Source: Rhodobacter xanthinilyticus (GTDB lineage: Bacteria > Pseudomonadota > Alphaproteobacteria > Rhodobacterales > Rhodobacteraceae). From it: a stretch of DNA of 64,000 nt. Location: positions 2,265,501-2,329,500 of the forward strand of contig NZ_CP017781.1 in the NCBI RefSeq assembly GCF_001856665.1. The letters run 5' to 3'. A program made the position numbers and the translations under genes. The notes below the pieces were generated by a model. The model was not told where the DNA came from, did not search any database, and worked only from the letters and a program-made list of their open reading frames with translations. Each line of letters begins with the position of its first letter. Within the stretch, counting starts at the first letter, position 1. Below are positions 1 through 64,000 of this stretch, one piece after another.

Positions 1-1116
1 CGGATGAACCGGGTGCTCGATGTCTCGGCCGAGGATATGCTGGCGGTCGTCCAGCCCGGGATCACCCGCGAGGAGCTCAATGCGGAGCTGCGCGCGACGG
101 GGCTCTTCTTCTCGGTCGATCCGGGCGCGAATGCGAGCTTGGGCGGCATGGCGGGCACCCGCGCCTCGGGCACGACGACGGTGCGCTACGGCTCGATGCG
201 CGACAATGTGGCGGGGCTCGAGGTGGTGCTGGCGGACGGCCGGGTGATCCGCACCGGCTCGCGCGCGGCGAAATCGGCGGCGGGCTATGACCTGACGGCG
301 CTGATGCTCGGCTCCGAGGGCACGCTTGGCATCATCACCGAACTCACCCTGCGCCTGCATGGCCAGCCCGAGGCGATCTCCTCGGCCGTTTGCGCCTTCG
401 AGAGCCTCGAGGCGGCGGTCGAGACCGTGCAGATGACCATCCAGATGGGCATCCCGATGGCCCGGATCGAATTCGTCGACCGCACCATCGCGCAGGTCTT
501 CAACCAGATGAATGGCACCCATATGCCGGAAAAACCCCATCTTCTCATCGAGTTCCATGGCTCGGAAGGGGCCGTGGCCGAAGACAGCCGCCGCTTTGGC
601 GAGGTCGTGGCCGAGATGGGCGGAGCCGATTTCGAATGGGCCACCACCACCGAGGCGCGCAACCGGCTCTGGAAGATGCGCCACGGCGCCTATACCGCCT
701 GCCTCGCCTCGCGGCCGGGCTCGATGGGGCTCGTCACCGATGTCTGCGTGCCGATGTCGCGGCTGGCCGAGGCGGTCGAGGCCGCGCGCGACGATATCGC
801 GGCGGCGGGGCTGACCGGGCCGATCCTCGGCCATGTCGGCGACGGCAATTTCCACGCGATCCTGCTGCTCGACCGCGATGATGCCGAGGAGCTCGCCCGC
901 GCCAAGGCGCTCGCGCATAAACTGGCCGAACGAGCGCTTGAGATGGGCGGCACGATCACCGGCGAGCACGGCATCGGGCTGGGCAAACGCGGGCTGATGG
1001 AGGCCGAACATGGCGCGGGCTGGCAGGTGATGGGCGCGATCAAACAGGCGCTCGACCCGCTCAACATCCTCAACCCGGGCAAACTCGTGCCCGATCTGCC
1101 GGAGGCCGCGCAATGA
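1..1116 (+). CDS. FAD-linked oxidase, D-lactate dehydrogenase (cytochrome)-like, 5'-truncated
   Basis: C-terminal 371 codons of a flavoprotein of the GlcD/DLD family; the frame stays open to the left edge, so the N-terminal part of the FAD-binding (PCMH) domain lies outside the window. The first ATG, at base 4, is therefore internal. Visible, numbered from that ATG: the rest of the FAD domain with GGMAGTRASGTTTVRYGS (about 47-64) and GSEGTLGIITELTL (103-116), then the FAD-oxidase C-terminal domain with GHVGDGNFH (276-284) and GEHGIGLGKRG (320-330), the usual flavin and substrate-side histidine motifs. Family members oxidise 2-hydroxy acids such as D-lactate or glycolate and pass electrons to quinone or cytochrome c. 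The DVCVP segment (246-250) fits the D-lactate dehydrogenase branch better than GlcD, but substrate is inference. It overlaps the next gene by four bases (ATGA). Confidence 0.85.
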   Translation, partial: RMNRVLDVSAEDMLAVVQPGITREELNAELRATGLFFSVDPGANASLGGMAGTRASGTTTVRYGSMRDNVAGLEVVLADGRVIRTGSRAAKSAAGYDLTALMLGSEGTLGIITELTLRLHGQPEAISSAVCAFESLEAAVETVQMTIQMGIPMARIEFVDRTIAQVFNQMNGTHMPEKPHLLIEFHGSEGAVAEDSRRFGEVVAEMGGADFEWATTTEARNRLWKMRHGAYTACLASRPGSMGLVTDVCVPMSRLAEAVEAARDDIAAAGLTGPILGHVGDGNFHAILLLDRDDAEELARAKALAHKLAERALEMGGTITGEHGIGLGKRGLMEAEHGAGWQVMGAIKQALDPLNILNPGKLVPDLPEAAQ

Positions 1117-1502
1117 GCATCGCTGACCCGCAAGAGCTGCCGCGCGCCTTCGCCTCGGCCTGGGGGGCGCGCGATGCCCGCGCACTCGCCGCGCTCTTCG
1201 CCGCCGACGCCGATTTCCTCAGCCTGACCGGCGGCATCGCCGAGGGCGCGACGGAGATCGCCGAGCTCTTCGCGGGCGAGCTGGCCGGCGCCTTTGCCCG
1301 CGCCCGCCTCGTCACCGGCAAGACCAAGCTGCGCCCGGTTGGCGCCGAGGTGGTGGTTCTGACGCAGCGCTTCGTGCTCTCGGGCCTCATCCATGAAGAC
1401 GGCTCCGACGCCGGCCGGATCGGCGCGATCCTGAGCGCGACGCTCGGGCGCACCGCCGAGGGCTGGGAAATCGTCGCGGCGCAATTCGTGCCCGAAGCCT
1501 GA
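1113..1502 (+). CDS. SnoaL/NTF2-like small protein (SgcJ/EcaC type)
   Basis: A 129-residue protein whose pattern matches the SgcJ/EcaC branch of NTF2-like folds: an N-terminal helix around FASAWGARDARALAALFA, the ADADFLSLTGG stretch, an acidic helix, and a C-terminal pair of beta strands ending near GWEIVAAQFVPEA. Such proteins form a cone-shaped alpha+beta pocket; many are of unknown function and some bind or isomerise small molecules. No catalytic residue can be assigned here. Its start codon overlaps the stop of the upstream flavin dehydrogenase gene, so the two are probably cotranscribed and translationally coupled, which suggests an accessory role to that oxidation step (inference). It is convergent with recN. 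Confidence 0.7.
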   Translation: MSIADPQELPRAFASAWGARDARALAALFAADADFLSLTGGIAEGATEIAELFAGELAGAFARARLVTGKTKLRPVGAEVVVLTQRFVLSGLIHEDGSDAGRIGAILSATLGRTAEGWEIVAAQFVPEA

Positions 1503-1508
1503 GCCGAA

Positions 1509-1525
1509 AGGGGGCGCCGCCCCCT
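1509..1525. terminator. GC-rich stem-loop between convergent genes
   Basis: AGGGGGC-GCC-GCCCCCT forms a perfect 7-bp stem with a 3-base loop between the stop codons of the SnoaL-like gene (+) and recN (-). There is no clear T-run, so it may act as a bidirectional barrier or RNA-stabilising hairpin rather than a classic terminator. The core resembles the ends of the large dispersed palindromes listed elsewhere in this window. Confidence 0.45.
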
Positions 1526-1527
1526 CC

Positions 1528-3177
1528 TCAGCCCTCAATGAGCGCGACCGCGGCCGCGCGCGCCGCATCCGAAACCTCGGCGCCCGAGATCATCCGGGCG
1601 ATCTCGTCGATGCGCTCCTCAGGCCCGAGCGCGGTGACGCGCGAGGTGGTCACCCCGGCCTCGACGCTTTTCTGCACGCGGAAATGATGCGCGCCGCGGG
1701 CCGCGACCTGCGGGCTGTGGGTCACGACGAGAACCTGCGCGCTCTCGGCGAGCTGCGCGAGGCGCCGCCCGACGGCATCGGCCGTGGCGCCGCCGACGCC
1801 GCGGTCGATCTCGTCGAAGATCAGCGTCAGCGTATCGGCGCCGCGCGCGAGCACCACCTTCAGCGCAAGGAGGAAGCGCGAGAGCTCCCCCCCCGAGGCG
1901 ATCTTGTTGAGCGGGCCCGCCGGCGCGCCGGGGTTGGTGGCCACGGTGAAGGCCACCGCGTCGCGCCCCTCGGGGCCGGGCTCGCCCGGCGCGATCGCGG
2001 TCGCGAAGACCGCGCGTTCGAGCTTGAGCGGCGCGAGCTCGGCCGCCATCGCCGCATCGAGCCGCCCCGAAGCCTCGGTCCGCGCCGCCGAGAGCCGGTC
2101 GGCTGCCTCCGCATAGGCGCGCTCGGCCTCCGCCAGCGCCGCCGAAAGCGCCGCGAGATCGCCCTCGCCCGCATCGAGCGCCGCGAGCCGGGCGCGCAGC
2201 CCCTCGGCGAAAGTGCCGAGCTCATCGGGCAGCACGCCATGTTTGCGCGCCATCGCCCGGATCGCGAAGAGCCGCTCCTCGCAGGCCTCGAGCGCGCGCG
2301 GATCGAAGCTGAGCGCATCGAGCGCCGCCTCCACCCCCTGCGCGGCCTCGCCAAGCTCGATCAGCGCCCGCTCGAGCGCCGCGAGCGGCGCCTCGAGCCG
2401 GCCCTCGGCGCGATCGGCCGCGCCCTGCAACCAGCGATCGGCGTCGCGCATCGCCCCCTCGGCGCCCTCGGGGCCAAGGATCTGCGCCGCGCGCGCGACA
2501 TCGGTGCGGATCTTCTCGGCGCCCTGCATCAGCCGCCGCTCGGCATCGAGCTTGGCCTCCTCGCCGGGCTCGGGGGCGAGCTTGTCGAGCTCGGCCACCG
2601 CATGGCGCAGGAACTCCTCCTCGCCCTTCACCGCCGCGAGCGCGGCTTGCGCCGCCGCCAGCCGCCGCGCCGCCGCCCCGCGCGCCCCCCAGGCCGCCCG
2701 CACCGCCTCGAGCAGCGCGCCATGGCCCGCAAACGCATCCAAGAGCGCCCGGTGCCCGCGCGCATTCAAGAGCCCGCCATCGTCTTGCTGGCCATGCAGC
2801 TCGACAAGCGTCGCCGAAACCGCGCGCAGCACCTCGCCCGAGGCGCGGCGGTCGTTGATCCAGGCGGTCTTGCGGCCCTCGACGGTGTTCACCCGGCGCA
2901 AGATCAGCTCCTCCTCGACCGGGATCCCCGCCTCGGCGAGCGCCGCCGCCGCCGGATGGCCCGCCGGCAGCTCGAAGACCGCCGTCACCTCGCCCTGCGC
3001 CGCCCCCGCGCGCACGAGCTCCGCCCGCCCCCGCCAGCCCAGCACAAAGCCCAGAGAATCAAGCAAGATCGACTTGCCCGCGCCGGTCTCGCCGGTCAGC
3101 ACATTGAGCCCCGGCCCGAAGCCGAGCTCCAGCCGGTCGATCAGCAACATGTCACGAATGTCGAGCGTGCGCAGCAT
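1528..3177 (-). CDS. recN: DNA repair protein RecN
   Basis: SMC-like ATPase of 549 residues, the usual RecN length. Walker A GETGAGKS is at 29-36, the ABC signature ASGGELSR at 427-434, Walker B LIFDEID at 452-458 and the switch-like THSPQVAA at 486-493. Between the head halves lies an alanine- and glutamate-rich helical region (about 150-390) that would form the short antiparallel coiled coil. RecN acts on double-strand breaks, helping hold and align DNA ends for RecA. It is the last gene of the minus-strand run ftsZ-lpxC-bamD-recN, 27 bases after bamD, so readthrough from upstream is plausible. No LexA box was seen in that short gap. Start chosen at the conserved MLRTLDIRDMLLID opening. Confidence 0.96.
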   Translation of the reverse strand: MLRTLDIRDMLLIDRLELGFGPGLNVLTGETGAGKSILLDSLGFVLGWRGRAELVRAGAAQGEVTAVFELPAGHPAAAALAEAGIPVEEELILRRVNTVEGRKTAWINDRRASGEVLRAVSATLVELHGQQDDGGLLNARGHRALLDAFAGHGALLEAVRAAWGARGAAARRLAAAQAALAAVKGEEEFLRHAVAELDKLAPEPGEEAKLDAERRLMQGAEKIRTDVARAAQILGPEGAEGAMRDADRWLQGAADRAEGRLEAPLAALERALIELGEAAQGVEAALDALSFDPRALEACEERLFAIRAMARKHGVLPDELGTFAEGLRARLAALDAGEGDLAALSAALAEAERAYAEAADRLSAARTEASGRLDAAMAAELAPLKLERAVFATAIAPGEPGPEGRDAVAFTVATNPGAPAGPLNKIASGGELSRFLLALKVVLARGADTLTLIFDEIDRGVGGATADAVGRRLAQLAESAQVLVVTHSPQVAARGAHHFRVQKSVEAGVTTSRVTALGPEERIDEIARMISGAEVSDAARAAAVALIEG

Positions 3178-3204
3178 CGGCCTGCCTCGAAGCGGGACAG
3201 TGGC

Positions 3205-4053
3205 TCAGAGCCACTCGCCCTTGATCACCTGACGATAGACCACGGTCAGCCAGTTATCGCCCTTCACCTCGGGCTCCAGCCCCTCCTTCTTGAGGCGCTT
3301 GTAGGCGTCTTCGTAGAAGGGCGAGGATTGGAAGTTGTGGCCGAGAATCGCGCCCGCCGTCTGCGCCTCGTCGCGCAGGCCGAGCGAGAGATAGGCCTCG
3401 ACGAGCCGCATCAGCGCTTCGGGCGTCTGGGTGGTGGTCTGGAACTGCTCGACAACCACGCGGAAGCGGTTGATCGCGGCGGTGTAATTGCCCTGCTTGA
3501 GGTAATAGCGCCCGATCTCCATTTCCTTCGCCGCCAGATGGTCGAAGGCGAGGTCGAATTTCAGCATCGCCGAGCGCGCATAATCGCTCTCGGGATATTG
3601 CTCGATCACATCGCGCAGCGCCTGCAGCGCCTGGAAGGTCAGGCCCTGATCGCGGCCGACCTCGTCGATCTGGTCGTAATAGCTCAGCGCGAGCAGATAT
3701 TTCGCATAGGCCGCGTCCTCATCGCCCGGATAGGTGTCGATGAACCGCTGCGCCGAGGCGCGCGCGTCCTCGTAGCGCTTGGCCTTGTGCTGGGCATAGG
3801 CCTCCATGATCAGCGCGCGCTTGGCCCATTCCGAATAGGGATAAAGCCGCTCGACCTCGGAGAAATATTTGAGCGCCGTATTGGGCCGACGCGGATTGCC
3901 GACCTCGAGCTCATATTCGCCGCGCTTGTAGATCTCTTCGGCGGTGAAATTCTCGAGATTGGGCTCCTTGTCCTTGCCGCCCGAACAGGCCGCCAGGACC
4001 CCGATCAGCACAAGACTTCCGACCCGAACTGCCGCCGATCTGCCGCCTGCCAT
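3205..4053 (-). CDS. bamD: Outer membrane assembly lipoprotein BamD
   Basis: Lipoprotein of 282 residues with an N-terminal signal and lipobox LIGVLAAC, Cys23 being the expected lipidated residue. The mature part is built of TPR-like helical pairs typical of BamD/ComL: IYKRGEYELEVGNPRRP, ERLYPYSEWAKRALIMEAYA, and ALSYYDQIDEVGRDQ. BamD is the essential lipoprotein partner of BamA in the complex that inserts beta-barrel proteins into the outer membrane; it sits on the periplasmic face. The C-terminal tail is somewhat longer than in Escherichia coli BamD (about 245 residues), as is common in alphaproteobacteria. It lies between lpxC and recN, linking it to outer-membrane biogenesis. Confidence 0.93.
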   Translation of the reverse strand: MAGGRSAAVRVGSLVLIGVLAACSGGKDKEPNLENFTAEEIYKRGEYELEVGNPRRPNTALKYFSEVERLYPYSEWAKRALIMEAYAQHKAKRYEDARASAQRFIDTYPGDEDAAYAKYLLALSYYDQIDEVGRDQGLTFQALQALRDVIEQYPESDYARSAMLKFDLAFDHLAAKEMEIGRYYLKQGNYTAAINRFRVVVEQFQTTTQTPEALMRLVEAYLSLGLRDEAQTAGAILGHNFQSSPFYEDAYKRLKKEGLEPEVKGDNWLTVVYRQVIKGEWL

Positions 4054-4231
4054 GCCCTGCCCTATCCCTTGTGCCCGAGCTCTTCCGCCCGGGATCTCAC
4101 CCGTTCAGCCGCCCCGGGGCGGCCCTGCTTCGCCCGTCCTAGCACAGAAAAATCCGGGGCGCAAAACGCCTTTCGCGCGGCTCACGGGCGCGTGCGCGGC
4201 GCCCGCCGAAAAGCCGCACCGCGGCCCGCGC
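4054..4231. promoter_or_regulatory. lpxC-bamD intergenic region
   Basis: A 178-base gap downstream of lpxC and upstream of bamD on the minus strand. A weak promoter can be drawn (TTGCGC, 17 bases, TAGGAC, reading leftwards at about 4135-4163), matching consensus at only half of the positions. No clear hairpin plus T-run ends lpxC, so bamD may be read both from lpxC transcripts and from its own weak start. Confidence 0.3.
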
Positions 4232-5149
4232 TCAGACCGCCGCCAGAGCCGGCCGGCACACGCCCGCGCCCGGCAGGCTATGGGCCTGCAAAGGGCTGCA
4301 CGCTTCCCATTCCCACGCGCTCGGATCGGCGAAGAGCGCGCGCAGGAGCCGGTTGGTCATCGCATGGCCCGCGCGCACGCCGACATAGCGCCCAAGGATC
4401 GGCGCCCCGGCGAGCGACAGATCGCCGAGCGCGTCGAGCATCTTGTGGCGCACCGCCTCATCCTCATGGCGCAGCCCGCCCGGCGAAAGCACCTTGGCGC
4501 CATCGACCACGACCGCGTTCTCATAGGTGCCGCCAAGCGCAAGCCCGTTGGCGCGCATGAAATCGACATCCGCCTGACGGCAGAAAGTCCGGCTGTCCAT
4601 CAGCTCGCGCACGAAAGCGCCATTGGCCATTTTCAGCCGCTTTTCCTGCTTGCCGATCGCCGCATCGGCGAAATCGATCGCGAAATCGATCTCCAGCGCC
4701 GCGGCCGGCTCGAGCCGCGCCACCGCCTCGCCCTCGCGCACCTCGACGGGCTTGAGCACCCGGATCGCGCGCAGCGCGCCACCAAGCGCGCGCAGCCCCG
4801 CCTGGCGCATCCCGCGCACGAAGGGCGCCGCCGAGCCGTCGAGGATCGGCACTTCCGGCCCGTCGATCTCGATCAGCGCGTTGTGCAGCCCGACGCCGAC
4901 GATCGCGGCCATGATATGTTCGATGGTCGAGACCGAGACGCCATCGCCATTCTCGATCAGCGTGCAGAGTTTCGAGGGCGTCACCCGATCCCACAGCGCC
5001 GGGATGCGCGGGTTCACGCCGCTCACATCGGTGCGGCGGAAGACGATGCCGTGGTCGGCCGGGGCGGGATGCAGCGCCATGCGCACCGGCGCGCCGGAGT
5101 GAAGCCCCACGCCCTCGAACACCACCGTTTTCACCAGAGTCGTCTGCAC
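4232..5149 (-). CDS. lpxC: UDP-3-O-acyl-N-acetylglucosamine deacetylase
   Basis: LpxC, the zinc amidase that commits UDP-acyl-GlcNAc to lipid A synthesis in the cytoplasm. With a GTG start at 5149 the protein is 305 residues, the standard length, and opens with MQTTLVKTVVFEGVGLHSG-like sequence; a GTG eight codons upstream (5173) is also open but lacks a ribosome site, whereas GGGTGAG sits 5-6 bases before 5149. Zinc ligands fit His78 in STIEHIMAA and His235/Asp239 in HKMLDALGD; Glu77 is the expected general base. It follows ftsZ, the common order in this lineage, and has its own probable promoter and a palindrome in its leader. Confidence 0.95.
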   Translation of the reverse strand: MQTTLVKTVVFEGVGLHSGAPVRMALHPAPADHGIVFRRTDVSGVNPRIPALWDRVTPSKLCTLIENGDGVSVSTIEHIMAAIVGVGLHNALIEIDGPEVPILDGSAAPFVRGMRQAGLRALGGALRAIRVLKPVEVREGEAVARLEPAAALEIDFAIDFADAAIGKQEKRLKMANGAFVRELMDSRTFCRQADVDFMRANGLALGGTYENAVVVDGAKVLSPGGLRHEDEAVRHKMLDALGDLSLAGAPILGRYVGVRAGHAMTNRLLRALFADPSAWEWEACSPLQAHSLPGAGVCRPALAAV

Positions 5150-5191
5150 GATCTCACCCTTTCGTCCTTGCACCGGCGCCGGGCGGTGACC

Positions 5192-5205
5192 TCTCGTTAA
5201 CGAGA
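5192..5205. promoter_or_regulatory. Perfect palindrome in the lpxC leader
   Basis: TCTCGTTAACGAGA is a perfect 14-bp palindrome about 43 bases upstream of the lpxC start. A GATTC (GANTC, the CcrM methylation target) overlaps its right end at 5204-5208. It could be an operator or, in RNA, a short hairpin. Which protein binds is unknown. Confidence 0.45.
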
Positions 5206-5231
5206 TTCTCCGACACCTTGCGCCGCAGCAT

Positions 5232-5260
5232 CAGTTAGGCAAGCCCGGCCCGCATCTCAA
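5232..5260 (-). promoter_or_regulatory. Probable lpxC promoter
   Basis: Reading leftwards: -35 TTGAGA (5260-5255, five of six consensus positions), a 17-base spacer and a weak -10 TAACTG (5237-5232). Transcription would start near 5225 and give a leader of about 75 bases containing the palindrome at 5192-5205. The -10 is poor, so this is tentative. Confidence 0.4.
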
Positions 5261-5344
5261 CTCACTCTTTGTAACGGACTGAAACATAAGGCCAAAGCCC
5301 CGGCAAAACCCCGCCGAGCGAGAGTTATCCACTTGAATTTTAAA

Positions 5345-5369
5345 CAAAAAGGCCGGGCAGCGCCCGGCC
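5345..5369 (-). terminator. Rho-independent terminator of ftsZ
   Basis: On the minus strand GGCCGGGC-GCT-GCCCGGCC is an 8-bp perfect stem with a 3-base loop followed directly by TTTTTGTTTAAAA. It starts 24 bases after the ftsZ stop and should end the main division-cluster transcript before lpxC. Confidence 0.85.
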
Positions 5370-5393
5370 TCTTCAGCAGATCTTGTGATCCGT

Positions 5394-7028
5394 TCAATTC
5401 GCCTGACGACGCAGGAAAGCCGGGATTTCGATGCGATCCTGATCGCCGTCCTGCTCCTCGTCATAGGCCTGATGCTGCGGCGCCTGCTGCGCGGCGGCAT
5501 GGGTGGCGCGCGGCGCGGGCGCCGGGGCCTCGGCGGCGTGACCGGTCATCCGGTTGATCAGCGAGTTGATGCCGAAGCGCGGCTTTTCCGGCGCGGGTTG
5601 CGGCGCGGCCGGGCGGCTCGCGGCCATCGCGGCGCGCGGCGCGGCCTGATGGGGCTGCGGCGCGGCTTGCTGCGCGGGCACCTTGTTCACGGCCGCTTGC
5701 AGACGCGCGAGCGCCTCGGGCGAGGGGGTGCCGGGCGCGCGCGGACGCGGCGCGACGAAGGCGCCGGCATCGTCCTCGACATGCAGATCGCGCGGCGCGG
5801 GGGCGGCGGCGCGCGGCTGATAGGCCGGCGGCGGCAGATCCTCGGCCTCGGCGCGCACCGGCGCTTGCGGCGCGGGGGCGGCGGCCTCGAAGAGGTTGCG
5901 CTCGGCCATCGGCTGCGGCGCGGGTTGCTGCGGCGCCGGCTGCGGCGCGGCGGCCACCGGCTGCGCGGCGGTCACGGTCAGCGCCGGCTGACGCGGGGCC
6001 TCGGGGGCCTTCAGCGGCTCGGCCATCGGGCGGCGCGCCACCGGCGTCTCGACATGGCTCACCACCGCGTCGATCCCGGTCGCAACGACCGAAACCCGCA
6101 TCACGCCTTCCATGTTCGGGTCGAGCGTCGAACCGACGATGATATTGGCATCCGGGTCGACCTCTTCGCGGATCCGGTTCGCCGCCTCGTCGAGCTCGAA
6201 CAGCGTCAGGTCATAGCCGCCGGTGATGTTGATCAGCACGCCCTTCGCGCCCTTGAGCGAGATCTCGTCCAGGAGCGGGTTGGCGATCGCCTTCTCGGCG
6301 GCCTGCAGCGCGCGGTCGTCGCCGGTGGCTTCGCCGGTGCCCATCATCGCCTTGCCCATCTCGTCCATCACCGAGCGGACATCGGCGAAGTCGAGGTTGA
6401 TCAGGCCGGGGCGGACCATCAGATCGGTGACGCCCTTGACGCCCTGATAGAGCACGTCATCGGCCATCGCGAAGGCTTCGGTGAAGGTGGTGCGCTCCGA
6501 GGCCAGACGGAACAGGTTCTGGTTCGGGATGATGATCAGCGTATCGACGACCTTTTGCAGCGCCTCGATGCCGGCCTCGGCCTGACGCATGCGCTTGGGC
6601 CCCTCGAACTGGAAGGGTTTGGTGACCACGCCGACGGTCAGCACGCCCAGCTCGCGCGCGGCCTGCGCGATGATCGGGGCAGCGCCGGTGCCGGTGCCGC
6701 CGCCCATCCCCGCGGTGATGAAGCACATATGCGCGCCGGCCAGATGGTCGACGATCGACTCGATCGACTCTTCCGCCGCGGCGGCGCCGATCGTGGGCTT
6801 GGCGCCCGCGCCCAGACCCTCGGTGACCTTCACGCCCATCTGGATGCGCGCCTGCGAGCGCGATTGCTGGAGCGCCTGCGCATCGGTATTGGCGACCACG
6901 AACTCGACGCCGTCGAGCTCCTTCTCGATCATGTTGTTGACCGCGTTCCCGCCCGCACCGCCAACGCCGAACACGGTGATCCGCGGCTTGAGGTCTTCGT
7001 GATCCGACATCATCAGATTAAGGGTCAT
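5394..7028 (-). CDS. ftsZ: Cell division protein FtsZ
   Basis: Tubulin-like GTPase of 544 residues that polymerises into the Z-ring on the inner membrane. GTP-binding features: [13 protein letters not shown] (21-33), the tubulin signature GGGTGTG (109-115) and the T7 synergy loop [10 protein letters not shown] (211-220). The globular core ends near 330 and is followed by an unusually long linker of roughly 190 residues rich in Ala, Pro and Gln, then the conserved C-terminal peptide [14 protein letters not shown] (531-544) that contacts FtsA and other tethers. A long linker is typical of alphaproteobacterial FtsZ. It has its own good promoter in the ftsA-ftsZ gap and a strong terminator behind it, so it can be expressed apart from the upstream dcw genes. 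Confidence 0.98.
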
Positions 7029-7093
7029 TGGTTTCCGCCTGTGCTTTTGATCAACGGCCCGGGTGGAGGCCGAGAGTCCCCGAAATTACGACG

Positions 7094-7122
7094 ATTTTAC
7101 CTGCGATTCCCGGAAACGTCAC
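7094..7122 (-). promoter_or_regulatory. Strong candidate ftsZ promoter with a GANTC site in the spacer
   Basis: Reading leftwards: -35 GTGACG (7122-7117, four of six), exactly 17 bases, -10 TAAAAT (7099-7094, five of six). Transcription would start near 7086, about 58 bases before the ftsZ start codon. The spacer contains GATTC (7105-7109), a GANTC site; in Caulobacter, CcrM methylation of such sites with GcrA tunes cell-cycle promoters including ftsZ. That parallel is inference. Confidence 0.6.
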
Positions 7123-7162
7123 CAGAAAAACACAGCTCACCCACAAAATATGGCGGGGAGGT

Positions 7163-7220
7163 TACCGCCCTTCGGCGGTATTTCGCGCATGTCGCAGGAT
7201 CTGGTGGGGCGAATCGCCCC
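7163..7220. other. Two stem-loops between ftsA and ftsZ
   Basis: TACCGCC-CTTC-GGCGGTA (7163-7180) is a perfect 7-bp stem; GGGGCG-AAT-CGCCCC (about 7206-7220) is a second hairpin. Both lie after the ftsA stop codon and upstream of the ftsZ promoter, and neither has a T-run on the minus strand. They may set the 3' end of the upstream message or slow transcription into ftsZ. Confidence 0.5.
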
Positions 7221-7247
7221 TACCCCCCGGCGCTAGAGACGGCGCCG

Positions 7248-8582
7248 TTACCAGTTGTCGCGGAACCAGCGGATCGCGCGCTTGAACGAACGCCCGCCGA
7301 GCCGCTCGAGCGGCATCTCGAAATCCCACCATTCGTCCTGCGGATGCGCGGCAAAGAGCGCAAGCCCCACCGCCGAGCTGAACCCCGCCCCGGTCGCCGC
7401 CTGCGGCAGCCCGGCCACCCGCAAGGGCCGCCCGAGACGCACGTTGTGGCCCAGGATCTTCGCCGCGAGCCCGTCGAGCCCCGGGATCTGGCTCGCGCCG
7501 CCGGTCAGCACGATCTGCTGGCTGGGCAGGTAATCGAAGCCCGCCACGTCGAGCAACCCGCGCACCTCCTCGAGGATCTCCTCGACGCGCGGGCGCATGA
7601 TGCCGATCAGCTCGGTGCGGCTGACCTGCCGGCGATCCTTCTCCCAATCGCCGGAATTTCCCGAAAGTTCAATGAGTTCGCGATCATCCATGCCGGTGGC
7701 ATGGACGCCGCCGTGGAAGGTCTTGATGCGCTCGGCCACCGCCATCGGCACCTGCAACCCGGCGGCGATGTCGCGGGTGACATGGTCGCCCCCCATCCGC
7801 ACCGCATCGGCGAAGATCATGTGTTTCTTCATGAAGATCGACACGCCCGTCGCGCCGCCGCCCATGTCGATACAGGCCGAGCCGAGCTCGAGCTCATCCT
7901 CGACGAGCGAGCTGAGCCCGGAGACATAGGTCGAGCTCGCGATGCCCGCGAGTTCGAGATCGCAGCGGCGGATGCAATAGACGAGGTTCTGGATCGCCGA
8001 AGCCTCGACCGTCAACAGATGCATGTCGACCGCAAGCCGCGCGCCGACATGGCCGCGCGGGTCGCCCAGACCCGAGCGATGATCGAGCGCGAAATTCACC
8101 GGATGGGCATGCAGCACCTCGCGCCCCTGCCCGATCGGCGGCATGTCGCAAGCCGCCAGAACCCGCGCCACATCCTGCTCGTCGACCTGCTGGCCGCGCA
8201 CCTCGGTCTCGCCCGCGAGCCCGTAGCTGCGCGGACCGGCGCCCGAAAAACAGGCGATCACATGATCGACGCGCGTGTTGGCCATCTTCTGCGCCGCCTG
8301 CACCGCGGTGCGGATCGCGCGCTCGGTCTCGGCCATCGCGTCGATCTCGCCAAAACGGACCCCGCGCGAGCGCGTCGTCGCCGCGCCGATCACCCGGAAC
8401 GCCGATTGCCCGGCGAGCGAGCCCACCCCGTCGCCCTCGCGCGCGCCCTCGGGGCTGTCAAATCGCAGCACCAGACAGGCGATTTTCGAGGTGCCCACAT
8501 CAAGCAGCGCGATCACCCCGCGCTGCATGGCGGTTTTGCGCATCGCGCGCATGGCGCGTTGAGTTTCGTAAAGATCGGTCAT
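7248..8582 (-). CDS. ftsA: Cell division protein FtsA
   Basis: Actin-like ATPase of 444 residues that anchors FtsZ to the membrane and recruits later divisome proteins. Phosphate-1 loop LDVGTSK (27-33), phosphate-2 loop DMGGGATG (239-246) and the adenosine motif VLTGGASQIPG (358-368) are all present. The C terminus (LERLGGRSFKRAIRWFRDNW) is a basic, tryptophan-containing amphipathic helix, the expected membrane-targeting sequence. The start codon overlaps the ftsQ stop by four bases, indicating coupled translation. A 219-base gap with hairpins and a promoter separates it from ftsZ. Confidence 0.97.
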   Translation of the reverse strand: MTDLYETQRAMRAMRKTAMQRGVIALLDVGTSKIACLVLRFDSPEGAREGDGVGSLAGQSAFRVIGAATTRSRGVRFGEIDAMAETERAIRTAVQAAQKMANTRVDHVIACFSGAGPRSYGLAGETEVRGQQVDEQDVARVLAACDMPPIGQGREVLHAHPVNFALDHRSGLGDPRGHVGARLAVDMHLLTVEASAIQNLVYCIRRCDLELAGIASSTYVSGLSSLVEDELELGSACIDMGGGATGVSIFMKKHMIFADAVRMGGDHVTRDIAAGLQVPMAVAERIKTFHGGVHATGMDDRELIELSGNSGDWEKDRRQVSRTELIGIMRPRVEEILEEVRGLLDVAGFDYLPSQQIVLTGGASQIPGLDGLAAKILGHNVRLGRPLRVAGLPQAATGAGFSSAVGLALFAAHPQDEWWDFEMPLERLGGRSFKRAIRWFRDNW

Positions 8583-9529
8583 GGGGTCGCTTTCACGTCG
8601 ATGGTCTGGCCGGACATGGCGTGCAGGGCTTGCAGGGAATGGTCGGTGAGCCGCAGCGTCGGGCGCTCGGGGTTGCGCAGATCGAGGCGGGTAAAATCGC
8701 GGCCGAGCAGGTCTTCGGCCTTGTCGAGCGCGAGGATCCGGTCCACCGCGCGCACCGGGTCGAGCTCGGGGAGCAGGATCCGCTGATCGCGGTCGAGCAC
8801 CAGATCCCAGCGCCGCTCGCCGACCCGCACGAGGCCCCGCGTGCGCGGCAGGATCGGCGCGGCGGCGGCGAGGATATCGAGCGCCTCGGGCACGGCGAGA
8901 TCCGCCCCCTCCCCCGCGATCAGGGGCAGATCGGCGCGCGTCGCGCGATCAAGCAGCGTCGCCACCCGGTGCCCCTCGGCGTCGAGCATCTCGACCCCCG
9001 CGGCGGTGCGCCACAAAACGGCCGGCTCGCGCTCGGTCACCTTCGCCTCGAGCACGCCGCCCGGGCGCACGACGAGGCTCACCTCCTTGACCGCATCGAG
9101 CCGCGCGATCGTGTCGCGGTAAAGCTCGAGGTCGATGGCAAAGCTCGAAGCCGGCAGCCGCACCGGCAACATCGCCCGGATCGCATCGCCCACCTCGGGG
9201 CTCGCGCCCTCGATCTTCAGAAGCGAAACCATGAATTCCGGGCGGTTCTGCACGGCGGTCTTCAGCGCGTCATATTGCTCGACGAGATCGGCGCGGCGGC
9301 CCTCGTCGCCCAGCCAGATCCCGAGCCCGAGCGTCACCACGAAGACCGGCGCGCCGATCCGGGTGAAGGCGCGCACGAAGGGCGTGAGCCAGAGCCGCTC
9401 GAGCCGGTAAGCCAGCCGCGAGGGCGCCGGGTCGCGCCGCGGGCCCCGCGGGCGGCGGCGCGCCACGCGCACGAAGCGTTGCCCGCCGGTGCGGGCCGAG
9501 AGCGGCGGCTCGGGGGTCAGCGGTCGCAT
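8579..9529 (-). CDS. ftsQ: Cell division protein FtsQ
   Basis: Bitopic inner-membrane protein of 316 residues. A long basic, proline-rich cytoplasmic tail (1-55) precedes one transmembrane segment (about 57-73, [16 protein letters not shown]). The periplasmic part begins with a POTRA domain (about 100-170, opening [19 protein letters not shown]) and continues as the FtsQ beta domain with LPLIAGEGA. FtsQ links early ring proteins to FtsL/FtsB and septal synthesis enzymes. It overlaps ddl by 13 bases and ftsA by four, so the three are one translational unit. Confidence 0.94.
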
Positions 9530-10431
9530 GAGGCATCCTCCACCAGCCAGGCGCAGAGCTCGGCGAAGCTGATCCCCTCGGCGGCGGCCTGTTCGGGCGC
9601 AAGCGAGGTCGCGGTCATGCCGGGCTGGGTATTGGTCTCCAAGAGAACCAGCCCCTCGAGCCCGCGGCTGTCATCCCAGCGAAAATCGGTCCGCGACAGC
9701 CCCCGGCAGCCAAGCGCGCGATGGGCGCGCAGCGCATACTCCCGGCACGCCTCGGAAATCTCGACCGGAATCTCGGCCGGGCAAACATGGCGCGAGCCGC
9801 CGGGCTGATATTTCGCGGCGTAATCATACCAGCCCGTGGTGATGATCTCGGTCACGCACAGCGCCCGGTCGCCCATCACCGCACAGGTCATCTCGCGGCC
9901 CGGCGCATAGGTCTCGACCATCACCACCTCGGGCATCTCGGCGGAAAGCTGCGGCGGCCCGTTCGACCCTTCGGTGACGAGATAGACCCCCACCGACGAG
10001 CCCTCGTTATTGGGCTTCACGACATAGGGCACCGGCAGAACATGGCCCGCCGCGACCTCGGCCTTGGTGGCCAGAACGCTCTCCACCACCGGCAGACCGG
10101 CGGCGCGATACACCTCTTTCGAGCGGCTCTTGTCCATCGCCAGCGCCGAGGCCAGCACGCCCGAATGGGTATAGGGGAGGCGCAGCCATTCGAGCAGGCC
10201 CTGCACGCAGCCATCCTCGCCCCACCGGCCATGCAGGGCGTTGAACACGACATCGGGCTTCGCCGCGGCGAGTTGCGCAGGCAGATCCGCCCCCGCATCG
10301 ATCTCGATAACCTCGAACCCAGCCACCGTCAGCGCCTCGACGCAGCCACGCCCCGAGGAGAGCGACACTTCGCGCTCCGCCGAAGTCCCGCCCATCAAAA
10401 CCGCCACCCGGTGGGATGCCCTGCTCGACAT
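9517..10431 (-). CDS. ddl: D-alanine--D-alanine ligase
   Basis: ATP-grasp ligase of 304 residues that makes the D-Ala-D-Ala dipeptide for MurF. The N-terminal signature [14 protein letters not shown] (14-27) binds the first substrate; further on come the [12 protein letters not shown] segment, the ATP-grasp core [14 protein letters not shown] and the Mg2+-binding end [16 protein letters not shown]. Length is normal for DdlB-type enzymes. It sits between murB and ftsQ as in the standard dcw order and overlaps ftsQ by 13 bases. Confidence 0.96.
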
Positions 10432-10514
10432 GCCCGCCTCTTTCGCCTTGCCGCGGGTTTACCGGCGCCGCCGCTATCCCGCTGTTTTCTTGCATTTGCA
10501 ACGCGCCGGGCGGC

Positions 10515-11435
10515 TCAATTCTCGCCCACGCGCATGATTTCCCACTCTAGCGAAATTCCCTGCGTCTGCAAAACCTTTTTGCGCACTTCCTCGCCCAGAC
10601 CCTCAAGATCTTGTGCCGTGGCGCCGCCCGCGTTGATCAGGAAGTTGGAATGCATCTCGCTCATCTGCGCCCCGCCAAGCCGCGCGCCGCGCATCCCCGC
10701 CCGGTCGATCACCGCCCAGGCCTTCATCTCATGCACGTCATCGGCCCGCCCCGTCGAGGAGGCGCCCGAGGGGTTGCGGAAGGTCGAACCGGCCGAGCGC
10801 TCCTTGGTGGGCTGGCTCGCATCGCGGCGGGCGATCTGCTCCTCCATCCGCGCGACAAGCGCCGCGGGCTCGCCCGCGCCGGCGCGGAAGGTGGCCGAGA
10901 TCAGGACCGCGCCCTCGGGCAGCCGGCTCTGCCGATAGCCAAAGGCGAGATCGGCGGGGGTGAGCGTCGCGCGCGTGCCATCGCGCAAGATCGCCTCGGC
11001 CGAGATCAGATGATCGGCGACATAGGCGCCATAGCAGCCCGCATTCATCCGCACCGCGCCGCCGATCGAGCCGGGGATCGTGCGCAAAAACGTCAGATCG
11101 CGCCCGGCATCGGCGGCGCGCCGCGCGACATGGGCGTCGAGCGCGGCGGCGCCGGCGGTGACCAGATCGCCCGCGATCTCGATGCCGTTGAACCCACGCC
11201 CGAGCCGGATCACCACCGCCCGGATCCCGCCATCGCGCACGATCAGGTTCGAGCCCACCCCCATCGGGAAGACCGCGACCTCGGCCGGCAGCGCGGCCAG
11301 AAACGCCGCCAGATCCTCGGCATCGGCCGGTTGGAAAAGCCAATCCGCCGGCCCGCCAACGCGCAGCCAGGTCAGATCGGCGAGCGGGCGGTTGGCGGTG
11401 AGCGTGCCGCGGGGGGTATAGGGGAGCTGATCCAT
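10515..11435 (-). CDS. murB: UDP-N-acetylenolpyruvoylglucosamine reductase MurB
   Basis: FAD/NADPH enzyme of 306 residues that reduces enolpyruvyl-UDP-GlcNAc to UDP-MurNAc. FAD-domain features are [13 protein letters not shown] near the N terminus, [12 protein letters not shown], and [17 protein letters not shown]. The catalytic serine is in GSTFRNPSG. Lack of the extra tyrosine-loop domain makes it a type II MurB, the common alphaproteobacterial form. Two adjacent ATGs are available (11438 and 11435); the ribosome site GGAGGAG stands two and five bases before them, so the second is preferred. It lies 83 bases upstream of ddl. Confidence 0.95.
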
Positions 11436-11479
11436 CATGCCTCCTCCTAGCGCGGCGCGCGGGCGGTTTTCAAGCCGCC

Positions 11480-12271
11480 TCAGGCGCGGGTGTCGATGCG
11501 GATCTCATAGCCGAGCGTGGTCTCGACCCGGCCCGCCCAGAACGAGCCCTCGACCGGCATCGTGGCGGCCTGATCGGGCGCGACCGCCAGCGGCAGATGC
11601 CCCGCGCCGACCGCGGTGCCATGGGTCGCGTCAAACCCGATCCAGCCGCGCCCCGCCACCCAGATCTCGACCCAGGCATGCAGATGGCGCCGCCCGTCGG
11701 GGCTCTCGGCCATCGCCTGATAGCCCGAGACGAAGCGCGCGGGCATCCCCACCGCACGCGCCGCCGCGATCGCGAGCACGGTGATATCGCGGCACGCGCC
11801 GCGCGCGGTGATCAGCGTCTCGGTCGCGCTCTGCGCGGCGCCGGTCTCGCGGATCTGGCGGTCGGTGCGGGTGTAAAGCGCCTCGCACAGCGCCGTGGCA
11901 AAGGCCTCGCCCTCGCCAGCCGCGCGCCGCAGCCCTTCGGCAAAGCGCGCCACCTCCGGCGCGGCGGGCTCATTGGGCAGATAGGCGGGGTCGGGCGCGG
12001 GCGCCGCGGCAGGCTCGGGCGCGCGGGTGGCAAAGCGCAGCGCGCTCTCGATGCGGAACGCCCGCGTCTCGCCCGCGAAATCGAGCGCAAGCACCCGGTT
12101 GCCCCAGAGATCCACCTTCTCGGCGCGCGCGGCGGGGACGGGAAAGACGGTGATCTCCTGCCCGACGAGCCGCCCCGCCTCGGGCCGCGGCGAGAGCCGG
12201 ATCAGATGCGGCCCCAGCCGCACCGGCTCGGAATAGCTGTATTTCGTGACGTGACTGACCGAGAAAAGCAC
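11480..12271 (-). CDS. Transglutaminase-like cysteine peptidase family protein
   Basis: 263 residues. The N-terminal bacterial transglutaminase-N domain ([20 protein letters not shown]) is followed by a transglutaminase core with a full catalytic triad: Cys160 in [11 protein letters not shown], His198 in [10 protein letters not shown] and Asp214 in [10 protein letters not shown]. There is no signal peptide, so it is probably cytoplasmic. Members of this COG1305 group are usually predicted peptidases or amidases; substrate is unknown. GTG start with GGGAGGGG just upstream. It is lodged between the DUF2484 gene and murB inside the wall-synthesis cluster, where it is not part of the classical set; a role in wall peptides or peptide recycling is only a guess. 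Confidence 0.85.
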
Positions 12272-12347
12272 CCGCCCCTCCCTGCGTTACATCGCCGCAG
12301 GATACAGCAAAGCGCGATTTTCTCTAGCAAAAACACTTTGGGCGCGC

Positions 12348-12581
12348 TCAGCCGAGCCGCAGATGCGCGATCAGCGCCTTGAGCGGCCAGCGCAGCACGC
12401 TCATCCCCCCCGCGAGCACCACCAGCCCCGCGAGCCAGCCGTTCTCGAAGGTCACCCAGCCGAGGATCGGCACCCCCGCCGCGATCAGCGCCCAGGCCGC
12501 CGGCCAATGGAACCGCCGCGGCCCGAGCGCCACCGCCGTCGCCACGATCGCCCACAGGCAGGCCGCGCCGAGCGAGCCCAT
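12348..12581 (-). CDS. DUF2484 small membrane protein
   Basis: A 77-residue protein with three hydrophobic segments: MGSLGAACLWAIVATAVAL, AWALIAAGVPILGWVTF and GWLAGLVVLAGGMSVLRW. The FENGWLAGLVVLAGG...LRWPLKAL pattern is that of DUF2484, a family found beside murC/murB in Rhodobacteraceae. Function is unknown; position implies a link to wall synthesis or division. Start choice is uncertain: a GTG at 12620 overlaps the murC stop as GTGA and would give 90 residues, while the ATG at 12581 starts right at the first membrane helix as in relatives. Confidence 0.75.
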   Translation of the reverse strand: MGSLGAACLWAIVATAVALGPRRFHWPAAWALIAAGVPILGWVTFENGWLAGLVVLAGGMSVLRWPLKALIAHLRLG

Positions 12582-12616
12582 CGCGCCGAGGCCAAGGGGG
12601 GCGAGCGCCTCCACCC

Positions 12617-14041
12617 TCACGCCCCGAGCCGCGCGGGCAGCGCGTTGGCCCATGCCGAGATCGTGCCGGCGCCAAGGCACACCACGATATCGCCCGGCCG
12701 CGCCTGCTCGCGCACCAGCCGCGCGAGATCTTCCTCGGAGAGGATCGCGCGGGCGTGACGATGGCCGTGGCGGATCAGCCCGGCGACCAGATCATCGCGG
12801 CTCGCGCCGGGGATCGGCTCCTCGCCCGCCGCATAGACATCGGCGATCGCGACCACATCGGCCTCGTTGAAACAGGTGCAGAAATCCTCGAAGAGGTTGT
12901 GCAGACGGGTGTAGCGGTGCGGCTGATGGGCCGCGATCACCCGCGCGCCGGGCGTGCCCGCCACCGCCTGCCGCGCCGCCTTCAGCACCGCCGCGATCTC
13001 GACCGGGTGGTGGCCGTAATCGTCGATGATCGCAACGCCGCCGAGCACTTCGCCGACCTTGGTGAACCGCCGGTTGACCCCGCCAAAGCCCGCAAGCGCC
13101 TCGCGGATCTCCTCTTTCTTCATGCCGAGGTGGCGCGCCACCGCCACCGCCGCCAGCGCGTTCGAGACGTTGTGGTCCCCCGGCATCGGCAGCGTGCAGC
13201 CCTCGATCACCACGCCCTCGCCCTCACCGCGGAGCTGAATGTCGAAATGCGCGACCCCCTTCACATAGCTCAGGTTGACCGCGCGCACATCGGCCTGGGC
13301 GTTGAAGCCGAAGGTCACCACGCGGCGATCGTTCACGCGCCCGACGAGCGCCTGCACCTCGGGGTGGTCGGTGCAGCACACCGCCAGCCCGTAAAACGGG
13401 ATATTCGAGACGAAATCGTAAAACCCCTTGCGCAGGTTCTCGATCGTGCCCCAGTGCTCCATGTGCTCGGGGTCGATATTGGTCACGATCGCGATCGTCG
13501 CGGGCAGGCGGTTGAACGAGCCATCGCTCTCATCGGCCTCGACGACCATCCATTCGCCCGCGCCCGCGCGCGCGTTCGAGCCATAGGCGTGGATGATCCC
13601 GCCGTTAATCACGGTCGGGTCGAAATTGCCCTTGTCGAGCAGCGTCGCGACCATCGTCGTCGTGGTCGTCTTGCCATGCGTGCCCGCGATCGCGATATTC
13701 GAGCGCAGACGCATCAGCTCCGCCAGCATCTCGGCGCGGCGCACCACCGGCAGGCCACGCTTGCGCGCCTCCTCGAGCTCGGGGTTGCCCGGCTTGATCG
13801 CCGAGGAGATCACCACGACCGCCGCCTCGCCGATATTCTCGGCGCGCTGGCCCTCGAAGAACGTGGCGCCGAGCTCGACCAGCCGGTCGGTGATCTTCGA
13901 GGCCTTCGCATCCGAGCCCTGCACCGAAAAGCCTTGCGTCATCAGCACTTCGGCGATCCCCGACATGCCGATCCCGCCCATGCCGATGAAATGGATCGGC
14001 CCGATCTCACGCGGGAGTTTGGTGGCGGCGGCGGCGTTCAT
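12617..14041 (-). CDS. murC: UDP-N-acetylmuramate--L-alanine ligase MurC
   Basis: Cytoplasmic Mur ligase of 474 residues, adding L-Ala to UDP-MurNAc with ATP. The Rossmann motif [17 protein letters not shown] (17-33) and the P-loop GTHGKTT (120-126) are clear; later motifs include [14 protein letters not shown] and [11 protein letters not shown] in the central domain and the C-terminal [10 protein letters not shown]. The start overlaps the murG stop by four bases (ATGA). Downstream, DUF2484 begins within or just after its stop. Confidence 0.97.
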
Positions 14042-15141
14042 TTCGAATTTCCTGCAATCTGTTCAACAAGTTCCACCAGGCGATCGGTGGCATCGGGGAT
14101 ACCCTGGCGCGCGGCGGCATGGGCCATTTGCACCGCCCCTTCGGGATTGTCCAGCACGAGCGCCACCTGCGCGGCCAAGCTCTCGACGCTGAGTTTCGCC
14201 TCCGGGATCAGGATCGCGGCGCCCGCTTCCGTCAGCCCGCGGGCATTGGCGCTCTGGTGATCGCCGGTCGCGGCGGCAAAGGGGATCAGGATCGCGGGGC
14301 GCCCGATCACCGAAATATCGGCGACCGACGAGGCGCCCGAGCGCGAGATCACGAGCTGCGCCTCGGTAAGCCTTCGCGGCACGTCGTTGAAGAAGGGCTG
14401 CACATCGGCGGGGATCTGCGCCGCCGCATAGGCCGCGGCAACGCGCTCCATATCCTCGGCCCGCGCCTGATGGGCGACACGCAGCCGCGCGCGCAGGCCC
14501 TCGGGCAGGCTGGCAAGCGCGGCGGGCACCATGTCCGAGAGGATCCGCGCGCCCTGGCTGCCGCCGATCACGAGGAGCGAGAGCGGGTAATCGCCGGGCG
14601 GGATATAGGGGGCGTTCGCGCGCTCGAGGACCGCCGCGCGCACCGGGTTGCCGGTATGAACCCCCGCGACGCCCTGGGGCAGGTCGGTGGGCCAGGTGCC
14701 GCAGGCGAAAGCGTCGACATGGCGCGCAAAGACCCGGTTCACCCGGCCCATCACGCCGTTTTGCTCATGGATCGCGCAGGGCACGCGCAGCACCTGCGCC
14801 GAGGCGAGCGCCGGGATCGTCGGGTAGCCGCCAAAGCCCACCACCACCGCCGGGCGGTCCGACAGGCCGCGCATCACCGCCGAGAGAACCCCGCCCGCGA
14901 TGCGGAACGGCACCGCGAGTTTCGCCGCCACCCCGCCGCGCGCGAAGGTCGCCGAGGCGACCTGTTCGACCGCGACCACATGCGGAAAGCCCCCCGCATA
15001 ACGCGCGCCGCGCGCATCGGTGGAGAGTTTCACCCGCCAGCCGCGCCGCACCATCGCCTCGGCCAGCGCCTGCGCGGGGAACATATGCCCGCCGGTGCCC
15101 CCGGCGGCGATCAGCAAAAGCGGCGCTTTCGGCTCGGCCAT
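14038..15141 (-). CDS. murG: Undecaprenyl-PP-MurNAc-pentapeptide GlcNAc transferase MurG
   Basis: GT28 glycosyltransferase of 367 residues that turns lipid I into lipid II on the inner face of the membrane. The glycine-rich acceptor loop [10 protein letters not shown] is at 14-23; the C-terminal UDP-GlcNAc domain holds [18 protein letters not shown], the [12 protein letters not shown] segment and the [13 protein letters not shown] loop. It directly follows ftsW (43-base gap) and overlaps murC. Confidence 0.97.
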
Positions 15142-15184
15142 GAGTTCCTCCCTGGGGCTTGGGCCCGCGGGCCCTGCCGCCGCC

Positions 15185-16348
15185 TCAGTGGCGACGCGCG
15201 AGAATGTCGGAGATCTCGCCTTGCGGGCGGGACCGGGTGAGCGCCAGAAGCGCGCCCACCGCGATGCCCGAGGCGATCACCGAGGAGCCGCCGTAGCTCA
15301 CGAAGGGCAGCGTCATCCCCTTGGCCGGCAAGAGCCGCACCGCGACGCCCATGTTGATCAGCGCCTGCACGCCGAAGGCGCAGGCAAGCCCCGCGCCCGC
15401 GAGCCGCGTGAACGGGTCGCGCTCGCGCATCAGCCGCAGGAGCGAGCGCACCACCACCGTCGCGTAAAGCGCGATGATGATCATCACGAGGATCAGCCCG
15501 TATTCCTCGGCCGCGACCGCGATGATGAAATCGGTATGGGCATCGGGGAGCGACCATTTCACCGTGCCCTCGCCGACGCCGACGCCGAAGAACCCGCCCT
15601 CCTGGATGGCGTTCGTGGCGTAGCCGATCTGCGTGCGCGGGTCGATCTCGGTGGAGAGGAAGCCGTTGATCCGGCGGGCAAAGTGCTCCGAGGTATTATA
15701 GGCGAAGACGCCGCCCGCCGCGGTCAGCCCGCCGATCGCGGTCAGCAGCGTGATCGGCGCGCCGCCGATGAAATACATCACCATCCAGGAGAAGAGCACG
15801 AGCGAGGCCTGGCCGAAATCGGGCTGCAGCGCGAGGGCGAGCACGATGATCAGCGTCAGGATGAAGCTGTAAAGCCGCCCCGAGGGGCCGCCGACCTCAT
15901 GGGCCGCGGCCATGAACCAGGCGGCGGTGATCACGAAGGCGGGTTTGAGGAATTCGGAGGGTTGCACCGAGGCGAAGCCGAAGGAGAACCAGCGCACCGC
16001 GCCCTTGCCGAAATCGGTGCCGAAGATGGGCAGGAGCAGGATCGAGACGAAAGCGAAGGCAAAGCCGATGACGCCGAGCCGGCGCACCTGCAGCGGGCTC
16101 ATCATCGAGACGCCCCCCGCCACGCCGAGCGCGACCAGCCCGAAGAAGGCCTGGCGCTTGACGTAGTAGAAGGGTTCGAGCCCGTTCTTTTCCGCCAGCG
16201 GCACCGAGGCCGCGAGGCCCAAGAGCATGCCGACGCCGAACAGCATCAGGATCGCCGAGAGCGCCCATTTGTCGATCGTGCGCCACCAGCGCGGAAGAAT
16301 CGGCTCACCTGCCCGCACGGGCACGGTGCCAAAAACCATCTCTGTCAT
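15185..16348 (-). CDS. ftsW: Septal peptidoglycan glycosyltransferase FtsW
   Basis: SEDS-family polytopic membrane protein, 387 residues with about ten hydrophobic helices. SEDS marks: [18 protein letters not shown], the [13 protein letters not shown] loop containing the conserved Asp of SEDS polymerases, and the C-terminal [19 protein letters not shown] motif. FtsW polymerises lipid II into glycan at the septum with the transpeptidase FtsI. It is the first gene of the left half of the cluster; the 221 bases upstream carry a dispersed-repeat half element and then divergent chrA, so a separate promoter for ftsW onwards is likely. Confidence 0.96.
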
Positions 16349-16468
16349 GGGCTGTACCGCTCGCTGCCTCGAAAGCCCGGTTTTCCGGGTCTGGGGAAAG
16401 CCTAGCGGAAAGTGCTGGCTCTGCCTAGAGGAACATGGGTCGAACGGCGGGGTTTTGCGCGCGGCTCA

Positions 16469-16530
16469 GGGGGGCGCTGCCCCCTCGGGCTGCGCCCTCC
16501 CCCCGGGATATTTGGCATCGTTGAAGGCGG
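16469..16530. repeat. Dispersed GC-hairpin repeat, family B, half element
   Basis: GGGGGCGCTGCCCCC hairpin followed by CCCCCGGGATATTTGGCATCGTTGAA, the left half of the long palindromes at 48027-48155 and 54147-54292. It lies between divergent ftsW (-) and chrA (+), the only copy here found between two divergent starts. Confidence 0.65.
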
Positions 16531-16569
16531 GGGGCGGGGCGGCTAGGCTGGGGCGCGATCGGAGGGGTG

Positions 16570-17682
16570 ATGGGCGAGATTTTCTGGGCGTTCTTGCGGC
16601 TTGGGCTGATGAGTTTTGGCGGGCCGGTGGCGCATATCGGCTATTTCCGCGCGGAATTCGTGGCGCGCAGGGGCTGGCTCGATGAGGCGGAATTTGCGCA
16701 GGCCCTGGCTTTGGCGCAGTTTCTGCCGGGGCCGGCGTCGTCGCAGATGGGCTTTGCGATCGGCTGGCGGCGGGGCGGGCCTTTGGGGGCGCTGGCGGCT
16801 TTTGCGGGGTTCACGGCGCCTTCGGCGGGGCTGATGGCGGCGGCGGGGCTTTGGGCGGCGCAGGCGACGCCCACGGGGGCGGTGGCGGGCGCGCTCGCGG
16901 GGCTCAAGCTCGTGGCGCTCGCGGTGGTGGCGCAGGCGCTCGTCGGGATGGCGCGCAGCCTGTGCCCGGATGCGCCGCGGCGGGCGGCGGCGGTTTTGGT
17001 GGCGGGGGCGCTCGTGCTCTGGCCCTTTGCCGGGGCGCAGATCGGCGCGATTGCGCTCTGCGCGGGGATGGGTGCGCTGTGGCTGCGGCCCGGGGCGGAG
17101 GCGGCGGGCGGCGCGCTCTCGTTGCGCGGGGCGCGGTGGGTTGCGGGGGGGCTTTTGCTGCTCGCGCTCGGGCTTGCGCTGATCCCGTTTGCGCGGCCTT
17201 ATTTGGGCGCGGGGGCGCTTGTGTTTGGCGGCGGGCATGTCGTCTTGCCGCTCTTGCGCGAGGCTCTGGGCGGGGCGATCGCGGAGGGGGTCTTCCTCTC
17301 CGGCTATGGGCTTGCGCAGGCGATGCCGGGGCCCCTGTTCACCTTTGCGAGCTATCTTGGCGCGGTGCAGGGCGGCCTTTGGGGCGCGGCGATTGCCACG
17401 CTCGCGATCTTTGTGCCGGGCTTTGCGCTTTATGCGCTGGTGGCGCCGCTTTGGGCGCGGATCGGGGCGCGCGCGGGGGCGCGGGGCGCGGTCGCGGGGG
17501 CCAATGCGGCGGTGGTCGGCGTGCTTGGCGCGGCGTTTTTCGGCCAGATCCTGCCCGAGGCGTTTCTCTCGCCCGGCCATGGGGCGCTCGCCGCCGCGCT
17601 TACCGCGCTGGCCTTTGCGACGCGGTTGCCGCCGCTCGCGCTCGTGGTGATGGGCGCGGGCGGCGGCGCGGCGTTTCTCTGA
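16570..17682 (+). CDS. chrA: ChrA-type chromate/anion efflux transporter
   Basis: 370-residue membrane protein with two homologous CHR halves, so the long-chain ChrA type. First half: GLMSFGGPVAHIGYF and ALAQFLPGPASSQMGFAIGW; second half: GALVFGGGHVVLPLL and GLAQAMPGPLFTFASYLG. ChrA proteins export chromate or related oxyanions. GGAGG is at 16561-16565; ATG at 16570 is preferred over the adjacent GTG at 16567. The gene is on the strand opposite to the surrounding dcw genes, separating murD from ftsW. The frame is tidy and GC-rich like its neighbours, without signs of recent transfer. No chrB regulator gene is nearby, so a chromate role is not certain. Confidence 0.88.
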   Translation: MGEIFWAFLRLGLMSFGGPVAHIGYFRAEFVARRGWLDEAEFAQALALAQFLPGPASSQMGFAIGWRRGGPLGALAAFAGFTAPSAGLMAAAGLWAAQATPTGAVAGALAGLKLVALAVVAQALVGMARSLCPDAPRRAAAVLVAGALVLWPFAGAQIGAIALCAGMGALWLRPGAEAAGGALSLRGARWVAGGLLLLALGLALIPFARPYLGAGALVFGGGHVVLPLLREALGGAIAEGVFLSGYGLAQAMPGPLFTFASYLGAVQGGLWGAAIATLAIFVPGFALYALVAPLWARIGARAGARGAVAGANAAVVGVLGAAFFGQILPEAFLSPGHGALAAALTALAFATRLPPLALVVMGAGGGAAFL

Positions 17683-19083
17683 TCAGCCGGGCAGACGGGC
17701 GACCAGTTCGGCGAAATGCTCGCCGCGTTTTTCGAAATTCGGATATTGGTCGAAGCTCGCCGCCGCCGGGGCGAGAAGGACGGTATCGCCCGCCTCCGCG
17801 TCGCGCGCCGCGGCCGCCACCGCCGCCTCCATCGTCTCGCAGATTTCATGGGCAAGCGGCGCCAGTTCGAGCGCGAAATCGCGCCCCGAATGGCCGATGA
17901 AATAGGCCTTTTTCACCTTGCCCAGATGCGCGCGCAGCGCCGTGACGCCGCCTTCCTTGCCCAGCCCGCCCGCGATCCAGCGGATATTGTCGAAGGCCTC
18001 GAGCGCCTTTTCCGCGCTGTCGACATTGGTGGCCTTCGAGTCGTTGACGAAGCGCACGCCGGCCTTTTCGGCGATCGTCTGGCTGCGGTGCGGCAGGCCC
18101 GCGAAGGAGTGGAACGCCTCCTCGATCAGGCGCGGCGAGAGCCCGAGCGCGCGGGTGGCGGCAAAGGCTGCGCAGGCGTTTTGGTGGTTATGCGCGCCGG
18201 GCAGGCCCTTGACCTCGCGCAGGTCGATCGAGGCGACCTGCCGGCCCTTGCGCCATTCCGCGAGGAAGCCCTTGCGCGCGAAGACAGACCAGCCGTAATC
18301 GCCCAGTTTGCGCGCCGAGGAGACGCGGATCACCCGGTCGTCCTCGCGCCTCATCGCCAGCTGATTGGCGAGATAGATGCCCTCGGGCTCATCGACGCCG
18401 ATCACCGCGCGATCCGGGCCGCCCTCGGCGAAGAGCCGGCGTTTGGCCGCGAAATAGCCGCCCGGGCCGCCGTGGCGGTCGAGGTGGTCGGGCGAGAGAT
18501 TGGTGAAGACCGCGATATCGGGGGTGAGCGCGCGGGCGAGATCGGTCTGGTAGGAGGAGAGCTCGAGCACCACCACCTCGCCGTCGGTGGCCGGGTCGAT
18601 ATCAAGGACGCCGCGGCCGATGTTGCCGGCCATTTGCGTGGGCCGCCCGGCATGGGCGAGAATATGGTGGATGAGCGCGGTGGTGGTCGATTTGCCGTTC
18701 GAGCCGGTGACGCAGACGGTGCGCGGGGGGGTGTCGAAATTGTCCCATTCGGGCGTCGCCCAGGAGCGGAAGAAGAGCCCGATGTCGTTATCGACCGGGA
18801 TGCCTTCGGCCATGGCGCGGGCGATATGGCGGTTCGGGGTCGGGTAGAGATGGGGGATGCCGGGCGAGGTGATCAGCGCGGCGACGCCCTCGAAAGCGTC
18901 GTTGCGGGTCAGGTCGTGGCAGGTCCAGCCTGCGGCTTCGGCGCGGGCGCGCGATTCCGGGCTGTCATCCCACAAAAGCGGCGTGGCGCCGCCCGCCTTG
19001 AGCGCGGCGGCGGTGGCGAGCCCCGAGCGGCCGAGCCCGAGCACGGCGACCTTCTGACCATCAAAACCCTGAACCGGAATCAT
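17683..19083 (-). CDS. murD: UDP-N-acetylmuramoyl-L-alanine--D-glutamate ligase MurD
   Basis: Mur ligase of 466 residues adding D-Glu. N-terminal Rossmann-like [14 protein letters not shown] (12-25); P-loop TGSNGKSTT (126-134); central [12 protein letters not shown], the GLPHRSQTI and FVNDSKATN segments and the C-terminal [19 protein letters not shown], all MurD hallmarks. It ends head-to-tail with chrA (converging stops at adjacent bases, 17682/17683), so transcripts entering from murD face chrA transcripts. Upstream are a family B repeat and the TPR-like gene. Confidence 0.97.
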
Positions 19084-19188
19084 CGCATTCTCCGTAGCTG
19101 GCGGGGGCGGCCCCTTGCGCTCTTGGGATAAGTGAGGCGGGGGGAAAGGGAAAGGGGGCCTGTGGGGGGAGCAGGTGGCGAGGGCGGA

Positions 19189-19235
19189 GCGGGGCTCTGC
19201 CCCGCACCCCGGGATATTTTTGGCAAGATGAAGGG
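19189..19235. repeat. Dispersed GC-hairpin repeat, family B, short form
   Basis: GCGGGGCTCTGCCCCGC hairpin followed by ACCCCGGGATATTTTTGGCAAGATGAAGGG-type sequence. It starts right after the stop of the TPR-like gene and is the same subtype, inverted, as the copy at 28351-28412. Confidence 0.65.
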
Positions 19236-19850
19236 TCAGGGGGCAGCGCGCAGCACTTCGGCCTCGCGGGTGCGGCCCCGGGCGGCGAGGAAGGTGGCGA
19301 AATCGGCGCGGAGTGTTACGGCCTCGGGGCCGGTGGCGAGGGCGAGGGCGGCGCGGAACTGGGCCTCGGCCTCGGGGGCGCGGCCCTGGGCGGCGAAGAG
19401 GCGGGCGGCCTGGGCGGTCCGGGCGGCGAATTCGGGGGCGGATTTGCCAAAGGCGCGGCGGGTCTGGGCGAGCGATTGGGTGATTGCGGCATAGGCCTCG
19501 TCCGCATCGGGGCTGAGGGCTGCGAGGCGCGCGAGCGGGGCGGCGCGGGTTTCGGGGGGCGCCTGGCGGGCGCTCAGGATGGCAAGCGCGCGGCGCAGCG
19601 CGGGGAGCGCCTCTTCGGGCGGGGCGGTTTCGGAGAGCGCGAGGAGGGCTGTGGCGAGCTCGGCGCTTTGCGGGCCGTAATGGGTCTCGGCGAGGGCGGC
19701 GGCGGCGGCGAAATCGCCCGCGCGCAGCGCCTCGGCATGCGCGCCCCGGCCTGCGCGGCGCGCGGCCTCGGTGCGGCGCGCGCCGCCCATCCGGCGCGCG
19801 GTCAGCAGCACCATCACGCCGAAGACGAGCGGAACGAGGGCGAGCAGCAT
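19236..19850 (-). CDS. Membrane-anchored TPR-like protein of unknown function
   Basis: 204 residues. One N-terminal transmembrane helix ([19 protein letters not shown]) is followed by alanine-rich helical pairs that look like degenerate tetratricopeptide repeats: [45 protein letters not shown], and [24 protein letters not shown]. Such repeats mediate protein contacts. It lies between mraY and murD in the same orientation, 19 bases after mraY, so it is very likely cotranscribed. It is not a standard dcw gene; a scaffold role in envelope synthesis is inference. Biased composition means other frames are also open, but this frame has the membrane helix and the operon spacing. Confidence 0.65.
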
Positions 19851-19869
19851 CGGCCCCGCCTCCCCCGCC

Positions 19870-20952
19870 TCAGCGCAGCTTCAGCGTGGCCAGCCCGATC
19901 AGCGCGAGGATCAGCGAGATGATCCAGAAGCGGATCACGATCTGCGGCTCGGCCCAGCCCTTCTTCTCGAAATGGTGGTGGATCGGCGCCATCAGGAACA
20001 CCCGCTTGCCGGTGCGCTTGAAATAGGCGACCTGGATGATCACCGAGAGCGCCTCGACCACGAAGAGCCCGCCAACGATGGCAAGCACGAGCTCATGTTT
20101 GGTGCAGACCGCGATCGCGCCGAGCGCGCCGCCGAGCGCGAGCGAGCCGGTATCGCCCATGAACACCGCCGCGGGCGGCGCGTTATACCACAAAAAGCCC
20201 AAGCCCCCGCCGATCAGCGCCGCGGTGAAGACGAAGATCTCGCCGGTGCCGGGCACGAAATGGACGCCCAGATAGGTGGTGAAATCGGCGCGCCCGACGA
20301 CATAGGCGATCGCGCCAAGCGTGCCCGCGGCGATCATCGCGGGCATGATCGCGAGCCCGTCGAGCCCGTCGGTGAGGTTCACCGCATTGGCCGCGCCGAC
20401 GATCACCACCATCGCGAAGGGCACATAGAACCAGCTCAGATTGATCAGCACATCCTTGAAGATCGGCAGCGCGAGCCGGTTGGAGAGATCCGCCGGGTGC
20501 AGCCAGGCCGCTGCCACCGCCGCCAGCCCCGCGAGCAACAGCCCGAGCACCATCCGCGTGCGCGAGCTCACGCCCTTGACGTTCTGCTTGGTGACCTTCG
20601 CGTAATCATCGGCAAAGCCGATCAGCGCATAGCCATAGGTCACGCCCAGCACGATCCAGATATAGCCATTGTCGAGCCGCGCCCACAAAAGCGTCGAGAC
20701 GAGCATCGCCGAGAGGATCAAGAGCCCCCCCATCGTCGGCGTGCCGGCCTTGGCGAAATGGCTCTGCGGCCCGTCGGTGCGGATCGGCTGGCCCTTGCCC
20801 TGCTTGCGGCGCAGGATGTCGATCAGGGGGCGCCCGAACAGGAACCCGAAGATCAGCGCCGTGAAGAACGCCGCCCCCGCCCGGAAGGTGATGTAGCGGA
20901 AGAGGTTGAACAGATCCCCCCCGTCCGACAGATGCGCGAGCCAGTAGAGCAT
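19870..20952 (-). CDS. mraY: Phospho-MurNAc-pentapeptide transferase MraY
   Basis: Polytopic membrane enzyme of 360 residues making lipid I from UDP-MurNAc-pentapeptide and undecaprenyl phosphate. Conserved acidic pair Asp115-Asp116 in [21 protein letters not shown] (190-201), [12 protein letters not shown] (264-275) with the Mg2+-linked Asp, and the HHH motif at 325-327 in [12 protein letters not shown]. About ten hydrophobic segments. Four bases after murF. Confidence 0.98.
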
Positions 20953-20956
20953 GGCG

Positions 20957-22417
20957 TTATCCCTTGAAACTTTCGGCGGCGCCGGGTTGACCGAGTTTTT
21001 TCAGCGCGTCAACCACAAGGCTGACCTTCGAGCCTTTCGAGCCCTTCACGAGCACGACATCGCCCGCATCGACGAGATGGCGCGCGCGCTCGGCGAGCTC
21101 CTTGGCCGTCGCGAACCATTCGCCCCGCTTGGCGCGCGGCAGCGCCTCGTAAAGCGCGCGCATCCGCGGCCCGGCGAGGTGCACCGTGTCGATCGCCGCC
21201 ATCGACGGGTCGTCCGCGATCGCGGCATGAAGCGCCGCCTCATCGGGGCCAAGCTCGAGCATATCGCCCAGGATCGCCACCCGGCGCCCCTGTTTGACCC
21301 GCCCCACCCCGTCGCGCGGCGCCGCCCCCGCCAGAACCTCGAGCCCCGCCGTCATCGAGGCCGGGTTGGCGTTGAACGCATCATCGAAGAGGTCGAAACT
21401 CTGGCTCTCGTCGACGATGTCGAGCCAGACCCGCTCGCGCGCGCCGCGCCCCGCGGGCGGCTCCCAAAGGCCGAGATCACAGGCCGCGACGGCCACATCC
21501 GCGCCCACCGCCTCAGCGAGAGCCAGAACCCCCAAAGCGTTGTTAGCAAAGTGTTTTCCGGGGCTGAGCACCTTGAAGAGAAGCTCCTGGCCGGCGTGAT
21601 CGGCGCGCACGATCGTCGCATCGCCCGCGATCGTGGCCGAGACGAGACGATAGTCCGAGCCCTCCGCCGGGCCAAAGCGGATCACCCGATCAGCCCGCGC
21701 CGCCGCCGCCGCCTCGAGGATCGCGCTGACCTCGAGCCCGGTCGGCACGACCGCGACGCCCCCGGGCTCCAGCCCCTCGAAAATCGCGGCCTTCTCGCGC
21801 GCGATCCCCGCAAGGCCACCGCCCTCGGCCTCGGCGAAAGCCTCGAGATGGGCCGCCGCCACGGTGGTGATCATCGCCGCATGGGGCCGCGCCAGACGCG
21901 CGAGCGGCGCGATCTCGCCGGGGTGGTTCATGCCGATCTCGATCACCGCGAAATCGGCCTCCGCCGGCATCCGCGCGAGCGTGATCGGCACGCCCCAATG
22001 GTTGTTGAAACTCGCCTCGGCCGCGTGCACGCGCCCCTGCGCGGCCAGAACCGCGCGCAGCATCTCCTTGGTCGAGGTCTTGCCGACCGAGCCGGTGACC
22101 GCGATCACCCGCGCGCGCGTGCGCGCCCGCCCCGCCCGCCCGAGCGCCTCGAGCGCGGGCAGAACATCCTCCACGATGAGGAGCGGATCGGCCTCGGAAC
22201 AGCCCTCGGGCAGCCGGCTGACCAGCGCCGCCGCCGCCCCGGCCGCAAGCGCCTGCGCCACGAAATCATGGCCATCGCGCACATCCTTGAGCGCCACGAA
22301 AAGATCGCCCGGCCGCAGGCTGCGGGTGTCGATCGAGATCCCCATCGCGGCGAAATCGCGGGTCGCGCGGCCGCCGGTCGCCGCCACCGCCTCCGCCGAG
22401 GTCCAAAGCACAGCCAT
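20957..22417 (-). CDS. murF: UDP-MurNAc-tripeptide--D-Ala-D-Ala ligase MurF
   Basis: Mur ligase of 486 residues that adds D-Ala-D-Ala. N-terminal uridine-binding [19 protein letters not shown]-loop TGSVGKTS (108-115), [11 protein letters not shown] and [13 protein letters not shown] in the central domain, and NANPASM plus [12 protein letters not shown] in the C-terminal domain. The start overlaps the murE stop by one base (TGATG), so it should be translated by re-initiation after murE. Confidence 0.97.
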
Positions 22418-23901
22418 CAGATCTTCCCGTCGAGCGCGGCCACCGCGACGCTCGCTTGTTCAACGTCATCAAAGGGATAGATGTCGGTGCCGATCACCTG
22501 CCCGCTCTCGTGGCCCTTGCCGCAGATCAGAAGCGCATCGCCCGGCCCGAGCATGTCGACGCCGCGCAAGATCGCCTCGGCGCGGTCGCCGACCTCGGTC
22601 GCCTCCGGCCCCGCCCCCGCCATCACCGCCGCGCGGATCGTGGCCGGATCCTCGGTGCGGGGGTTGTCGTCGGTGACGATCACCCGGTCGGCGGTCTCGG
22701 CGGCCGCGCGCCCCATCAGAGGCCGCTTGGTGCGGTCGCGGTCGCCCCCCGCCCCCACGATCGCGACGAGATGGCCCATCACATGCGGGCGCAGCGCGCG
22801 GATCGCGGTCTCGACCGCATCGGGGGTATGGGCGTAATCGACAAAGACCGTCGCGCCGTTTTCGCGCGTGGCGGCGAGCTGCATCCGCCCGCGCACGGTC
22901 GAAAGCCGCGGCAAAGTGGCAAAAACCTCGGCCGGATCGGCGCCACAGGCAATCACCAGCGCCGCCGCGGTCAGCACGTTCATCGCCTGGAACCCGCCGA
23001 TCAGCGGCAGCCGCACCAGATGCGCCGCGCCGCCCCAGGCAAAGCGCAGATCCTGGCCGGTCGCATCATAACGCTGGCCCATCAGCCGCATCTCGCAGCC
23101 CTCGGCATGGCCGACGCGGATCACCCGCTGCCCGCGCGCGGTGGCATAGGCCGCCAGAACCTCGCCCTTCGGGTCGTCGGTGTTGAGCACCGCAACGCCC
23201 TCCTCGGGCAGAACCCGGGTGAAAAGCCCCGCCTTCGCGGCGAAATACTCCTCGAAGGTCGCGTGATAATCGAGGTGATCCTGGGTGAAATTGGTGAAGG
23301 CCGCGGCCGCGAGGCGCACCCCGTCGAGGCGGCGCTGCGCCAGCCCGTGCGAGCTTGCCTCCATCGCCGCATGGGTGACGCCCGCCGCCGCCATCTCGGC
23401 CAGCAGCCGGTGCAGGGTGACGGGTTCGGGCGTGGTATGGGCGGAGGGCGCGGTGAAGGCCCCCTCGACGCCGGTGGTGCCGATATTGGCGGCCTCGAGG
23501 CCCATGAGCTGCCAGATCTGGCGGGTGAAACTCGCGACCGAAGTCTTGCCGTTGGTGCCGGTCACCGCGATCATCGTGGCGGGCTGGGCGCCATAGAAAA
23601 GCGCCGCCGCGAAGGCCAGCGCCTGGCGCGGATCCTCGACCACGATCAGCGCGACCGGCCCGCCCGCAAGCTCGGCGCGCAAGATCTCGCCCCCCGCCCG
23701 GTCGGTCAGAACCGCCACCGCGCCACGCTCCACCGCCGCCGCCACGAAGGCCGCGCCATGAGCCGCAACCCCGGGCAGCGCCGCGAAGAGATGGCGCGGC
23801 TGAACCCGCCGGCTGTCCACCGAAATCCCCGAGATCACCACATCCGGCCCGTTCGGCACCGTCAGCCCGAGTGCGCTCAGCGGCTTGGGATCGATATCCA
23901 T
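22417..23901 (-). CDS. murE: UDP-MurNAc-L-Ala-D-Glu--meso-diaminopimelate ligase MurE
   Basis: Mur ligase of 494 residues. P-loop TGTNGKTS (114-121), the THAAMEASSHGL and NFTQDHLDYH central motifs, and DNPR at 412-415 in TDDNPRTEDP, the signature for meso-diaminopimelate rather than lysine as substrate. That predicts an ordinary Gram-negative A1-gamma peptidoglycan. A 135-base gap with no clear signal separates it from ftsI. Confidence 0.97.
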   Translation of the reverse strand: MDIDPKPLSALGLTVPNGPDVVISGISVDSRRVQPRHLFAALPGVAAHGAAFVAAAVERGAVAVLTDRAGGEILRAELAGGPVALIVVEDPRQALAFAAALFYGAQPATMIAVTGTNGKTSVASFTRQIWQLMGLEAANIGTTGVEGAFTAPSAHTTPEPVTLHRLLAEMAAAGVTHAAMEASSHGLAQRRLDGVRLAAAAFTNFTQDHLDYHATFEEYFAAKAGLFTRVLPEEGVAVLNTDDPKGEVLAAYATARGQRVIRVGHAEGCEMRLMGQRYDATGQDLRFAWGGAAHLVRLPLIGGFQAMNVLTAAALVIACGADPAEVFATLPRLSTVRGRMQLAATRENGATVFVDYAHTPDAVETAIRALRPHVMGHLVAIVGAGGDRDRTKRPLMGRAAAETADRVIVTDDNPRTEDPATIRAAVMAGAGPEATEVGDRAEAILRGVDMLGPGDALLICGKGHESGQVIGTDIYPFDDVEQASVAVAALDGKI

Positions 23902-24036
23902 ATCTTGTGCCCCCGTTTCGTCTTCGCCATTTATCTCGGCCCGCGGCCCGAGGTCAACGCGCCCCGCCGCGGCCCGGGCCAGAAACTGAAAGGGCGGCGA
24001 AGACCCGCCGCCCGTCGCCCTCTCGCGCTCGCCCGC

Positions 24037-25824
24037 TCAGCCGTCCTTCTTGACGAGCTGGATGCCTTCCATCTCGTCGGGGCCGGCCTCGGGGCGCAGC
24101 CCCAGAAGCGGCGCGACGCGCCGGATCACCTCGGCCGCCACCGGCACCGCCGTCCAGCCCGCCGTGCGCCGCGGCTCGGAGCCGGAGTTCTCGGAGGGCT
24201 CATCAAGCGTCAGCACCAGCACATATTTCGGGTCCGTCACCGGGAAGACCGAGGCGAAGGTCGCGATCACCTTGTCATCATAATAGCCGCCGCTGGGCTT
24301 GGCCTTGTCGGCGGAGCCGGTCTTGCCGGCGACCTGATAGCCCGCGACCTCGCCAAAGGAGGCGGTGCCGCGCGCCACCACCGCGCGCATCATCGCCAGC
24401 GCGCGCCGCGCCACGATCGGGTCCATCACCTGCTCGCCCGGGGCGGCGGTCTTGCCATGAACGAGCGTCGGCATGACCCGCCGCCCGCCGTTCGCAATCG
24501 TCGCATAAGCGGCCGCCAGATGCAGCGGCGAGGCCGAGAGGCCGTGGCCGTAGCCGATCGTCATCGACGAGATTTCCGACCATTTCGCGGGCACGATCGG
24601 GCGCCCCGTCGGCGCCTCGACGAGCTCGACCGAGGTGGGCTCCAGAAAGCCCATCTTGCGCAGGAAATCGCGCTGCCGGTCGGCGCCGATCATCTGCACG
24701 ATCCGCGCCGTGCCGACGTTGGAGGATTTCACGATGATATCGGTGACCGAGTTTTCCGCGCCGTAATTGTGGAAATCGCGGATGCGGAAGCGGCCCCAGA
24801 CCATCGGGCTCTTCGTCGGCACCATGGTCGCGGGGTTGACGAGGCCAAGCTGCATCGCCTGCGCCACGGCAAAGATCTTGAAGGTCGAGCCGAGCTCATA
24901 GACGCCCTGCACCGCGCGGTTGAACAGCGGGCTGTCGGAGGCATCGCCCTTGGCGAGCGGCGCGGGCCGGTCGTTGGGGTCGAAATCGGGCAGGCTCGCC
25001 ATCGCGAGGATCTCGCCCGAGCGCACATCCATCAAGATCGCCGCCGCGCCCTTGGCATTCATCAGCTTCATGCCGCCATCGAGGATCTCCTCGACCGCGG
25101 ACTGGATGGTGAGATCGAGCGAGAGCGCGAGCGGCGCGCCGTGGTTGGCCGGGTCGCGCAGCCAGCCGTCAAAGGCCTTCTCGACGCCCGCAACGCCGAG
25201 GATCTCGGCCGAGCTGACGCCCTCGGCGCCAAAACGCGCGCCGCCAAGGATATGCGCGGCCAGCCGGCCGTTCGGGTAAAGCCGCATCTCGCGCGGGCCG
25301 AAGAGAAGCCCCGGGTCGCCGATATCATGCACCGCCTGCATCTGCTCGGGGCTGATCTTCTTCTTGATCCAGACGAATTTGCGCGTGCCGGTGAAATCCT
25401 TCACCAGCCGGTCGCGCTCGAGATCGGGGAAGATCTTGACCAGCTTGTCGGCGGTGCGCTCAGGGTCGACGAGCATCGGCGGCTGGGCGTAGAGCGCATG
25501 CGTCACGAGATTGGTGGCCAGCACCCGCCCCGCGCGGTCGGTGATATCGGCGCGCTGCGCCACGATCGCCTCGGCCCCGCCCGAGAGCTGCGGCTCCTGC
25601 GGCGGCGTCGCGGCGAGCGAGCCCATCCGCAGCCCCACCGCCACGAAAGCGCCCAGAAACATCAGCCCCATCATCAAAAGCCGCCCCTCGGCGCGCAGCC
25701 GCGCGCGGTCGCGCGTCTCCTCGCCGCGCAGGCGGATATTCTCGCGCTCGATCGCGTCGGGGTTCTCGCCCTTGGCGCGGGCTTGCAAGATGCGCGCGAG
25801 CGGGCGCAGCGGCGTGCGGATCAT
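24037..25824 (-). CDS. ftsI: Septal transpeptidase FtsI (penicillin-binding protein 3)
   Basis: Class B penicillin-binding protein of 595 residues. A basic cytoplasmic tail (1-48) and one membrane anchor (about 49-68, MMGLMFLGAFVAVGLRMGS) precede the pedestal domain. The transpeptidase domain carries the catalytic Ser313 in STFK (313-316), SSN at 367-369 and KTG at 501-503. It cross-links septal peptidoglycan together with FtsW. The start overlaps the ftsL stop by four bases (ATGA). Confidence 0.97.
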   Translation of the reverse strand: MIRTPLRPLARILQARAKGENPDAIERENIRLRGEETRDRARLRAEGRLLMMGLMFLGAFVAVGLRMGSLAATPPQEPQLSGGAEAIVAQRADITDRAGRVLATNLVTHALYAQPPMLVDPERTADKLVKIFPDLERDRLVKDFTGTRKFVWIKKKISPEQMQAVHDIGDPGLLFGPREMRLYPNGRLAAHILGGARFGAEGVSSAEILGVAGVEKAFDGWLRDPANHGAPLALSLDLTIQSAVEEILDGGMKLMNAKGAAAILMDVRSGEILAMASLPDFDPNDRPAPLAKGDASDSPLFNRAVQGVYELGSTFKIFAVAQAMQLGLVNPATMVPTKSPMVWGRFRIRDFHNYGAENSVTDIIVKSSNVGTARIVQMIGADRQRDFLRKMGFLEPTSVELVEAPTGRPIVPAKWSEISSMTIGYGHGLSASPLHLAAAYATIANGGRRVMPTLVHGKTAAPGEQVMDPIVARRALAMMRAVVARGTASFGEVAGYQVAGKTGSADKAKPSGGYYDDKVIATFASVFPVTDPKYVLVLTLDEPSENSGSEPRRTAGWTAVPVAAEVIRRVAPLLGLRPEAGPDEMEGIQLVKKDG

Positions 25825-26198
25825 AGCGGCCCCCCGTCGGAGGCGCCGTTGCGCGCGATCACATCAATAGGGTCCACAAGGCCGCCCTCCCCCAGCGGCG
25901 CGGCTTCGGGCGGTGCAGGGTAAGCCACCTGCCCCACCGCGCCGAACTGCTCGGGCGCGAGCGGCAGGAGCGCGAGGCGCTCGAAATTGAGGTTCACAAG
26001 CTCCGTCAGCCGTTCGGGCCGGTTCAGATAGGCCCATTCCGCGTTCAACACGCCCAACCCCTCATGCAGGCTCGCAATCTCCCGGTTCAGGGCGCGCAAT
26101 TCGCCCTGCCGGTCCTGGGTATCGTAGTTCACCCGATAGGCCCAGAACGCAAGGCCCATCACACACAATGCCGTGGCAAGGTAGAGCAGGTTTCTCAT
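25821..26198 (-). CDS. ftsL: Cell division protein FtsL
   Basis: Small bitopic protein of 125 residues: one N-terminal transmembrane helix (about 4-21) followed by a short coiled coil (about 28-55, [20 protein letters not shown]) and the [17 protein letters not shown] motif typical of FtsL in alphaproteobacteria. A proline-rich tail follows. FtsL pairs with FtsB and activates FtsWI. It overlaps rsmH and ftsI by four bases each. Identification relies on topology, the ERLxELV motif and position. Confidence 0.88.
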
Positions 26199-27226
26199 CG
26201 CGACTTTCCTCGGGGAGACGGGGTCAGAACAGGGGCCGGCAGGCCAAGCCCCGCGCGCTCGGCGCGGCCGGCGGGGGCAGAGGTGCGGCGCGCCACGCGC
26301 AGCTTGGCCGAGCGCGCACGCGGGTTGTCGGCCAGCTCCTCGGGGTCGGGGCCGATCGACTTGCGGGTGAGGAGATCAAAGGGCGCCGGCGCCTCCTCGG
26401 CGGGGGCCGCGGCATAGCGGTTGACATGCGCCGCCCGCCCCGAGCGCGCCTGAAAGAAGCGCTTCACGACCCGGTCCTCGAGCGAATGGAAGGTCACCAC
26501 CGCGAGCCGCCCGCCGGGCTTGAGCGCGCGCTCGGCGGCCTCGAGCCCCTCGATGAGCTGGCCGAATTCGTCATTCACCGCGATGCGGATCGCCTGGAAG
26601 GAGCGCGTCGCAGGGTGGCTCTGGCCGGGTTTGGGCCGCGGCAGACAGCGCTCGATCACCGCGACGAGCTGACGGGTGGTCTCGAAGGGGCTCGCGCGCC
26701 GCGCCTCGGCGATCGCCCGCGCGATCCGGCGCGAGGCGCGCTCCTCGCCGTAATGATAGAGGATGTCGGCAAGCTCTTCCTCGCTCAGTTCATTGACGAG
26801 ATCGGCCGCCGAGGGGCCGCTGCGCGACATCCGCATGTCGAGCGGGCCATCGGTCATGAAGGAAAAGCCGCGCTCGGCCTGATCGAGCTGCATCGAGCTG
26901 ACGCCCAGATCGAGCACCACACCGTCGAGCCCGCCAAACCCGCCCTCGCCCGGCGCGATCTCGGCGGCATAGGTGTCGAGCTCGGAAAACGTCCCCTCGA
27001 CGAGCACCAGCCGATCGCCATAGTCGCCCCGCCAGCCCTCGGCCATCGCAAAGACCGACGGATCGCGATCGACGCCGATCACCCGCCCCGCCCCCGCCGC
27101 CAGAAGCCCGCGCGCATAACCGCCCGCGCCGAAGGTGCCGTCGAGCCAGACCCCCGAGACAGGCGCGACCGCTTCGAGAAGCGGCCGCAGCAATACCGGA
27201 ATATGAGGGCGCTCCGCATCCGACAT
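26195..27226 (-). CDS. rsmH: 16S rRNA (cytosine(1402)-N4)-methyltransferase RsmH
   Basis: SAM-dependent methyltransferase (formerly MraW), 343 residues. SAM loop [11 protein letters not shown] (near 30-40), then RVIGVDRDP, the [21 protein letters not shown]-type block, [28 protein letters not shown] and a C-terminal [12 protein letters not shown]. It methylates C1402 in the decoding centre. ATG at 27226 overlaps the mraZ stop as TGATG; a GTG one codon earlier (27229) is the alternative. Confidence 0.97.
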
Positions 27227-27729
27227 CACGCCGCTCCGATCTTTGGCAAATGCACGAGCGGGTCATAGCCCTCGGGCCGCGCCTCGGCCCGCGCCGCCGC
27301 AATCGCCGCCTGCTCGGCCTCATAGGTCTCCGGATCCCAGATCTTGAACGAGGTCCCCGCCGAGGCAAAGAACGCCTCGCCCTTCAGCGCGATCTTCTCG
27401 CGCAGCTTTTGCGGCAGAACGAGCCGCCCGTCGCCGTCGATATCGGTCTGGTGCGATTGCGCATACATCAGCTCTTCGATCTCGGCCCGCTCACCCGAGC
27501 CGCGCTGCATCGCGTCGATCTGCTCATCGATCTCGTAGATCGCTTCCATGGTGAAAACTTCGAGATATTTGCGCTCCGCCCCGCCATAGACGATCACGAT
27601 CTGCGGGCGCGCGCCCGGGGCCCAGTCCGGGTCACCGGCTTCGATCACGCGACGAAACGAGGCCGGGATGGAAACGCGACCCTTCGCGTCCACCTTGAAA
27701 GTCTCCGAACCTCTGAACCGCCGTGCCAA
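27226..27729 (-). CDS. mraZ: Transcriptional regulator MraZ (TTG start)
   Basis: MraZ, first gene of the dcw cluster, a ring-forming AbrB-fold regulator that usually represses its own operon. 167 residues with the two SpoVT/AbrB-like repeats: [16 protein letters not shown] at the N terminus and [16 protein letters not shown] in the middle. The start is read as TTG at 27729 ([14 protein letters not shown]): GGAGAG stands about 8 bases upstream, the family begins with (M)ARRFRGS, and the open frame further upstream crosses the leader hairpin and shows no family similarity. Regulation: a long leader with a terminator-like hairpin, decameric GGGAA repeats and DnaA boxes precedes it. Confidence 0.93.
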
Positions 27730-27774
27730 AGCTGGCGCTCTCCTGTCCCACCCCGTTGCATCGATCCCAGAAAT

Positions 27775-27816
27775 GGAAAACGGCGGATCGGACTGCTGCC
27801 ACTGTCCGATCCGCCG
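27775..27816 (-). terminator. Leader terminator/attenuator upstream of mraZ
   Basis: On the minus strand CGGCGGATCGGAC, a 10-base loop, then GTCCGATCCGCCG: a perfect 13-bp stem (27816-27781) followed by TTTTCC. It ends about 48 bases before the mraZ TTG codon. In Rhodobacter sphaeroides the corresponding leader is partly terminated to release the sRNA UpsM; this hairpin has the right place and shape for that. Confidence 0.8.
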
Positions 27817-27982
27817 CCCTCGTCCCATCGCTGGGTGTCCGGACTGCGCGCGCCACCTGGGGGGATGTCTGCTCGCCCGCGCGCCGGATCTCTCTTTCGT
27901 GAAGCGGGTGCCTGTATGAAACCCGGTCTTTGCGCCGTGGGGTCTTGCTGCCCCTTACCCTCGCCTCTCGATGCACAAGGGA
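27777..27982 (-). ncRNA. UpsM-like sRNA from the dcw 5' leader
   Basis: Known from R. sphaeroides: the dcw cluster is preceded by an unusually long leader, about 270 bases, whose first roughly 200 bases accumulate as the abundant sRNA UpsM. Here the leader downstream end is fixed by the hairpin at 27781-27816; a 206-base RNA would begin near 27982, inside the decameric repeats. The 5' end is therefore set by analogy, not seen; no convincing -35/-10 could be read there. No conserved reading frame fills the stretch. A small GGGG...CCCC hairpin (about 27935-27955) lies within. Presence of the RNA is inference from position and terminator. Confidence 0.6.
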
Positions 27983-28013
27983 TGCCACGGGAATTCATGG
28001 GAAGCAACAGGAA
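27979..28013. repeat. Four decameric GGGAA-type repeats (candidate MraZ operator)
   Basis: On the plus strand GGGAT (27979), GGGAA (27989), GGGAA (27999) and AGGAA (28009) recur exactly every 10 bases. MraZ is known to bind direct repeats of a short GGG-containing box spaced by five bases in the mraZ promoter. Here the repeats sit where the dcw promoter is expected, but on the strand opposite to mraZ. Confidence 0.5.
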
Positions 28014-28042
28014 TTTTCGCCACCCAAGGCCAGATCTGGTCC

Positions 28043-28057
28043 GGGAAGCGGCGGGAA
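28043..28057. repeat. Second pair of GGGAA decamers
   Basis: GGGAA at 28043 and 28053, again 10 bases apart, on the plus strand. A further pair in the other orientation, GTGGGAA at 28299-28293 and 28289-28283 on the minus strand, lies 230 bases away and fits the GTGGG-N5-GTGGG form of the MraZ box even better. Confidence 0.45.
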
Positions 28058-28067
28058 ATCAAGGTGT

Positions 28068-28076
28068 TGTGGATAA
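28068..28076 (-). promoter_or_regulatory. Perfect DnaA box
   Basis: TTATCCACA on the minus strand matches the DnaA box consensus at all nine positions. It lies about 340 bases upstream of mraZ and about 90 bases upstream of the expected dcw transcription start. Confidence 0.6.
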
Positions 28077-28149
28077 AATCCGGTTAACACTTCGCAGATC
28101 TCGGGAGAACAAAAAGCAACATCACTAGATTTAGTCATCGCGGCAGAAA

Positions 28150-28158
28150 CTATCCACA
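28150..28158 (+). promoter_or_regulatory. DnaA-box-like site
   Basis: CTATCCACA, one mismatch from TTATCCACA, on the opposite strand to the perfect box 74 bases away. Another one-mismatch copy, TTATCCACT, is at 5325-5333 beside the ftsZ terminator. Confidence 0.4.
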
Positions 28159-28216
28159 GCCCATGAAATCCCGAATTTTTCCCATACCCGCCCGGATCAC
28201 GCCGCAATCCGCCCCG

Positions 28217-28299
28217 GAATCCCCGGTTTCACAGCCCTTCACAGCCCGGTGATTCGGCGTGACCGGGCCGGCGGGACGACATTTCCCACGAATTCCCAC
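28217..28299. promoter_or_regulatory. Upstream part of the mraZ-mrp intergenic region
   Basis: No gene is visible between about 28000 and 28350. This stretch holds two GANTC sites (GAATC 28217-28221, GATTC 28251-28255), a perfect tandem 10-mer TTCACAGCCC (28228-28237 and 28238-28247) and the minus-strand GTGGGAA pair (28283-28299). Together with the DnaA boxes this suggests a cell-cycle-responsive control region for the dcw cluster, or part of the 3' flank of mrp. Confidence 0.35.
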
Positions 28300-28350
28300 C
28301 CGCAGACCGCCCCCGGGCGCCGGTGCCATGAAATCCCGCCGCGCAGCAAA

Positions 28351-28412
28351 AAGGGGGCCGCAGCCCCCTTCATCTTGCCAAAAATATCCCGGGGTGCGGG
28401 GCAGCGCCCCGC
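28351..28412. repeat. Dispersed GC-hairpin repeat, family B, downstream of mrp
   Basis: Two hairpins, AGGGGGC-CGCA-GCCCCCT and GCGGGGCAGCGCCCCGC, separated by TTCATCTTGCCAAAAATATCCCGGGG-type sequence. It begins 8 bases after the mrp stop codon and probably marks the 3' end of that transcript. Inverted copy of the element at 19189-19235. Confidence 0.65.
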
Positions 28413-28419
28413 AACGCCC

Positions 28420-29484
28420 TCAAACCGCGCCCGCGGCGATCAGCTTCTCGGCAATCGCCCGATAGCCCGCCGCGGCCGGCCCCTCGCCCGCCGCCACCGG
28501 CGTTCCCGCATCCCCCGCAAGCCGCACCTCGAGATCGAGCGGCAACTCGCCAAGGTAAGGCAGCCCGAGCTTCACCGCCTCCGCGCCCACACCCCCATGC
28601 CCGAAGAGATGCGCCTCATGCCCGCAATTGGGGCAGACATAGCTCGACATGTTCTCGATCAGCCCGATCACCGGCGTCTCCAGCCGGCGGAACATGTCGA
28701 GCGCCTTGCGCGCATCCAAAAGCGCCACATCCTGCGGCGTCGACACCACGATCGCGCCGTCGAGCCTGGTCTTCTGGCACAGCGTGAGCTGAATATCCCC
28801 GGTGCCCGGCGGCAAATCGATGATCAGCACATCGAGCGGCCCGTAATGATCCCAGGCGACCTGACCGAGCATCTGCTGGAGCGCCCCCATCAGCATCGGC
28901 CCGCGCCAGATCACCGCCTCATCCTCCTTGAGCATCAGCCCGATCGACATCAGCGTGACCCCATGCGCGCGCAGCGGCAAGATCGTCTTGCCATCGGGCG
29001 AGGCGGGGCGCTGCTGCACCCCCATCATCCGCGGCTGCGACGGGCCATAGATATCGGCATCGAGCAGGCCCACCCGCTTGCCCGCCCGCGCCAGCGCCAC
29101 CGCGAGGTTCGAACTCACCGTCGATTTGCCGACGCCGCCCTTGCCCGAGCCCACCGCGATGATGTGCCGCACCCCCGCCACCCCCTGCGGACCCGCCTGC
29201 GGCGTCGGGTGCTGGCCGATCTTCGGCCCCGCGCCCATCCCCTTGGCCGGCCCCGAAGGCACCACCACCGTCAGGCTCTCCACCCCGGCGAGCGCCCGCA
29301 CCGCCGCCTCGATCGCGGGTTTGGCGGCCGCGAGCTCAGCCTCCGGCGCGCCTTCGAGCACGAAGCGTACCACCCCCGACTCAACCGCGAGCGCCCGGAT
29401 CAGATCGCGCGACACCGGGTCACCGCCCCCCGGCATCCGCACGATTCGAAGCGCTTCGAGGACCGATTCCTTGCTGAGGCTCAT
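28420..29484 (-). CDS. Mrp/ApbC-family P-loop ATPase, Fe-S cluster carrier
   Basis: 354 residues. The N-terminal DUF59/MIP18-like domain (about 1-80, SVLEALRIVRMPGGGDPVSRDLI) precedes the Mrp ATPase with deviant Walker A GKGGVGKS (114-121), DADIYGPSQPRMMG, LIIDLPPGTGD and the cluster-binding pair Cys284/Cys287 in SYVCPNCGHE. Members carry and transfer [4Fe-4S] clusters to apoproteins. The ATG at 29484 has AGGAGA five bases upstream; longer open sequence lacks similarity. Divergent from the DUF1127 gene, with a 254-base control region between them. The same mraZ-mrp-DUF1127 proximity is consistent with R. sphaeroides. Confidence 0.93.
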   Translation of the reverse strand: MSLSKESVLEALRIVRMPGGGDPVSRDLIRALAVESGVVRFVLEGAPEAELAAAKPAIEAAVRALAGVESLTVVVPSGPAKGMGAGPKIGQHPTPQAGPQGVAGVRHIIAVGSGKGGVGKSTVSSNLAVALARAGKRVGLLDADIYGPSQPRMMGVQQRPASPDGKTILPLRAHGVTLMSIGLMLKEDEAVIWRGPMLMGALQQMLGQVAWDHYGPLDVLIIDLPPGTGDIQLTLCQKTRLDGAIVVSTPQDVALLDARKALDMFRRLETPVIGLIENMSSYVCPNCGHEAHLFGHGGVGAEAVKLGLPYLGELPLDLEVRLAGDAGTPVAAGEGPAAAGYRAIAEKLIAAGAV

Positions 29485-29738
29485 GACTGTCTCCTGTCGA
29501 TTTCGGCGCGACTGTGGCGTTTTTGCCGCGCGATTCAAGGGGGCGCGCAATTTATGTAAACAAAAGGTAGGAAATGACGCCGCGGAAATAATCGGAACAG
29601 GCCCAAAATGGCCCAATCCGGCCATGCGTTTTCTGCATGGCAGAAATGCATCCGCCAACCATTGTGCAGGTGCAGCAAAACCCCCAAATTGACCCCAACG
29701 GCGAAACGATCCGCCCCGAAAATACGAAGGCAGTAACG
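29485..29738. promoter_or_regulatory. Divergent control region mrp / DUF1127 gene
   Basis: 254 bases between two start codons. It is more AT-rich than the flanks and contains a perfect inverted repeat TTTCTGC-ATG-GCAGAAA (29630-29646). In R. sphaeroides the CcsR operon is driven by RpoHI/RpoHII; no -35/-10 pair convincing enough to call was found here. Confidence 0.4.
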
Positions 29739-29942
29739 ATGGCTCTGGTTCAGGAACTTCACGGCAATGACGCCGGCTTCACCCGCTTCTTCGCGGGCCT
29801 TTCGGAAGCCCTCGCCCGCCGCAAGGTGTATCGCCAGACGCTGCGCGAGCTGAAAGCTCTCTCGGCCCGCGAACTGGCCGATCTGGGCATCCATCGTTCG
29901 ATGATCACCCGCGTCGCCCAAGAGGCGGCCTACGGCAAGTAA
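29739..29942 (+). CDS. ccaF1: DUF1127 small RNA-binding-type protein (CcaF1-like)
   Basis: 67 residues, basic C-terminal half. The DUF1127 core is RQTLRELKALSARELADLGIHRSMITRVAQEAAYG, preceded by FFAGLSEALARRKVYRQ. The start at 29739 (MALVQELHGND) matches the size of relatives; an in-frame ATG at 29637 would add 34 unlike residues. In R. sphaeroides the DUF1127 protein CcaF1 is encoded directly upstream of the CcsR sRNAs, binds RNA and affects their maturation. The same arrangement is seen here: the first hairpin starts 11 bases after the stop codon. Name assigned by this synteny. Confidence 0.85.
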   Translation: MALVQELHGNDAGFTRFFAGLSEALARRKVYRQTLRELKALSARELADLGIHRSMITRVAQEAAYGK

Positions 29943-29952
29943 TTCTCTTCCT

Positions 29953-30021
29953 GAGGCCCCTCCTCCTCCCTGGGCCTCGGAAATCGGCGGCGCCCTCCTC
30001 CTCCTCCCTGAGGGTGCCGCC
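29953..30021 (+). ncRNA. CcsR-like sRNA unit 1 (two CCTCCTCC hairpins)
   Basis: Hairpin 1: GAGGCCC, loop with CTCCTCCTCCCT, GGGCCTC (29953-29978). Hairpin 2: an 11-bp stem GGCGGCGCCCT/AGGGTGCCGCC with one G-U pair, loop CCTCCTCCTCCC-like (29986-30021). Followed by the spacer motif AAATACCGG (30025-30033). CcsR RNAs of R. sphaeroides are stress-induced and carry CCUCCUCCC in exposed loops. Confidence 0.85.
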
Positions 30022-30056
30022 ATCAAATACCGGAGCGCAAGCCCCGGACCGCGACG

Positions 30057-30126
30057 AAGGCCCCTCCTCCTCCCTGGGCCTTTGTGACGAAGGCGGCGGC
30101 CCCCTCCTCCTCCCTGGGGCTGCCGC
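30057..30126 (+). ncRNA. CcsR-like sRNA unit 2
   Basis: Hairpin 1: AAGGCCC/GGGCCTT with CTCCTCCTCCCT loop (30057-30082). Hairpin 2: GCGGC-GCCCC paired to GGGGC-GCCGC with a similar loop (30093-30126). The longest inter-unit spacer follows (30127-30180), containing AGATACCGG at 30154-30162. Confidence 0.85.
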
Positions 30127-30180
30127 ACTTCCCCTCCCGCCCGCGGCGGGCCGAGATACCGGGCTGAACGCCCGCGAGAC

Positions 30181-30252
30181 ACGAAAGGCCCCTCCTCCTC
30201 CCTGGGCCGATCGTCAGGGCGGCGCCCTCCTCCTCCTTCCTGAGGGCGCCGT
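30181..30252 (+). ncRNA. CcsR-like sRNA unit 3
   Basis: Hairpin 1: GGCCC/GGGCC with outer ACGA/TCGT pairing and CTCCTCCTCCCT loop (30181-30214). Hairpin 2: GGCGCCCT/AGGGCGCC, loop CCTCCTCCTTCCTG (30219-30252); here the CCTCCC motif is altered to CTTCC. Spacer AAATACCGG at 30256-30264 overlaps the next unit. Confidence 0.83.
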
Positions 30253-30260
30253 CACAAATA

Positions 30261-30326
30261 CCGGGCCCCTCCTCCTCCCTGGGCCCGGGTGCGGCGAGCC
30301 CTCCTCCTCCTCCCTGAGGGTGCGCC
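30261..30326 (+). ncRNA. CcsR-like sRNA unit 4
   Basis: Hairpin 1: CCGGGCCC/GGGCCCGG, 8 bp, CTCCTCCTCCCT-type loop (30261-30288). Hairpin 2: GGCG..CCCT paired with AGGG..CGCC with a two-base internal mismatch (30293-30326). Spacer GAATACCGC at 30328-30336. Confidence 0.83.
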
Positions 30327-30335
30327 AGAATACCG

Positions 30336-30404
30336 CGGGCCCCTCCTCCTCCCGGGCCCGAGGACAAGAGACGGCGGGCCCCTCCTCCTCCCTGGGCCCG
30401 CCGT
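30336..30404 (+). ncRNA. CcsR-like sRNA unit 5, ending in the terminator
   Basis: Hairpin 1: CGGGCCC/GGGCCCG, loop CTCCTCCTCCC (30336-30360). Hairpin 2: ACGGCGGGCCC/GGGCCCGCCGT, an 11-bp perfect stem with the CTCCTCCTCCCT loop (30371-30404). R. sphaeroides has four CcsR copies; this is a fifth. Confidence 0.85.
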
Positions 30405-30412
30405 TTTGTTTT
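30371..30412 (+). terminator. Rho-independent terminator of the ccaF1-CcsR operon
   Basis: The last CCTCCTCC hairpin is followed at once by TTTTGTTTT (30404-30412), so it doubles as terminator for the whole array. Confidence 0.85.
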
Positions 30413-30495
30413 CTGCCCCCCCCTGATGCGCCCAAAGCACCGCAATGCTTGCACGCCCGCCCGGGCCGGGGCATGAGAGGAAAAACGAGGTCGCA

Positions 30496-31293
30496 ATGCT
30501 CTCCTATCAACATGGCTTTCACGCCGGGAATCTGGCCGATGTGCACAAACATGCGCTGATGGCCACCGCGCTCGACTATCTGACCCGCAAGGACAAGCCG
30601 CTGAGCTACCTCGAGACCCATTCGGGCCGCGGGCTCTATGCGCTCGACAGCGCGGCGGCGGTGAAGACCGGCGAGGCGGCCGAGGGCATCGAGCGGGTCG
30701 AGAAACTCGGCTGGTTCGGCGCCGCCCACCCCTATGCGCGCGCGCTCAAGGCGGTGCGGGCGCGTCACGGCCCGCGCGCCTATCCGGGCTCGCCGATGCT
30801 CGCGGCCGAGCTTTTGCGCCCGATCGACGCGCTGCAATTGTGCGAGCTGCACCCGCAGGAATTCGCCGCCCTGCGCGAGGCGATGGCGCCCCATGGCGGC
30901 ATCTTCCACCACAAGGACGGGCTCGCCATGGCGCTGGCGCTGACGCCGCCGACGCCGCGCCGCGGGATCATGCTGATCGACCCCTCCTGGGAGGTGAAGG
31001 CCGATTACGAGACGATCCCGAAACTGCTCGGCCAGGTCGCGCGGAAATGGAACGTCGGCATCCTCGCGCTCTGGTATCCGATCCTCGCCTCCGAGGTCGC
31101 GGCCTCGGCGGCGCAGCGCAAGATGGTGCGCAGCCTGCGCGACGCCCACCCCGAGGCGCTGATCTCCGAAGTCGGCTTCCCGCCCGCGCGCGAGGGCCAC
31201 GGGATGATCGGCTCGGGGATGGTCTTCCTGAACCCGCCCTGGGGGCTCGAGGGCGAGGCGCGGCGCCTCGAGGGCCTGTTCCGCCGGCTCTGA
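30496..31293 (+). CDS. rlmJ: 23S rRNA (adenine(2030)-N6)-methyltransferase RlmJ
   Basis: 265 residues, starting MLSYQHGFHAGNLADVHKHA, the N-terminal hallmark of RlmJ (formerly DUF519); in-frame sequence upstream of 30496 is not conserved. Also visible: SYLETHSGRGLYAL for the SAM site and IMLIDPSWEVK for catalytic motif IV, where E. coli has DPPYE. RlmJ methylates A2030 of 23S rRNA. It lies 84 bases after the CcsR terminator and probably has its own promoter. Confidence 0.94.
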   Translation: MLSYQHGFHAGNLADVHKHALMATALDYLTRKDKPLSYLETHSGRGLYALDSAAAVKTGEAAEGIERVEKLGWFGAAHPYARALKAVRARHGPRAYPGSPMLAAELLRPIDALQLCELHPQEFAALREAMAPHGGIFHHKDGLAMALALTPPTPRRGIMLIDPSWEVKADYETIPKLLGQVARKWNVGILALWYPILASEVAASAAQRKMVRSLRDAHPEALISEVGFPPAREGHGMIGSGMVFLNPPWGLEGEARRLEGLFRRL

Positions 31294-33009
<1,716 letters not shown>

Positions 33010-33039
33010 TCTTAGCGCGATCTTAACCTCACCGCGGCA

Positions 33040-33062
33040 CTCTCGGGCGAACCTCCCGAGAG
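33040..33062 (+). promoter_or_regulatory. Stem-loop just before the Hint-domain gene
   Basis: CTCTCGGG, a 7-base loop, CCCGAGAG: a perfect 8-bp stem ending six bases before the ATG at 33069. No Shine-Dalgarno sequence is visible, and the only GAG-rich bases are inside the 3' arm, so the hairpin could occlude the ribosome site. A direct repeat GATCTTA (33008-33014, 33019-33025) precedes it. Confidence 0.45.
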
Positions 33063-33068
33063 ACCTCC

Positions 33069-34184
33069 ATGAGCCTGACGATTTACGCGCTGGATTACCA
33101 ATTCGCCGCCGCGACGGATGGCAACGTGAACTCGGGCGCGGGCACCTCGACCTTCGATTACCCGCCGAATTCGACCAAAAACCTCGTCATCTCCTCCCAA
33201 GACGGCGACCCCTCGCCCTATACATTCGACGTGGGCGATACCTATACCGTCAGCTTCACCGGCAACGGCGGCACCACGATCGAGAACGCCACCGTGATCC
33301 GCACCGACCCGATCTCGATCAACGACGATCAGGGCTGGGCGGTGGTCTTCGAGGGGCTCGACAGCAAGGGCGATCTCACCCAGGTGATCTGGACGCCGGA
33401 ATTCGACCTCGAGAACTGGTATTGGACCAATTACGGCCCCTCGAACCCGCCCGGCTTCTACACAACCGACGCCAGCGCCACGAATTATGCGGTGCCCTGT
33501 TTCACCGCCGAGACCCCGATCGAGACCGAGCGCGGCCCCCGTCCGGCGGGCGAGATCGGCGTGGGCGATCTCGTCCACACCCTCGACCGCGGGCCGCAGC
33601 CCGTGCTCTGGGCCGCGCGCCACGAGATGCGCGGCCAGCGCGCCGGCGCGCCCGTCTGGTTCGAGCGCGGCGCGATCGGCAACGACACCCCCATCGAGCT
33701 CAGCCAGCACCACCGCGTGCTCCTGCGCGGCGCCGCGCTGATCGAACCCTATGGCGATAACGAGGCCCTCGCCCCGGCGCTGAGCTTTCTCAACGGCGCG
33801 ACGATCCGGCTGCGCCCGCGCGCGCGCGTCACCTATGTGCATCTGATGTGCGCCCACCATGAGGTGATCCGCGCGGGCGGCGCCTTTGTCGAAAGCCTCT
33901 TCGCCGGGCCCGAGGCGATGGCGCTCTTCGCGCGGCTCGGCGATGCGCCGCCGCTCGATCTCGCCCGCCGCCAGATCCGGCCCGCGCGCCCGCTCCTCAC
34001 CCGCCGTCAGGGCGAGGAGATGCGCGCCGCGATCCTGCGCGAAACCCGGGTGAAACGCGCGATGTTCGGCCGCCGCCTGCCGCTGCGCAACGCGCCGAAA
34101 TTCACGCTGCGCCGCGCCCCCGGCCCCGGCCTGCCCGCCTTCGCGCGCCTCGTCGAGACCGAAACCGCCCCGCAAGAGGGCTGA
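33069..34184 (+). CDS. Hint (Hedgehog/intein) domain protein
   Basis: 371 residues. The N-terminal 140 residues are Gly/Thr/Asp-rich beta-type sequence with TFDVGDTYTVSFTGNGGTT, without a signal peptide. At Cys144 begins a Hint domain: VPCFTAETPIETERGPRPAGEIGVGDLVHTLD-like A block, then ELSQHHRVLLRG (B block with His) and YVHLMCAHHEVIRAGGAFVESLFAG. This architecture is common in Rhodobacteraceae, where Hint follows a short variable region; the Cys could self-cleave the N-terminal part. A C-terminal basic tail follows. Activity and substrate are unknown; secretion by a type I system is often proposed for relatives, but no RTX repeats are present. Confidence 0.8.
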   Translation: MSLTIYALDYQFAAATDGNVNSGAGTSTFDYPPNSTKNLVISSQDGDPSPYTFDVGDTYTVSFTGNGGTTIENATVIRTDPISINDDQGWAVVFEGLDSKGDLTQVIWTPEFDLENWYWTNYGPSNPPGFYTTDASATNYAVPCFTAETPIETERGPRPAGEIGVGDLVHTLDRGPQPVLWAARHEMRGQRAGAPVWFERGAIGNDTPIELSQHHRVLLRGAALIEPYGDNEALAPALSFLNGATIRLRPRARVTYVHLMCAHHEVIRAGGAFVESLFAGPEAMALFARLGDAPPLDLARRQIRPARPLLTRRQGEEMRAAILRETRVKRAMFGRRLPLRNAPKFTLRRAPGPGLPAFARLVETETAPQEG

Positions 34185-34187
34185 GCC

Positions 34188-36647
34188 TCAGAACGGCACC
34201 TCGCCCGCCTGCGCGGCCGGCACCACGAAGGAGGCCAGAAGCTTCTTCTCCCCCGCCTTCTCGAAATCGACGACGAGCTTGTCGCCCTCGGTCGCCACCA
34301 CGCGCCCGTAGCCGAATTTCTTGTGAAACACCCGCTCGCCGATCTCGAAATCCTCGGCATCGGCGTCAAACACCTGCGCGCCGCGCCGCGCCGGGGCGGC
34401 GCTCTGGCCGCCCTGCGCCTGCAAGCGTTTCCAGCCCGGCGAATTGTAGACATCGGCCCGCCCGGCCCGCTCCTCGAGCCGCGAGCCGCCCGAAAACCCC
34501 GCCCCCGCGCCGCCATAGGCCCCCGCCGCGCCAAAGCCGCCGCCGTAAAGCCCGGGCGGCGTCAGCACCTCGACATCGGCCGCCGGCAGCTCATCGATGA
34601 ACCGCGAGGGCAGCTGGCTTTGCCACTGGCCATAGACCCGGCGGTTGCCCGCGAAGGAGATCGTGCAAAGCCGCTCGGCGCGGGTGATGCCGACATAGCC
34701 GAGCCGGCGCTCCTCCTCGAGCCCCTTCTGCCCGGTCTCGTCCATCGCGCGCTGGCTGGGGAAGAGCCCGTCCTCCCAGCCCGGCAAGAACACCACCGGA
34801 AACTCGAGCCCCTTGGCGCCATGCAGCGTCATGATCGAGACCTTGTCGCCGCTCTCGTCGCGGTCATTGTCCATGATCAACGCGACATGCTCGAGGAAGC
34901 CCTGGAGATTATCGAATTGTTCCAGGGCCTTGACGAGTTCCTTCAGGTTCTCGAGCCGCCCCGGCGCCTCCGGCGTCTTGTCGTTGAGCCACATCTCGAC
35001 ATAGCCCGATTCCTCCAGGATCCGCTCGGCGAGGCGCACATGCGAATGGTCGTTGGCCGGCGCGATGCCGCCCTCCTCGGGCTCGATCAGGAGCTCATCA
35101 TCCTCCGCCGCCGTCACCGCGGTGGCGGGCGAGGCCGCGCGGATCTCGGCATGCCAGCGGTCCACCGCCTCGACGAACTGGCGCAACTGCCCGCCCGCCT
35201 TGCCGGAGAGCTCGCCCTCGGCCACCATCAGCCGCGCCGCCTCCAAAAGCCCGACGCCGGTCTCGCGCGCAAGGCTCTGGATGCGCGCCTGCGCCTTGTC
35301 GCCAAGGCCGCGCTTGGGCGTGTTGATCACCCGCTCGAAGGCCAGATCATCCTCCGGGCTGACCGCGAGGCGGAAATAGGCCATCGCGTCGCGGATCTCG
35401 AGCCGCTCATAGAACCGCGGCCCCCCGATCACCCGGTACGGCAGCCCGATCGACAGGAACCGGTCCTCGAAGGCGCGCATCTGATGGCTCGCGCGCACCA
35501 GGATCGCCTGATCGGAGAGCCGCACCGGCCCGAGCGCGCGCCGCCCCGCCGCCAGCGCCTCGATCTCCTCGCCGATCCAGCGCGCCTCCTCCTCGCCATC
35601 CCAATGGCCGATCAGCCGCACCTTCTCGCCGCCGCGCGCCTCGGTCCAGAGCGTCTTGCCAAGCCGCCCCTCATTGCCCGAAATCAACCGCGAGGCGGCG
35701 GCCAGAATATGCTCCGTCGAGCGGTAATTCTGCTCGAGCCGGATCACCGCCGCGCCCGGAAAATCCTTCTCGAACCGCAAGATATTGCCCACCTCGGCAC
35801 CGCGCCAACCATAGATCGACTGGTCATCATCGCCCACGCAACAGATGTTGCGATGCCCCTGCGCCAAGAGCCGCAGCCAGAGATATTGCGCGACATTGGT
35901 GTCTTGATACTCGTCGACGAGGATATAACGGAACCAGCGCTGATACTGCGCGAGCACATCGGCATGGGTCTGGAAGATCGTGACCATATGCAAGAGCAGG
36001 TCGCCGAAATCGACCGCATTGAGCGTCACCAGCCGCTCCTGATAGGCCGCGTAGAGCTCCGAGCCGCGGTTGTTGAACGCGGCCGTCTCCGCGCCGCGCA
36101 CCCGCTCCGGCGTCAGCGCGCGGTTCTTCCAGCCATCGATCAGCCCGGCAAGCTGGCGCGCGGGCCAGCGCTTTTCATCCATGTTCGCGGCCAGGATCAA
36201 CTGCTTGAGCAGCCGCACCTGATCATCGGTATCGAGAATGGTGAAATTCGCCTTCAACCCCACGAGCTCGGCATGACGGCGCAAGAGCTTCACACAGACC
36301 GAGTGGAAGGTGCCGAGCCACGGCACCCCCTCGATCGCGCCGCCCAAGAGCCGCCCGACCCGCTCCTTCATCTCGCGGGCGGCCTTGTTGGTGAAGGTCA
36401 CCGCGAGGATCTCATTGGGCCGCGCCCGCCCGGTATGGATCAGATGCGCGATCCGCGTGGTGAGCGCCTTGGTCTTGCCGGTGCCCGCGCCCGCAAGCAT
36501 CAAGACCGGCCCGTCCAGCGTCTCCACCGCCTCCCGCTGCGCCGCGTTCAGCCCCTCGAGATAGCCGGGCTCGCCGCCCCGCGCCGCCATCATCGCGCGC
36601 GCGGAGAGACTCAGCGCCCCCTCATATGCGTCATCAAACCCGTTCAT
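34188..36647 (-). CDS. uvrD: UvrD/PcrA-type ATP-dependent DNA helicase
   Basis: Superfamily 1A helicase of 819 residues. Walker A GAGTGKT (53-59), motif II VDEYQDTN, GDDDQSIYGWRGA, the IRLEQNYRST motif IV, and VSIMTLHGAKGLEFPVVFLPG and GITRAERLCTISFA for motifs V and VI. A Gly-rich insert near 700-735 precedes the C-terminal Tudor-like region (VFHKKFGYGRVVATEGDKL) that contacts RNA polymerase in PcrA/UvrD. Roles: nucleotide-excision and mismatch repair, removal of RecA and stalled polymerase. It converges with the Hint gene with only 3 bases between. Confidence 0.96.
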   Translation of the reverse strand: MNGFDDAYEGALSLSARAMMAARGGEPGYLEGLNAAQREAVETLDGPVLMLAGAGTGKTKALTTRIAHLIHTGRARPNEILAVTFTNKAAREMKERVGRLLGGAIEGVPWLGTFHSVCVKLLRRHAELVGLKANFTILDTDDQVRLLKQLILAANMDEKRWPARQLAGLIDGWKNRALTPERVRGAETAAFNNRGSELYAAYQERLVTLNAVDFGDLLLHMVTIFQTHADVLAQYQRWFRYILVDEYQDTNVAQYLWLRLLAQGHRNICCVGDDDQSIYGWRGAEVGNILRFEKDFPGAAVIRLEQNYRSTEHILAAASRLISGNEGRLGKTLWTEARGGEKVRLIGHWDGEEEARWIGEEIEALAAGRRALGPVRLSDQAILVRASHQMRAFEDRFLSIGLPYRVIGGPRFYERLEIRDAMAYFRLAVSPEDDLAFERVINTPKRGLGDKAQARIQSLARETGVGLLEAARLMVAEGELSGKAGGQLRQFVEAVDRWHAEIRAASPATAVTAAEDDELLIEPEEGGIAPANDHSHVRLAERILEESGYVEMWLNDKTPEAPGRLENLKELVKALEQFDNLQGFLEHVALIMDNDRDESGDKVSIMTLHGAKGLEFPVVFLPGWEDGLFPSQRAMDETGQKGLEEERRLGYVGITRAERLCTISFAGNRRVYGQWQSQLPSRFIDELPAADVEVLTPPGLYGGGFGAAGAYGGAGAGFSGGSRLEERAGRADVYNSPGWKRLQAQGGQSAAPARRGAQVFDADAEDFEIGERVFHKKFGYGRVVATEGDKLVVDFEKAGEKKLLASFVVPAAQAGEVPF

Positions 36648-36721
36648 CCGCTCAATCTAGCCGCGCCACGCCGCAAGGGGAAGCCATGTTCCCCCCTTGT
36701 TCGCAAATTTCCAAGGGCAGA

Positions 36722-36736
36722 GGGGGCGCTGCCCCC
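36722..36736. repeat. Minimal family B hairpin
   Basis: GGGGGCGCTGCCCCC, the end hairpin of the dispersed palindromes, standing alone nine bases after the folE2 stop and upstream of uvrD. Confidence 0.5.
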
Positions 36737-36744
36737 GCGCCGGC

Positions 36745-37839
36745 TCAGCCGGGGTGATGCAGCGAGGCGAAGAGCCGCGGGTCGAGGCTGTCGGAGGCGA
36801 AGGTCTCGCCCTCGGTCAGCAGCGCCACCGCATCATGGCTGTGCAGGCTCTCCTGATGGCTCGCCATCACCCGGAAATCGCCCACCCGCGGGTCGGCCAG
36901 CAGCCCCGCCGCGAAGGCGCGCACCGCATCCTCGACGAAGATCGGATTGGCGGCGTTGAGCTCGGCGAAGGCTTGTTCATCCTCGCGCTTGACCATCACC
37001 TGCGTCTCGGTCGGCACCGCGGCACGCGCGATCTCGATCAGATCCTCGAACCACAGCCGCGCGCCCGGCTGCGCCACCACCGAGATCCGCGCCACCGAGC
37101 GTTGCGAATGCGGCGTCGCGAGCTGGCCGCGGACCTGGCGGGCATGTTCGGAAAGTTCGAGCGAGCAGGGGCAGGTCGAGCTGTAGACGTAATCGAGGTG
37201 GATCACCCGTTTGCGCGCCCCCGCCCGGTCGATCTGTTCGAGCGCGATATCGTAATACTGCCAACCCGCGAGGCCGGAGCGCAGGCTCTCCACCCGGCTC
37301 GGGAAGGAAAACCGCATCGAGAGCCGCGCGTCGAAGCTCTCGAGGTGGTCCTTGTAGTCATCCACCGCCCGCGCCATCACCGCGCCGGAAAACGCGCTTT
37401 CCGCATGGGCGTAGAAGGAGCGCATGATCCGGCTCATGTTGATGCCCTTCTTCTCGGCCTCGAGGCTGACCGTGCCGGTCACCGAGGTCTCGAGCGCGAT
37501 CTCGCCGCCGGCGCGGAGCTGGTAGCGGATCGGCAGGCGGAAATGCGAGATGCCGACATGTTCGATCCGCGTGCGCGCCCCAACGATCAGGCTCGAGGGG
37601 CCGTTCTGCAGATCGGGCAGGCCCGCCTTGTAGGCGGCATCGGCGCGGAACTCGGGGTCATAGGCGCGCCGCAGATCGGGGTAATTGCCGGTCTCGCGCC
37701 CGGGCAAGAGCCGCGCGATCGCCGGGTCGAGGCGCGCCACCTCGGCGGGGTCTGCCTGCGCGGCCCAGGCGCGCAACGTCGCGAGCGCCTGCTCCGCCGC
37801 TTCGCGCTCGGGCGCGCCGATCCGATCGTGAATGGTCAT
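36745..37839 (-). CDS. folE2: GTP cyclohydrolase FolE2 (type IB)
   Basis: 364 residues of the COG1469 family that opens GTP to dihydroneopterin triphosphate for folate synthesis, the metal-flexible alternative to FolE. Seen: DLQNGPSSLIVGARTRIEHVG-type N-terminal block, VSLEAEKKGINMSRIMRSFY, and STCPCSLELSEHAR holding the catalytic Cys. HSQRSVARISV and VKREDEQAFAELNAANP follow. ATG at 37839 chosen because GGGGGGAG lies just upstream; a further 11 codons are open. It lies between metZ and uvrD, all minus strand. Confidence 0.94.
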   Translation of the reverse strand: MTIHDRIGAPEREAAEQALATLRAWAAQADPAEVARLDPAIARLLPGRETGNYPDLRRAYDPEFRADAAYKAGLPDLQNGPSSLIVGARTRIEHVGISHFRLPIRYQLRAGGEIALETSVTGTVSLEAEKKGINMSRIMRSFYAHAESAFSGAVMARAVDDYKDHLESFDARLSMRFSFPSRVESLRSGLAGWQYYDIALEQIDRAGARKRVIHLDYVYSSTCPCSLELSEHARQVRGQLATPHSQRSVARISVVAQPGARLWFEDLIEIARAAVPTETQVMVKREDEQAFAELNAANPIFVEDAVRAFAAGLLADPRVGDFRVMASHQESLHSHDAVALLTEGETFASDSLDPRLFASLHHPG

Positions 37840-37905
37840 GGGCTCCCCCCGCTCCGTCTTGCCCGGCACCATATGGGGCGCCGGGCGCGCTTGCCAAGGG
37901 CCGGT

Positions 37906-39084
37906 TCAGACCGCGTCGAGCGCCTGACGCAGATCGGCCACGAGATCGGCGCCATCCTCGATGCCGAGCGAGATCCGCACCAGCCCCGGCGTGATCCCGA
38001 TCACCGCGCGATCTTCCTCGCTCAGGTTCTTGTGGGTGGTCGTCGCGGGATGCGTCGCGATCGATTTCGCATCGCCCAGGTTGTTGGAAATGCTCACGAT
38101 TTTCAGCGCGTTGAGGAAGCGGAACGCGGCCTCCTTGCCACCCGCGAGATCGAGGCAGAGCATGGTGCCGCCCGAGCCCATCTGCGCCATAGCGAGCGCA
38201 TGTTGCGGGTGATCGATCAGCCCCGGATAGATCGTGCGCGCAAGCGCCGCATGCCCCGCGACCGCCGAAGCCGCCATCGCCGCATTGGCTGCCTGGGCGC
38301 GCACCCGCAAATCGAGCGTCTGCATCCCCGAGAGCATGATCCAGGCATGGAACGGGCTCATCGCGCCGCCGGTGTGTTTGACATAGGTTTCAAGCGGGCC
38401 GCGGATGAAAGCGCGCGTGCCGCAGACCACCCCGCCGAGCGCCCGCCCGCCGCCGTCGATATGTTTGGTCGTCGAATAGACGACGATATCGGCGCCCTGC
38501 GCCACCGCCTTCGAGAAGATCGGCGAGGCGAAGACATTGTCGACAACCACCACCGCGCCGCCCGCATGCGCAATCTCCGCCACGCCTGCGATATCGATCA
38601 CCTCGAGGCCCGGGTTCGACACGCTTTCAAAGAAGCAGATCTTCGTCTCCGGCCGCATCGCCGCACGCCATTCGTAGAGCTTCGTGCCGTCAACCAGCGT
38701 GACGCCGACGCCAAAGCCCGAGAGCACCTTGAGCACATGCAGGCACGAGCCGAACATCTGCCGCGCCGCGACGACATGGTCGCCCGCCTTGAGCTGCGAG
38801 GTCAGCGCGCCGTTGATCGCGGCCATGCCCGAGGCGCAGGCAAACGCATCCTCGGTGCCCTCGATCGCGGCGATCCGGTCCTCGAACATCCGCGTCGTCG
38901 GGTTGCCGTAACGGGCATAGATGAACTCATCCTCCCCCGCGCCGATGAACCGCGCCTCGGCGGCCTCGGCGGAGGGGTAGACAAAGCCCTGCGTCAAAAA
39001 CAGCGCCTCGGCCATCTCGCCATATTGGCTGCGGCGGATGCCTTCGTGAACGAGTTTGGTGCGGGTGTTCCAGTCGGTGCTCAT
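37906..39084 (-). CDS. metZ: O-succinylhomoserine sulfhydrylase MetZ
   Basis: PLP enzyme of the Cys/Met-metabolism family, 392 residues. YARYGNPT (57-64) is the phosphate-loop motif, ACASGMAAI (82-90) follows, and Lys207 in YSTTKHIDGGGR forms the Schiff base. MetZ makes homocysteine from O-succinylhomoserine and sulfide, so methionine is made by direct sulfhydrylation. Assignment as MetZ rather than MetB/MetY rests on length (MetY is about 430) and the TRTKLVHEGIRRSQYGE opening typical of alphaproteobacterial MetZ. Confidence 0.9.
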   Translation of the reverse strand: MSTDWNTRTKLVHEGIRRSQYGEMAEALFLTQGFVYPSAEAAEARFIGAGEDEFIYARYGNPTTRMFEDRIAAIEGTEDAFACASGMAAINGALTSQLKAGDHVVAARQMFGSCLHVLKVLSGFGVGVTLVDGTKLYEWRAAMRPETKICFFESVSNPGLEVIDIAGVAEIAHAGGAVVVVDNVFASPIFSKAVAQGADIVVYSTTKHIDGGGRALGGVVCGTRAFIRGPLETYVKHTGGAMSPFHAWIMLSGMQTLDLRVRAQAANAAMAASAVAGHAALARTIYPGLIDHPQHALAMAQMGSGGTMLCLDLAGGKEAAFRFLNALKIVSISNNLGDAKSIATHPATTTHKNLSEEDRAVIGITPGLVRISLGIEDGADLVADLRQALDAV

Positions 39085-39346
39085 CGCGGGGCCTTTGGTC
39101 TTGAGGGGTGCCCTGCCCTACCGCCCGGGGGCGCCTGCGTCAACCTGCCTCACCGGCGCGAGGCGCAGTTCGGCCTTGTATGCAAGGGTTTGAATGCAGC
39201 GAGGAGGCCCGGCCGACCGCGAGATCCGACGACAGATTGCGTATTTGGACCAAGAAGAAACGGCACGGGATCGCGCTGCCCCCTCCCTTCTTCTTGGCAA
39301 AAATACGCAAACGCGCGCGCCGCGCAGCGGACCGCCGGGCAGGGGG
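39085..39346. promoter_or_regulatory. metZ upstream region
   Basis: 262 bases between yciB and metZ. Contains the inverted repeat CCTTG-TATG-CAAGG (39174-39187), a possible operator about 90 bases before metZ, and one family A palindrome (39237-39310). A SAM-sensing riboswitch, frequent before metZ in alphaproteobacteria, was looked for and not recognised. Confidence 0.4.
39237..39310. repeat. Family A palindromic repeat, copy 1
   Basis: Arms TTGCGTATTTGGACCAAGAAGAA-like (39237-39259) and its inverted partner ending AAATACGCAA (39288-39310), about 20 of 23 positions pair; a 28-base GC-rich centre separates them. It follows the yciB stop by 37 bases. Confidence 0.75.
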
Positions 39347-39964
39347 TCAGGCCTCCGGCCCGCCGTCCTTCGGCTTCTCGATCCCGTAGCGCTGGATCAG
39401 CCCGCCCTGGGCGATGAAGAAGGCAAACATCGCCGCGGTGAGCCCGAAGGTCTTGAAATTGACCCAGGCCTGATCGGACATCGTGCGCCAGATCACCTCA
39501 TTGGCCACCGCGAGCCCGAGGAAGAAGAGCGCGAGCCGCTTGGTCAGGATCATCCAGCCCTCATGGCGCATCGGCAGCGCCTCTTCCATGACGAGCTGCA
39601 ACCACGGCTTGCCGCGCAAGAGGCCAAAGCCCAGAAGCCCCGCGAAAAGGAGATAGATCAGCGTCGGCTTCATCTTGAAGAATTTCGGGTCGTTGAACCA
39701 GATCGAGAGCCCGCCGAACACCACCACGAGCACCAGCGTCGCCACCTGCATCGGCGCGAGCCGCCCGGTCAGCCGCCACAGCACCCCGGTGGTGATCACC
39801 ATCAGGGGCACGAAGAGCGCCGTCGCCACCACGAAGCCCGAATAGCTCACCCCATGGATCACGAAGCTCTCGCCCTTGAGCCGCACGAAGGCCGCGAAAA
39901 ACGCCACCAGCGGCCCGAATTCGAGCCCCGCCTTCAGCCACGGATTGATCTTCTTGCCGGCCAT
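39347..39964 (-). CDS. yciB: YciB/IspZ inner-membrane septation protein
   Basis: 205 residues with about five to six transmembrane helices. Family marks: LKAGLEFGPLVAFF near the N terminus, WFNDPKFFKMKPTLIYLLFAG in the middle and LNEVIWR-like ANEVIWRTMSDQAWVNFKTFG near the end. YciB is linked to envelope integrity and septation; biochemical role unknown. Start at ATG 39964 (MAGKKINPW), one base past the stop of the upstream DMT gene, so coupled. Confidence 0.92.
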   Translation of the reverse strand: MAGKKINPWLKAGLEFGPLVAFFAAFVRLKGESFVIHGVSYSGFVVATALFVPLMVITTGVLWRLTGRLAPMQVATLVLVVVFGGLSIWFNDPKFFKMKPTLIYLLFAGLLGFGLLRGKPWLQLVMEEALPMRHEGWMILTKRLALFFLGLAVANEVIWRTMSDQAWVNFKTFGLTAAMFAFFIAQGGLIQRYGIEKPKDGGPEA

Positions 39965-39965
39965 T

Positions 39966-40865
39966 CTACCCCGCCATTTCCACAATCACCGCCCCCGCCG
40001 CGATCAGCGCCATCAGCGCGACCCGCCGCGGCCCCACCTTCTCCCCCAGCACCAGCCAGCCGATCAGCGCGGCAAAGACCGTCGAGGTTTCGCGCAAAAC
40101 CGCTGCCTCGCCCACCCGGTCGAGCCGCGTGGCCAGCATGATCGCGCCGAAGGAGAAATAGGCGACAAAGGCGCCGATGACACCCCTTTTCAGCAAGGGG
40201 CCCAATTCCGAGCTCGGCACGTGGCGCCAGCGCCGCACCGTGAGCAGCGGCATCAGCCAGCCATCGAGGAAGAAAAACCACGCCAGAAAGGTGAACGGAT
40301 CGGCGGTGGCGCGGATGCCATAGGCGTCGAAGGTCGTATAGGCGGCCACGAAGGCGCCGGTCAGCACCGCCAGCCCCAGCGCCGCGCCCATCGTCTCGCG
40401 CCCCTCGCGCACCGTGCGCAGGTTGTAAAGCGCAAGCCCGTAGATCCCGGCCAGAAGCACCGCCACCCCCGCCCATTGCCCCGCGGTGAAATGCTCGCCA
40501 AAGATCACCTCGGCGCCTGCCACCGTGAAGAGCGGCCCGGTGCCGCGCACGACCGGGTAGACGACGGTATAGGCGCCGCGCTGGTAGCAGGCCGCCTGCG
40601 CGATCTTGTAACCCGCATGGATCGCCCAGACGCCCGCGAAGATCGGCCACATATGCGGCTCGGGCCAGGGCACGACAAAGAGCGCGACCGGCGCCGCGAT
40701 CAGCCCATAGCTCGCGTCGATCGCGGCCCGCGAGAGCCAGGGGTCATGGCGCCCCTTTTGCAGTGCGCCGAAGAGCGCATGCAGAAACGCCGCCGCAAGC
40801 GCCAGGCCCAGCGCCGCCTGATGTCCCGCTGGCGTGCCCGCGAGCGCCGTTATAAGCTCACCCAA
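39966..40865 (-). CDS. DMT-superfamily transporter (EamA-type)
   Basis: 299 residues with about ten hydrophobic helices in two EamA-like halves. The second half ends with VFAALIGWLVLGEKVGPRRVALMALIAAGAVI, a characteristic EamA closing helix pair; the first half has VVYPVVRGTGPLFTV. Substrate unknown. The only in-frame start near the N terminus is TTG at 40865, with GAGGG six bases upstream; the promoter region shared with the divergent MgtC gene is just 26 bases, so one or both promoters must lie inside coding sequence. Confidence 0.82.
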   Translation of the reverse strand: MGELITALAGTPAGHQAALGLALAAAFLHALFGALQKGRHDPWLSRAAIDASYGLIAAPVALFVVPWPEPHMWPIFAGVWAIHAGYKIAQAACYQRGAYTVVYPVVRGTGPLFTVAGAEVIFGEHFTAGQWAGVAVLLAGIYGLALYNLRTVREGRETMGAALGLAVLTGAFVAAYTTFDAYGIRATADPFTFLAWFFFLDGWLMPLLTVRRWRHVPSSELGPLLKRGVIGAFVAYFSFGAIMLATRLDRVGEAAVLRETSTVFAALIGWLVLGEKVGPRRVALMALIAAGAVIVEMAG

Positions 40866-40891
40866 GGCGCGCCCTCAAAAGGTTGAAATCC

Positions 40892-41476
40892 ATGTCGTTT
40901 CTCGACCCCCTCTGGTCCGATCTCGCGGCCTCCTTCACCGCCACCCCGGCGCCGGTGGCGACGCTGCGGCTCGTCGCGGCGATGGTGATGGGCGGGCTGA
41001 TCGGCTTCGAGCGCGAATGGCACCATAAGCCCGCGGGCCTGCGCACCCATATGCTGATCTCGGTGGCGGCGGCGCTCTTTGCGCTTTTGTCCTTCGAGTT
41101 GCTGGAGATCTCGCGGCAGTTGGGCGGCGCGGAGACCGGCGCGCGCAATGATATCTTGCGGCTGATCGGCGCGGTGACCTCGGGGGTGGCGTTCTTGGCG
41201 GCGGGCACGATCGTGGTCAACGCGGGCCGCGTGAAGGGGCTGACGACGGGCGCGGGAATGTGGCTGGCGGGCGCGGTGGGGCTGGCCTGCGGCACCGGGC
41301 GGATCGGGCTTGCGGGCCTCGCGGCGGGGCTCACGGTCGTTGTGCTGTGGCTCTTCCGGCGGCTCGAGGATGCGGTCGAGCACAAGGCCGCGCGCGAGGC
41401 CGCCGAAGAGGCCGCCGCCCGCGCCGAAGCCGGCCTGCTCGCCCGCGCGCGCCACCCGGGCTCGGAGGCCGAGTAA
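40892..41476 (+). CDS. MgtC/SapB-family membrane protein
   Basis: 194 residues, four or five transmembrane helices in the first 160. MgtC marks are LRLVAAMVMGGLIGFEREWHHKPAGLRTHML and GAVTSGVAFLAAGTIV. A C-terminal alanine- and glutamate-rich tail replaces the ACT-like domain found in longer members. MgtC-type proteins bear on Mg2+ homeostasis, acid or phosphate stress through interaction with ATP synthase; role here unknown. It converges with ftsY with 3 bases between stops. Confidence 0.85.
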   Translation: MSFLDPLWSDLAASFTATPAPVATLRLVAAMVMGGLIGFEREWHHKPAGLRTHMLISVAAALFALLSFELLEISRQLGGAETGARNDILRLIGAVTSGVAFLAAGTIVVNAGRVKGLTTGAGMWLAGAVGLACGTGRIGLAGLAAGLTVVVLWLFRRLEDAVEHKAAREAAEEAAARAEAGLLARARHPGSEAE

Positions 41477-41479
41477 CCC

Positions 41480-42517
41480 TCAGCGCTCCGCGCCAACGAG
41501 CGCACGGGCGAATTCCTCCGGGTCGAAGGGCGCCAGATCGTCGATCTGCTCGCCCACCCCGATCGCATGGATCGGCAGCCCGAACCGATCGGCGAGCGCG
41601 ACCAGCACGCCCCCCTTCGCGGTGCCGTCGAGCTTGGTCATGACGAGCCCCGAGACATCGGCGATCTTCGAGAAGATCTCGACCTGGCTGAGCGCGTTCT
41701 GGCCCGTCGTCGCATCGAGCACGAGGAGCGTGTTATGCGGCGCGCTCGGGTCCTTCTTGCGGATCACGCGGACGATCTTGGCGAGCTCCTCCATCAGATC
41801 GGCGCGGTTTTGCAGCCGCCCGGCGGTGTCGATCATCAAAAGATCGGCGCCCTCGGCCTCGGCCTTGGTCATCGCATCGAAGGCGAGCGAGGCCGGGTCC
41901 GAACCCTCGGGCGCGGTCAGAACCGGCACCCCCGCGCGCTCGCCCCAGACCTTGAGCTGCTCGACGGCCGCCGCGCGAAACGTATCGCCCGCCGCGATCA
42001 CCACGCTCTTGCCCGCGGCCTTGAACTGGCTCGCGAGCTTGCCGATCGTCGTGGTCTTGCCCGAGCCGTTGACGCCCACCACCAAAACCACCTGCGGGCG
42101 CTTGGGGTAGATCGGCAGGGGCCGCGCCACCGGGCCCATGATCCGCGCCACCTCATCGGCCAGCAAGCCCTTGATCTCCGGCACGGAAAGGCGCTTGCCC
42201 ATGCGCCCCTCGGCGATATTGGCCGAGACCCTGAGCGCCGTCTCCACCCCCATGTCGGAGGCGATGAGCAGCTCCTCGAGGCTCTCGAGCATCTCGTCAT
42301 CGAGCACCCGGCGCGGCGCGGCCTCCTCGCCGCCCCGCCCGATCAGCCGCCCGAAGAAGCCGGGCTTCTTCCCGGCCTCGGGCGCAGGCAGGCTCTCGGG
42401 CGCGCTCTCGGGCGCCGCCTCCACCGCACCGCCCTCCGAAACGATCGCCTCGAGCCCCTCCTCGAGTTTCGTCGATGAACGGGTCAGACGGGATTTCAGC
42501 TTGTTGAAAAACGACAT
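41480..42517 (-). CDS. ftsY: Signal recognition particle receptor FtsY
   Basis: SRP GTPase, 345 residues. A short acidic A domain (about 1-70) is followed by the N domain and the G domain: G1 GVNGSGKTT (148-156), the insertion-box start DTFRAAAVEQL (178-188), G3 DTAGR (230-234) and G4 TKLDGTAKGG. It docks ribosome-SRP complexes at SecYEG for cotranslational insertion. ATG 42517 (MSFFNKLKSRL) has GGAGG nearby; the A domain is much shorter than in E. coli, normal for alphaproteobacteria. Confidence 0.97.
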   Translation of the reverse strand: MSFFNKLKSRLTRSSTKLEEGLEAIVSEGGAVEAAPESAPESLPAPEAGKKPGFFGRLIGRGGEEAAPRRVLDDEMLESLEELLIASDMGVETALRVSANIAEGRMGKRLSVPEIKGLLADEVARIMGPVARPLPIYPKRPQVVLVVGVNGSGKTTTIGKLASQFKAAGKSVVIAAGDTFRAAAVEQLKVWGERAGVPVLTAPEGSDPASLAFDAMTKAEAEGADLLMIDTAGRLQNRADLMEELAKIVRVIRKKDPSAPHNTLLVLDATTGQNALSQVEIFSKIADVSGLVMTKLDGTAKGGVLVALADRFGLPIHAIGVGEQIDDLAPFDPEEFARALVGAER

Positions 42518-42618
42518 CGGCGGGCCTCCGGGTTTCTTCTCCCCTATCCAATCCGCGCGCGCGATGGAAGGGGATTGCGCCTCCCCCCCCCGGCCCCGGC
42601 GCCCCGCACAGGCCGCGC

Positions 42619-42687
42619 TTGCGTATTTTTGCCAAGAAGAAACGGCAAGGGCGCGCCCTCTCCCTTCTTCTTGGTCCAAATACGCAA
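42619..42687. repeat. Family A palindromic repeat, copy 2
   Basis: TTGCGTATTTTTGCCAAGAAGAA-like left arm (42619-42641) and TTCTTCTTGG...AATACGCAA right arm (42665-42687). Begins immediately behind the YhhN gene stop (42697, minus strand) and upstream of ftsY. Nearly identical to copy 3, including the flanking GGCCGCGC. Confidence 0.75.
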
Positions 42688-42696
42688 AATCCGCCC

Positions 42697-43332
42697 TCAC
42701 CCCACCGCGCCCAGCCCGATCAGCGCCTGCCCGCCCCAATAGAGCCCCCAAAGGAGCCGCGCCACGACGGCACGCAGGAGCGGATAGCGCGGTGCCGCGG
42801 GCGCAAGGCCGAAGGTCTCGATCGCCAGAAGCAGATCCGAGACCACGAAAAGCGCCGCCCCCGCCACCAGCATCGGCGCCCCGTCGAGCCCCGCCGCCGC
42901 CCCCGCCATCGCCAAAATGACGAGAATATAGCCCCGCACCGGCCATTTGAGCGCCCCCGCCCGCGGCGCGACCCAGCGCTCGACCGCGCCGCCGAAACTA
43001 TAGAGCAAGATCACCGGCCCCGCGCCGGGCCACGCGACGCCCTGCGCCCAAAACGCCGCGAGATAGGCCAGATGCCCGCCCGCAAAGGCCGCCATCCCCG
43101 CCAAAAACGCCCGCTCGCCTGGGCGCGAGAGCGCGAAATCCCCCGCCGCGCCGAGCACGAGCCCCGCCACGATCGCCCCCGGCGCTCCCGCCAGCGCCGC
43201 CGCCCCCGCGAGAGCGAGAACCGCCCCCGTCTTCACCGCGCTTTTCACCGCACCCGGCCCCTCGGCGGCAAAGCGCAGGGCGTAAACCGCCGCCAAAACC
43301 GCACCCAGGATCAGCAAACCACTCGAAGCCAT
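42697..43332 (-). CDS. YhhN/TMEM86-type lysoplasmalogenase family protein
   Basis: 211 residues, about eight hydrophobic helices. The family pattern is visible in VLGAAGDFALSRPGERAFLAGMAAFAGGHLAYL (conserved acidic residue after the third helix) and in FVVSDLLLAIETFG (SD motif). Animal TMEM86 members cleave the vinyl-ether bond of lysoplasmalogens; the bacterial substrate is not established. ATG at 43332 is shared head-to-head with the region leading into the divergent alkB gene, 97 bases away. Confidence 0.85.
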   Translation of the reverse strand: MASSGLLILGAVLAAVYALRFAAEGPGAVKSAVKTGAVLALAGAAALAGAPGAIVAGLVLGAAGDFALSRPGERAFLAGMAAFAGGHLAYLAAFWAQGVAWPGAGPVILLYSFGGAVERWVAPRAGALKWPVRGYILVILAMAGAAAGLDGAPMLVAGAALFVVSDLLLAIETFGLAPAAPRYPLLRAVVARLLWGLYWGGQALIGLGAVG

Positions 43333-43429
43333 GGCGCAACAGGAGCGGATTTTCTCGCCCCGATCAAGCCTTTGCCCTCGCGCCCGCCGCCGCCCGGGCG
43401 CTATCGTTGCGGCAATTTCGGAGGTTCCG

Positions 43430-44536
43430 ATGCAGCTCCCTGCGTTTCTCGCCCCCCTCGCCCGGATCGGCCGCGAGGTGCCGCCCGTGCGGCTCTTTGC
43501 GCTGACCACCTTCGCGCCGGTGCCGCTTTTGCTCCTCGGCGGGCTCGCGGGCGGGGCCGTCGCCTGGGCCGCGCTCCTCTATATCACCGCGCTGATCTAC
43601 GCGCTCGACCGGCTGATCGCCCGCGCCGCCCCCGACGCGCCCGAAGGCGCCGAATTTCCCGCTGCCGACCGGCTCTCGGTGGCGCTCGGGGGGGCGCATT
43701 TCCTGCTTCTCTTCGCCGCCGTCTCGGCAATCTCAGGCGCGACGCATCTCGACGCCCCCTCACGCATGGCGCTGTTCCTCGCCTTCGGCCTCTTCTTCGG
43801 GCAGGTGTCGAATTCGAACGCGCACGAGCTGATCCACCGCACCGACAAACGCCTCTTCGCGCTCGGCAAATGGGTCTATATCTCGCTCCTTTACGGCCAT
43901 CACACCTCGGCGCATCGGCTCGTGCACCACCGCTTCGTCGCCACCCCCGATGACCCCAATTCCGCGCCCCTGGGCGAGAGCTACTGGGCCTTCGCGCCGC
44001 GCGCCTGGAGGGGCGCCTTCATCGCGGGCTTCGAGATGGAGCGCGCCCGCGCGGCGCGGCTGAGCGGGCGCGTTTGGCGCACGCGGCTTGCGCGCCTGAC
44101 CCCCTACCCGACCTATCTGATCGGCGGGCTGTGGTTTGCGCTCCTCTTCACGATCCTCTTCGGCGGCGCGGGGCTTGCCGCCTATCTCGGCCTTTGCGCC
44201 TACGCACAGATCCAGCTTCTCCTCTCCGATTATGTGCAGCATTACGGGCTCGAGCGGCGCGCGCTCGGCGATGGCTCCTTCGAGCCGGTGACCGAGGCCC
44301 ATAGCTGGGATGCCCCCGATCCGGTCTCGGCGCTCTGGATGCTGAATGCGCCGCGCCATTCCGATCACCACGCCCACCCCGCGCGCCCCTATCCCGCGCT
44401 GATCTTGGGCGACATGGCGGCGCCGGGGCGACCGGTGCTGCCGCGCAGCCTGCCCGCGATGGCGGCGATCGCGCTTTTCCCGCCGCTCTGGCGGCGGGTG
44501 ATGGACAAACGCGTGCGCGCGCTGCGCGCGGGCTGA
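43430..44536 (+). CDS. alkB: AlkB-type membrane di-iron alkane 1-monooxygenase
   Basis: 368 residues with about six transmembrane helices and all histidine boxes of AlkB: HELIHR (132-137), HRLVHH (162-167), HSDHH (310-314) and the extra DYVQHYGL (267-274) that marks AlkB rather than fatty-acid desaturases. AlkB hydroxylates the terminal carbon of alkanes with electrons from rubredoxin. No rubredoxin, rubredoxin reductase or alkane regulator is nearby, so electron partners must be elsewhere. ATG 43430 has GGAGG 6 bases upstream. Substrate could also be another aliphatic chain. Confidence 0.88.
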   Translation: MQLPAFLAPLARIGREVPPVRLFALTTFAPVPLLLLGGLAGGAVAWAALLYITALIYALDRLIARAAPDAPEGAEFPAADRLSVALGGAHFLLLFAAVSAISGATHLDAPSRMALFLAFGLFFGQVSNSNAHELIHRTDKRLFALGKWVYISLLYGHHTSAHRLVHHRFVATPDDPNSAPLGESYWAFAPRAWRGAFIAGFEMERARAARLSGRVWRTRLARLTPYPTYLIGGLWFALLFTILFGGAGLAAYLGLCAYAQIQLLLSDYVQHYGLERRALGDGSFEPVTEAHSWDAPDPVSALWMLNAPRHSDHHAHPARPYPALILGDMAAPGRPVLPRSLPAMAAIALFPPLWRRVMDKRVRALRAG

Positions 44537-44605
44537 GCCTCACGCATTGGTGGGTTTCGCCGCGCGCGCCCGCGTGGCAGTCTCGGCCGAGTTCTGGAGA
44601 GACCG

Positions 44606-45007
44606 ATGACCCGTTTGCTGCCCCTGCTCGCCGCGCTTGTCCCCCTCAGCGCCGCCGCCCAAGACCTCGCCCCCCTCGATGCCGCGGGCTTCGAGGCGCG
44701 CACTCAGGGCAAGACCATCACCTATTCGGCCGGCGGGCTGCCCTATGGCACCGAACAATATCTGCCCGGGCGCCGGGTGATCTGGGCCTTCACCGCCGAG
44801 GAATGCCGCGAGGGCAGCTGGTTTCAGCAAGGCGCAGAGATCTGCTTCGATTATGGCGACGAGAGCGGGCTGCAATGCTGGCAGTTCTTCGACACGCCCG
44901 CGGGCCTGAGCGCGCGCTTTGCAGGCGCGTCCGAGAGCGAACCGCTCGTGTCGCTTCAGGAAACTGCCGAGCCGCTCGCCTGCCCGGGGCCGAAGATCGG
45001 CGCCTGA
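44606..45007 (+). CDS. Secreted protein of unknown function
   Basis: 133 residues. Cleavable signal peptide MTRLLPLLAALVPLSAAAQ with an AAA-Q type cut. The mature part has LDAAGFEARTQGKTITYSAGGLPYGTEQYLPGRRVIWAF, then AEECREGSWFQQGAEICFDY and GLQCWQFFD; four cysteines (EEC, EIC, QC, LAC) allow two disulfides in the periplasm. Similar small proteins occur across Rhodobacteraceae, function unknown. It stands alone 69 bases after alkB on the same strand. Confidence 0.75.
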   Translation: MTRLLPLLAALVPLSAAAQDLAPLDAAGFEARTQGKTITYSAGGLPYGTEQYLPGRRVIWAFTAEECREGSWFQQGAEICFDYGDESGLQCWQFFDTPAGLSARFAGASESEPLVSLQETAEPLACPGPKIGA

Positions 45008-45039
45008 GCCCGACCCCGGCGCCCCCGGGCTGGCCGCGC

Positions 45040-45108
45040 TTGCGTATTTTTGCCAAGAAGAAACGGCAAGCGCGCGCCCTGCCCCTTCTTCTTGGTCCAA
45101 ATACGCAA
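45040..45108. repeat. Family A palindromic repeat, copy 3
   Basis: Left arm 45040-45062, right arm 45086-45108; differs from copy 2 at only a few central bases. It lies between the converging stops of the secreted-protein gene and xseA, the expected place of a bidirectional terminator. Confidence 0.75.
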
Positions 45109-45133
45109 AAGACCGCAACCAGAGGCGCGAAGC

Positions 45134-46687
45134 TCAGAAGAGTGAGCCCTGTTCGGGCGGCGTGTCCTTGCGCGGGGGCTTCGCGCGGGCGGTTTTTGGC
45201 GCGGGGCTCGCCTCGGGGGCCGGGGGGGCGGCGGGCGGCGGCGGGCTTTCGGTCGTTTGCGCGCCGATCCGGCCATCGTGGAATTCGATCTCGAGCGCCC
45301 CGGCGGCGGCGGCCTGTGCGCGCGCGGTGATCAGCCCCGGCGCGCCGCGCACCACCGCATAGCCGCGCCGCAGCGTCTCGGTATAGCCGAGCGTCTGGCG
45401 CATCCGATCAAGCCGCGCGAGCCGCTCGGCCAGCGCCGCGAGCCGCGCCTCGGGGGCGCGCGCGAGCCGCTCGGCAAGCCCCTCGAGCGCGGCGCGGTTG
45501 CGCGCATTCATCCGCGCGGCCTCGGCGCGGTTGCGCGCGAGCGCAGGCGCGAGCCGCCCCGAGAGCCCAGCGAGCCGGTCGCGCTCATGGCGCATGAAGC
45601 GCGCCAGAATCTGCGGCCCGATCAGCGCGGCAAGCGGCGCAAAGGCCGCGCGTTTGCGCGTCGAGACCATCCGCAGCGCGGGCGCCAAACGATCCGACAT
45701 CAGGTCAAACCGTTGCCGCGCCGGTGCGATCAGCGTCTCGGGGCGGCCGAGCGCGCGGGAGAGATCCGCCATCCGCTGACCATTGCGCTCGATGCGCCCG
45801 CGCGCCGCCCGCGCCATCCGCGCCTCCGCCTCGGCCAGCCGCGCGGCCAGTTCCGCGCGCACCGGCACCGCCATTTCGGCCGCCGCCGTCGGGGTCGGCG
45901 CGCGCCGGTCGGCGGCGAAATCGATCAAGGTCGTATCGGTCTCATGCCCCACCGCCGAGATCAGCGGGATCGCGCTCTCGGCCGCCGCGCGCACCACGCT
46001 TTCCTCGTTGAAGCCCCACAGATCCTCGAGCGAGCCGCCGCCGCGCGCCACGATGATGAGGTCCGGCCGCGGCACCGCGCCGCCGGGCGCGAGCGCGTTG
46101 AAGCCGCGGATCGCGGCCGTCACCTCGGGCGCGCAGGCCTGCCCCTGCACCGCCACCGGCCAGATCAGCACGCGGCGCGGAAACCGGTCGCGCAGCCGGT
46201 GCAGGATATCGCGGATCACCGCCCCCGAGGGCGAGGTCACCACCCCGATCACCTCGGGCAGAAACGGGATCGGCTGTTTGCGCCCCGCCTCGAAGAGCCC
46301 TTCGGCGGCGAGCGCACGGCGGCGCGCCTCGAGCATCGCCATCAAGGCGCCCGCGCCGGCGGGCTCCACCTCATCAACGATCAGCTGATATTTCGACTGG
46401 CCCGGGAAGGTGGTGAGCTTGCCGGTGGCGATCACCTCCATCCCCTCCTCGGGGCGCACCGCCATCCGCGCGACCTGGCCCTTCCAGCTCACCGCCGCGA
46501 TCACCGAGCGGTCATCCTTGAGGTCGAAATAGAGATGCCCCGAGCCCGGCCGGCTGACCCGCCCGACCTCGCCGCGCACCCGCACGCGGCCAAACTCGCC
46601 CTCGATCACCCGTTTCACCGCGCCGGAAATCTCCGAAACGGTGTAATCATGGGCGTTTGAGCCGGTTGTATCGTCGAGAAGGTCCAT
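45134..46687 (-). CDS. xseA: Exodeoxyribonuclease VII large subunit
   Basis: 517 residues. N-terminal OB fold (VSEISGAVKRVIEGEFGRVRVRGEV to YFDLKDDRSVIAAV), a nuclease domain with GVVTSPSGAVIRDI, DLIIVARGGGSLEDLWGFNEE and SAVGHETDTTLIDFAADRR, then a long alanine- and arginine-rich coiled coil and a C-terminal GYAVV segment. The Pro/Ala-rich tail ([17 protein letters not shown]) is extra. With XseB it degrades single-stranded DNA. Divergent from purD over 66 bases. Confidence 0.96.
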   Translation of the reverse strand: MDLLDDTTGSNAHDYTVSEISGAVKRVIEGEFGRVRVRGEVGRVSRPGSGHLYFDLKDDRSVIAAVSWKGQVARMAVRPEEGMEVIATGKLTTFPGQSKYQLIVDEVEPAGAGALMAMLEARRRALAAEGLFEAGRKQPIPFLPEVIGVVTSPSGAVIRDILHRLRDRFPRRVLIWPVAVQGQACAPEVTAAIRGFNALAPGGAVPRPDLIIVARGGGSLEDLWGFNEESVVRAAAESAIPLISAVGHETDTTLIDFAADRRAPTPTAAAEMAVPVRAELAARLAEAEARMARAARGRIERNGQRMADLSRALGRPETLIAPARQRFDLMSDRLAPALRMVSTRKRAAFAPLAALIGPQILARFMRHERDRLAGLSGRLAPALARNRAEAARMNARNRAALEGLAERLARAPEARLAALAERLARLDRMRQTLGYTETLRRGYAVVRGAPGLITARAQAAAAGALEIEFHDGRIGAQTTESPPPPAAPPAPEASPAPKTARAKPPRKDTPPEQGSLF

Positions 46688-46753
46688 CGCGCGCCTTGCC
46701 TGAAATCGCCCCAGAGCTTAGAAGGCCCGCAAACCGAGGCCAAGGGGGATGCG

Positions 46754-48016
46754 ATGAATATTCTGGTTCTGGGCGGCGGCGGGCGCGAACATGCGCTGGC
46801 CTGGGCGATCAAGCAAAACCCGAAATGCGACCGGCTGATCGTCGCGCCGGGCAACGCCGGCATCGCCGCGATCGCCGAGATTGCCGCGATCGACCCCTGC
46901 GATGCGGCGGCGGTGCTGGCCTGTGTCGAGGAAAACGCGGTGGATTTCGTGGTCGTGGGCCCCGAGGCGCCGCTCGCCGCCGGCGTGGCGGATGCGCTGC
47001 GCGCGGCCGGGATCCTGACCTTCGGCCCCTCGGCCGAGGCCGCCAAGCTCGAGGCCTCGAAAGCCTTCACCAAGGAGGTCTGCGACGCCTGCGCCGCGCC
47101 GACCGCCGCTTGGGCGCGGTTTGACACGCTTGAGGCCGCGCGCGCCTATGTCCGGGCGCAGGGCGCGCCGATCGTGGTCAAGGCCGACGGGCTCGCCGCC
47201 GGCAAGGGCGTGATCGTGGCGATGACGCTCGAGGAGGCCGAGGCCGGGCTCGAGGAGATCTTCGGCGGCGCCTTCGGGGCGGCCGGCGCCGAGGTGGTGA
47301 TCGAGGAATTCATGGAGGGCGAGGAGGCGAGCTTCTTCATCCTCTCGGATGGCAAGGATGTGCTGCCCGTCGGCACCGCGCAGGACCACAAGCGCGTGGG
47401 CGATGGCGATACCGGCCCCAACACCGGCGGCATGGGCGCCTATTCGCCCGCCCCGGTGCTCAGCGGTGCGATCCAGGAGCAGGTGCTCGCCGAGATCGTG
47501 CGCCCGACGGTGGCCGAAATGGCGCGCCGCGGCACGCCCTTCCAGGGCGTGCTCTACGCCGGGCTGATGATCAAGGACGGCCGCGCGCGGCTGGTGGAAT
47601 ACAACGTCCGCTTCGGCGACCCGGAATGCCAGGTGCTGATGCTGCGGCTCGGCGCGCAGGCGCTCGATCTGTTGATCGCTTGCGCCGAGGGGCGGCTGGG
47701 CGAGGTGCGCGCGCAATGGGCCGAGGACCATGCGCTGACCGTGGTGATGGCCGCGCGCGGCTACCCCGGCGCCTATCGCAAGGGCACGCCGATCGACGGG
47801 CTCGAGGATCTCGCCGAGGACAGCAACCACATGGTCTTCCACGCCGGCACCGCGCGGCAGGATGGCGTTCTGGTGGCCACCGGCGGGCGCGTGCTCAACG
47901 TCACCGCCCGCGGCGCGACGCTGAAAGAGGCACAGACCCGCGCCTATGACATGGTCGATGCGATCGACTGGCCCGAGGGCTTTTGCCGCCGCGATATCGG
48001 CTGGCGCGCCCTCTGA
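46754..48016 (+). CDS. purD: Phosphoribosylamine--glycine ligase PurD
   Basis: ATP-grasp enzyme of 420 residues, second step of purine synthesis. N-terminal LGGGGREHALAWAI (6-19), VGPEAPLAAGVADAL, the ATP-grasp lid VVKADGLAAGKGVIVA, EASFFILSDG, and the metal-binding end VEYNVRFGDPECQVLM. Length is typical. A family B palindrome follows its stop. Confidence 0.97.
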   Translation: MNILVLGGGGREHALAWAIKQNPKCDRLIVAPGNAGIAAIAEIAAIDPCDAAAVLACVEENAVDFVVVGPEAPLAAGVADALRAAGILTFGPSAEAAKLEASKAFTKEVCDACAAPTAAWARFDTLEAARAYVRAQGAPIVVKADGLAAGKGVIVAMTLEEAEAGLEEIFGGAFGAAGAEVVIEEFMEGEEASFFILSDGKDVLPVGTAQDHKRVGDGDTGPNTGGMGAYSPAPVLSGAIQEQVLAEIVRPTVAEMARRGTPFQGVLYAGLMIKDGRARLVEYNVRFGDPECQVLMLRLGAQALDLLIACAEGRLGEVRAQWAEDHALTVVMAARGYPGAYRKGTPIDGLEDLAEDSNHMVFHAGTARQDGVLVATGGRVLNVTARGATLKEAQTRAYDMVDAIDWPEGFCRRDIGWRAL

Positions 48017-48026
48017 GGGCGGGCGC

Positions 48027-48155
48027 AGGGGGCGCTGCCCCCTCGGCCTGCGGCCTTCACCCCCGGGATATTTTCACATCGTTGAAAACGGCCGTTGTTT
48101 CAATGATGCGATAAATATCCCGGGGGGCCCGGAACGGGCGGGGGCAGCGCCCCCT
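48027..48155. repeat. Family B palindrome, full-length copy
   Basis: Outer arms AGGGGGCGCTGCCCCCT (48027-48043) and GGGGGCAGCGCCCCCT (48140-48155); inner arms CCCCCGGGATATTT and AAATATCCCGGGGG; centre CATCGTTGAAAACGGCCG...TTTCAATGATG, itself an imperfect hairpin. It fills the gap between the convergent purD and sdaA stops. Confidence 0.75.
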
Positions 48156-48163
48156 CCCCGGTC

Positions 48164-49543
48164 TCAGCAGTTGGGCACGTTGACCGCAAGCCCGCCGAGG
48201 CTCGTTTCCTTGTAATGCTCATGCATGTCGCGGCCGGTCTGGCGCATCGTCTCGATCGCGGCATCGAGGGGCACGAAATGCGTGCCGTCGCCGCGCAGCG
48301 CGAGGCTTGCCGCCGAGATCGCCTTGATCGCGCCGAGCCCGTTGCGCTCGATACAGGGCACCTGCACGAGGCCCTTCACCGGGTCGCAGGTCATCCCGAG
48401 GTGATGTTCGAGCGCGATCTCGGCGGCGTTCTCGATCTGCTCGGGCGTGCCGCCCAGCACCGCCGCGAGCCCCGCCGCCGCCATCGCCGCGGCCGAGCCG
48501 ACCTCCGCCTGGCAGCCGCATTCGGCCCCGGAGATCGAGGCATTGACCTTGATCAGCCCGCCGATCGCCGCCGCGGTGAGCAGGAACTCCCCCACCCGCG
48601 CGCGGCTCGCGCCCGGCACATGGTCGAGCCAGTAGCGGATCACCGCCGGCACCACCCCCGCCGCGCCGTTCGTCGGCGCCGTGACAACCTGCCCGCCGGC
48701 CGCGTTTTCCTCGTTCACCGCCATCGCATAGGCCGAGATCCAGTCGTTGACGGTATGGGGCGGCGCGAGGTTCATCCCGCGCTCGGCCAGAAGCGCCTCA
48801 TGGATCGCCTTGGCGCGCCGCTTCACGCTCAGCCCCCCCGGCAAGATCCCCTCCGTCGCGAGCCCGCGCGAGAGGCAATCGTCCATCACCTGCCAGATCC
48901 GGGCGAGCCCCGCCTCGATCTCCGCCTCGGAGCGGAACTTGCGCTCATTGGCGCGTTTCATCGCCGCGATCGAGCGCCCCGAGCCCGCCGCCATGGTCAG
49001 CATTTCCTCCGCCGAGCGGAACGGGAACGGCACCGGCGAGGGCGCCGAGAGCGCGCGATCATCGACCGCCGCCGCCTCGGCCGCGGTCAGAACGAAGCCG
49101 CCCCCGATCGAATAATAGGTCTCCTGCAAGAGCACATCGCCCTCGGCATCGAGCGCCTCGATCACCATGCCATTGGCATGGCCGGGCAGCGCGGGGCCGT
49201 AATCGAAGACGAGATCATGGGCGGGGTCGAAGGCAAGCGCGCCGAGCCCCGGCGGGGTCAGCACGCGGGTCTCGCGGTTGGCCGCGAGCGTGGCCTCGGC
49301 GGCCTCGGCATCGTAGCTTTCGGGCACGAAGCCCGCGAGGCCGAGGATCGTCGCGCGGTCGGTCGCATGGCCCTTGCCGGTGAAGGCGAGCGAGCCATGA
49401 AGCCGCGCGCGCAGCCCATGGGCGGCAAAAGGCGAGCCGCGCAGCCGTTCGAGGAATCGCGCCCCCGCCACCATCGGCCCCATCGTATGGGACGAGGACG
49501 GCCCCACGCCGACCTTGAAAATATCAAAGACTGACAAAAACAT
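48164..49543 (-). CDS. sdaA: L-serine ammonia-lyase (single-chain, iron-sulfur)
   Basis: 459 residues with the fused alpha and beta regions of the E. coli SdaA type. [12 protein letters not shown] near the N terminus is the substrate-binding motif. Cysteines for the [4Fe-4S] cluster are in [10 protein letters not shown] (342/344) and [14 protein letters not shown] (386/397); the terminal Cys459 matches the catalytic-site cysteine tail of this class. It deaminates L-serine to pyruvate. ATG 49543 preferred ([12 protein letters not shown]) with GGAG upstream. Confidence 0.95.
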
Positions 49544-49730
49544 CGCGTTCTCCCTCGCTCGCCCCAGCTTGCCCTGCCGCGCGGCGCGGCGCGGGCCGAA
49601 AAGCGACATTTTCCGCCTCAAAGGCGCTGCGCCCCCGCCGCCGGGCGCGCGGGCGCGATTCGGCCTCGCACGGGGCGGCGCGATTGCCTATAAGCGGCGC
49701 CAACTGCCTTCCACCCCTCAGGAGACGCCC

Positions 49731-50516
49731 ATGCCCGCCGAACTCTCGCCGATCGACAAGGCCAAATTCGCAGCCGCCCGCCGCGCGGTGGACTTCGTCG
49801 AGGACGGCATGAAACTCGGGCTCGGCACCGGCTCGACCGCGGCCTGGATGGTGCGCTGCCTGGGCGAGATGGTCCGCGAAGAGGGGCTGCGGATCACCGG
49901 CGTGCCGACCTCCTCGCGCACCGCCGATCTCGCGCGCCAGGTGGGCATCAGGGTCGTCGGCCTCGACGAGGCGAAATGGCTCGATCTGACCATCGACGGC
50001 GCCGATGAATTCGACCCGGAGCTGAGCCTGATCAAGGGCGGCGGCGGCGCGCTTTTGCAAGAGAAGATCGTCGCGACCGCCTCGGACCAGATGATCGTGA
50101 TCACCGATGCCGCCAAGGAGGTCGCCCAGCTCGGCGCCTTCCCGCTGCCTGTCGAGGTGGTGCCCTTCGGCTGGCAGACCACGCGCGCGCTGATCGAGGA
50201 GATGCTCGTCTCGATGGATGTGCTCGGCCGCTCGACCACGCTGCGCCTCAACGGCTCGCAGCCCTTCGTCACCGACGAGGGCAATTACATCGTCGATCTG
50301 CATCTCAACCGCATCGCCAACCCCCGCCAGCTCAGCCTCGTGCTCAACCAGATCCCGGGCGTGGTGGAAAACGGGCTCTTCATCGACATCTGCGACATGG
50401 TGATCATCGGCGGCGCCGATGGCAAGGTCGAGATCCGCGACATCAACGCCGGCACCGTGGCCCATGAGCGCATCGATTTCGCCGAGGATGAGAACATCTT
50501 CCGCGATCTCGACTGA
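49731..50516 (+). CDS. rpiA: Ribose-5-phosphate isomerase A
   Basis: 261 residues. GLGTGSTAAWMV (30-41), DGADEFD (89-95) with the catalytic aspartate, and KGGGGALLQEK (102-112) are the RpiA motifs. It interconverts ribose-5-phosphate and ribulose-5-phosphate, feeding the Calvin and pentose-phosphate routes and nucleotide synthesis. AGGAG lies 6-7 bases before the ATG. A good terminator follows. Confidence 0.97.
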   Translation: MPAELSPIDKAKFAAARRAVDFVEDGMKLGLGTGSTAAWMVRCLGEMVREEGLRITGVPTSSRTADLARQVGIRVVGLDEAKWLDLTIDGADEFDPELSLIKGGGGALLQEKIVATASDQMIVITDAAKEVAQLGAFPLPVEVVPFGWQTTRALIEEMLVSMDVLGRSTTLRLNGSQPFVTDEGNYIVDLHLNRIANPRQLSLVLNQIPGVVENGLFIDICDMVIIGGADGKVEIRDINAGTVAHERIDFAEDENIFRDLD

Positions 50517-50541
50517 GCCCGCCCCGCGCGCGCGGAGTTTC

Positions 50542-50573
50542 AGGCGCCCCCGGCCCCCCGGCGGGCGCCTTTT
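50542..50573 (+). terminator. Rho-independent terminator of rpiA
   Basis: AGGCGCCC, a 13-base GC-rich loop, GGGCGCCT followed by TTTC: 8-bp stem, 26 bases after the rpiA stop. Confidence 0.75.
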
Positions 50574-50666
50574 CATGCCCGCCGCCTTGCCCCGGCGGGG
50601 GTGGGCCGCTAAGTCTCGTGCAACAGGACGCAGGTGAGACGCGCGGCGCGCGCGGGAAGGATTGAG

Positions 50667-52022
50667 ATGAGCTTCGACTATGACCTCTTCGTGATCGGCG
50701 GCGGCTCGGGCGGGGTGCGCGCGGCCCGCATCGCGGCGGGCGAGCATGGCGCCAAGGTGGCGCTGGCGGAAGAATACCGCATGGGCGGCACCTGCGTGAT
50801 CCGCGGCTGCGTGCCGAAAAAGCTGATGGTCTTCGCCTCGCAGGGGCCGGCGCTGATCGAAGAGGCGCGCGCCTATGGCTGGCAGGCCGAGCTCGGCGGT
50901 TTCGACTGGGCGGGGTTCCGCGCGAAACTCGGCGCCGAGCTGAGCCGCCTCGAGGCGATCTATCGCCGCGGGCAGGAGGGCGCGGGCGTCACCGTCTTCG
51001 ACCAGCGCGCCACCGTCGCGGGCGCGCATGAGGTGCGCCTCGCCGATGGCCGGGTGGTCAGCGCCAAACATATCCTCGTGGCGACCGGCGGGCGCCCCTT
51101 CGTGCCCGAATTCGAGGGCCGCGACCATGTCATCACCTCGAACGAGATCTTCGATCTGCCGGCGCTGCCCGGGCGCGTGCTGATCGTCGGCGGCGGCTAT
51201 ATCGCCTCGGAATTCGCCTGTATTCTCAAGGGGCTGGGCGCGGATGTCGTGCAATACAACCGCTCGCCCCTGCTGCGCGGGTTCGACACCGAATGCCGCG
51301 ATCTGATCGTGGCGCAGATGCGCGCGCGCGGCATCGAGATCCATGAGAATATCGTCATCGACCGGATCGTGAAGACCGAGGCGGGCCTTGCCGTCCATTG
51401 CGGCGACGGCCGCGAGGAACGCTTCGACGCGGTGCTCTACGCGACCGGCCGGGTGCCCAATACCGAAGGGCTCGGCCTCGAGGCGGCGGGGGTGACGCTT
51501 GCGCGCAACGGCGCGGTGGTCGTCGATGAATGGTCGCAAACCAACATCCCCTCGATCTACGCGGTGGGCGATGTCACCGACCGCATCGCGCTGACCCCGG
51601 TCGCGATCCGCGAGGGCCATGCCTTCGCCGATACCGTCTTTGGCGCCACCCCGCGCAAGGTCGATCATGAACTCGTGGCCTCGGCCGTCTTCACCCAGCC
51701 CGAATTCGGCACCTGCGGGCTGAGCGAGGAGGCCGCGCGCGCGGCCGGCCCGATCGAGGTCTATACCTCGGCCTTCAAGCCGATGCGCGCGGGCTTTGCG
51801 GGCTCGGAGGCGCGGGTGCTGATGAAACTGGTGGTCTGCAAGGCGACGCGGCGGGTGCTCGGCTGCCATATCGTCGCGCCCGAGGCCGGCGAGATGATCC
51901 AGCTCGCCGCGATCGCGATGAAGATGGGCGCGACCAAGGAACAATTCGACGCCACCTGCGCGGTCCATCCGACGATGGCCGAAGAGCTGGTGACGATGCG
52001 AAAACCGACGCGCCACGCTTGA
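50667..52022 (+). CDS. gor: Glutathione-disulfide reductase
   Basis: FAD/NADPH disulfide oxidoreductase of 451 residues. FAD loop VIGGGSGGVRAAR (9-21), redox cysteines Cys43 and Cys48 in GGTCVIRGCVPKKL, NADPH-domain GGGYIASEFACIL, and the C-terminal CAVHPTMAEE with the active-site His-Glu pair. Lack of extra C-terminal cysteines and the RGCVPKKLM form point to glutathione rather than trypanothione or mycothiol. ATG 50667; rpiA terminator upstream means it has its own promoter. Confidence 0.94.
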   Translation: MSFDYDLFVIGGGSGGVRAARIAAGEHGAKVALAEEYRMGGTCVIRGCVPKKLMVFASQGPALIEEARAYGWQAELGGFDWAGFRAKLGAELSRLEAIYRRGQEGAGVTVFDQRATVAGAHEVRLADGRVVSAKHILVATGGRPFVPEFEGRDHVITSNEIFDLPALPGRVLIVGGGYIASEFACILKGLGADVVQYNRSPLLRGFDTECRDLIVAQMRARGIEIHENIVIDRIVKTEAGLAVHCGDGREERFDAVLYATGRVPNTEGLGLEAAGVTLARNGAVVVDEWSQTNIPSIYAVGDVTDRIALTPVAIREGHAFADTVFGATPRKVDHELVASAVFTQPEFGTCGLSEEAARAAGPIEVYTSAFKPMRAGFAGSEARVLMKLVVCKATRRVLGCHIVAPEAGEMIQLAAIAMKMGATKEQFDATCAVHPTMAEELVTMRKPTRHA

Positions 52023-52078
52023 ACGCGCGGCGATGAGTGCCCAAGTGGCAAGGGACGACACGGAAAGGTGAGGATGGC

Positions 52079-53218
52079 ATGAGCAACAACGGCCCTTGGG
52101 GCGGTGGCGGTGACGACAAGGACCGCGAGGAGCGCCGCCCCGGCGCACGACGCCCCGGCGAGACGCCCGCGATCCCCGAGATCGAGGACATCATGAAGAA
52201 GGGCTCCGAGCAGCTGCGCGTCCTGATGGGCGGCAAGGGCGGCTCGGGCGGGCGCCCGGGCGGGCGGCCCGGCGGCGGCGTGCCCTCGGGCCCGGCGCTG
52301 ACCGGCTCGACGCTCGGGCTTGCGGCGCTCGCGGTGGCGGGGCTTTGGGCCTATGCCTCGTTCTACACGGTCAAGCCCGAGGAACGCTCGGTCGAGCTGA
52401 TGTTCGGCCAGTATTCCGCAATCGGCAACCCGGGGCTGAACTTCGCGCCCTGGCCGGTGGTCACCGCCGAGATCGTGCCGGTGACGCGCGAACAGACCGT
52501 CGATATCGGCACCGGCCGCGGCGGCGACATGGATACCGGGCTGATGCTCACCGGCGACCAGAACATCGTCGATATCGAGTTCCAGGTGGTGTGGAACATC
52601 ACCGACCCGGCGAAATATCTCTTCAACCTGGCCGAGCCGGAGGACACGATCCGCGCGGTCTCGGAATCGGCGATGCGCGATATCATCGCGCGCTCCGAGC
52701 TCGCCCCGATCCTCAACCGTGACCGCGGCGCGATCGCGGCCGATCTGCGCCAGGCGGTGCAGGGCACGCTCGACAGCTATGGCGCGGGGATCAACATCGT
52801 GCGGGTGAACTTCAACCGCGCCGACCCGCCGCGCGAGGTGATCGACAGCTTCCGCGAAGTGCAGGCCGCCCAGCAGGAGCGCGACCGGCTCGAGAAAGAG
52901 GCCGATGCCTATGCCAACAAGGTCACCGCGGGCGCCCGCGGCGAGGCCGCCCAGCTCAAGGAAGAGGCCGAGGCTTACCGCGCGCAGATCGTGAACCGCG
53001 CGCAAGGTGACGCGGCGCGCTTCACCTCGGTCTATGACGAATATGTCAAGGCCCCCGAGGTCACCAAGCGGCGCATGTTCCTCGAGACGATGGGCAAGAT
53101 CCTCGGCTCGGTCGACAAGGTGATCGTCGATCAAACGCAGGGCGGCCAGGGCGTCGTGCCCTATCTGCCGCTCGATCAGCTCAAGAAAAGCCAGACCACC
53201 GCAGGAGGGACCAACTGA
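52079..53218 (+). CDS. hflK: FtsH protease modulator HflK
   Basis: 379 residues. Gly/Arg/Pro-rich N-terminal cytoplasmic tail (1-75), one transmembrane helix (about 76-97), then a periplasmic SPFH/band-7 domain (FYTVKPEERSVELMFG onward) and a charged helical region (about 260-325, VQAAQQERDRLEKEADAYAN). HflK and HflC form a large periplasmic vault around FtsH and modulate its proteolysis of membrane proteins. TGATG overlap with hflC indicates coupled translation. Confidence 0.95.
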   Translation: MSNNGPWGGGGDDKDREERRPGARRPGETPAIPEIEDIMKKGSEQLRVLMGGKGGSGGRPGGRPGGGVPSGPALTGSTLGLAALAVAGLWAYASFYTVKPEERSVELMFGQYSAIGNPGLNFAPWPVVTAEIVPVTREQTVDIGTGRGGDMDTGLMLTGDQNIVDIEFQVVWNITDPAKYLFNLAEPEDTIRAVSESAMRDIIARSELAPILNRDRGAIAADLRQAVQGTLDSYGAGINIVRVNFNRADPPREVIDSFREVQAAQQERDRLEKEADAYANKVTAGARGEAAQLKEEAEAYRAQIVNRAQGDAARFTSVYDEYVKAPEVTKRRMFLETMGKILGSVDKVIVDQTQGGQGVVPYLPLDQLKKSQTTAGGTN

Positions 53219-54099
53219 TGGCGCGCGCGCAATTCCTGATCCCCGCCGCGGTGGCGCTCGCCGGCGTCGCGCTCTCGTCGCTCTTCGTGGTGGATGAGCG
53301 CGAAAAGGCGCTGGTGCTGCAATTCGGTCAGGTCAAGCAGATCAAGACCGACCCGGGCCTCGGCTTCAAGCTGCCGCTGATCCAGGAGGTCGTGACCTAT
53401 GACGACCGGATCCTGAGCCTGCCGACGAACCCGCTCGAAGTGACCCCGCTCGATGACCGGCGCCTCGTGGTCGACGCCTTCGCGCGCTGGCGGATCGTCG
53501 ATCTGGTGAAATTCCGCGAGGCGGTGGGCGCGGGCGGCGAGACGATCGCCAAGAGCCGGCTCGACGGCATCCTGAACAACGCGATCCGCGAGGTTCTCGG
53601 CTCGGTGCCCTCGACGGCGGTGCTCTCGAACGACCGCACGCCCTTGATGAACCGGATCCGCGACCTCTCGAAACGCGAGGCGGCGGCGCTCGGTATCGAC
53701 GTGGTGGACGTGCGGCTGACCCGCACCGACCTGCCCACGCAAAACCTCTCGGCCACCTACGACCGGATGCGCGCCGAGCGCGAACGCGAAGCGGCCGACG
53801 AACGCGCCCGCGGCGGCGAGGCGGCCCAACGCGTGCGCGCACAAGCCGAGCGCACCGTGGTCGAGGTCACCTCCGAGGCCCGCAAGGAGGCCGAGATCAT
53901 CCGCGGCCAGGCCGATGCCGAAGCCAACCGCGTCTATGCCGAGGCCTATGGCAAGGATCCGTCCTTCTTCGCCTTCACCCGCGCTCTGCAATTCTATGCC
54001 GAGAGCATGAAGCCGGGCTCCTCCTCGCTCGTGACCCAGCCCGACAGCGTCTATTTCGACTATGATCGGTTCCTGAAATCGATCGGCGAGACCCGCTGA
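53218..54099 (+). CDS. hflC: FtsH protease modulator HflC
   Basis: 293 residues. N-terminal signal anchor (about 4-22) followed by the SPFH domain: FVVDEREKALVLQFGQV, LGFKLPLIQEVVTYDDRIL, RLVVDAFARWRIVDLVKF. A long charged helix (YDRMRAERERAADERARGGEA-like, about 180-245) and the YGKDPSFFAFTRALQFY motif close it. Partner of HflK. A family B palindrome follows, then degP on the same strand. Confidence 0.95.
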   Translation: MARAQFLIPAAVALAGVALSSLFVVDEREKALVLQFGQVKQIKTDPGLGFKLPLIQEVVTYDDRILSLPTNPLEVTPLDDRRLVVDAFARWRIVDLVKFREAVGAGGETIAKSRLDGILNNAIREVLGSVPSTAVLSNDRTPLMNRIRDLSKREAAALGIDVVDVRLTRTDLPTQNLSATYDRMRAEREREAADERARGGEAAQRVRAQAERTVVEVTSEARKEAEIIRGQADAEANRVYAEAYGKDPSFFAFTRALQFYAESMKPGSSSLVTQPDSVYFDYDRFLKSIGETR

Positions 54100-54432
54100 C
54101 GCGATCCGGGGGGCGGCGCCGCGTCGCCCCCCGACCCGCCCGCGCAAGGGGGCCTTCTGCCCCCTCTGGCCTGCGGCCATTCACCCCCGAGGATATTTCG
54201 ACATCGTTGAAGGCAAAGGACGACCTCCCCTCTTCAACGATGTGCAAATATCCCGAGGGGAAATGCCGAAGGCAGGGGGGCAGCGCCCCCTTGACCCGGC
54301 CGGCGTCTCACCGCAGCCTCACACCGAATTGACACTCCGCGACGGGCTTTCATTTGCGCGCCGCGGGCCTAGGGTATTTATCGAAGCTACGGCGGGCCAA
54401 AGCGCTCGTCGGGACGAAACCGGGAGCCTTGC
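54100..54432 (+). promoter_or_regulatory. hflC-degP intergenic region
   Basis: 333 bases without a gene. The first two thirds are a family B palindrome. Further on, a perfect -35 TTGACA (54329-54334) is followed at 17 bases by a poor -10 (ATTTGC); another AT-rich patch GGTATTTATCG (about 54374-54384) could serve as an alternative -10. A stress-sigma promoter for the protease gene would be expected but could not be recognised. Confidence 0.35.
54147..54292. repeat. Family B palindrome, full-length copy
   Basis: Outer arms AGGGGGCCTTCTGCCCCCT and GGGGGCAGCGCCCCCTT; inner CCCCCGAGGATATTT and AAATATCCCGAGGGG; CATCGTTGAAGGC...CTTCAACGATG central arms. Located after hflC. Confidence 0.75.
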
Positions 54433-57051
<2,619 letters not shown>

Positions 57052-57058
57052 TCGCGAC

Positions 57059-57080
57059 AGGCCGCCCCGGGGCGGCCTTT
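57059..57080. terminator. Terminator between fdxE and the DksA-type gene
   Basis: AGGCCGCC-CCGG-GGCGGCCT followed by TTTC, 8-bp stem eight bases after the fdxE stop; convergent genes on both sides. Confidence 0.8.
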
Positions 57081-57352
57081 CACTTGAGCTGGCTGTCCTT
57101 CGAGCCGCGCCGGTTGATGCCGCCCCGCGCCGCCGCGCGGCCCTTGTCACGCGCCTGCTGACAGGCCACGCAAAGCTTCACCCCCGGGATCGCGGCGCGC
57201 CGCGCCGGCGGGATCTCCTCGCCACATTCGGCGCAATCCTCGAGGCTCTCGCCCACCAGCTCGCGCCGCGCCTGCAGCCGCTTGAGCTCATCGGCGATCG
57301 AAGCGTCGATCTGTTCATTCACCGCGCCATCGCGCGCCCAGCCACCGGCCAT
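57080..57352 (-). CDS. DksA/TraR-type C4 zinc-finger protein (YbiI-like)
   Basis: 90 residues, starting MAGGWARDGAVNEQID, the exact opening style of the YbiI family. Zn finger Cys40-Cys43-Cys61-Cys64 (CAECGEEIP...KLCVACQ). The coiled coil of full-length DksA is lacking, so it is unlikely to be a true ppGpp cofactor; role unknown. The tail GGINRRGSKDSQLK is typical of relatives. Confidence 0.88.
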   Translation of the reverse strand: MAGGWARDGAVNEQIDASIADELKRLQARRELVGESLEDCAECGEEIPPARRAAIPGVKLCVACQQARDKGRAAARGGINRRGSKDSQLK

Positions 57353-57554
57353 GCATCGGGTCTCCTTTGCGCCCATGCTAGGCGCCCGTTCCGCCCGCGT
57401 CCAGCCCGCCGCCTATCGGAAACTTGCGTCGCATTTGCGACCGAAGTCACGCCGCTTTTCGCCGCCCGCCGGTCGGTTCCGGATGGCCAATCGCGTGCCA
57501 TCCCGGCAAATCTGGCGCCAGATCTTCCGCCGCAAGGCCCGAAAAGGAACCCAG

Positions 57555-58439
57555 ATGAGCTCCTACGTCCTCACCGTGCAATGCCCCACCACCCGCGGCA
57601 TCGTCGCGGCCATCGCCAATTACCTCGCCGATCAGGGCTGCAACCTGACCGATTCGCATCAATATGACGACGAGCTGACCGGCCGTTTCTTCATGCGCGT
57701 GAGCTTCACCTCGGAAACCGGCGCGGGCCTCGCGGCGCTGCAAAAGGGCTTCACCCCGATCGCCGAGACCTTCGACATGGATTGGGCGATCTACGATCAG
57801 GGCGCGAAGATGAAGGTGCTGCTGATGGTGTCGAACTTCGGCCATTGTCTGAACGACCTACTCTACCGCTGGCGCATCGGCGCGCTGCCGATCGAGATCG
57901 TGGGCGTGGTGTCGAACCACATGACCTATCAGAAGGTCGTGGTGAACCATGACATCCCCTTCCACCACATCAAGGTGACCAAGGAAAACAAACCCGAAGC
58001 CGAGGCGCGTCTGCTGGCCGTGGTCGAGGAGTCGGGCGCCGAACTCGTGGTTCTGGCGCGCTACATGCAGATCCTGTCGGATGCGCTGTGCCAGAAGATG
58101 TCGGGCCGGATCATCAACATTCACCACTCGTTCCTGCCGTCGTTCAAGGGCGCGAACCCCTACAAACAGGCCTATGAACGCGGCGTGAAGCTGATCGGCG
58201 CGACCTCGCATTACGTCACCGCCGACCTCGACGAAGGCCCGATCATCGAGCAAGATACTGTCCGCATCACCCACGCCCAGAGCCCCGACGATTACGTCTC
58301 GCTCGGCCGCGATGTGGAAGCCCAGGTGCTCGCCCGCGCGATCCACGCCCATGTGCAACACCGCTCCTTCCTGAACGGCAACAAGACGGTGGTCTTCCCC
58401 GCCTCGCCCGGCTCCTACGCCTCCGAACGGATGGGCTGA
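57555..58439 (+). CDS. purU: Formyltetrahydrofolate deformylase PurU
   Basis: 294 residues. N-terminal ACT domain (about 4-80, VQCPTTRGIVAAIANYLADQGCNL), then a formyltransferase-like domain with VVSNH, IPFHHIKVTKENK, and the catalytic set Asn188 and His190 (NIHHSFLPSF) and the Asp224/Asp226 loop (TADLDEGPII). It hydrolyses 10-formyl-THF to formate and THF, balancing one-carbon units. GGA stands eight bases before ATG 57555. The 202 bases upstream show no riboswitch-like fold that could be recognised. Confidence 0.95.
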   Translation: MSSYVLTVQCPTTRGIVAAIANYLADQGCNLTDSHQYDDELTGRFFMRVSFTSETGAGLAALQKGFTPIAETFDMDWAIYDQGAKMKVLLMVSNFGHCLNDLLYRWRIGALPIEIVGVVSNHMTYQKVVVNHDIPFHHIKVTKENKPEAEARLLAVVEESGAELVVLARYMQILSDALCQKMSGRIINIHHSFLPSFKGANPYKQAYERGVKLIGATSHYVTADLDEGPIIEQDTVRITHAQSPDDYVSLGRDVEAQVLARAIHAHVQHRSFLNGNKTVVFPASPGSYASERMG

Positions 58440-58451
58440 CCCCCGCGGGTC

Positions 58452-58583
58452 AGGGGGGGGCGCTGCCCCCCGCCCGTTCCGGGCTCCCCCCGGGATATTT
58501 ATGGCAAGATGAAGTGCGGCCCTTTCATCTTGCTCCAAATATCCCGGGGGTGAATGCCGAAGGCAGAGGGGGCAGCGCCCCCT
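58452..58583. repeat. Family B palindrome, full-length copy
   Basis: Outer hairpins GGGGGGCGCTGCCCCCC and AGGGGGCAGCGCCCCCT; inner CCCCCCGGGATATTT and AAATATCCCGGGGG; centre ATGGCAAGATGAAGTGCGG...CTTTCATCTTGCTCC. Starts 13 bases behind purU. Confidence 0.75.
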
Positions 58584-58692
58584 GCGCGCCCCTCCACGAG
58601 CCCCCGGAAGAAATCGGCGCGCGGCCGAAAAACACCGCGCGGAGGGTCGCTTTCGGGATGGACGCGCCCCGCGCATCGGGTGACAAGACCGC

Positions 58693-59643
58693 ATGAGCGA
58701 ACAGGATCGGATCTTCCCCGGCATCGCGCTGATGCTCGGGTTTTGTATCATCGCGCCCCTCATCGATGTTGCCTCGAAACTCGCGGCGCAATCGGTGCCG
58801 GTGGGCACGGTGACCTTGGGGCGGTATCTGGTGCAGGCGGCGCTGATGGCGCCGATCGTGCTGGCGATGCGGCTCAGTTGGCGGGTCAGCCGGCATGCGG
58901 GGTGGCTGCTTCTCGCGCGCTCGGCGGTGTCGATCGTGGCGACCTATTGTTTCGTGGCGGCGGTGCAGGTGATGCCGATTGCCGATGCGCTGGCCATCGC
59001 CTTCGTCGAGCCCTTCGTGATCTTGCTGATCGGGCGGTTCTGGATGGGCGAGGAGGTCGGGCCGCGCCGGCTGGCGGCCTCGGTCGTGGGCTTCATCGGC
59101 GCGCTCTTCGTGATCCAGCCCTCCTTCACCACCTTTGGCGCGGTGGCGCTCTTCCCGCTCGGCACGGCGGTCTGTTTTGCGCTCTATATCCTGCTCACCC
59201 GCGCGCTTTCGCGCCACATGCACCCCGTCACGATGCAGCTCCATACCGCGCTCGTCGCCGCCGTGCTCTGCCTGCCGCTTCTCGGCCTTGGCACCGCGGC
59301 CGGGCTCAAGGAGCTCTCCTTCGCGCAGCCCACCGGCATCTTCTGGCTGTGGTGCTTCTGCGTCGGGCTCGCCTCGACGGTCAGCCACATGTCGATGACC
59401 TATGCGCTCAAGCTCGCCCCCTCGACGACGCTCGCGCCGCTGCATTATTTCGAGATGCTGACCGCGACGCTCTTCGGCTTCCTCGTCTTTGGCGATTTCC
59501 CGAACGCGCTCACTTGGATCGGCATCGCGATCATCACCGGCTCCGGGCTCTACCTCATCCACCGCGAGCGGGTGACAGCCCGAGCCCGCAAAGCGCCGCC
59601 CGCAGAGCCGCTTTCGGCAGCAGAACCAACGCCGCTCCGCTGA
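58693..59643 (+). CDS. DMT-superfamily transporter (EamA-type)
   Basis: 316 residues, ten predicted helices in two EamA repeats: first VGTVTLGRYLVQAALMAPIV to IGRFWMGEEVGPRRLAASVVGFIGALFV, second CFALYILLTRALSRHMHPV to LHYFEMLTATLFGFLVFGDFPNALTWIGIAIITGSGLYLI. Related to RhaT/SAM-like exporters; substrate unknown. Its last 29 codons overlap the 3' end of thiN on the other strand. Confidence 0.85.
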   Translation: MSEQDRIFPGIALMLGFCIIAPLIDVASKLAAQSVPVGTVTLGRYLVQAALMAPIVLAMRLSWRVSRHAGWLLLARSAVSIVATYCFVAAVQVMPIADALAIAFVEPFVILLIGRFWMGEEVGPRRLAASVVGFIGALFVIQPSFTTFGAVALFPLGTAVCFALYILLTRALSRHMHPVTMQLHTALVAAVLCLPLLGLGTAAGLKELSFAQPTGIFWLWCFCVGLASTVSHMSMTYALKLAPSTTLAPLHYFEMLTATLFGFLVFGDFPNALTWIGIAIITGSGLYLIHRERVTARARKAPPAEPLSAAEPTPLR

Positions 59644-60223
59644 TCTCGAGGGTCACGGGCCCGAGCGCCTCGTTCGAGGTGCCGACCCGCCCCGCGGGGT
59701 CGAAGGCGAGCCCCTCGATCGGCCAGCGCAGCCCCGTCGAGCGCCCGCTCACCGGCCCGAAGGGAAACAGCGACACCCGCGTGCCCGGCCCGAGATCGAG
59801 CGCAAGCCGGGGCGGCGCGCGGAAGATCACCTCCTCCTCGCCGATCAGGATCACCGGGCGCGGCTCCTGCACGATATCGCTGAGCGTGGCGAGCGTATGG
59901 TCGAGCCGCAGCCCGGTGAAGCCGAGCCCGAGGAAAAACGGCGCCGCGACATGGGCGAGGCATTTGCCGAAATCGGTGCTGTCTTGCTCGGCCACCGGAT
60001 GCACCCGCGCCCCGAGCCGCGCGCGCGCGCCCTCCGAGAGGCTGTCGAGATCGCCGATCACCGCCGCGGGGGTGATCCCCATGCCGAGCGCCGCATCGCC
60101 GCCGCCGTCCGCCGCCACCAGCCGCGGCGCGATTGTCAACGCCGCGTGGACATCCGCCGCCGCCACGGCCCCCCCGCCAAGCAGCGTTACACCGGTGTCA
60201 GACTGGACAATAGGCGTTTTCAT
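59555..60223 (-). CDS. thiN: Thiamine pyrophosphokinase
   Basis: 222 residues. TPK-family motifs: LVAADGGGDAALGMGITPAAVIGDLDSL near 30-57 (metal and ATP site), DSTDFGKCLAH, and LGFTGLRLDHTLATLSD, with the C-terminal beta-sandwich LSLFPFGPVSGRSTGLRWPIEGLAFD-type segment. It converts thiamine to the cofactor TPP in one step. Start at ATG 60223 (MKTPIVQSD). The last 89 bases overlap the DMT transporter gene tail to tail; both reading frames look genuine to the end. Confidence 0.92.
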   Translation of the reverse strand: MKTPIVQSDTGVTLLGGGAVAAADVHAALTIAPRLVAADGGGDAALGMGITPAAVIGDLDSLSEGARARLGARVHPVAEQDSTDFGKCLAHVAAPFFLGLGFTGLRLDHTLATLSDIVQEPRPVILIGEEEVIFRAPPRLALDLGPGTRVSLFPFGPVSGRSTGLRWPIEGLAFDPAGRVGTSNEALGPVTLEISGAALVLLPKAALRAALCGLGLSPARGG

Positions 60224-60366
60224 ACGCCATTTGATGCCAATTGCGGCAAAGAAACACAATCAAACTCGATAAAATTCCCCGCATTTGCCTTTTTTCGTTC
60301 ACGCTAAAGCACCAGTTTACCTCGAATGTGGGCGCAATGAGGTTCAATAGGAAAGCGAGCGGGCCA
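60224..60366. promoter_or_regulatory. Divergent region thiN / large acidic protein gene
   Basis: 143 bases, one of the most AT-rich stretches in the window (around 60250-60310, with a run of six T). No clean sigma-70 pair and no TPP-riboswitch-like fold was recognised in front of thiN. Confidence 0.35.
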
Positions 60367-63093
60367 ATGGTTGGAGCGAGTAAAATCCTCACCGTGTCCT
60401 ACGGGACGTTCTCGTGCACCCTCGAAGGGTTTGACGAGCCGTTCAACACGATGAAGGCAATCGCGGAATATTTCCGCGACCTGGCGGCCGACGACCGCTA
60501 TTTCGGGGCCGAGCCCCCGCAGCCCGATGCGGAGATGCTCCACAAGATCGCCGAGCGCGAGATCCAGCGCCGAGTCGAGGCGAAGATCAACGCCAATGGC
60601 GTGATCTTGCGCCCCGAGGCCGTGCCCGAGATCGCCCCTGCGGCGGCCGTTTCGCCGGCGGCGCCCATGGCCGAGCCCGTGTCCGAACCCGTGCCCGAGC
60701 CCGTGTCCGAGCCCGTCGCCGAAGCCCTCGCGGAGCCTGTCGAGGCGCCTACCGAGGCGCCGGTCGCGCCCGCCGCCGAGCCGCCCGCTTCGGAGCCCGT
60801 GGCGGAAGCCCTCGACGCGCCGCAGGCGGAGCCCGCCCCCGTCGCAGACCCTGTCGCCGCCGCGCCTGTCGCCGAAGACCCTGTCGCTCCCGAGCCGGTG
60901 ATCGAGGCGCCGCGGGCCGAGCCCGTCGCCGCCGCCGAGCCGGTCGTGGCGCCCGAGCCCGCGCATGTCGCGCCGGCGCTCTCGGTGCCCGAATCGGTCG
61001 CGGCGAAGCTGCAACGGATCCGCGCCGCCGTGGCCACCGCCCGCGCCGCCGCCGCCCAGCATGCCGAGCCCGCCGAGGCCGAAACCCTCGAGGCGCCCGC
61101 GGCCGAGACCCCGGCCGCGCCGCTTGCGCAGATGTTTGCCGAGGCGCCGCTGACCGAGGCCGCCGCCCCGCAAGAGGACGATCTGAGCGATTTCGCGATC
61201 GAGCCCGAGAGCGAGGATTTCGGCTATACGCTCGCAGCTGGCGCGCCCGAAGCTCTGGAGCCGGAAGCTCTGGAGCCGGAAGCGGAAGCGGAGCCCGTCG
61301 CCGAGATCGCGCCGGTCGCGGCCCCCGAAGTGCAGCCGGAGGCGGAGGTCGATCAGGCCGCGCCGGAGGCCGAGGAGGCCGAGGACCACGACGACGACGC
61401 CGAGGACGAGGACAGCGCCGAAGCCTCGGGCGATGCGCCGGAGGATTTCTTCGCCAACCGCGCCGCCCGTCGCGCCGCCCGCCGCGCCGCGCGGGAAGCG
61501 CGTGCCGCCGCCGAAGCCGCCCGCGCCGCCGCCGAGGCCCCGCGCGATGCTGCGCCGGTCGCAGAGGCGGTGAGCGTTGCGCAGCTGCCCGAGCGCGCCC
61601 CCGAAGAGGCCGAGCGTCCGCGCATTCGCGCCCGGGTCATCAAGGTGCGCCGCCCCGAACCGATCGCGCCGGCTTCGGCCGCCGCGCCCGCCGCGCCCGC
61701 CGAGCCCGGCGAGGACCGGGATGCGCTGATCGCTGCGGCGCTCGGTGCCGGGGCCCGGGCCGAGAGCGATCTCGCCTCGGGGCTGACGCCGGAGCAGGAA
61801 GACGCGCTGATGGCCGAGCTTGCCGCGCTCGAAAGCGAGCCGCTGGCGGTGGGCGAGGACACGCTTCTGGGTGCGCCGCTGGCCGCCGAGGCGCCCGCGC
61901 TGCAACTCGAGGCGGAGACGGAGACCCCGGTTGAGGCCAAGGCCGCGCTCGATCTCGAGGCCTTCGCCTTCGAGGAGCCGATGGCCGAGGACGTCGAGGA
62001 CGTCGACGCGATCGAGGAAGCGGAGCTTGTCGAGGAGGAGGATCACGACGAGGCGCTGGCCGCGGTGATGGCGGCGGTGGCCGAGCCGAGCGCGGCGCCG
62101 CAATGGGCCGCGCCCGAGGCGGCGGTTGACGCCGAGGCAGACGCCGAGGAGGCGCTCATCGCCGAGCTTGCGGCGGAGATCGACGCGGCGGAAGAGGCGC
62201 CGGAGTTCGATGCGCTCGAAGAGATCGACGCGGCCGAGGAGGCCGAGAGCGACGCTGTCGCGGCCGAGGAGCTCGACGCCCCGGCCGCGCCGGAGCCCGA
62301 GGCGCCCGCCGTCCACGCCCCTCCCGCGCGCCCCGCCGCGCCGAGCCTGCCCGCCGCCCAGGACAGCGATCTCGCGCGGCTGATGGACAAGGCCGATGCG
62401 CAGATCTCGGGCAATGAGACGCGCCGCCGCTTCTCGGCGATCGCGCATCTGAAGGCCGCCGTCGCCGCGACCGTGGCCGACCGGCGGCTGAAGGGCGCGC
62501 CGAAGGCCGAGGACGAGACCCGCCCCTATCGCGACGATCTCGATCAGGCCGTGCGCCCGCGCCGACCGGTCGCCGCCGCCCATGCCGCCACCCGCCGCCC
62601 GGAGGTTTCCGGCGGCCGTGCGGCGCCGCTCGTGCTCGTCTCCGAACAGCGCGTCGATCGCACCCCGGAAACGCCGGTGTCGCCGGTCGTCGTGCGCCCG
62701 CGGCGGATCTCGAGCCTGCAGCGCGCCACGCCCGAGACCGAGGCCGAGACCGAGTTCGACGCGGAGGCTTTCGAGGCCGAGGAAGCGCCCGCCCCGGCGC
62801 CGGCAGGGGCCTCGAGCTTTGCCGATTATGTCGAGGCGCGCGGCGCGCAGGGGCTCGCCGAGCTTCTGGAGGCCGCCGCGGCCTATACCGAACAGGTCGA
62901 GGGGCGCCCGCATTTCTCGCCGCCCCATATCCTCAAGAAGGTCGCTGCGACCGATGAGGGCGCGGGCGCGAGCCGCGAGGAGCGGCTGCGGGTGTTTGGA
63001 AAACTGCTGCGTCAGGGCAAGATCGCGAAGGTCCGGCGCGGCCAATATGCGATCACCGAGGCCTCGCGCTACTACGACAGCAAGAGCGCCTGA
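60367..63093 (+). CDS. Very large acidic Ala/Glu/Pro-rich protein, conserved ends
   Basis: 908 residues. A folded-looking N terminus (1-85: SKILTVSYGTFSCTLEGFDEPF, MKAIAEYFRDLAADDRYFGAEPP, AEREIQRRVEAKI) and C terminus (about 816-908: SFADYVEARGAQGLAELLEAAAAYTEQV, REERLRVFGKLLRQGKIAKVRRGQYAI, winged-helix-like) enclose about 700 residues of disordered, strongly acidic Ala/Glu/Pro sequence. A basic patch RRAARRAARRAAREARAAAE lies near 365-390. Two in-frame tandem repeats occur. No signal peptide. Conserved ends suggest a real cytoplasmic protein of Rhodobacteraceae, perhaps a nucleoid or polar organiser; function unknown. ATG 60337 is an alternative start. Confidence 0.8.
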   Translation: MVGASKILTVSYGTFSCTLEGFDEPFNTMKAIAEYFRDLAADDRYFGAEPPQPDAEMLHKIAEREIQRRVEAKINANGVILRPEAVPEIAPAAAVSPAAPMAEPVSEPVPEPVSEPVAEALAEPVEAPTEAPVAPAAEPPASEPVAEALDAPQAEPAPVADPVAAAPVAEDPVAPEPVIEAPRAEPVAAAEPVVAPEPAHVAPALSVPESVAAKLQRIRAAVATARAAAAQHAEPAEAETLEAPAAETPAAPLAQMFAEAPLTEAAAPQEDDLSDFAIEPESEDFGYTLAAGAPEALEPEALEPEAEAEPVAEIAPVAAPEVQPEAEVDQAAPEAEEAEDHDDDAEDEDSAEASGDAPEDFFANRAARRAARRAAREARAAAEAARAAAEAPRDAAPVAEAVSVAQLPERAPEEAERPRIRARVIKVRRPEPIAPASAAAPAAPAEPGEDRDALIAAALGAGARAESDLASGLTPEQEDALMAELAALESEPLAVGEDTLLGAPLAAEAPALQLEAETETPVEAKAALDLEAFAFEEPMAEDVEDVDAIEEAELVEEEDHDEALAAVMAAVAEPSAAPQWAAPEAAVDAEADAEEALIAELAAEIDAAEEAPEFDALEEIDAAEEAESDAVAAEELDAPAAPEPEAPAVHAPPARPAAPSLPAAQDSDLARLMDKADAQISGNETRRRFSAIAHLKAAVAATVADRRLKGAPKAEDETRPYRDDLDQAVRPRRPVAAAHAATRRPEVSGGRAAPLVLVSEQRVDRTPETPVSPVVVRPRRISSLQRATPETEAETEFDAEAFEAEEAPAPAPAGASSFADYVEARGAQGLAELLEAAAAYTEQVEGRPHFSPPHILKKVAATDEGAGASREERLRVFGKLLRQGKIAKVRRGQYAITEASRYYDSKSA
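60672..60719 (+). repeat. Four 12-bp tandem repeats
   Basis: GAGCCCGTGTCC-type unit four times with point changes, encoding EPVS-EPVP-EPVS-EPVA inside the large acidic protein. Confidence 0.75.
61249..61278 (+). repeat. Two perfect 15-bp tandem repeats
   Basis: GAAGCTCTGGAGCCG twice in a row (61249-61263, 61264-61278), encoding EALEP units, with a degenerate third. Points to recent slippage in the acidic region. Confidence 0.75.
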
Positions 63094-63111
63094 CCCGCAG
63101 CCAACGCATTG

Positions 63112-63138
63112 AAACGGAGGGGGTTTCCCCTCCGTTTT
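63112..63138. terminator. Terminator between the acidic-protein gene and DUF2842
   Basis: AAACGGAGGGG-GTTT-CCCCTCCGTTTT: 11-bp perfect stem with T-run on the plus strand and A-rich start, serving convergent genes on both strands. Confidence 0.85.
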
Positions 63139-63370
63139 ACTTTTCGGCGTCCGGGTCTTCGCGGCCGACTCCGGTGAACACCGGCTTGAGCGGCGCCATC
63201 CACAGGAAACCGAGCCCGACATAGACGCCAAGTTCCGCCCAGATCGGCAGCCGCCCGAAGCGCGCATCGAGCCAGCCCGTCAGGCTGACCGCGGCCACGA
63301 TATAAAGCGGCAAGCCGACCACCAGAACGAGCAACGACAGGCGGCGGCGGGTTTTGTAGGACAGGCTCAT
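63137..63370 (-). CDS. DUF2842 small membrane protein
   Basis: 77 residues, two transmembrane helices (about 11-32, LLVLVVGLPLYIVAAVSLTGWL, and 44-62, AELGVYVGLGFLWMAPLKPV). The YKTRRRLSLLVLVVGLPLYI opening and LWMAPLKPVF end match DUF2842, a family restricted largely to alphaproteobacteria, of unknown function. It lies downstream of purA on the same strand, behind a strong terminator. Confidence 0.85.
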   Translation of the reverse strand: MSLSYKTRRRLSLLVLVVGLPLYIVAAVSLTGWLDARFGRLPIWAELGVYVGLGFLWMAPLKPVFTGVGREDPDAEK

Positions 63371-63403
63371 CGCAGGTCTCCTTGGCCATCAGAGGCCAGA
63401 TAG

Positions 63404-63435
63404 GAAAACGGCGGCCCTCAGGTCAAGGGCCGCCG
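63404..63435 (-). terminator. Rho-independent terminator of purA
   Basis: On the minus strand CGGCGGCCCT, 7-base loop, AGGGCCGCCG followed by TTTTCC: 10-bp perfect stem, 24 bases after the purA stop. Confidence 0.88.
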
Positions 63436-63458
63436 AAAGACTGTGCCGGCGGGCCGGA

Positions 63459-64000
63459 TCAATCCGCGAAGGGGTCGGTGACGAGGATCGTGTCGTCGCG
63501 CTCGGGGCTCGTCGAGAGCATCGCGACCGGGCAGCCGATCAGCTCCTCGATGCGGCGGACATATTTCACCGCGGCGCCGGGCAGATCGGCCCAGCTGCGC
63601 GCGCCCTCGGTCGATTGCGACCAGCCCTCGACCTCTTCATAGACCGGGGTGCAGCGCGCCTGTTGGTCGGCGGCGGTGGGCAGGTAATCGAGCACCACGC
63701 CGTCGAGCTCATAGCCCGTGCAGATCTTGATCGTCTCGAACCCGTCGAGCACATCGAGTTTCGTCAGAGCAATGCCGTTGATCCCCGAGATCGCGCAGGT
63801 CTGGCGCACGAGCGCGGCATCGAACCAGCCGCAGCGGCGCTTGCGCCCGGTGACGGTGCCGAATTCATGGCCGCGCGTGCCCAGCCGCTCGCCATCGGCA
63901 TCCTTCAGCTCGGTCGGGAACGGGCCTTCGCCGACGCGGGTCGTGTAGGCCTTGACGATGCCGAGGACGAAATCGATGGCGTTCGGCCCGAGGCCTACGC
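63459..64000 (-). CDS. purA: Adenylosuccinate synthetase, C-terminal-side part (5' end outside window)
   Basis: About 180 codons of an open minus-strand frame that runs off the right edge; the visible part contains [42 protein letters not shown] and the C-terminal [24 protein letters not shown]. These are PurA signatures: [11 protein letters not shown] binds near IMP and TKLDVLDG is the GTP guanine-recognition motif. PurA joins IMP and aspartate to adenylosuccinate using GTP, the first committed step to AMP. An internal GTG near 63809 is not the start. Terminator directly follows. Confidence 0.95.

Follow-up and report, generated by a model that had tools for sequence, protein, structure and literature searches.

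A short gene with a run of tandem hairpins behind it, found in a 64,000-nucleotide stretch of the Rhodobacter xanthinilyticus genome (the window), raises the question of what kind of RNA element the hairpins form and what might switch it on. An earlier note on this DNA had read the run as a five-unit CcsR-type array behind a DUF1127 gene. The array itself turns out to be expected; the promoter element upstream of it and a candidate for its regulator are the part worth testing.

The hairpin array and its family

The gene (29739..29942, plus strand) encodes a CcaF1-like DUF1127 protein of 67 aa (67 codons; Pfam PF06568, 3.9e-14), and DUF1127 matches at E <= 1.2e-20 are present in 14 of 17 genomes of the same genus. 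Its neighbours are a gene for an Mrp/NUBPL-type ATPase (PF10609; window 28420-29484, minus strand) and, beyond the array, an RlmJ gene (PF04378; window 30496-31293, plus strand). Ten hairpins, arranged as five pairs and followed by a U tract, lie 3' of the DUF1127 gene, each with an exposed loop of 11-12 nt of the CTCCTCCTCCCT type. This layout agrees with the earlier description and stands apart from chance: 500 dinucleotide shuffles of the array region held a mean of 0.63 and a maximum of 4 such hairpins, and the same loose detector gave 12 scattered matches on the plus strand and 11 on the minus strand in the rest of the 64 kb. The fold of the whole 468-nt array has a z of -6.66, with none of 100 shuffles equally good.

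The units, each of two anti-Shine-Dalgarno (aSD) hairpins on the plus strand, run from unit 1 (29943..30025; loops starting at 29960 and 29998) through unit 2 (30046..30131; 30064 and 30104), unit 3 (30176..30257; 30192 and 30230) and unit 4 (30258..30328; 30269 and 30304) to unit 5 (30328..30409; 30343 and 30382). All ten hairpins carry CCTCCTCC, and eight retain the longer form CTCCTCCCT. A single loop had been said to have lost the exact motif; this is true of the long form in the second hairpin of unit 3 (CTTCCT, in the loop CTCCTCCTTCCT), but that hairpin keeps CCTCCTCC, and the first hairpin of unit 5 (CTCCTCCC then G) lacks the long form as well. As had been proposed, the last hairpin (30371..30412, plus strand) looks, by sequence and fold, like an intrinsic terminator as well: on inspection it runs into the U tract TTTTGTTTT (30404-30412), and a terminator scanner passed over it because the scanner's loop limit is 8.

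Two Rfam families recognise the array. The ar14 model (RF02344) scores 60.1 bits at 30287-30408 and there reaches its gathering score of 58.8, the only time it does so; three further ar14 matches within the array, at 36-51 bits, lie below that score, and ar14 matches at E <= 0.001 are confined to this array in the whole genome. The CcsR covariance-model search that the earlier note had suggested picked out four of the five units (CcsR1, RF02791; units 1, 2, 3 and 5 at 49.7, 47.6, 43.1 and 46.6 bits, E 3.9e-9 to 4.4e-11), but all of these matches stay below the gathering score of 65.3, which none of the five units reaches. Unit 4 has no CcsR1 match of its own and lies partly inside the ar14 matches. 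Tandem hairpins with CCUCCUCCC-type loops on variable stems and a short DUF1127 gene directly upstream, two features of cuckoo RNA/CIN1 loci, are both found here.

The closest described counterpart is the operon of Rhodobacter sphaeroides, reported to comprise the DUF1127 protein CcaF1 and four CcsR RNAs, with an RpoHI/RpoHII promoter and processing by RNase E; RNase E is described as releasing CcsR1-4 from the 3' UTR of ccaF1, and these RNAs as Hfq-dependent and degraded by PNPase (PMC10253847, PMC8625941, PMC7866481). C1 metabolism and stress induction are further features connected with that operon. In both loci, units with CCUCCUCCC-type loops come after a DUF1127 gene and end in a terminator, and the promoter here may likewise be RpoH-like; the two differ in unit number, four there and five here, and in the fit to the CcsR1 model, which gives 43-50 bits here. 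Such loops were reported as aSD motifs of a family with varying hairpin number by Reinkensmeier and others in 2011 (PMC3927594). With the ar14 match above gathering, PF06568 and this literature, the CcsR-type assignment holds, even though CcsR1 itself falls short of its threshold. The locus is a CcsR-like member of the cuckoo/CIN1 group, real but ordinary and of a known kind, and we consider it highly probable that it works as a CcsR-like cuckoo/CIN1 riboregulator operon.

For comparison, 84,980 species genomes were scanned with a DUF1127 alignment, which gave 108 relatives, and the best 80 of the 108 were kept. All 80 of these named loci (best 80 of 108) have at least two aSD hairpins downstream (range 2-16); the loci were found by two peptide patterns and belong to the gene's own DUF1127 subgroup, and are therefore not representative of DUF1127 genes at large. 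Related loci are not independent, so that Fisher values are not usable as probabilities. In a separate set of 30 DUF1127 loci, by contrast, seven, mostly among the weaker DUF1127 matches, have no array, with 0 or 1 hairpin.

A conserved promoter element

Upstream of the gene lies a two-part element that is widely conserved. Its distal part is a TGC-N7-GCA dyad, a T-N11-A LysR-type box (29625..29637, plus strand), and its proximal part is the block TTGTGCA-N3-GCAGCA (29662..29677, plus strand), which holds a -35 TTGTGC at 29662-29667 and a second TGC-N7-GCA dyad at 29665-29677. The block is invariant, except for one C at 96%, in 78 aligned regions, which had to agree at 14 or more of 19 positions with a consensus including the block, a choice that favours it; L092 and L093, without a promoter match (2/80), were left out. 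The predicted -10 is CAAATT (29685..29690, plus strand; CATNTT in most relatives), with an estimated start at about 29697. Taking the start as 7 nt after the -10, the distal dyad here spans an estimated -72 to -60, and in 73 of the 78 regions it starts at -72 (58 loci) or -71 (15 loci).

Block-wise comparison of the window and 79 named loci gives a similar picture. A 27-base block, TTATGCATTTTCTGCATGGCAGCATTG, is found above the 99th percentile of shuffles in 73 of them, and a 19-base block, CATTGTGCAGTTGCAGCAT, in 78; where both are clear, their starts are 38 (61 loci) or 37 (15 loci) bases apart. A search without mismatch for the combined TGC-N7-GCA ... TTGTGCA-N3-GCAGCA pattern, which had been read from same-family relatives (some possibly among the genomes searched), found it in 74 of the 120 family genomes and 73 of the 119 genera; the reversed pattern occurs in 0/120. 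In the R. xanthinilyticus genome it occurs once. The search pattern included neither gene nor array. A DUF1127 profile match was found within 600 nt downstream in 28 of 30 fetched places (of 79), the exceptions being L198 and L219, against 12 of 30 with a crude DUF1127 expression. At least two hairpins lie within 1.5 kb downstream in 29 of the 30 (203 hairpins in all) and upstream in two (8 in all).

An LsrB/VtlR-type candidate regulator

The distal dyad points to a LysR-type regulator, and related aSD RNAs of the Rhizobiales are reported to be under LsrB or VtlR. In Sinorhizobium meliloti, the LsrB site of NfeR1 (ar14 RNA), TGCA-N6-GCAT, is placed at -72 to -60, and that of AbcR1 at -61 to -49 (PMC8844928). 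VtlR of Brucella melitensis is described as a positive regulator of three DUF1127 genes and of AbcR2, with its motif quoted as CAATGCAGCCATGCA (PMC12595884). The exact published LsrB forms occur in part of the 78 regions, TGCA-N6-GCAT in 40 and GCAT-N3-TG-N3-T in 12. A VtlR-like 15-mer at 12/15 or better is found in 64 of 78 loci, compared with 2 of 240 stretches drawn at random from those loci, a background that may itself touch the promoter element. When the 78 regions are reduced to a consensus, it agrees with the VtlR motif at 13/15, a level reached by 3 of 20,000 shuffles. In the window, the 15-mer TGCATGGCAGAAATG (29634..29648, plus strand) agrees at 12/15 with the reverse complement of the Brucella motif, a weaker copy than in most relatives. 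Sites within three mismatches of TGCATGGCWGCATTG are common in the R. xanthinilyticus genome, at 133 as against 16 for the reversed pattern, which weighs against the LsrB reading.

An LsrB orthologue is encoded by the genome. The literature places lsrB beside trxB, in a trxB-lsrB operon (PMC11975290), and the query was a LysR gene that adjoins trxB in a different alphaproteobacterium. In each of 25 Rhodobacteraceae genomes (R. xanthinilyticus, 17 of its genus group and seven of the family) it finds one protein of 48-54% identity, the next LysR proteins being at 39% or less among the matches listed. The R. xanthinilyticus orthologue, which lies outside the window (L180, 1501-2376, minus strand; contig C1, 716961-717836), has 51% identity to the query as against 34% for the genome's next LysR protein, and its best PDB match is 9HH1 (E 1.1e-73; next 1.4e-27), reported as Agrobacterium LsrB (PMC11975290). 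Across the class, 36 of 76 genomes (75 families) encode an orthologue at E <= 1e-60. The same source calls LsrB unique to Rhizobiales (PMC11975290); orthologues in Rhodobacteraceae and the wider class disagree with that statement, and the search argues against such confinement. No LysR frame lies beside the R. xanthinilyticus trxB (L149), and the trxB-lsrB neighbourhood was not found at three other trxB loci of the genus examined. An Rfam scan of eight LysR loci gave no match.

The orthologue has a single cysteine, at residue 190. Agrobacterium LsrB has conserved redox cysteines at C144 and C273, and in the 9HH1 alignment the R. xanthinilyticus protein has V and A at these positions, so an Agrobacterium-like thiol switch is not expected and the regulator, if the LsrB reading is true, would have to sense something else. 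As a separate observation, two genomes of the genus group (G003 and G015) have no DUF1127 match and a third (G013) only a weak one, and all three carry the LsrB orthologue.

NfeR1 of S. meliloti resembles the window locus in its aSD loops on variable stems and in an LsrB-type dyad whose promoter position is about the same; unlike it, NfeR1 has three hairpins, a reported sigma-70 promoter and an NtrC site, and a link to DUF1127 is absent from the literature passages inspected. AbcR1/AbcR2 are likewise reported as aSD riboregulators, with an LsrB/VtlR box upstream of AbcR1 and, in Brucella, VtlR targets that include DUF1127 genes, but belong to another RNA family, ar15; ar15 had no match in the R. 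xanthinilyticus genome and none in 76 class genomes, in a search that we rate as uninformative. Within the open PMC library, no title, abstract or inspected passage was found that ties LsrB or VtlR to DUF1127 or CcsR in Rhodobacter or Rhodobacterales.

LsrB control of this locus, which is proposed only here, stands in our judgement at about an even chance. We are equally divided on the wider claim, that in much of the Rhodobacteraceae the DUF1127-cuckoo locus would be driven through two dyads by an LsrB/VtlR-type activator, with regulator and position as in the Rhizobiales aSD RNAs. The main alternative is an RpoH promoter together with some regulator other than LsrB, and we regard this as a serious possibility, at somewhat under an even chance. 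The TTGTGC-N17-CATNTT of the relatives has the TTG that is a reported feature of the RpoHI/RpoHII -35, and such a promoter has been published for R. sphaeroides ccaF1 (PMC10253847, PMC8625941, PMC7866481). The window promoter, TTGTGC-N17-CAAATT, fits in the TTG of its -35 and departs from the relatives' CATNTT in its -10. LysR boxes also resemble one another, and a class-wide test of co-occurrence between LsrB and the strict box gave no support, the box being found in 7 of 76 genomes, four with LsrB and three without; none of its eight places in the class genomes has a DUF1127 gene or an array as a neighbour in our scan, and one has a single hairpin downstream. A sigma factor alone, however, would not account for the distal dyad lying 40 bp further upstream, for a GCAGCA that never varies within the spacer, or for the 64 of 78 loci that match the VtlR motif. 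The element offers a directly testable regulator candidate for CcsR/CIN1 stress RNAs, which the literature, in the passages seen, attributes to RpoHI/RpoHII. If LsrB is the regulator, its pairing with aSD RNAs would be an ancient alphaproteobacterial module.

Units, junctions and a possible mode of action

The units are separated by a recurring motif. The earlier note had placed A(A/G)ATACCG at 30025, 30154, 30256 and 30328, and all four copies are there; ATACCG thus stands at each of the four junctions of the window array, after unit 1 at 30027..30032 (plus strand) and otherwise from 30156, 30258 and 30330, as a candidate processing site. Among the 62 loci that remain when 17 of 79 with odd or too few hairpins are left out, ATAC[CG] is found in 86 of 213 between-unit spacers as against 7 of 275 within-unit spacers, the other 127 between-unit junctions lacking it. 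The junction may be a site of cleavage or of protein binding. Stem length in these 62 loci averages 11.1 base pairs for the second hairpin of a pair and 8.0 for the first.

Structure and loop sequence both appear to be under selection. An alignment of 16 first units (of 20; L037, L038, L056 and L072 were left out) shows compensated change in 18 of 21 predicted pairs, at least one sequence differing on both sides and still pairing, and the loops are nearly constant across the same 16. In the 79 named loci, 640 of 674 loops, taken with their flank, retain CCTCCTCC. The aSD core of 16S RNA is CCUCC; patterns for the 16S tail gave no match in the R. xanthinilyticus genome. The earlier suggestion that the loops resemble aSD sequence is, by analogy, supported by what the literature reports for relatives (PMC3927594, PMC10746234, PMC8844928).

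A mode of action can be proposed in which one stress promoter, probably of RpoH type and perhaps assisted by an LsrB/VtlR-type LysR activator on the two TGC-N7-GCA dyads 40 bp apart, would give a transcript encoding the DUF1127 protein and ending in the ten hairpins. Probable cuts at the single-stranded AUACC junctions would release five small RNAs of two hairpins, so that every RNA has two CUCCUCCUCCCU loops. The loops would probably serve as redundant aSD seeds, pairing with the ribosome-binding sites of many mRNAs and lowering their translation, and the DUF1127 protein would help small-RNA maturation and turnover. Processing, targets, the role of the protein and the use of RpoH are carried over here from the relatives.

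Instead of pairing with target mRNAs, the array might mainly titrate ribosomes or a protein such as the DUF1127 protein or Hfq. The many identical loops would suit such a role, as would the reported RNA binding of CcaF1 and the Hfq dependence of the CcsR RNAs; reporter work on NfeR1, however, shows silencing of ntrBC mRNA by aSD loops of the same kind (PMC10746234), and flhR mRNA is a reported target of the CcsR RNAs, so we think titration unlikely as the main function. Still less probable, to the point of being very doubtful, is a role for the hairpins confined to stabilising or terminating the DUF1127 mRNA: its 3' UTR does contain them and the final one is terminator-like, but a single terminator would suffice, and the loop letters are kept as the stems change with compensation. 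Open frames of 181 aa (plus strand) and 157 aa (minus strand) cross the array, but a repetitive coding or chance low-complexity tract is scarcely credible given the 18 of 21 covarying pairs, the z of -6.66 and the arrays at 80 of 80 named loci (best 80 of 108).

The fifth unit had been singled out against the four of R. sphaeroides. Five units are indeed present, but they are not special. Ten hairpins are the commonest count among the best 80 of 108 (24 loci, with eight in 21, nine in seven and the other 28 within 2-16). At least one short hairpin among those counted (at L048) is spurious, one organism is represented by two contigs (L070 and L071), and the counts are for some loci lower bounds because contig ends cut them (such as L084 and L110). 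Within the genus group, R. xanthinilyticus included, ten hairpins occur in 7 of 15 loci, eight in seven and nine in one; Cereibacter johrii and R. capsulatus have eight each, and two loci of the genus group are identical to R. capsulatus records. In each of the four nearest relatives compared, units 1-5 find their best matches in units 1-5 in turn; with three further five-unit arrays this order holds in 11 of 15 comparisons. For units 1, 2 and 5, the best matches in three four-unit Rhodobacter arrays are units 1, 2 and 4, and against the C. johrii units no order remains. The units are thus positional orthologues in the nearest relatives and the fifth is therefore old within the group; we rejected a special gain of five units on these grounds and take five to be an old and common state. 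As to the idea of copy number as a dosage dial, counts do vary across the family, but positional orthology in the four nearest relatives argues against a fast-changing dial.

Some loci depart from the usual layout. In genome G024, four DUF1127 matches (L025, L029, L031 and L032) share a stretch of about 2 kb and are surrounded by distinct runs of aSD hairpins, and the gene-plus-array unit may itself have been duplicated there. At L021 (1676-2285) the count is high, with fifteen hairpins, and the loop form is a different one, ACCTCCTCCC in 14 of the fifteen. About 2 kb from the window array, a frame at window 27226-27828 (minus strand), with its upstream region extending to about 28150, heads an apparent division cluster; we take it to be MraZ-like, and the frames at 24037-27229 presumably to be RsmH-like, FtsL-like and FtsI-like. 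The R. sphaeroides small RNA UpsM is reported to derive from the mraZ 5' UTR, and by analogy a second small RNA may therefore lie upstream of the MraZ-like gene.
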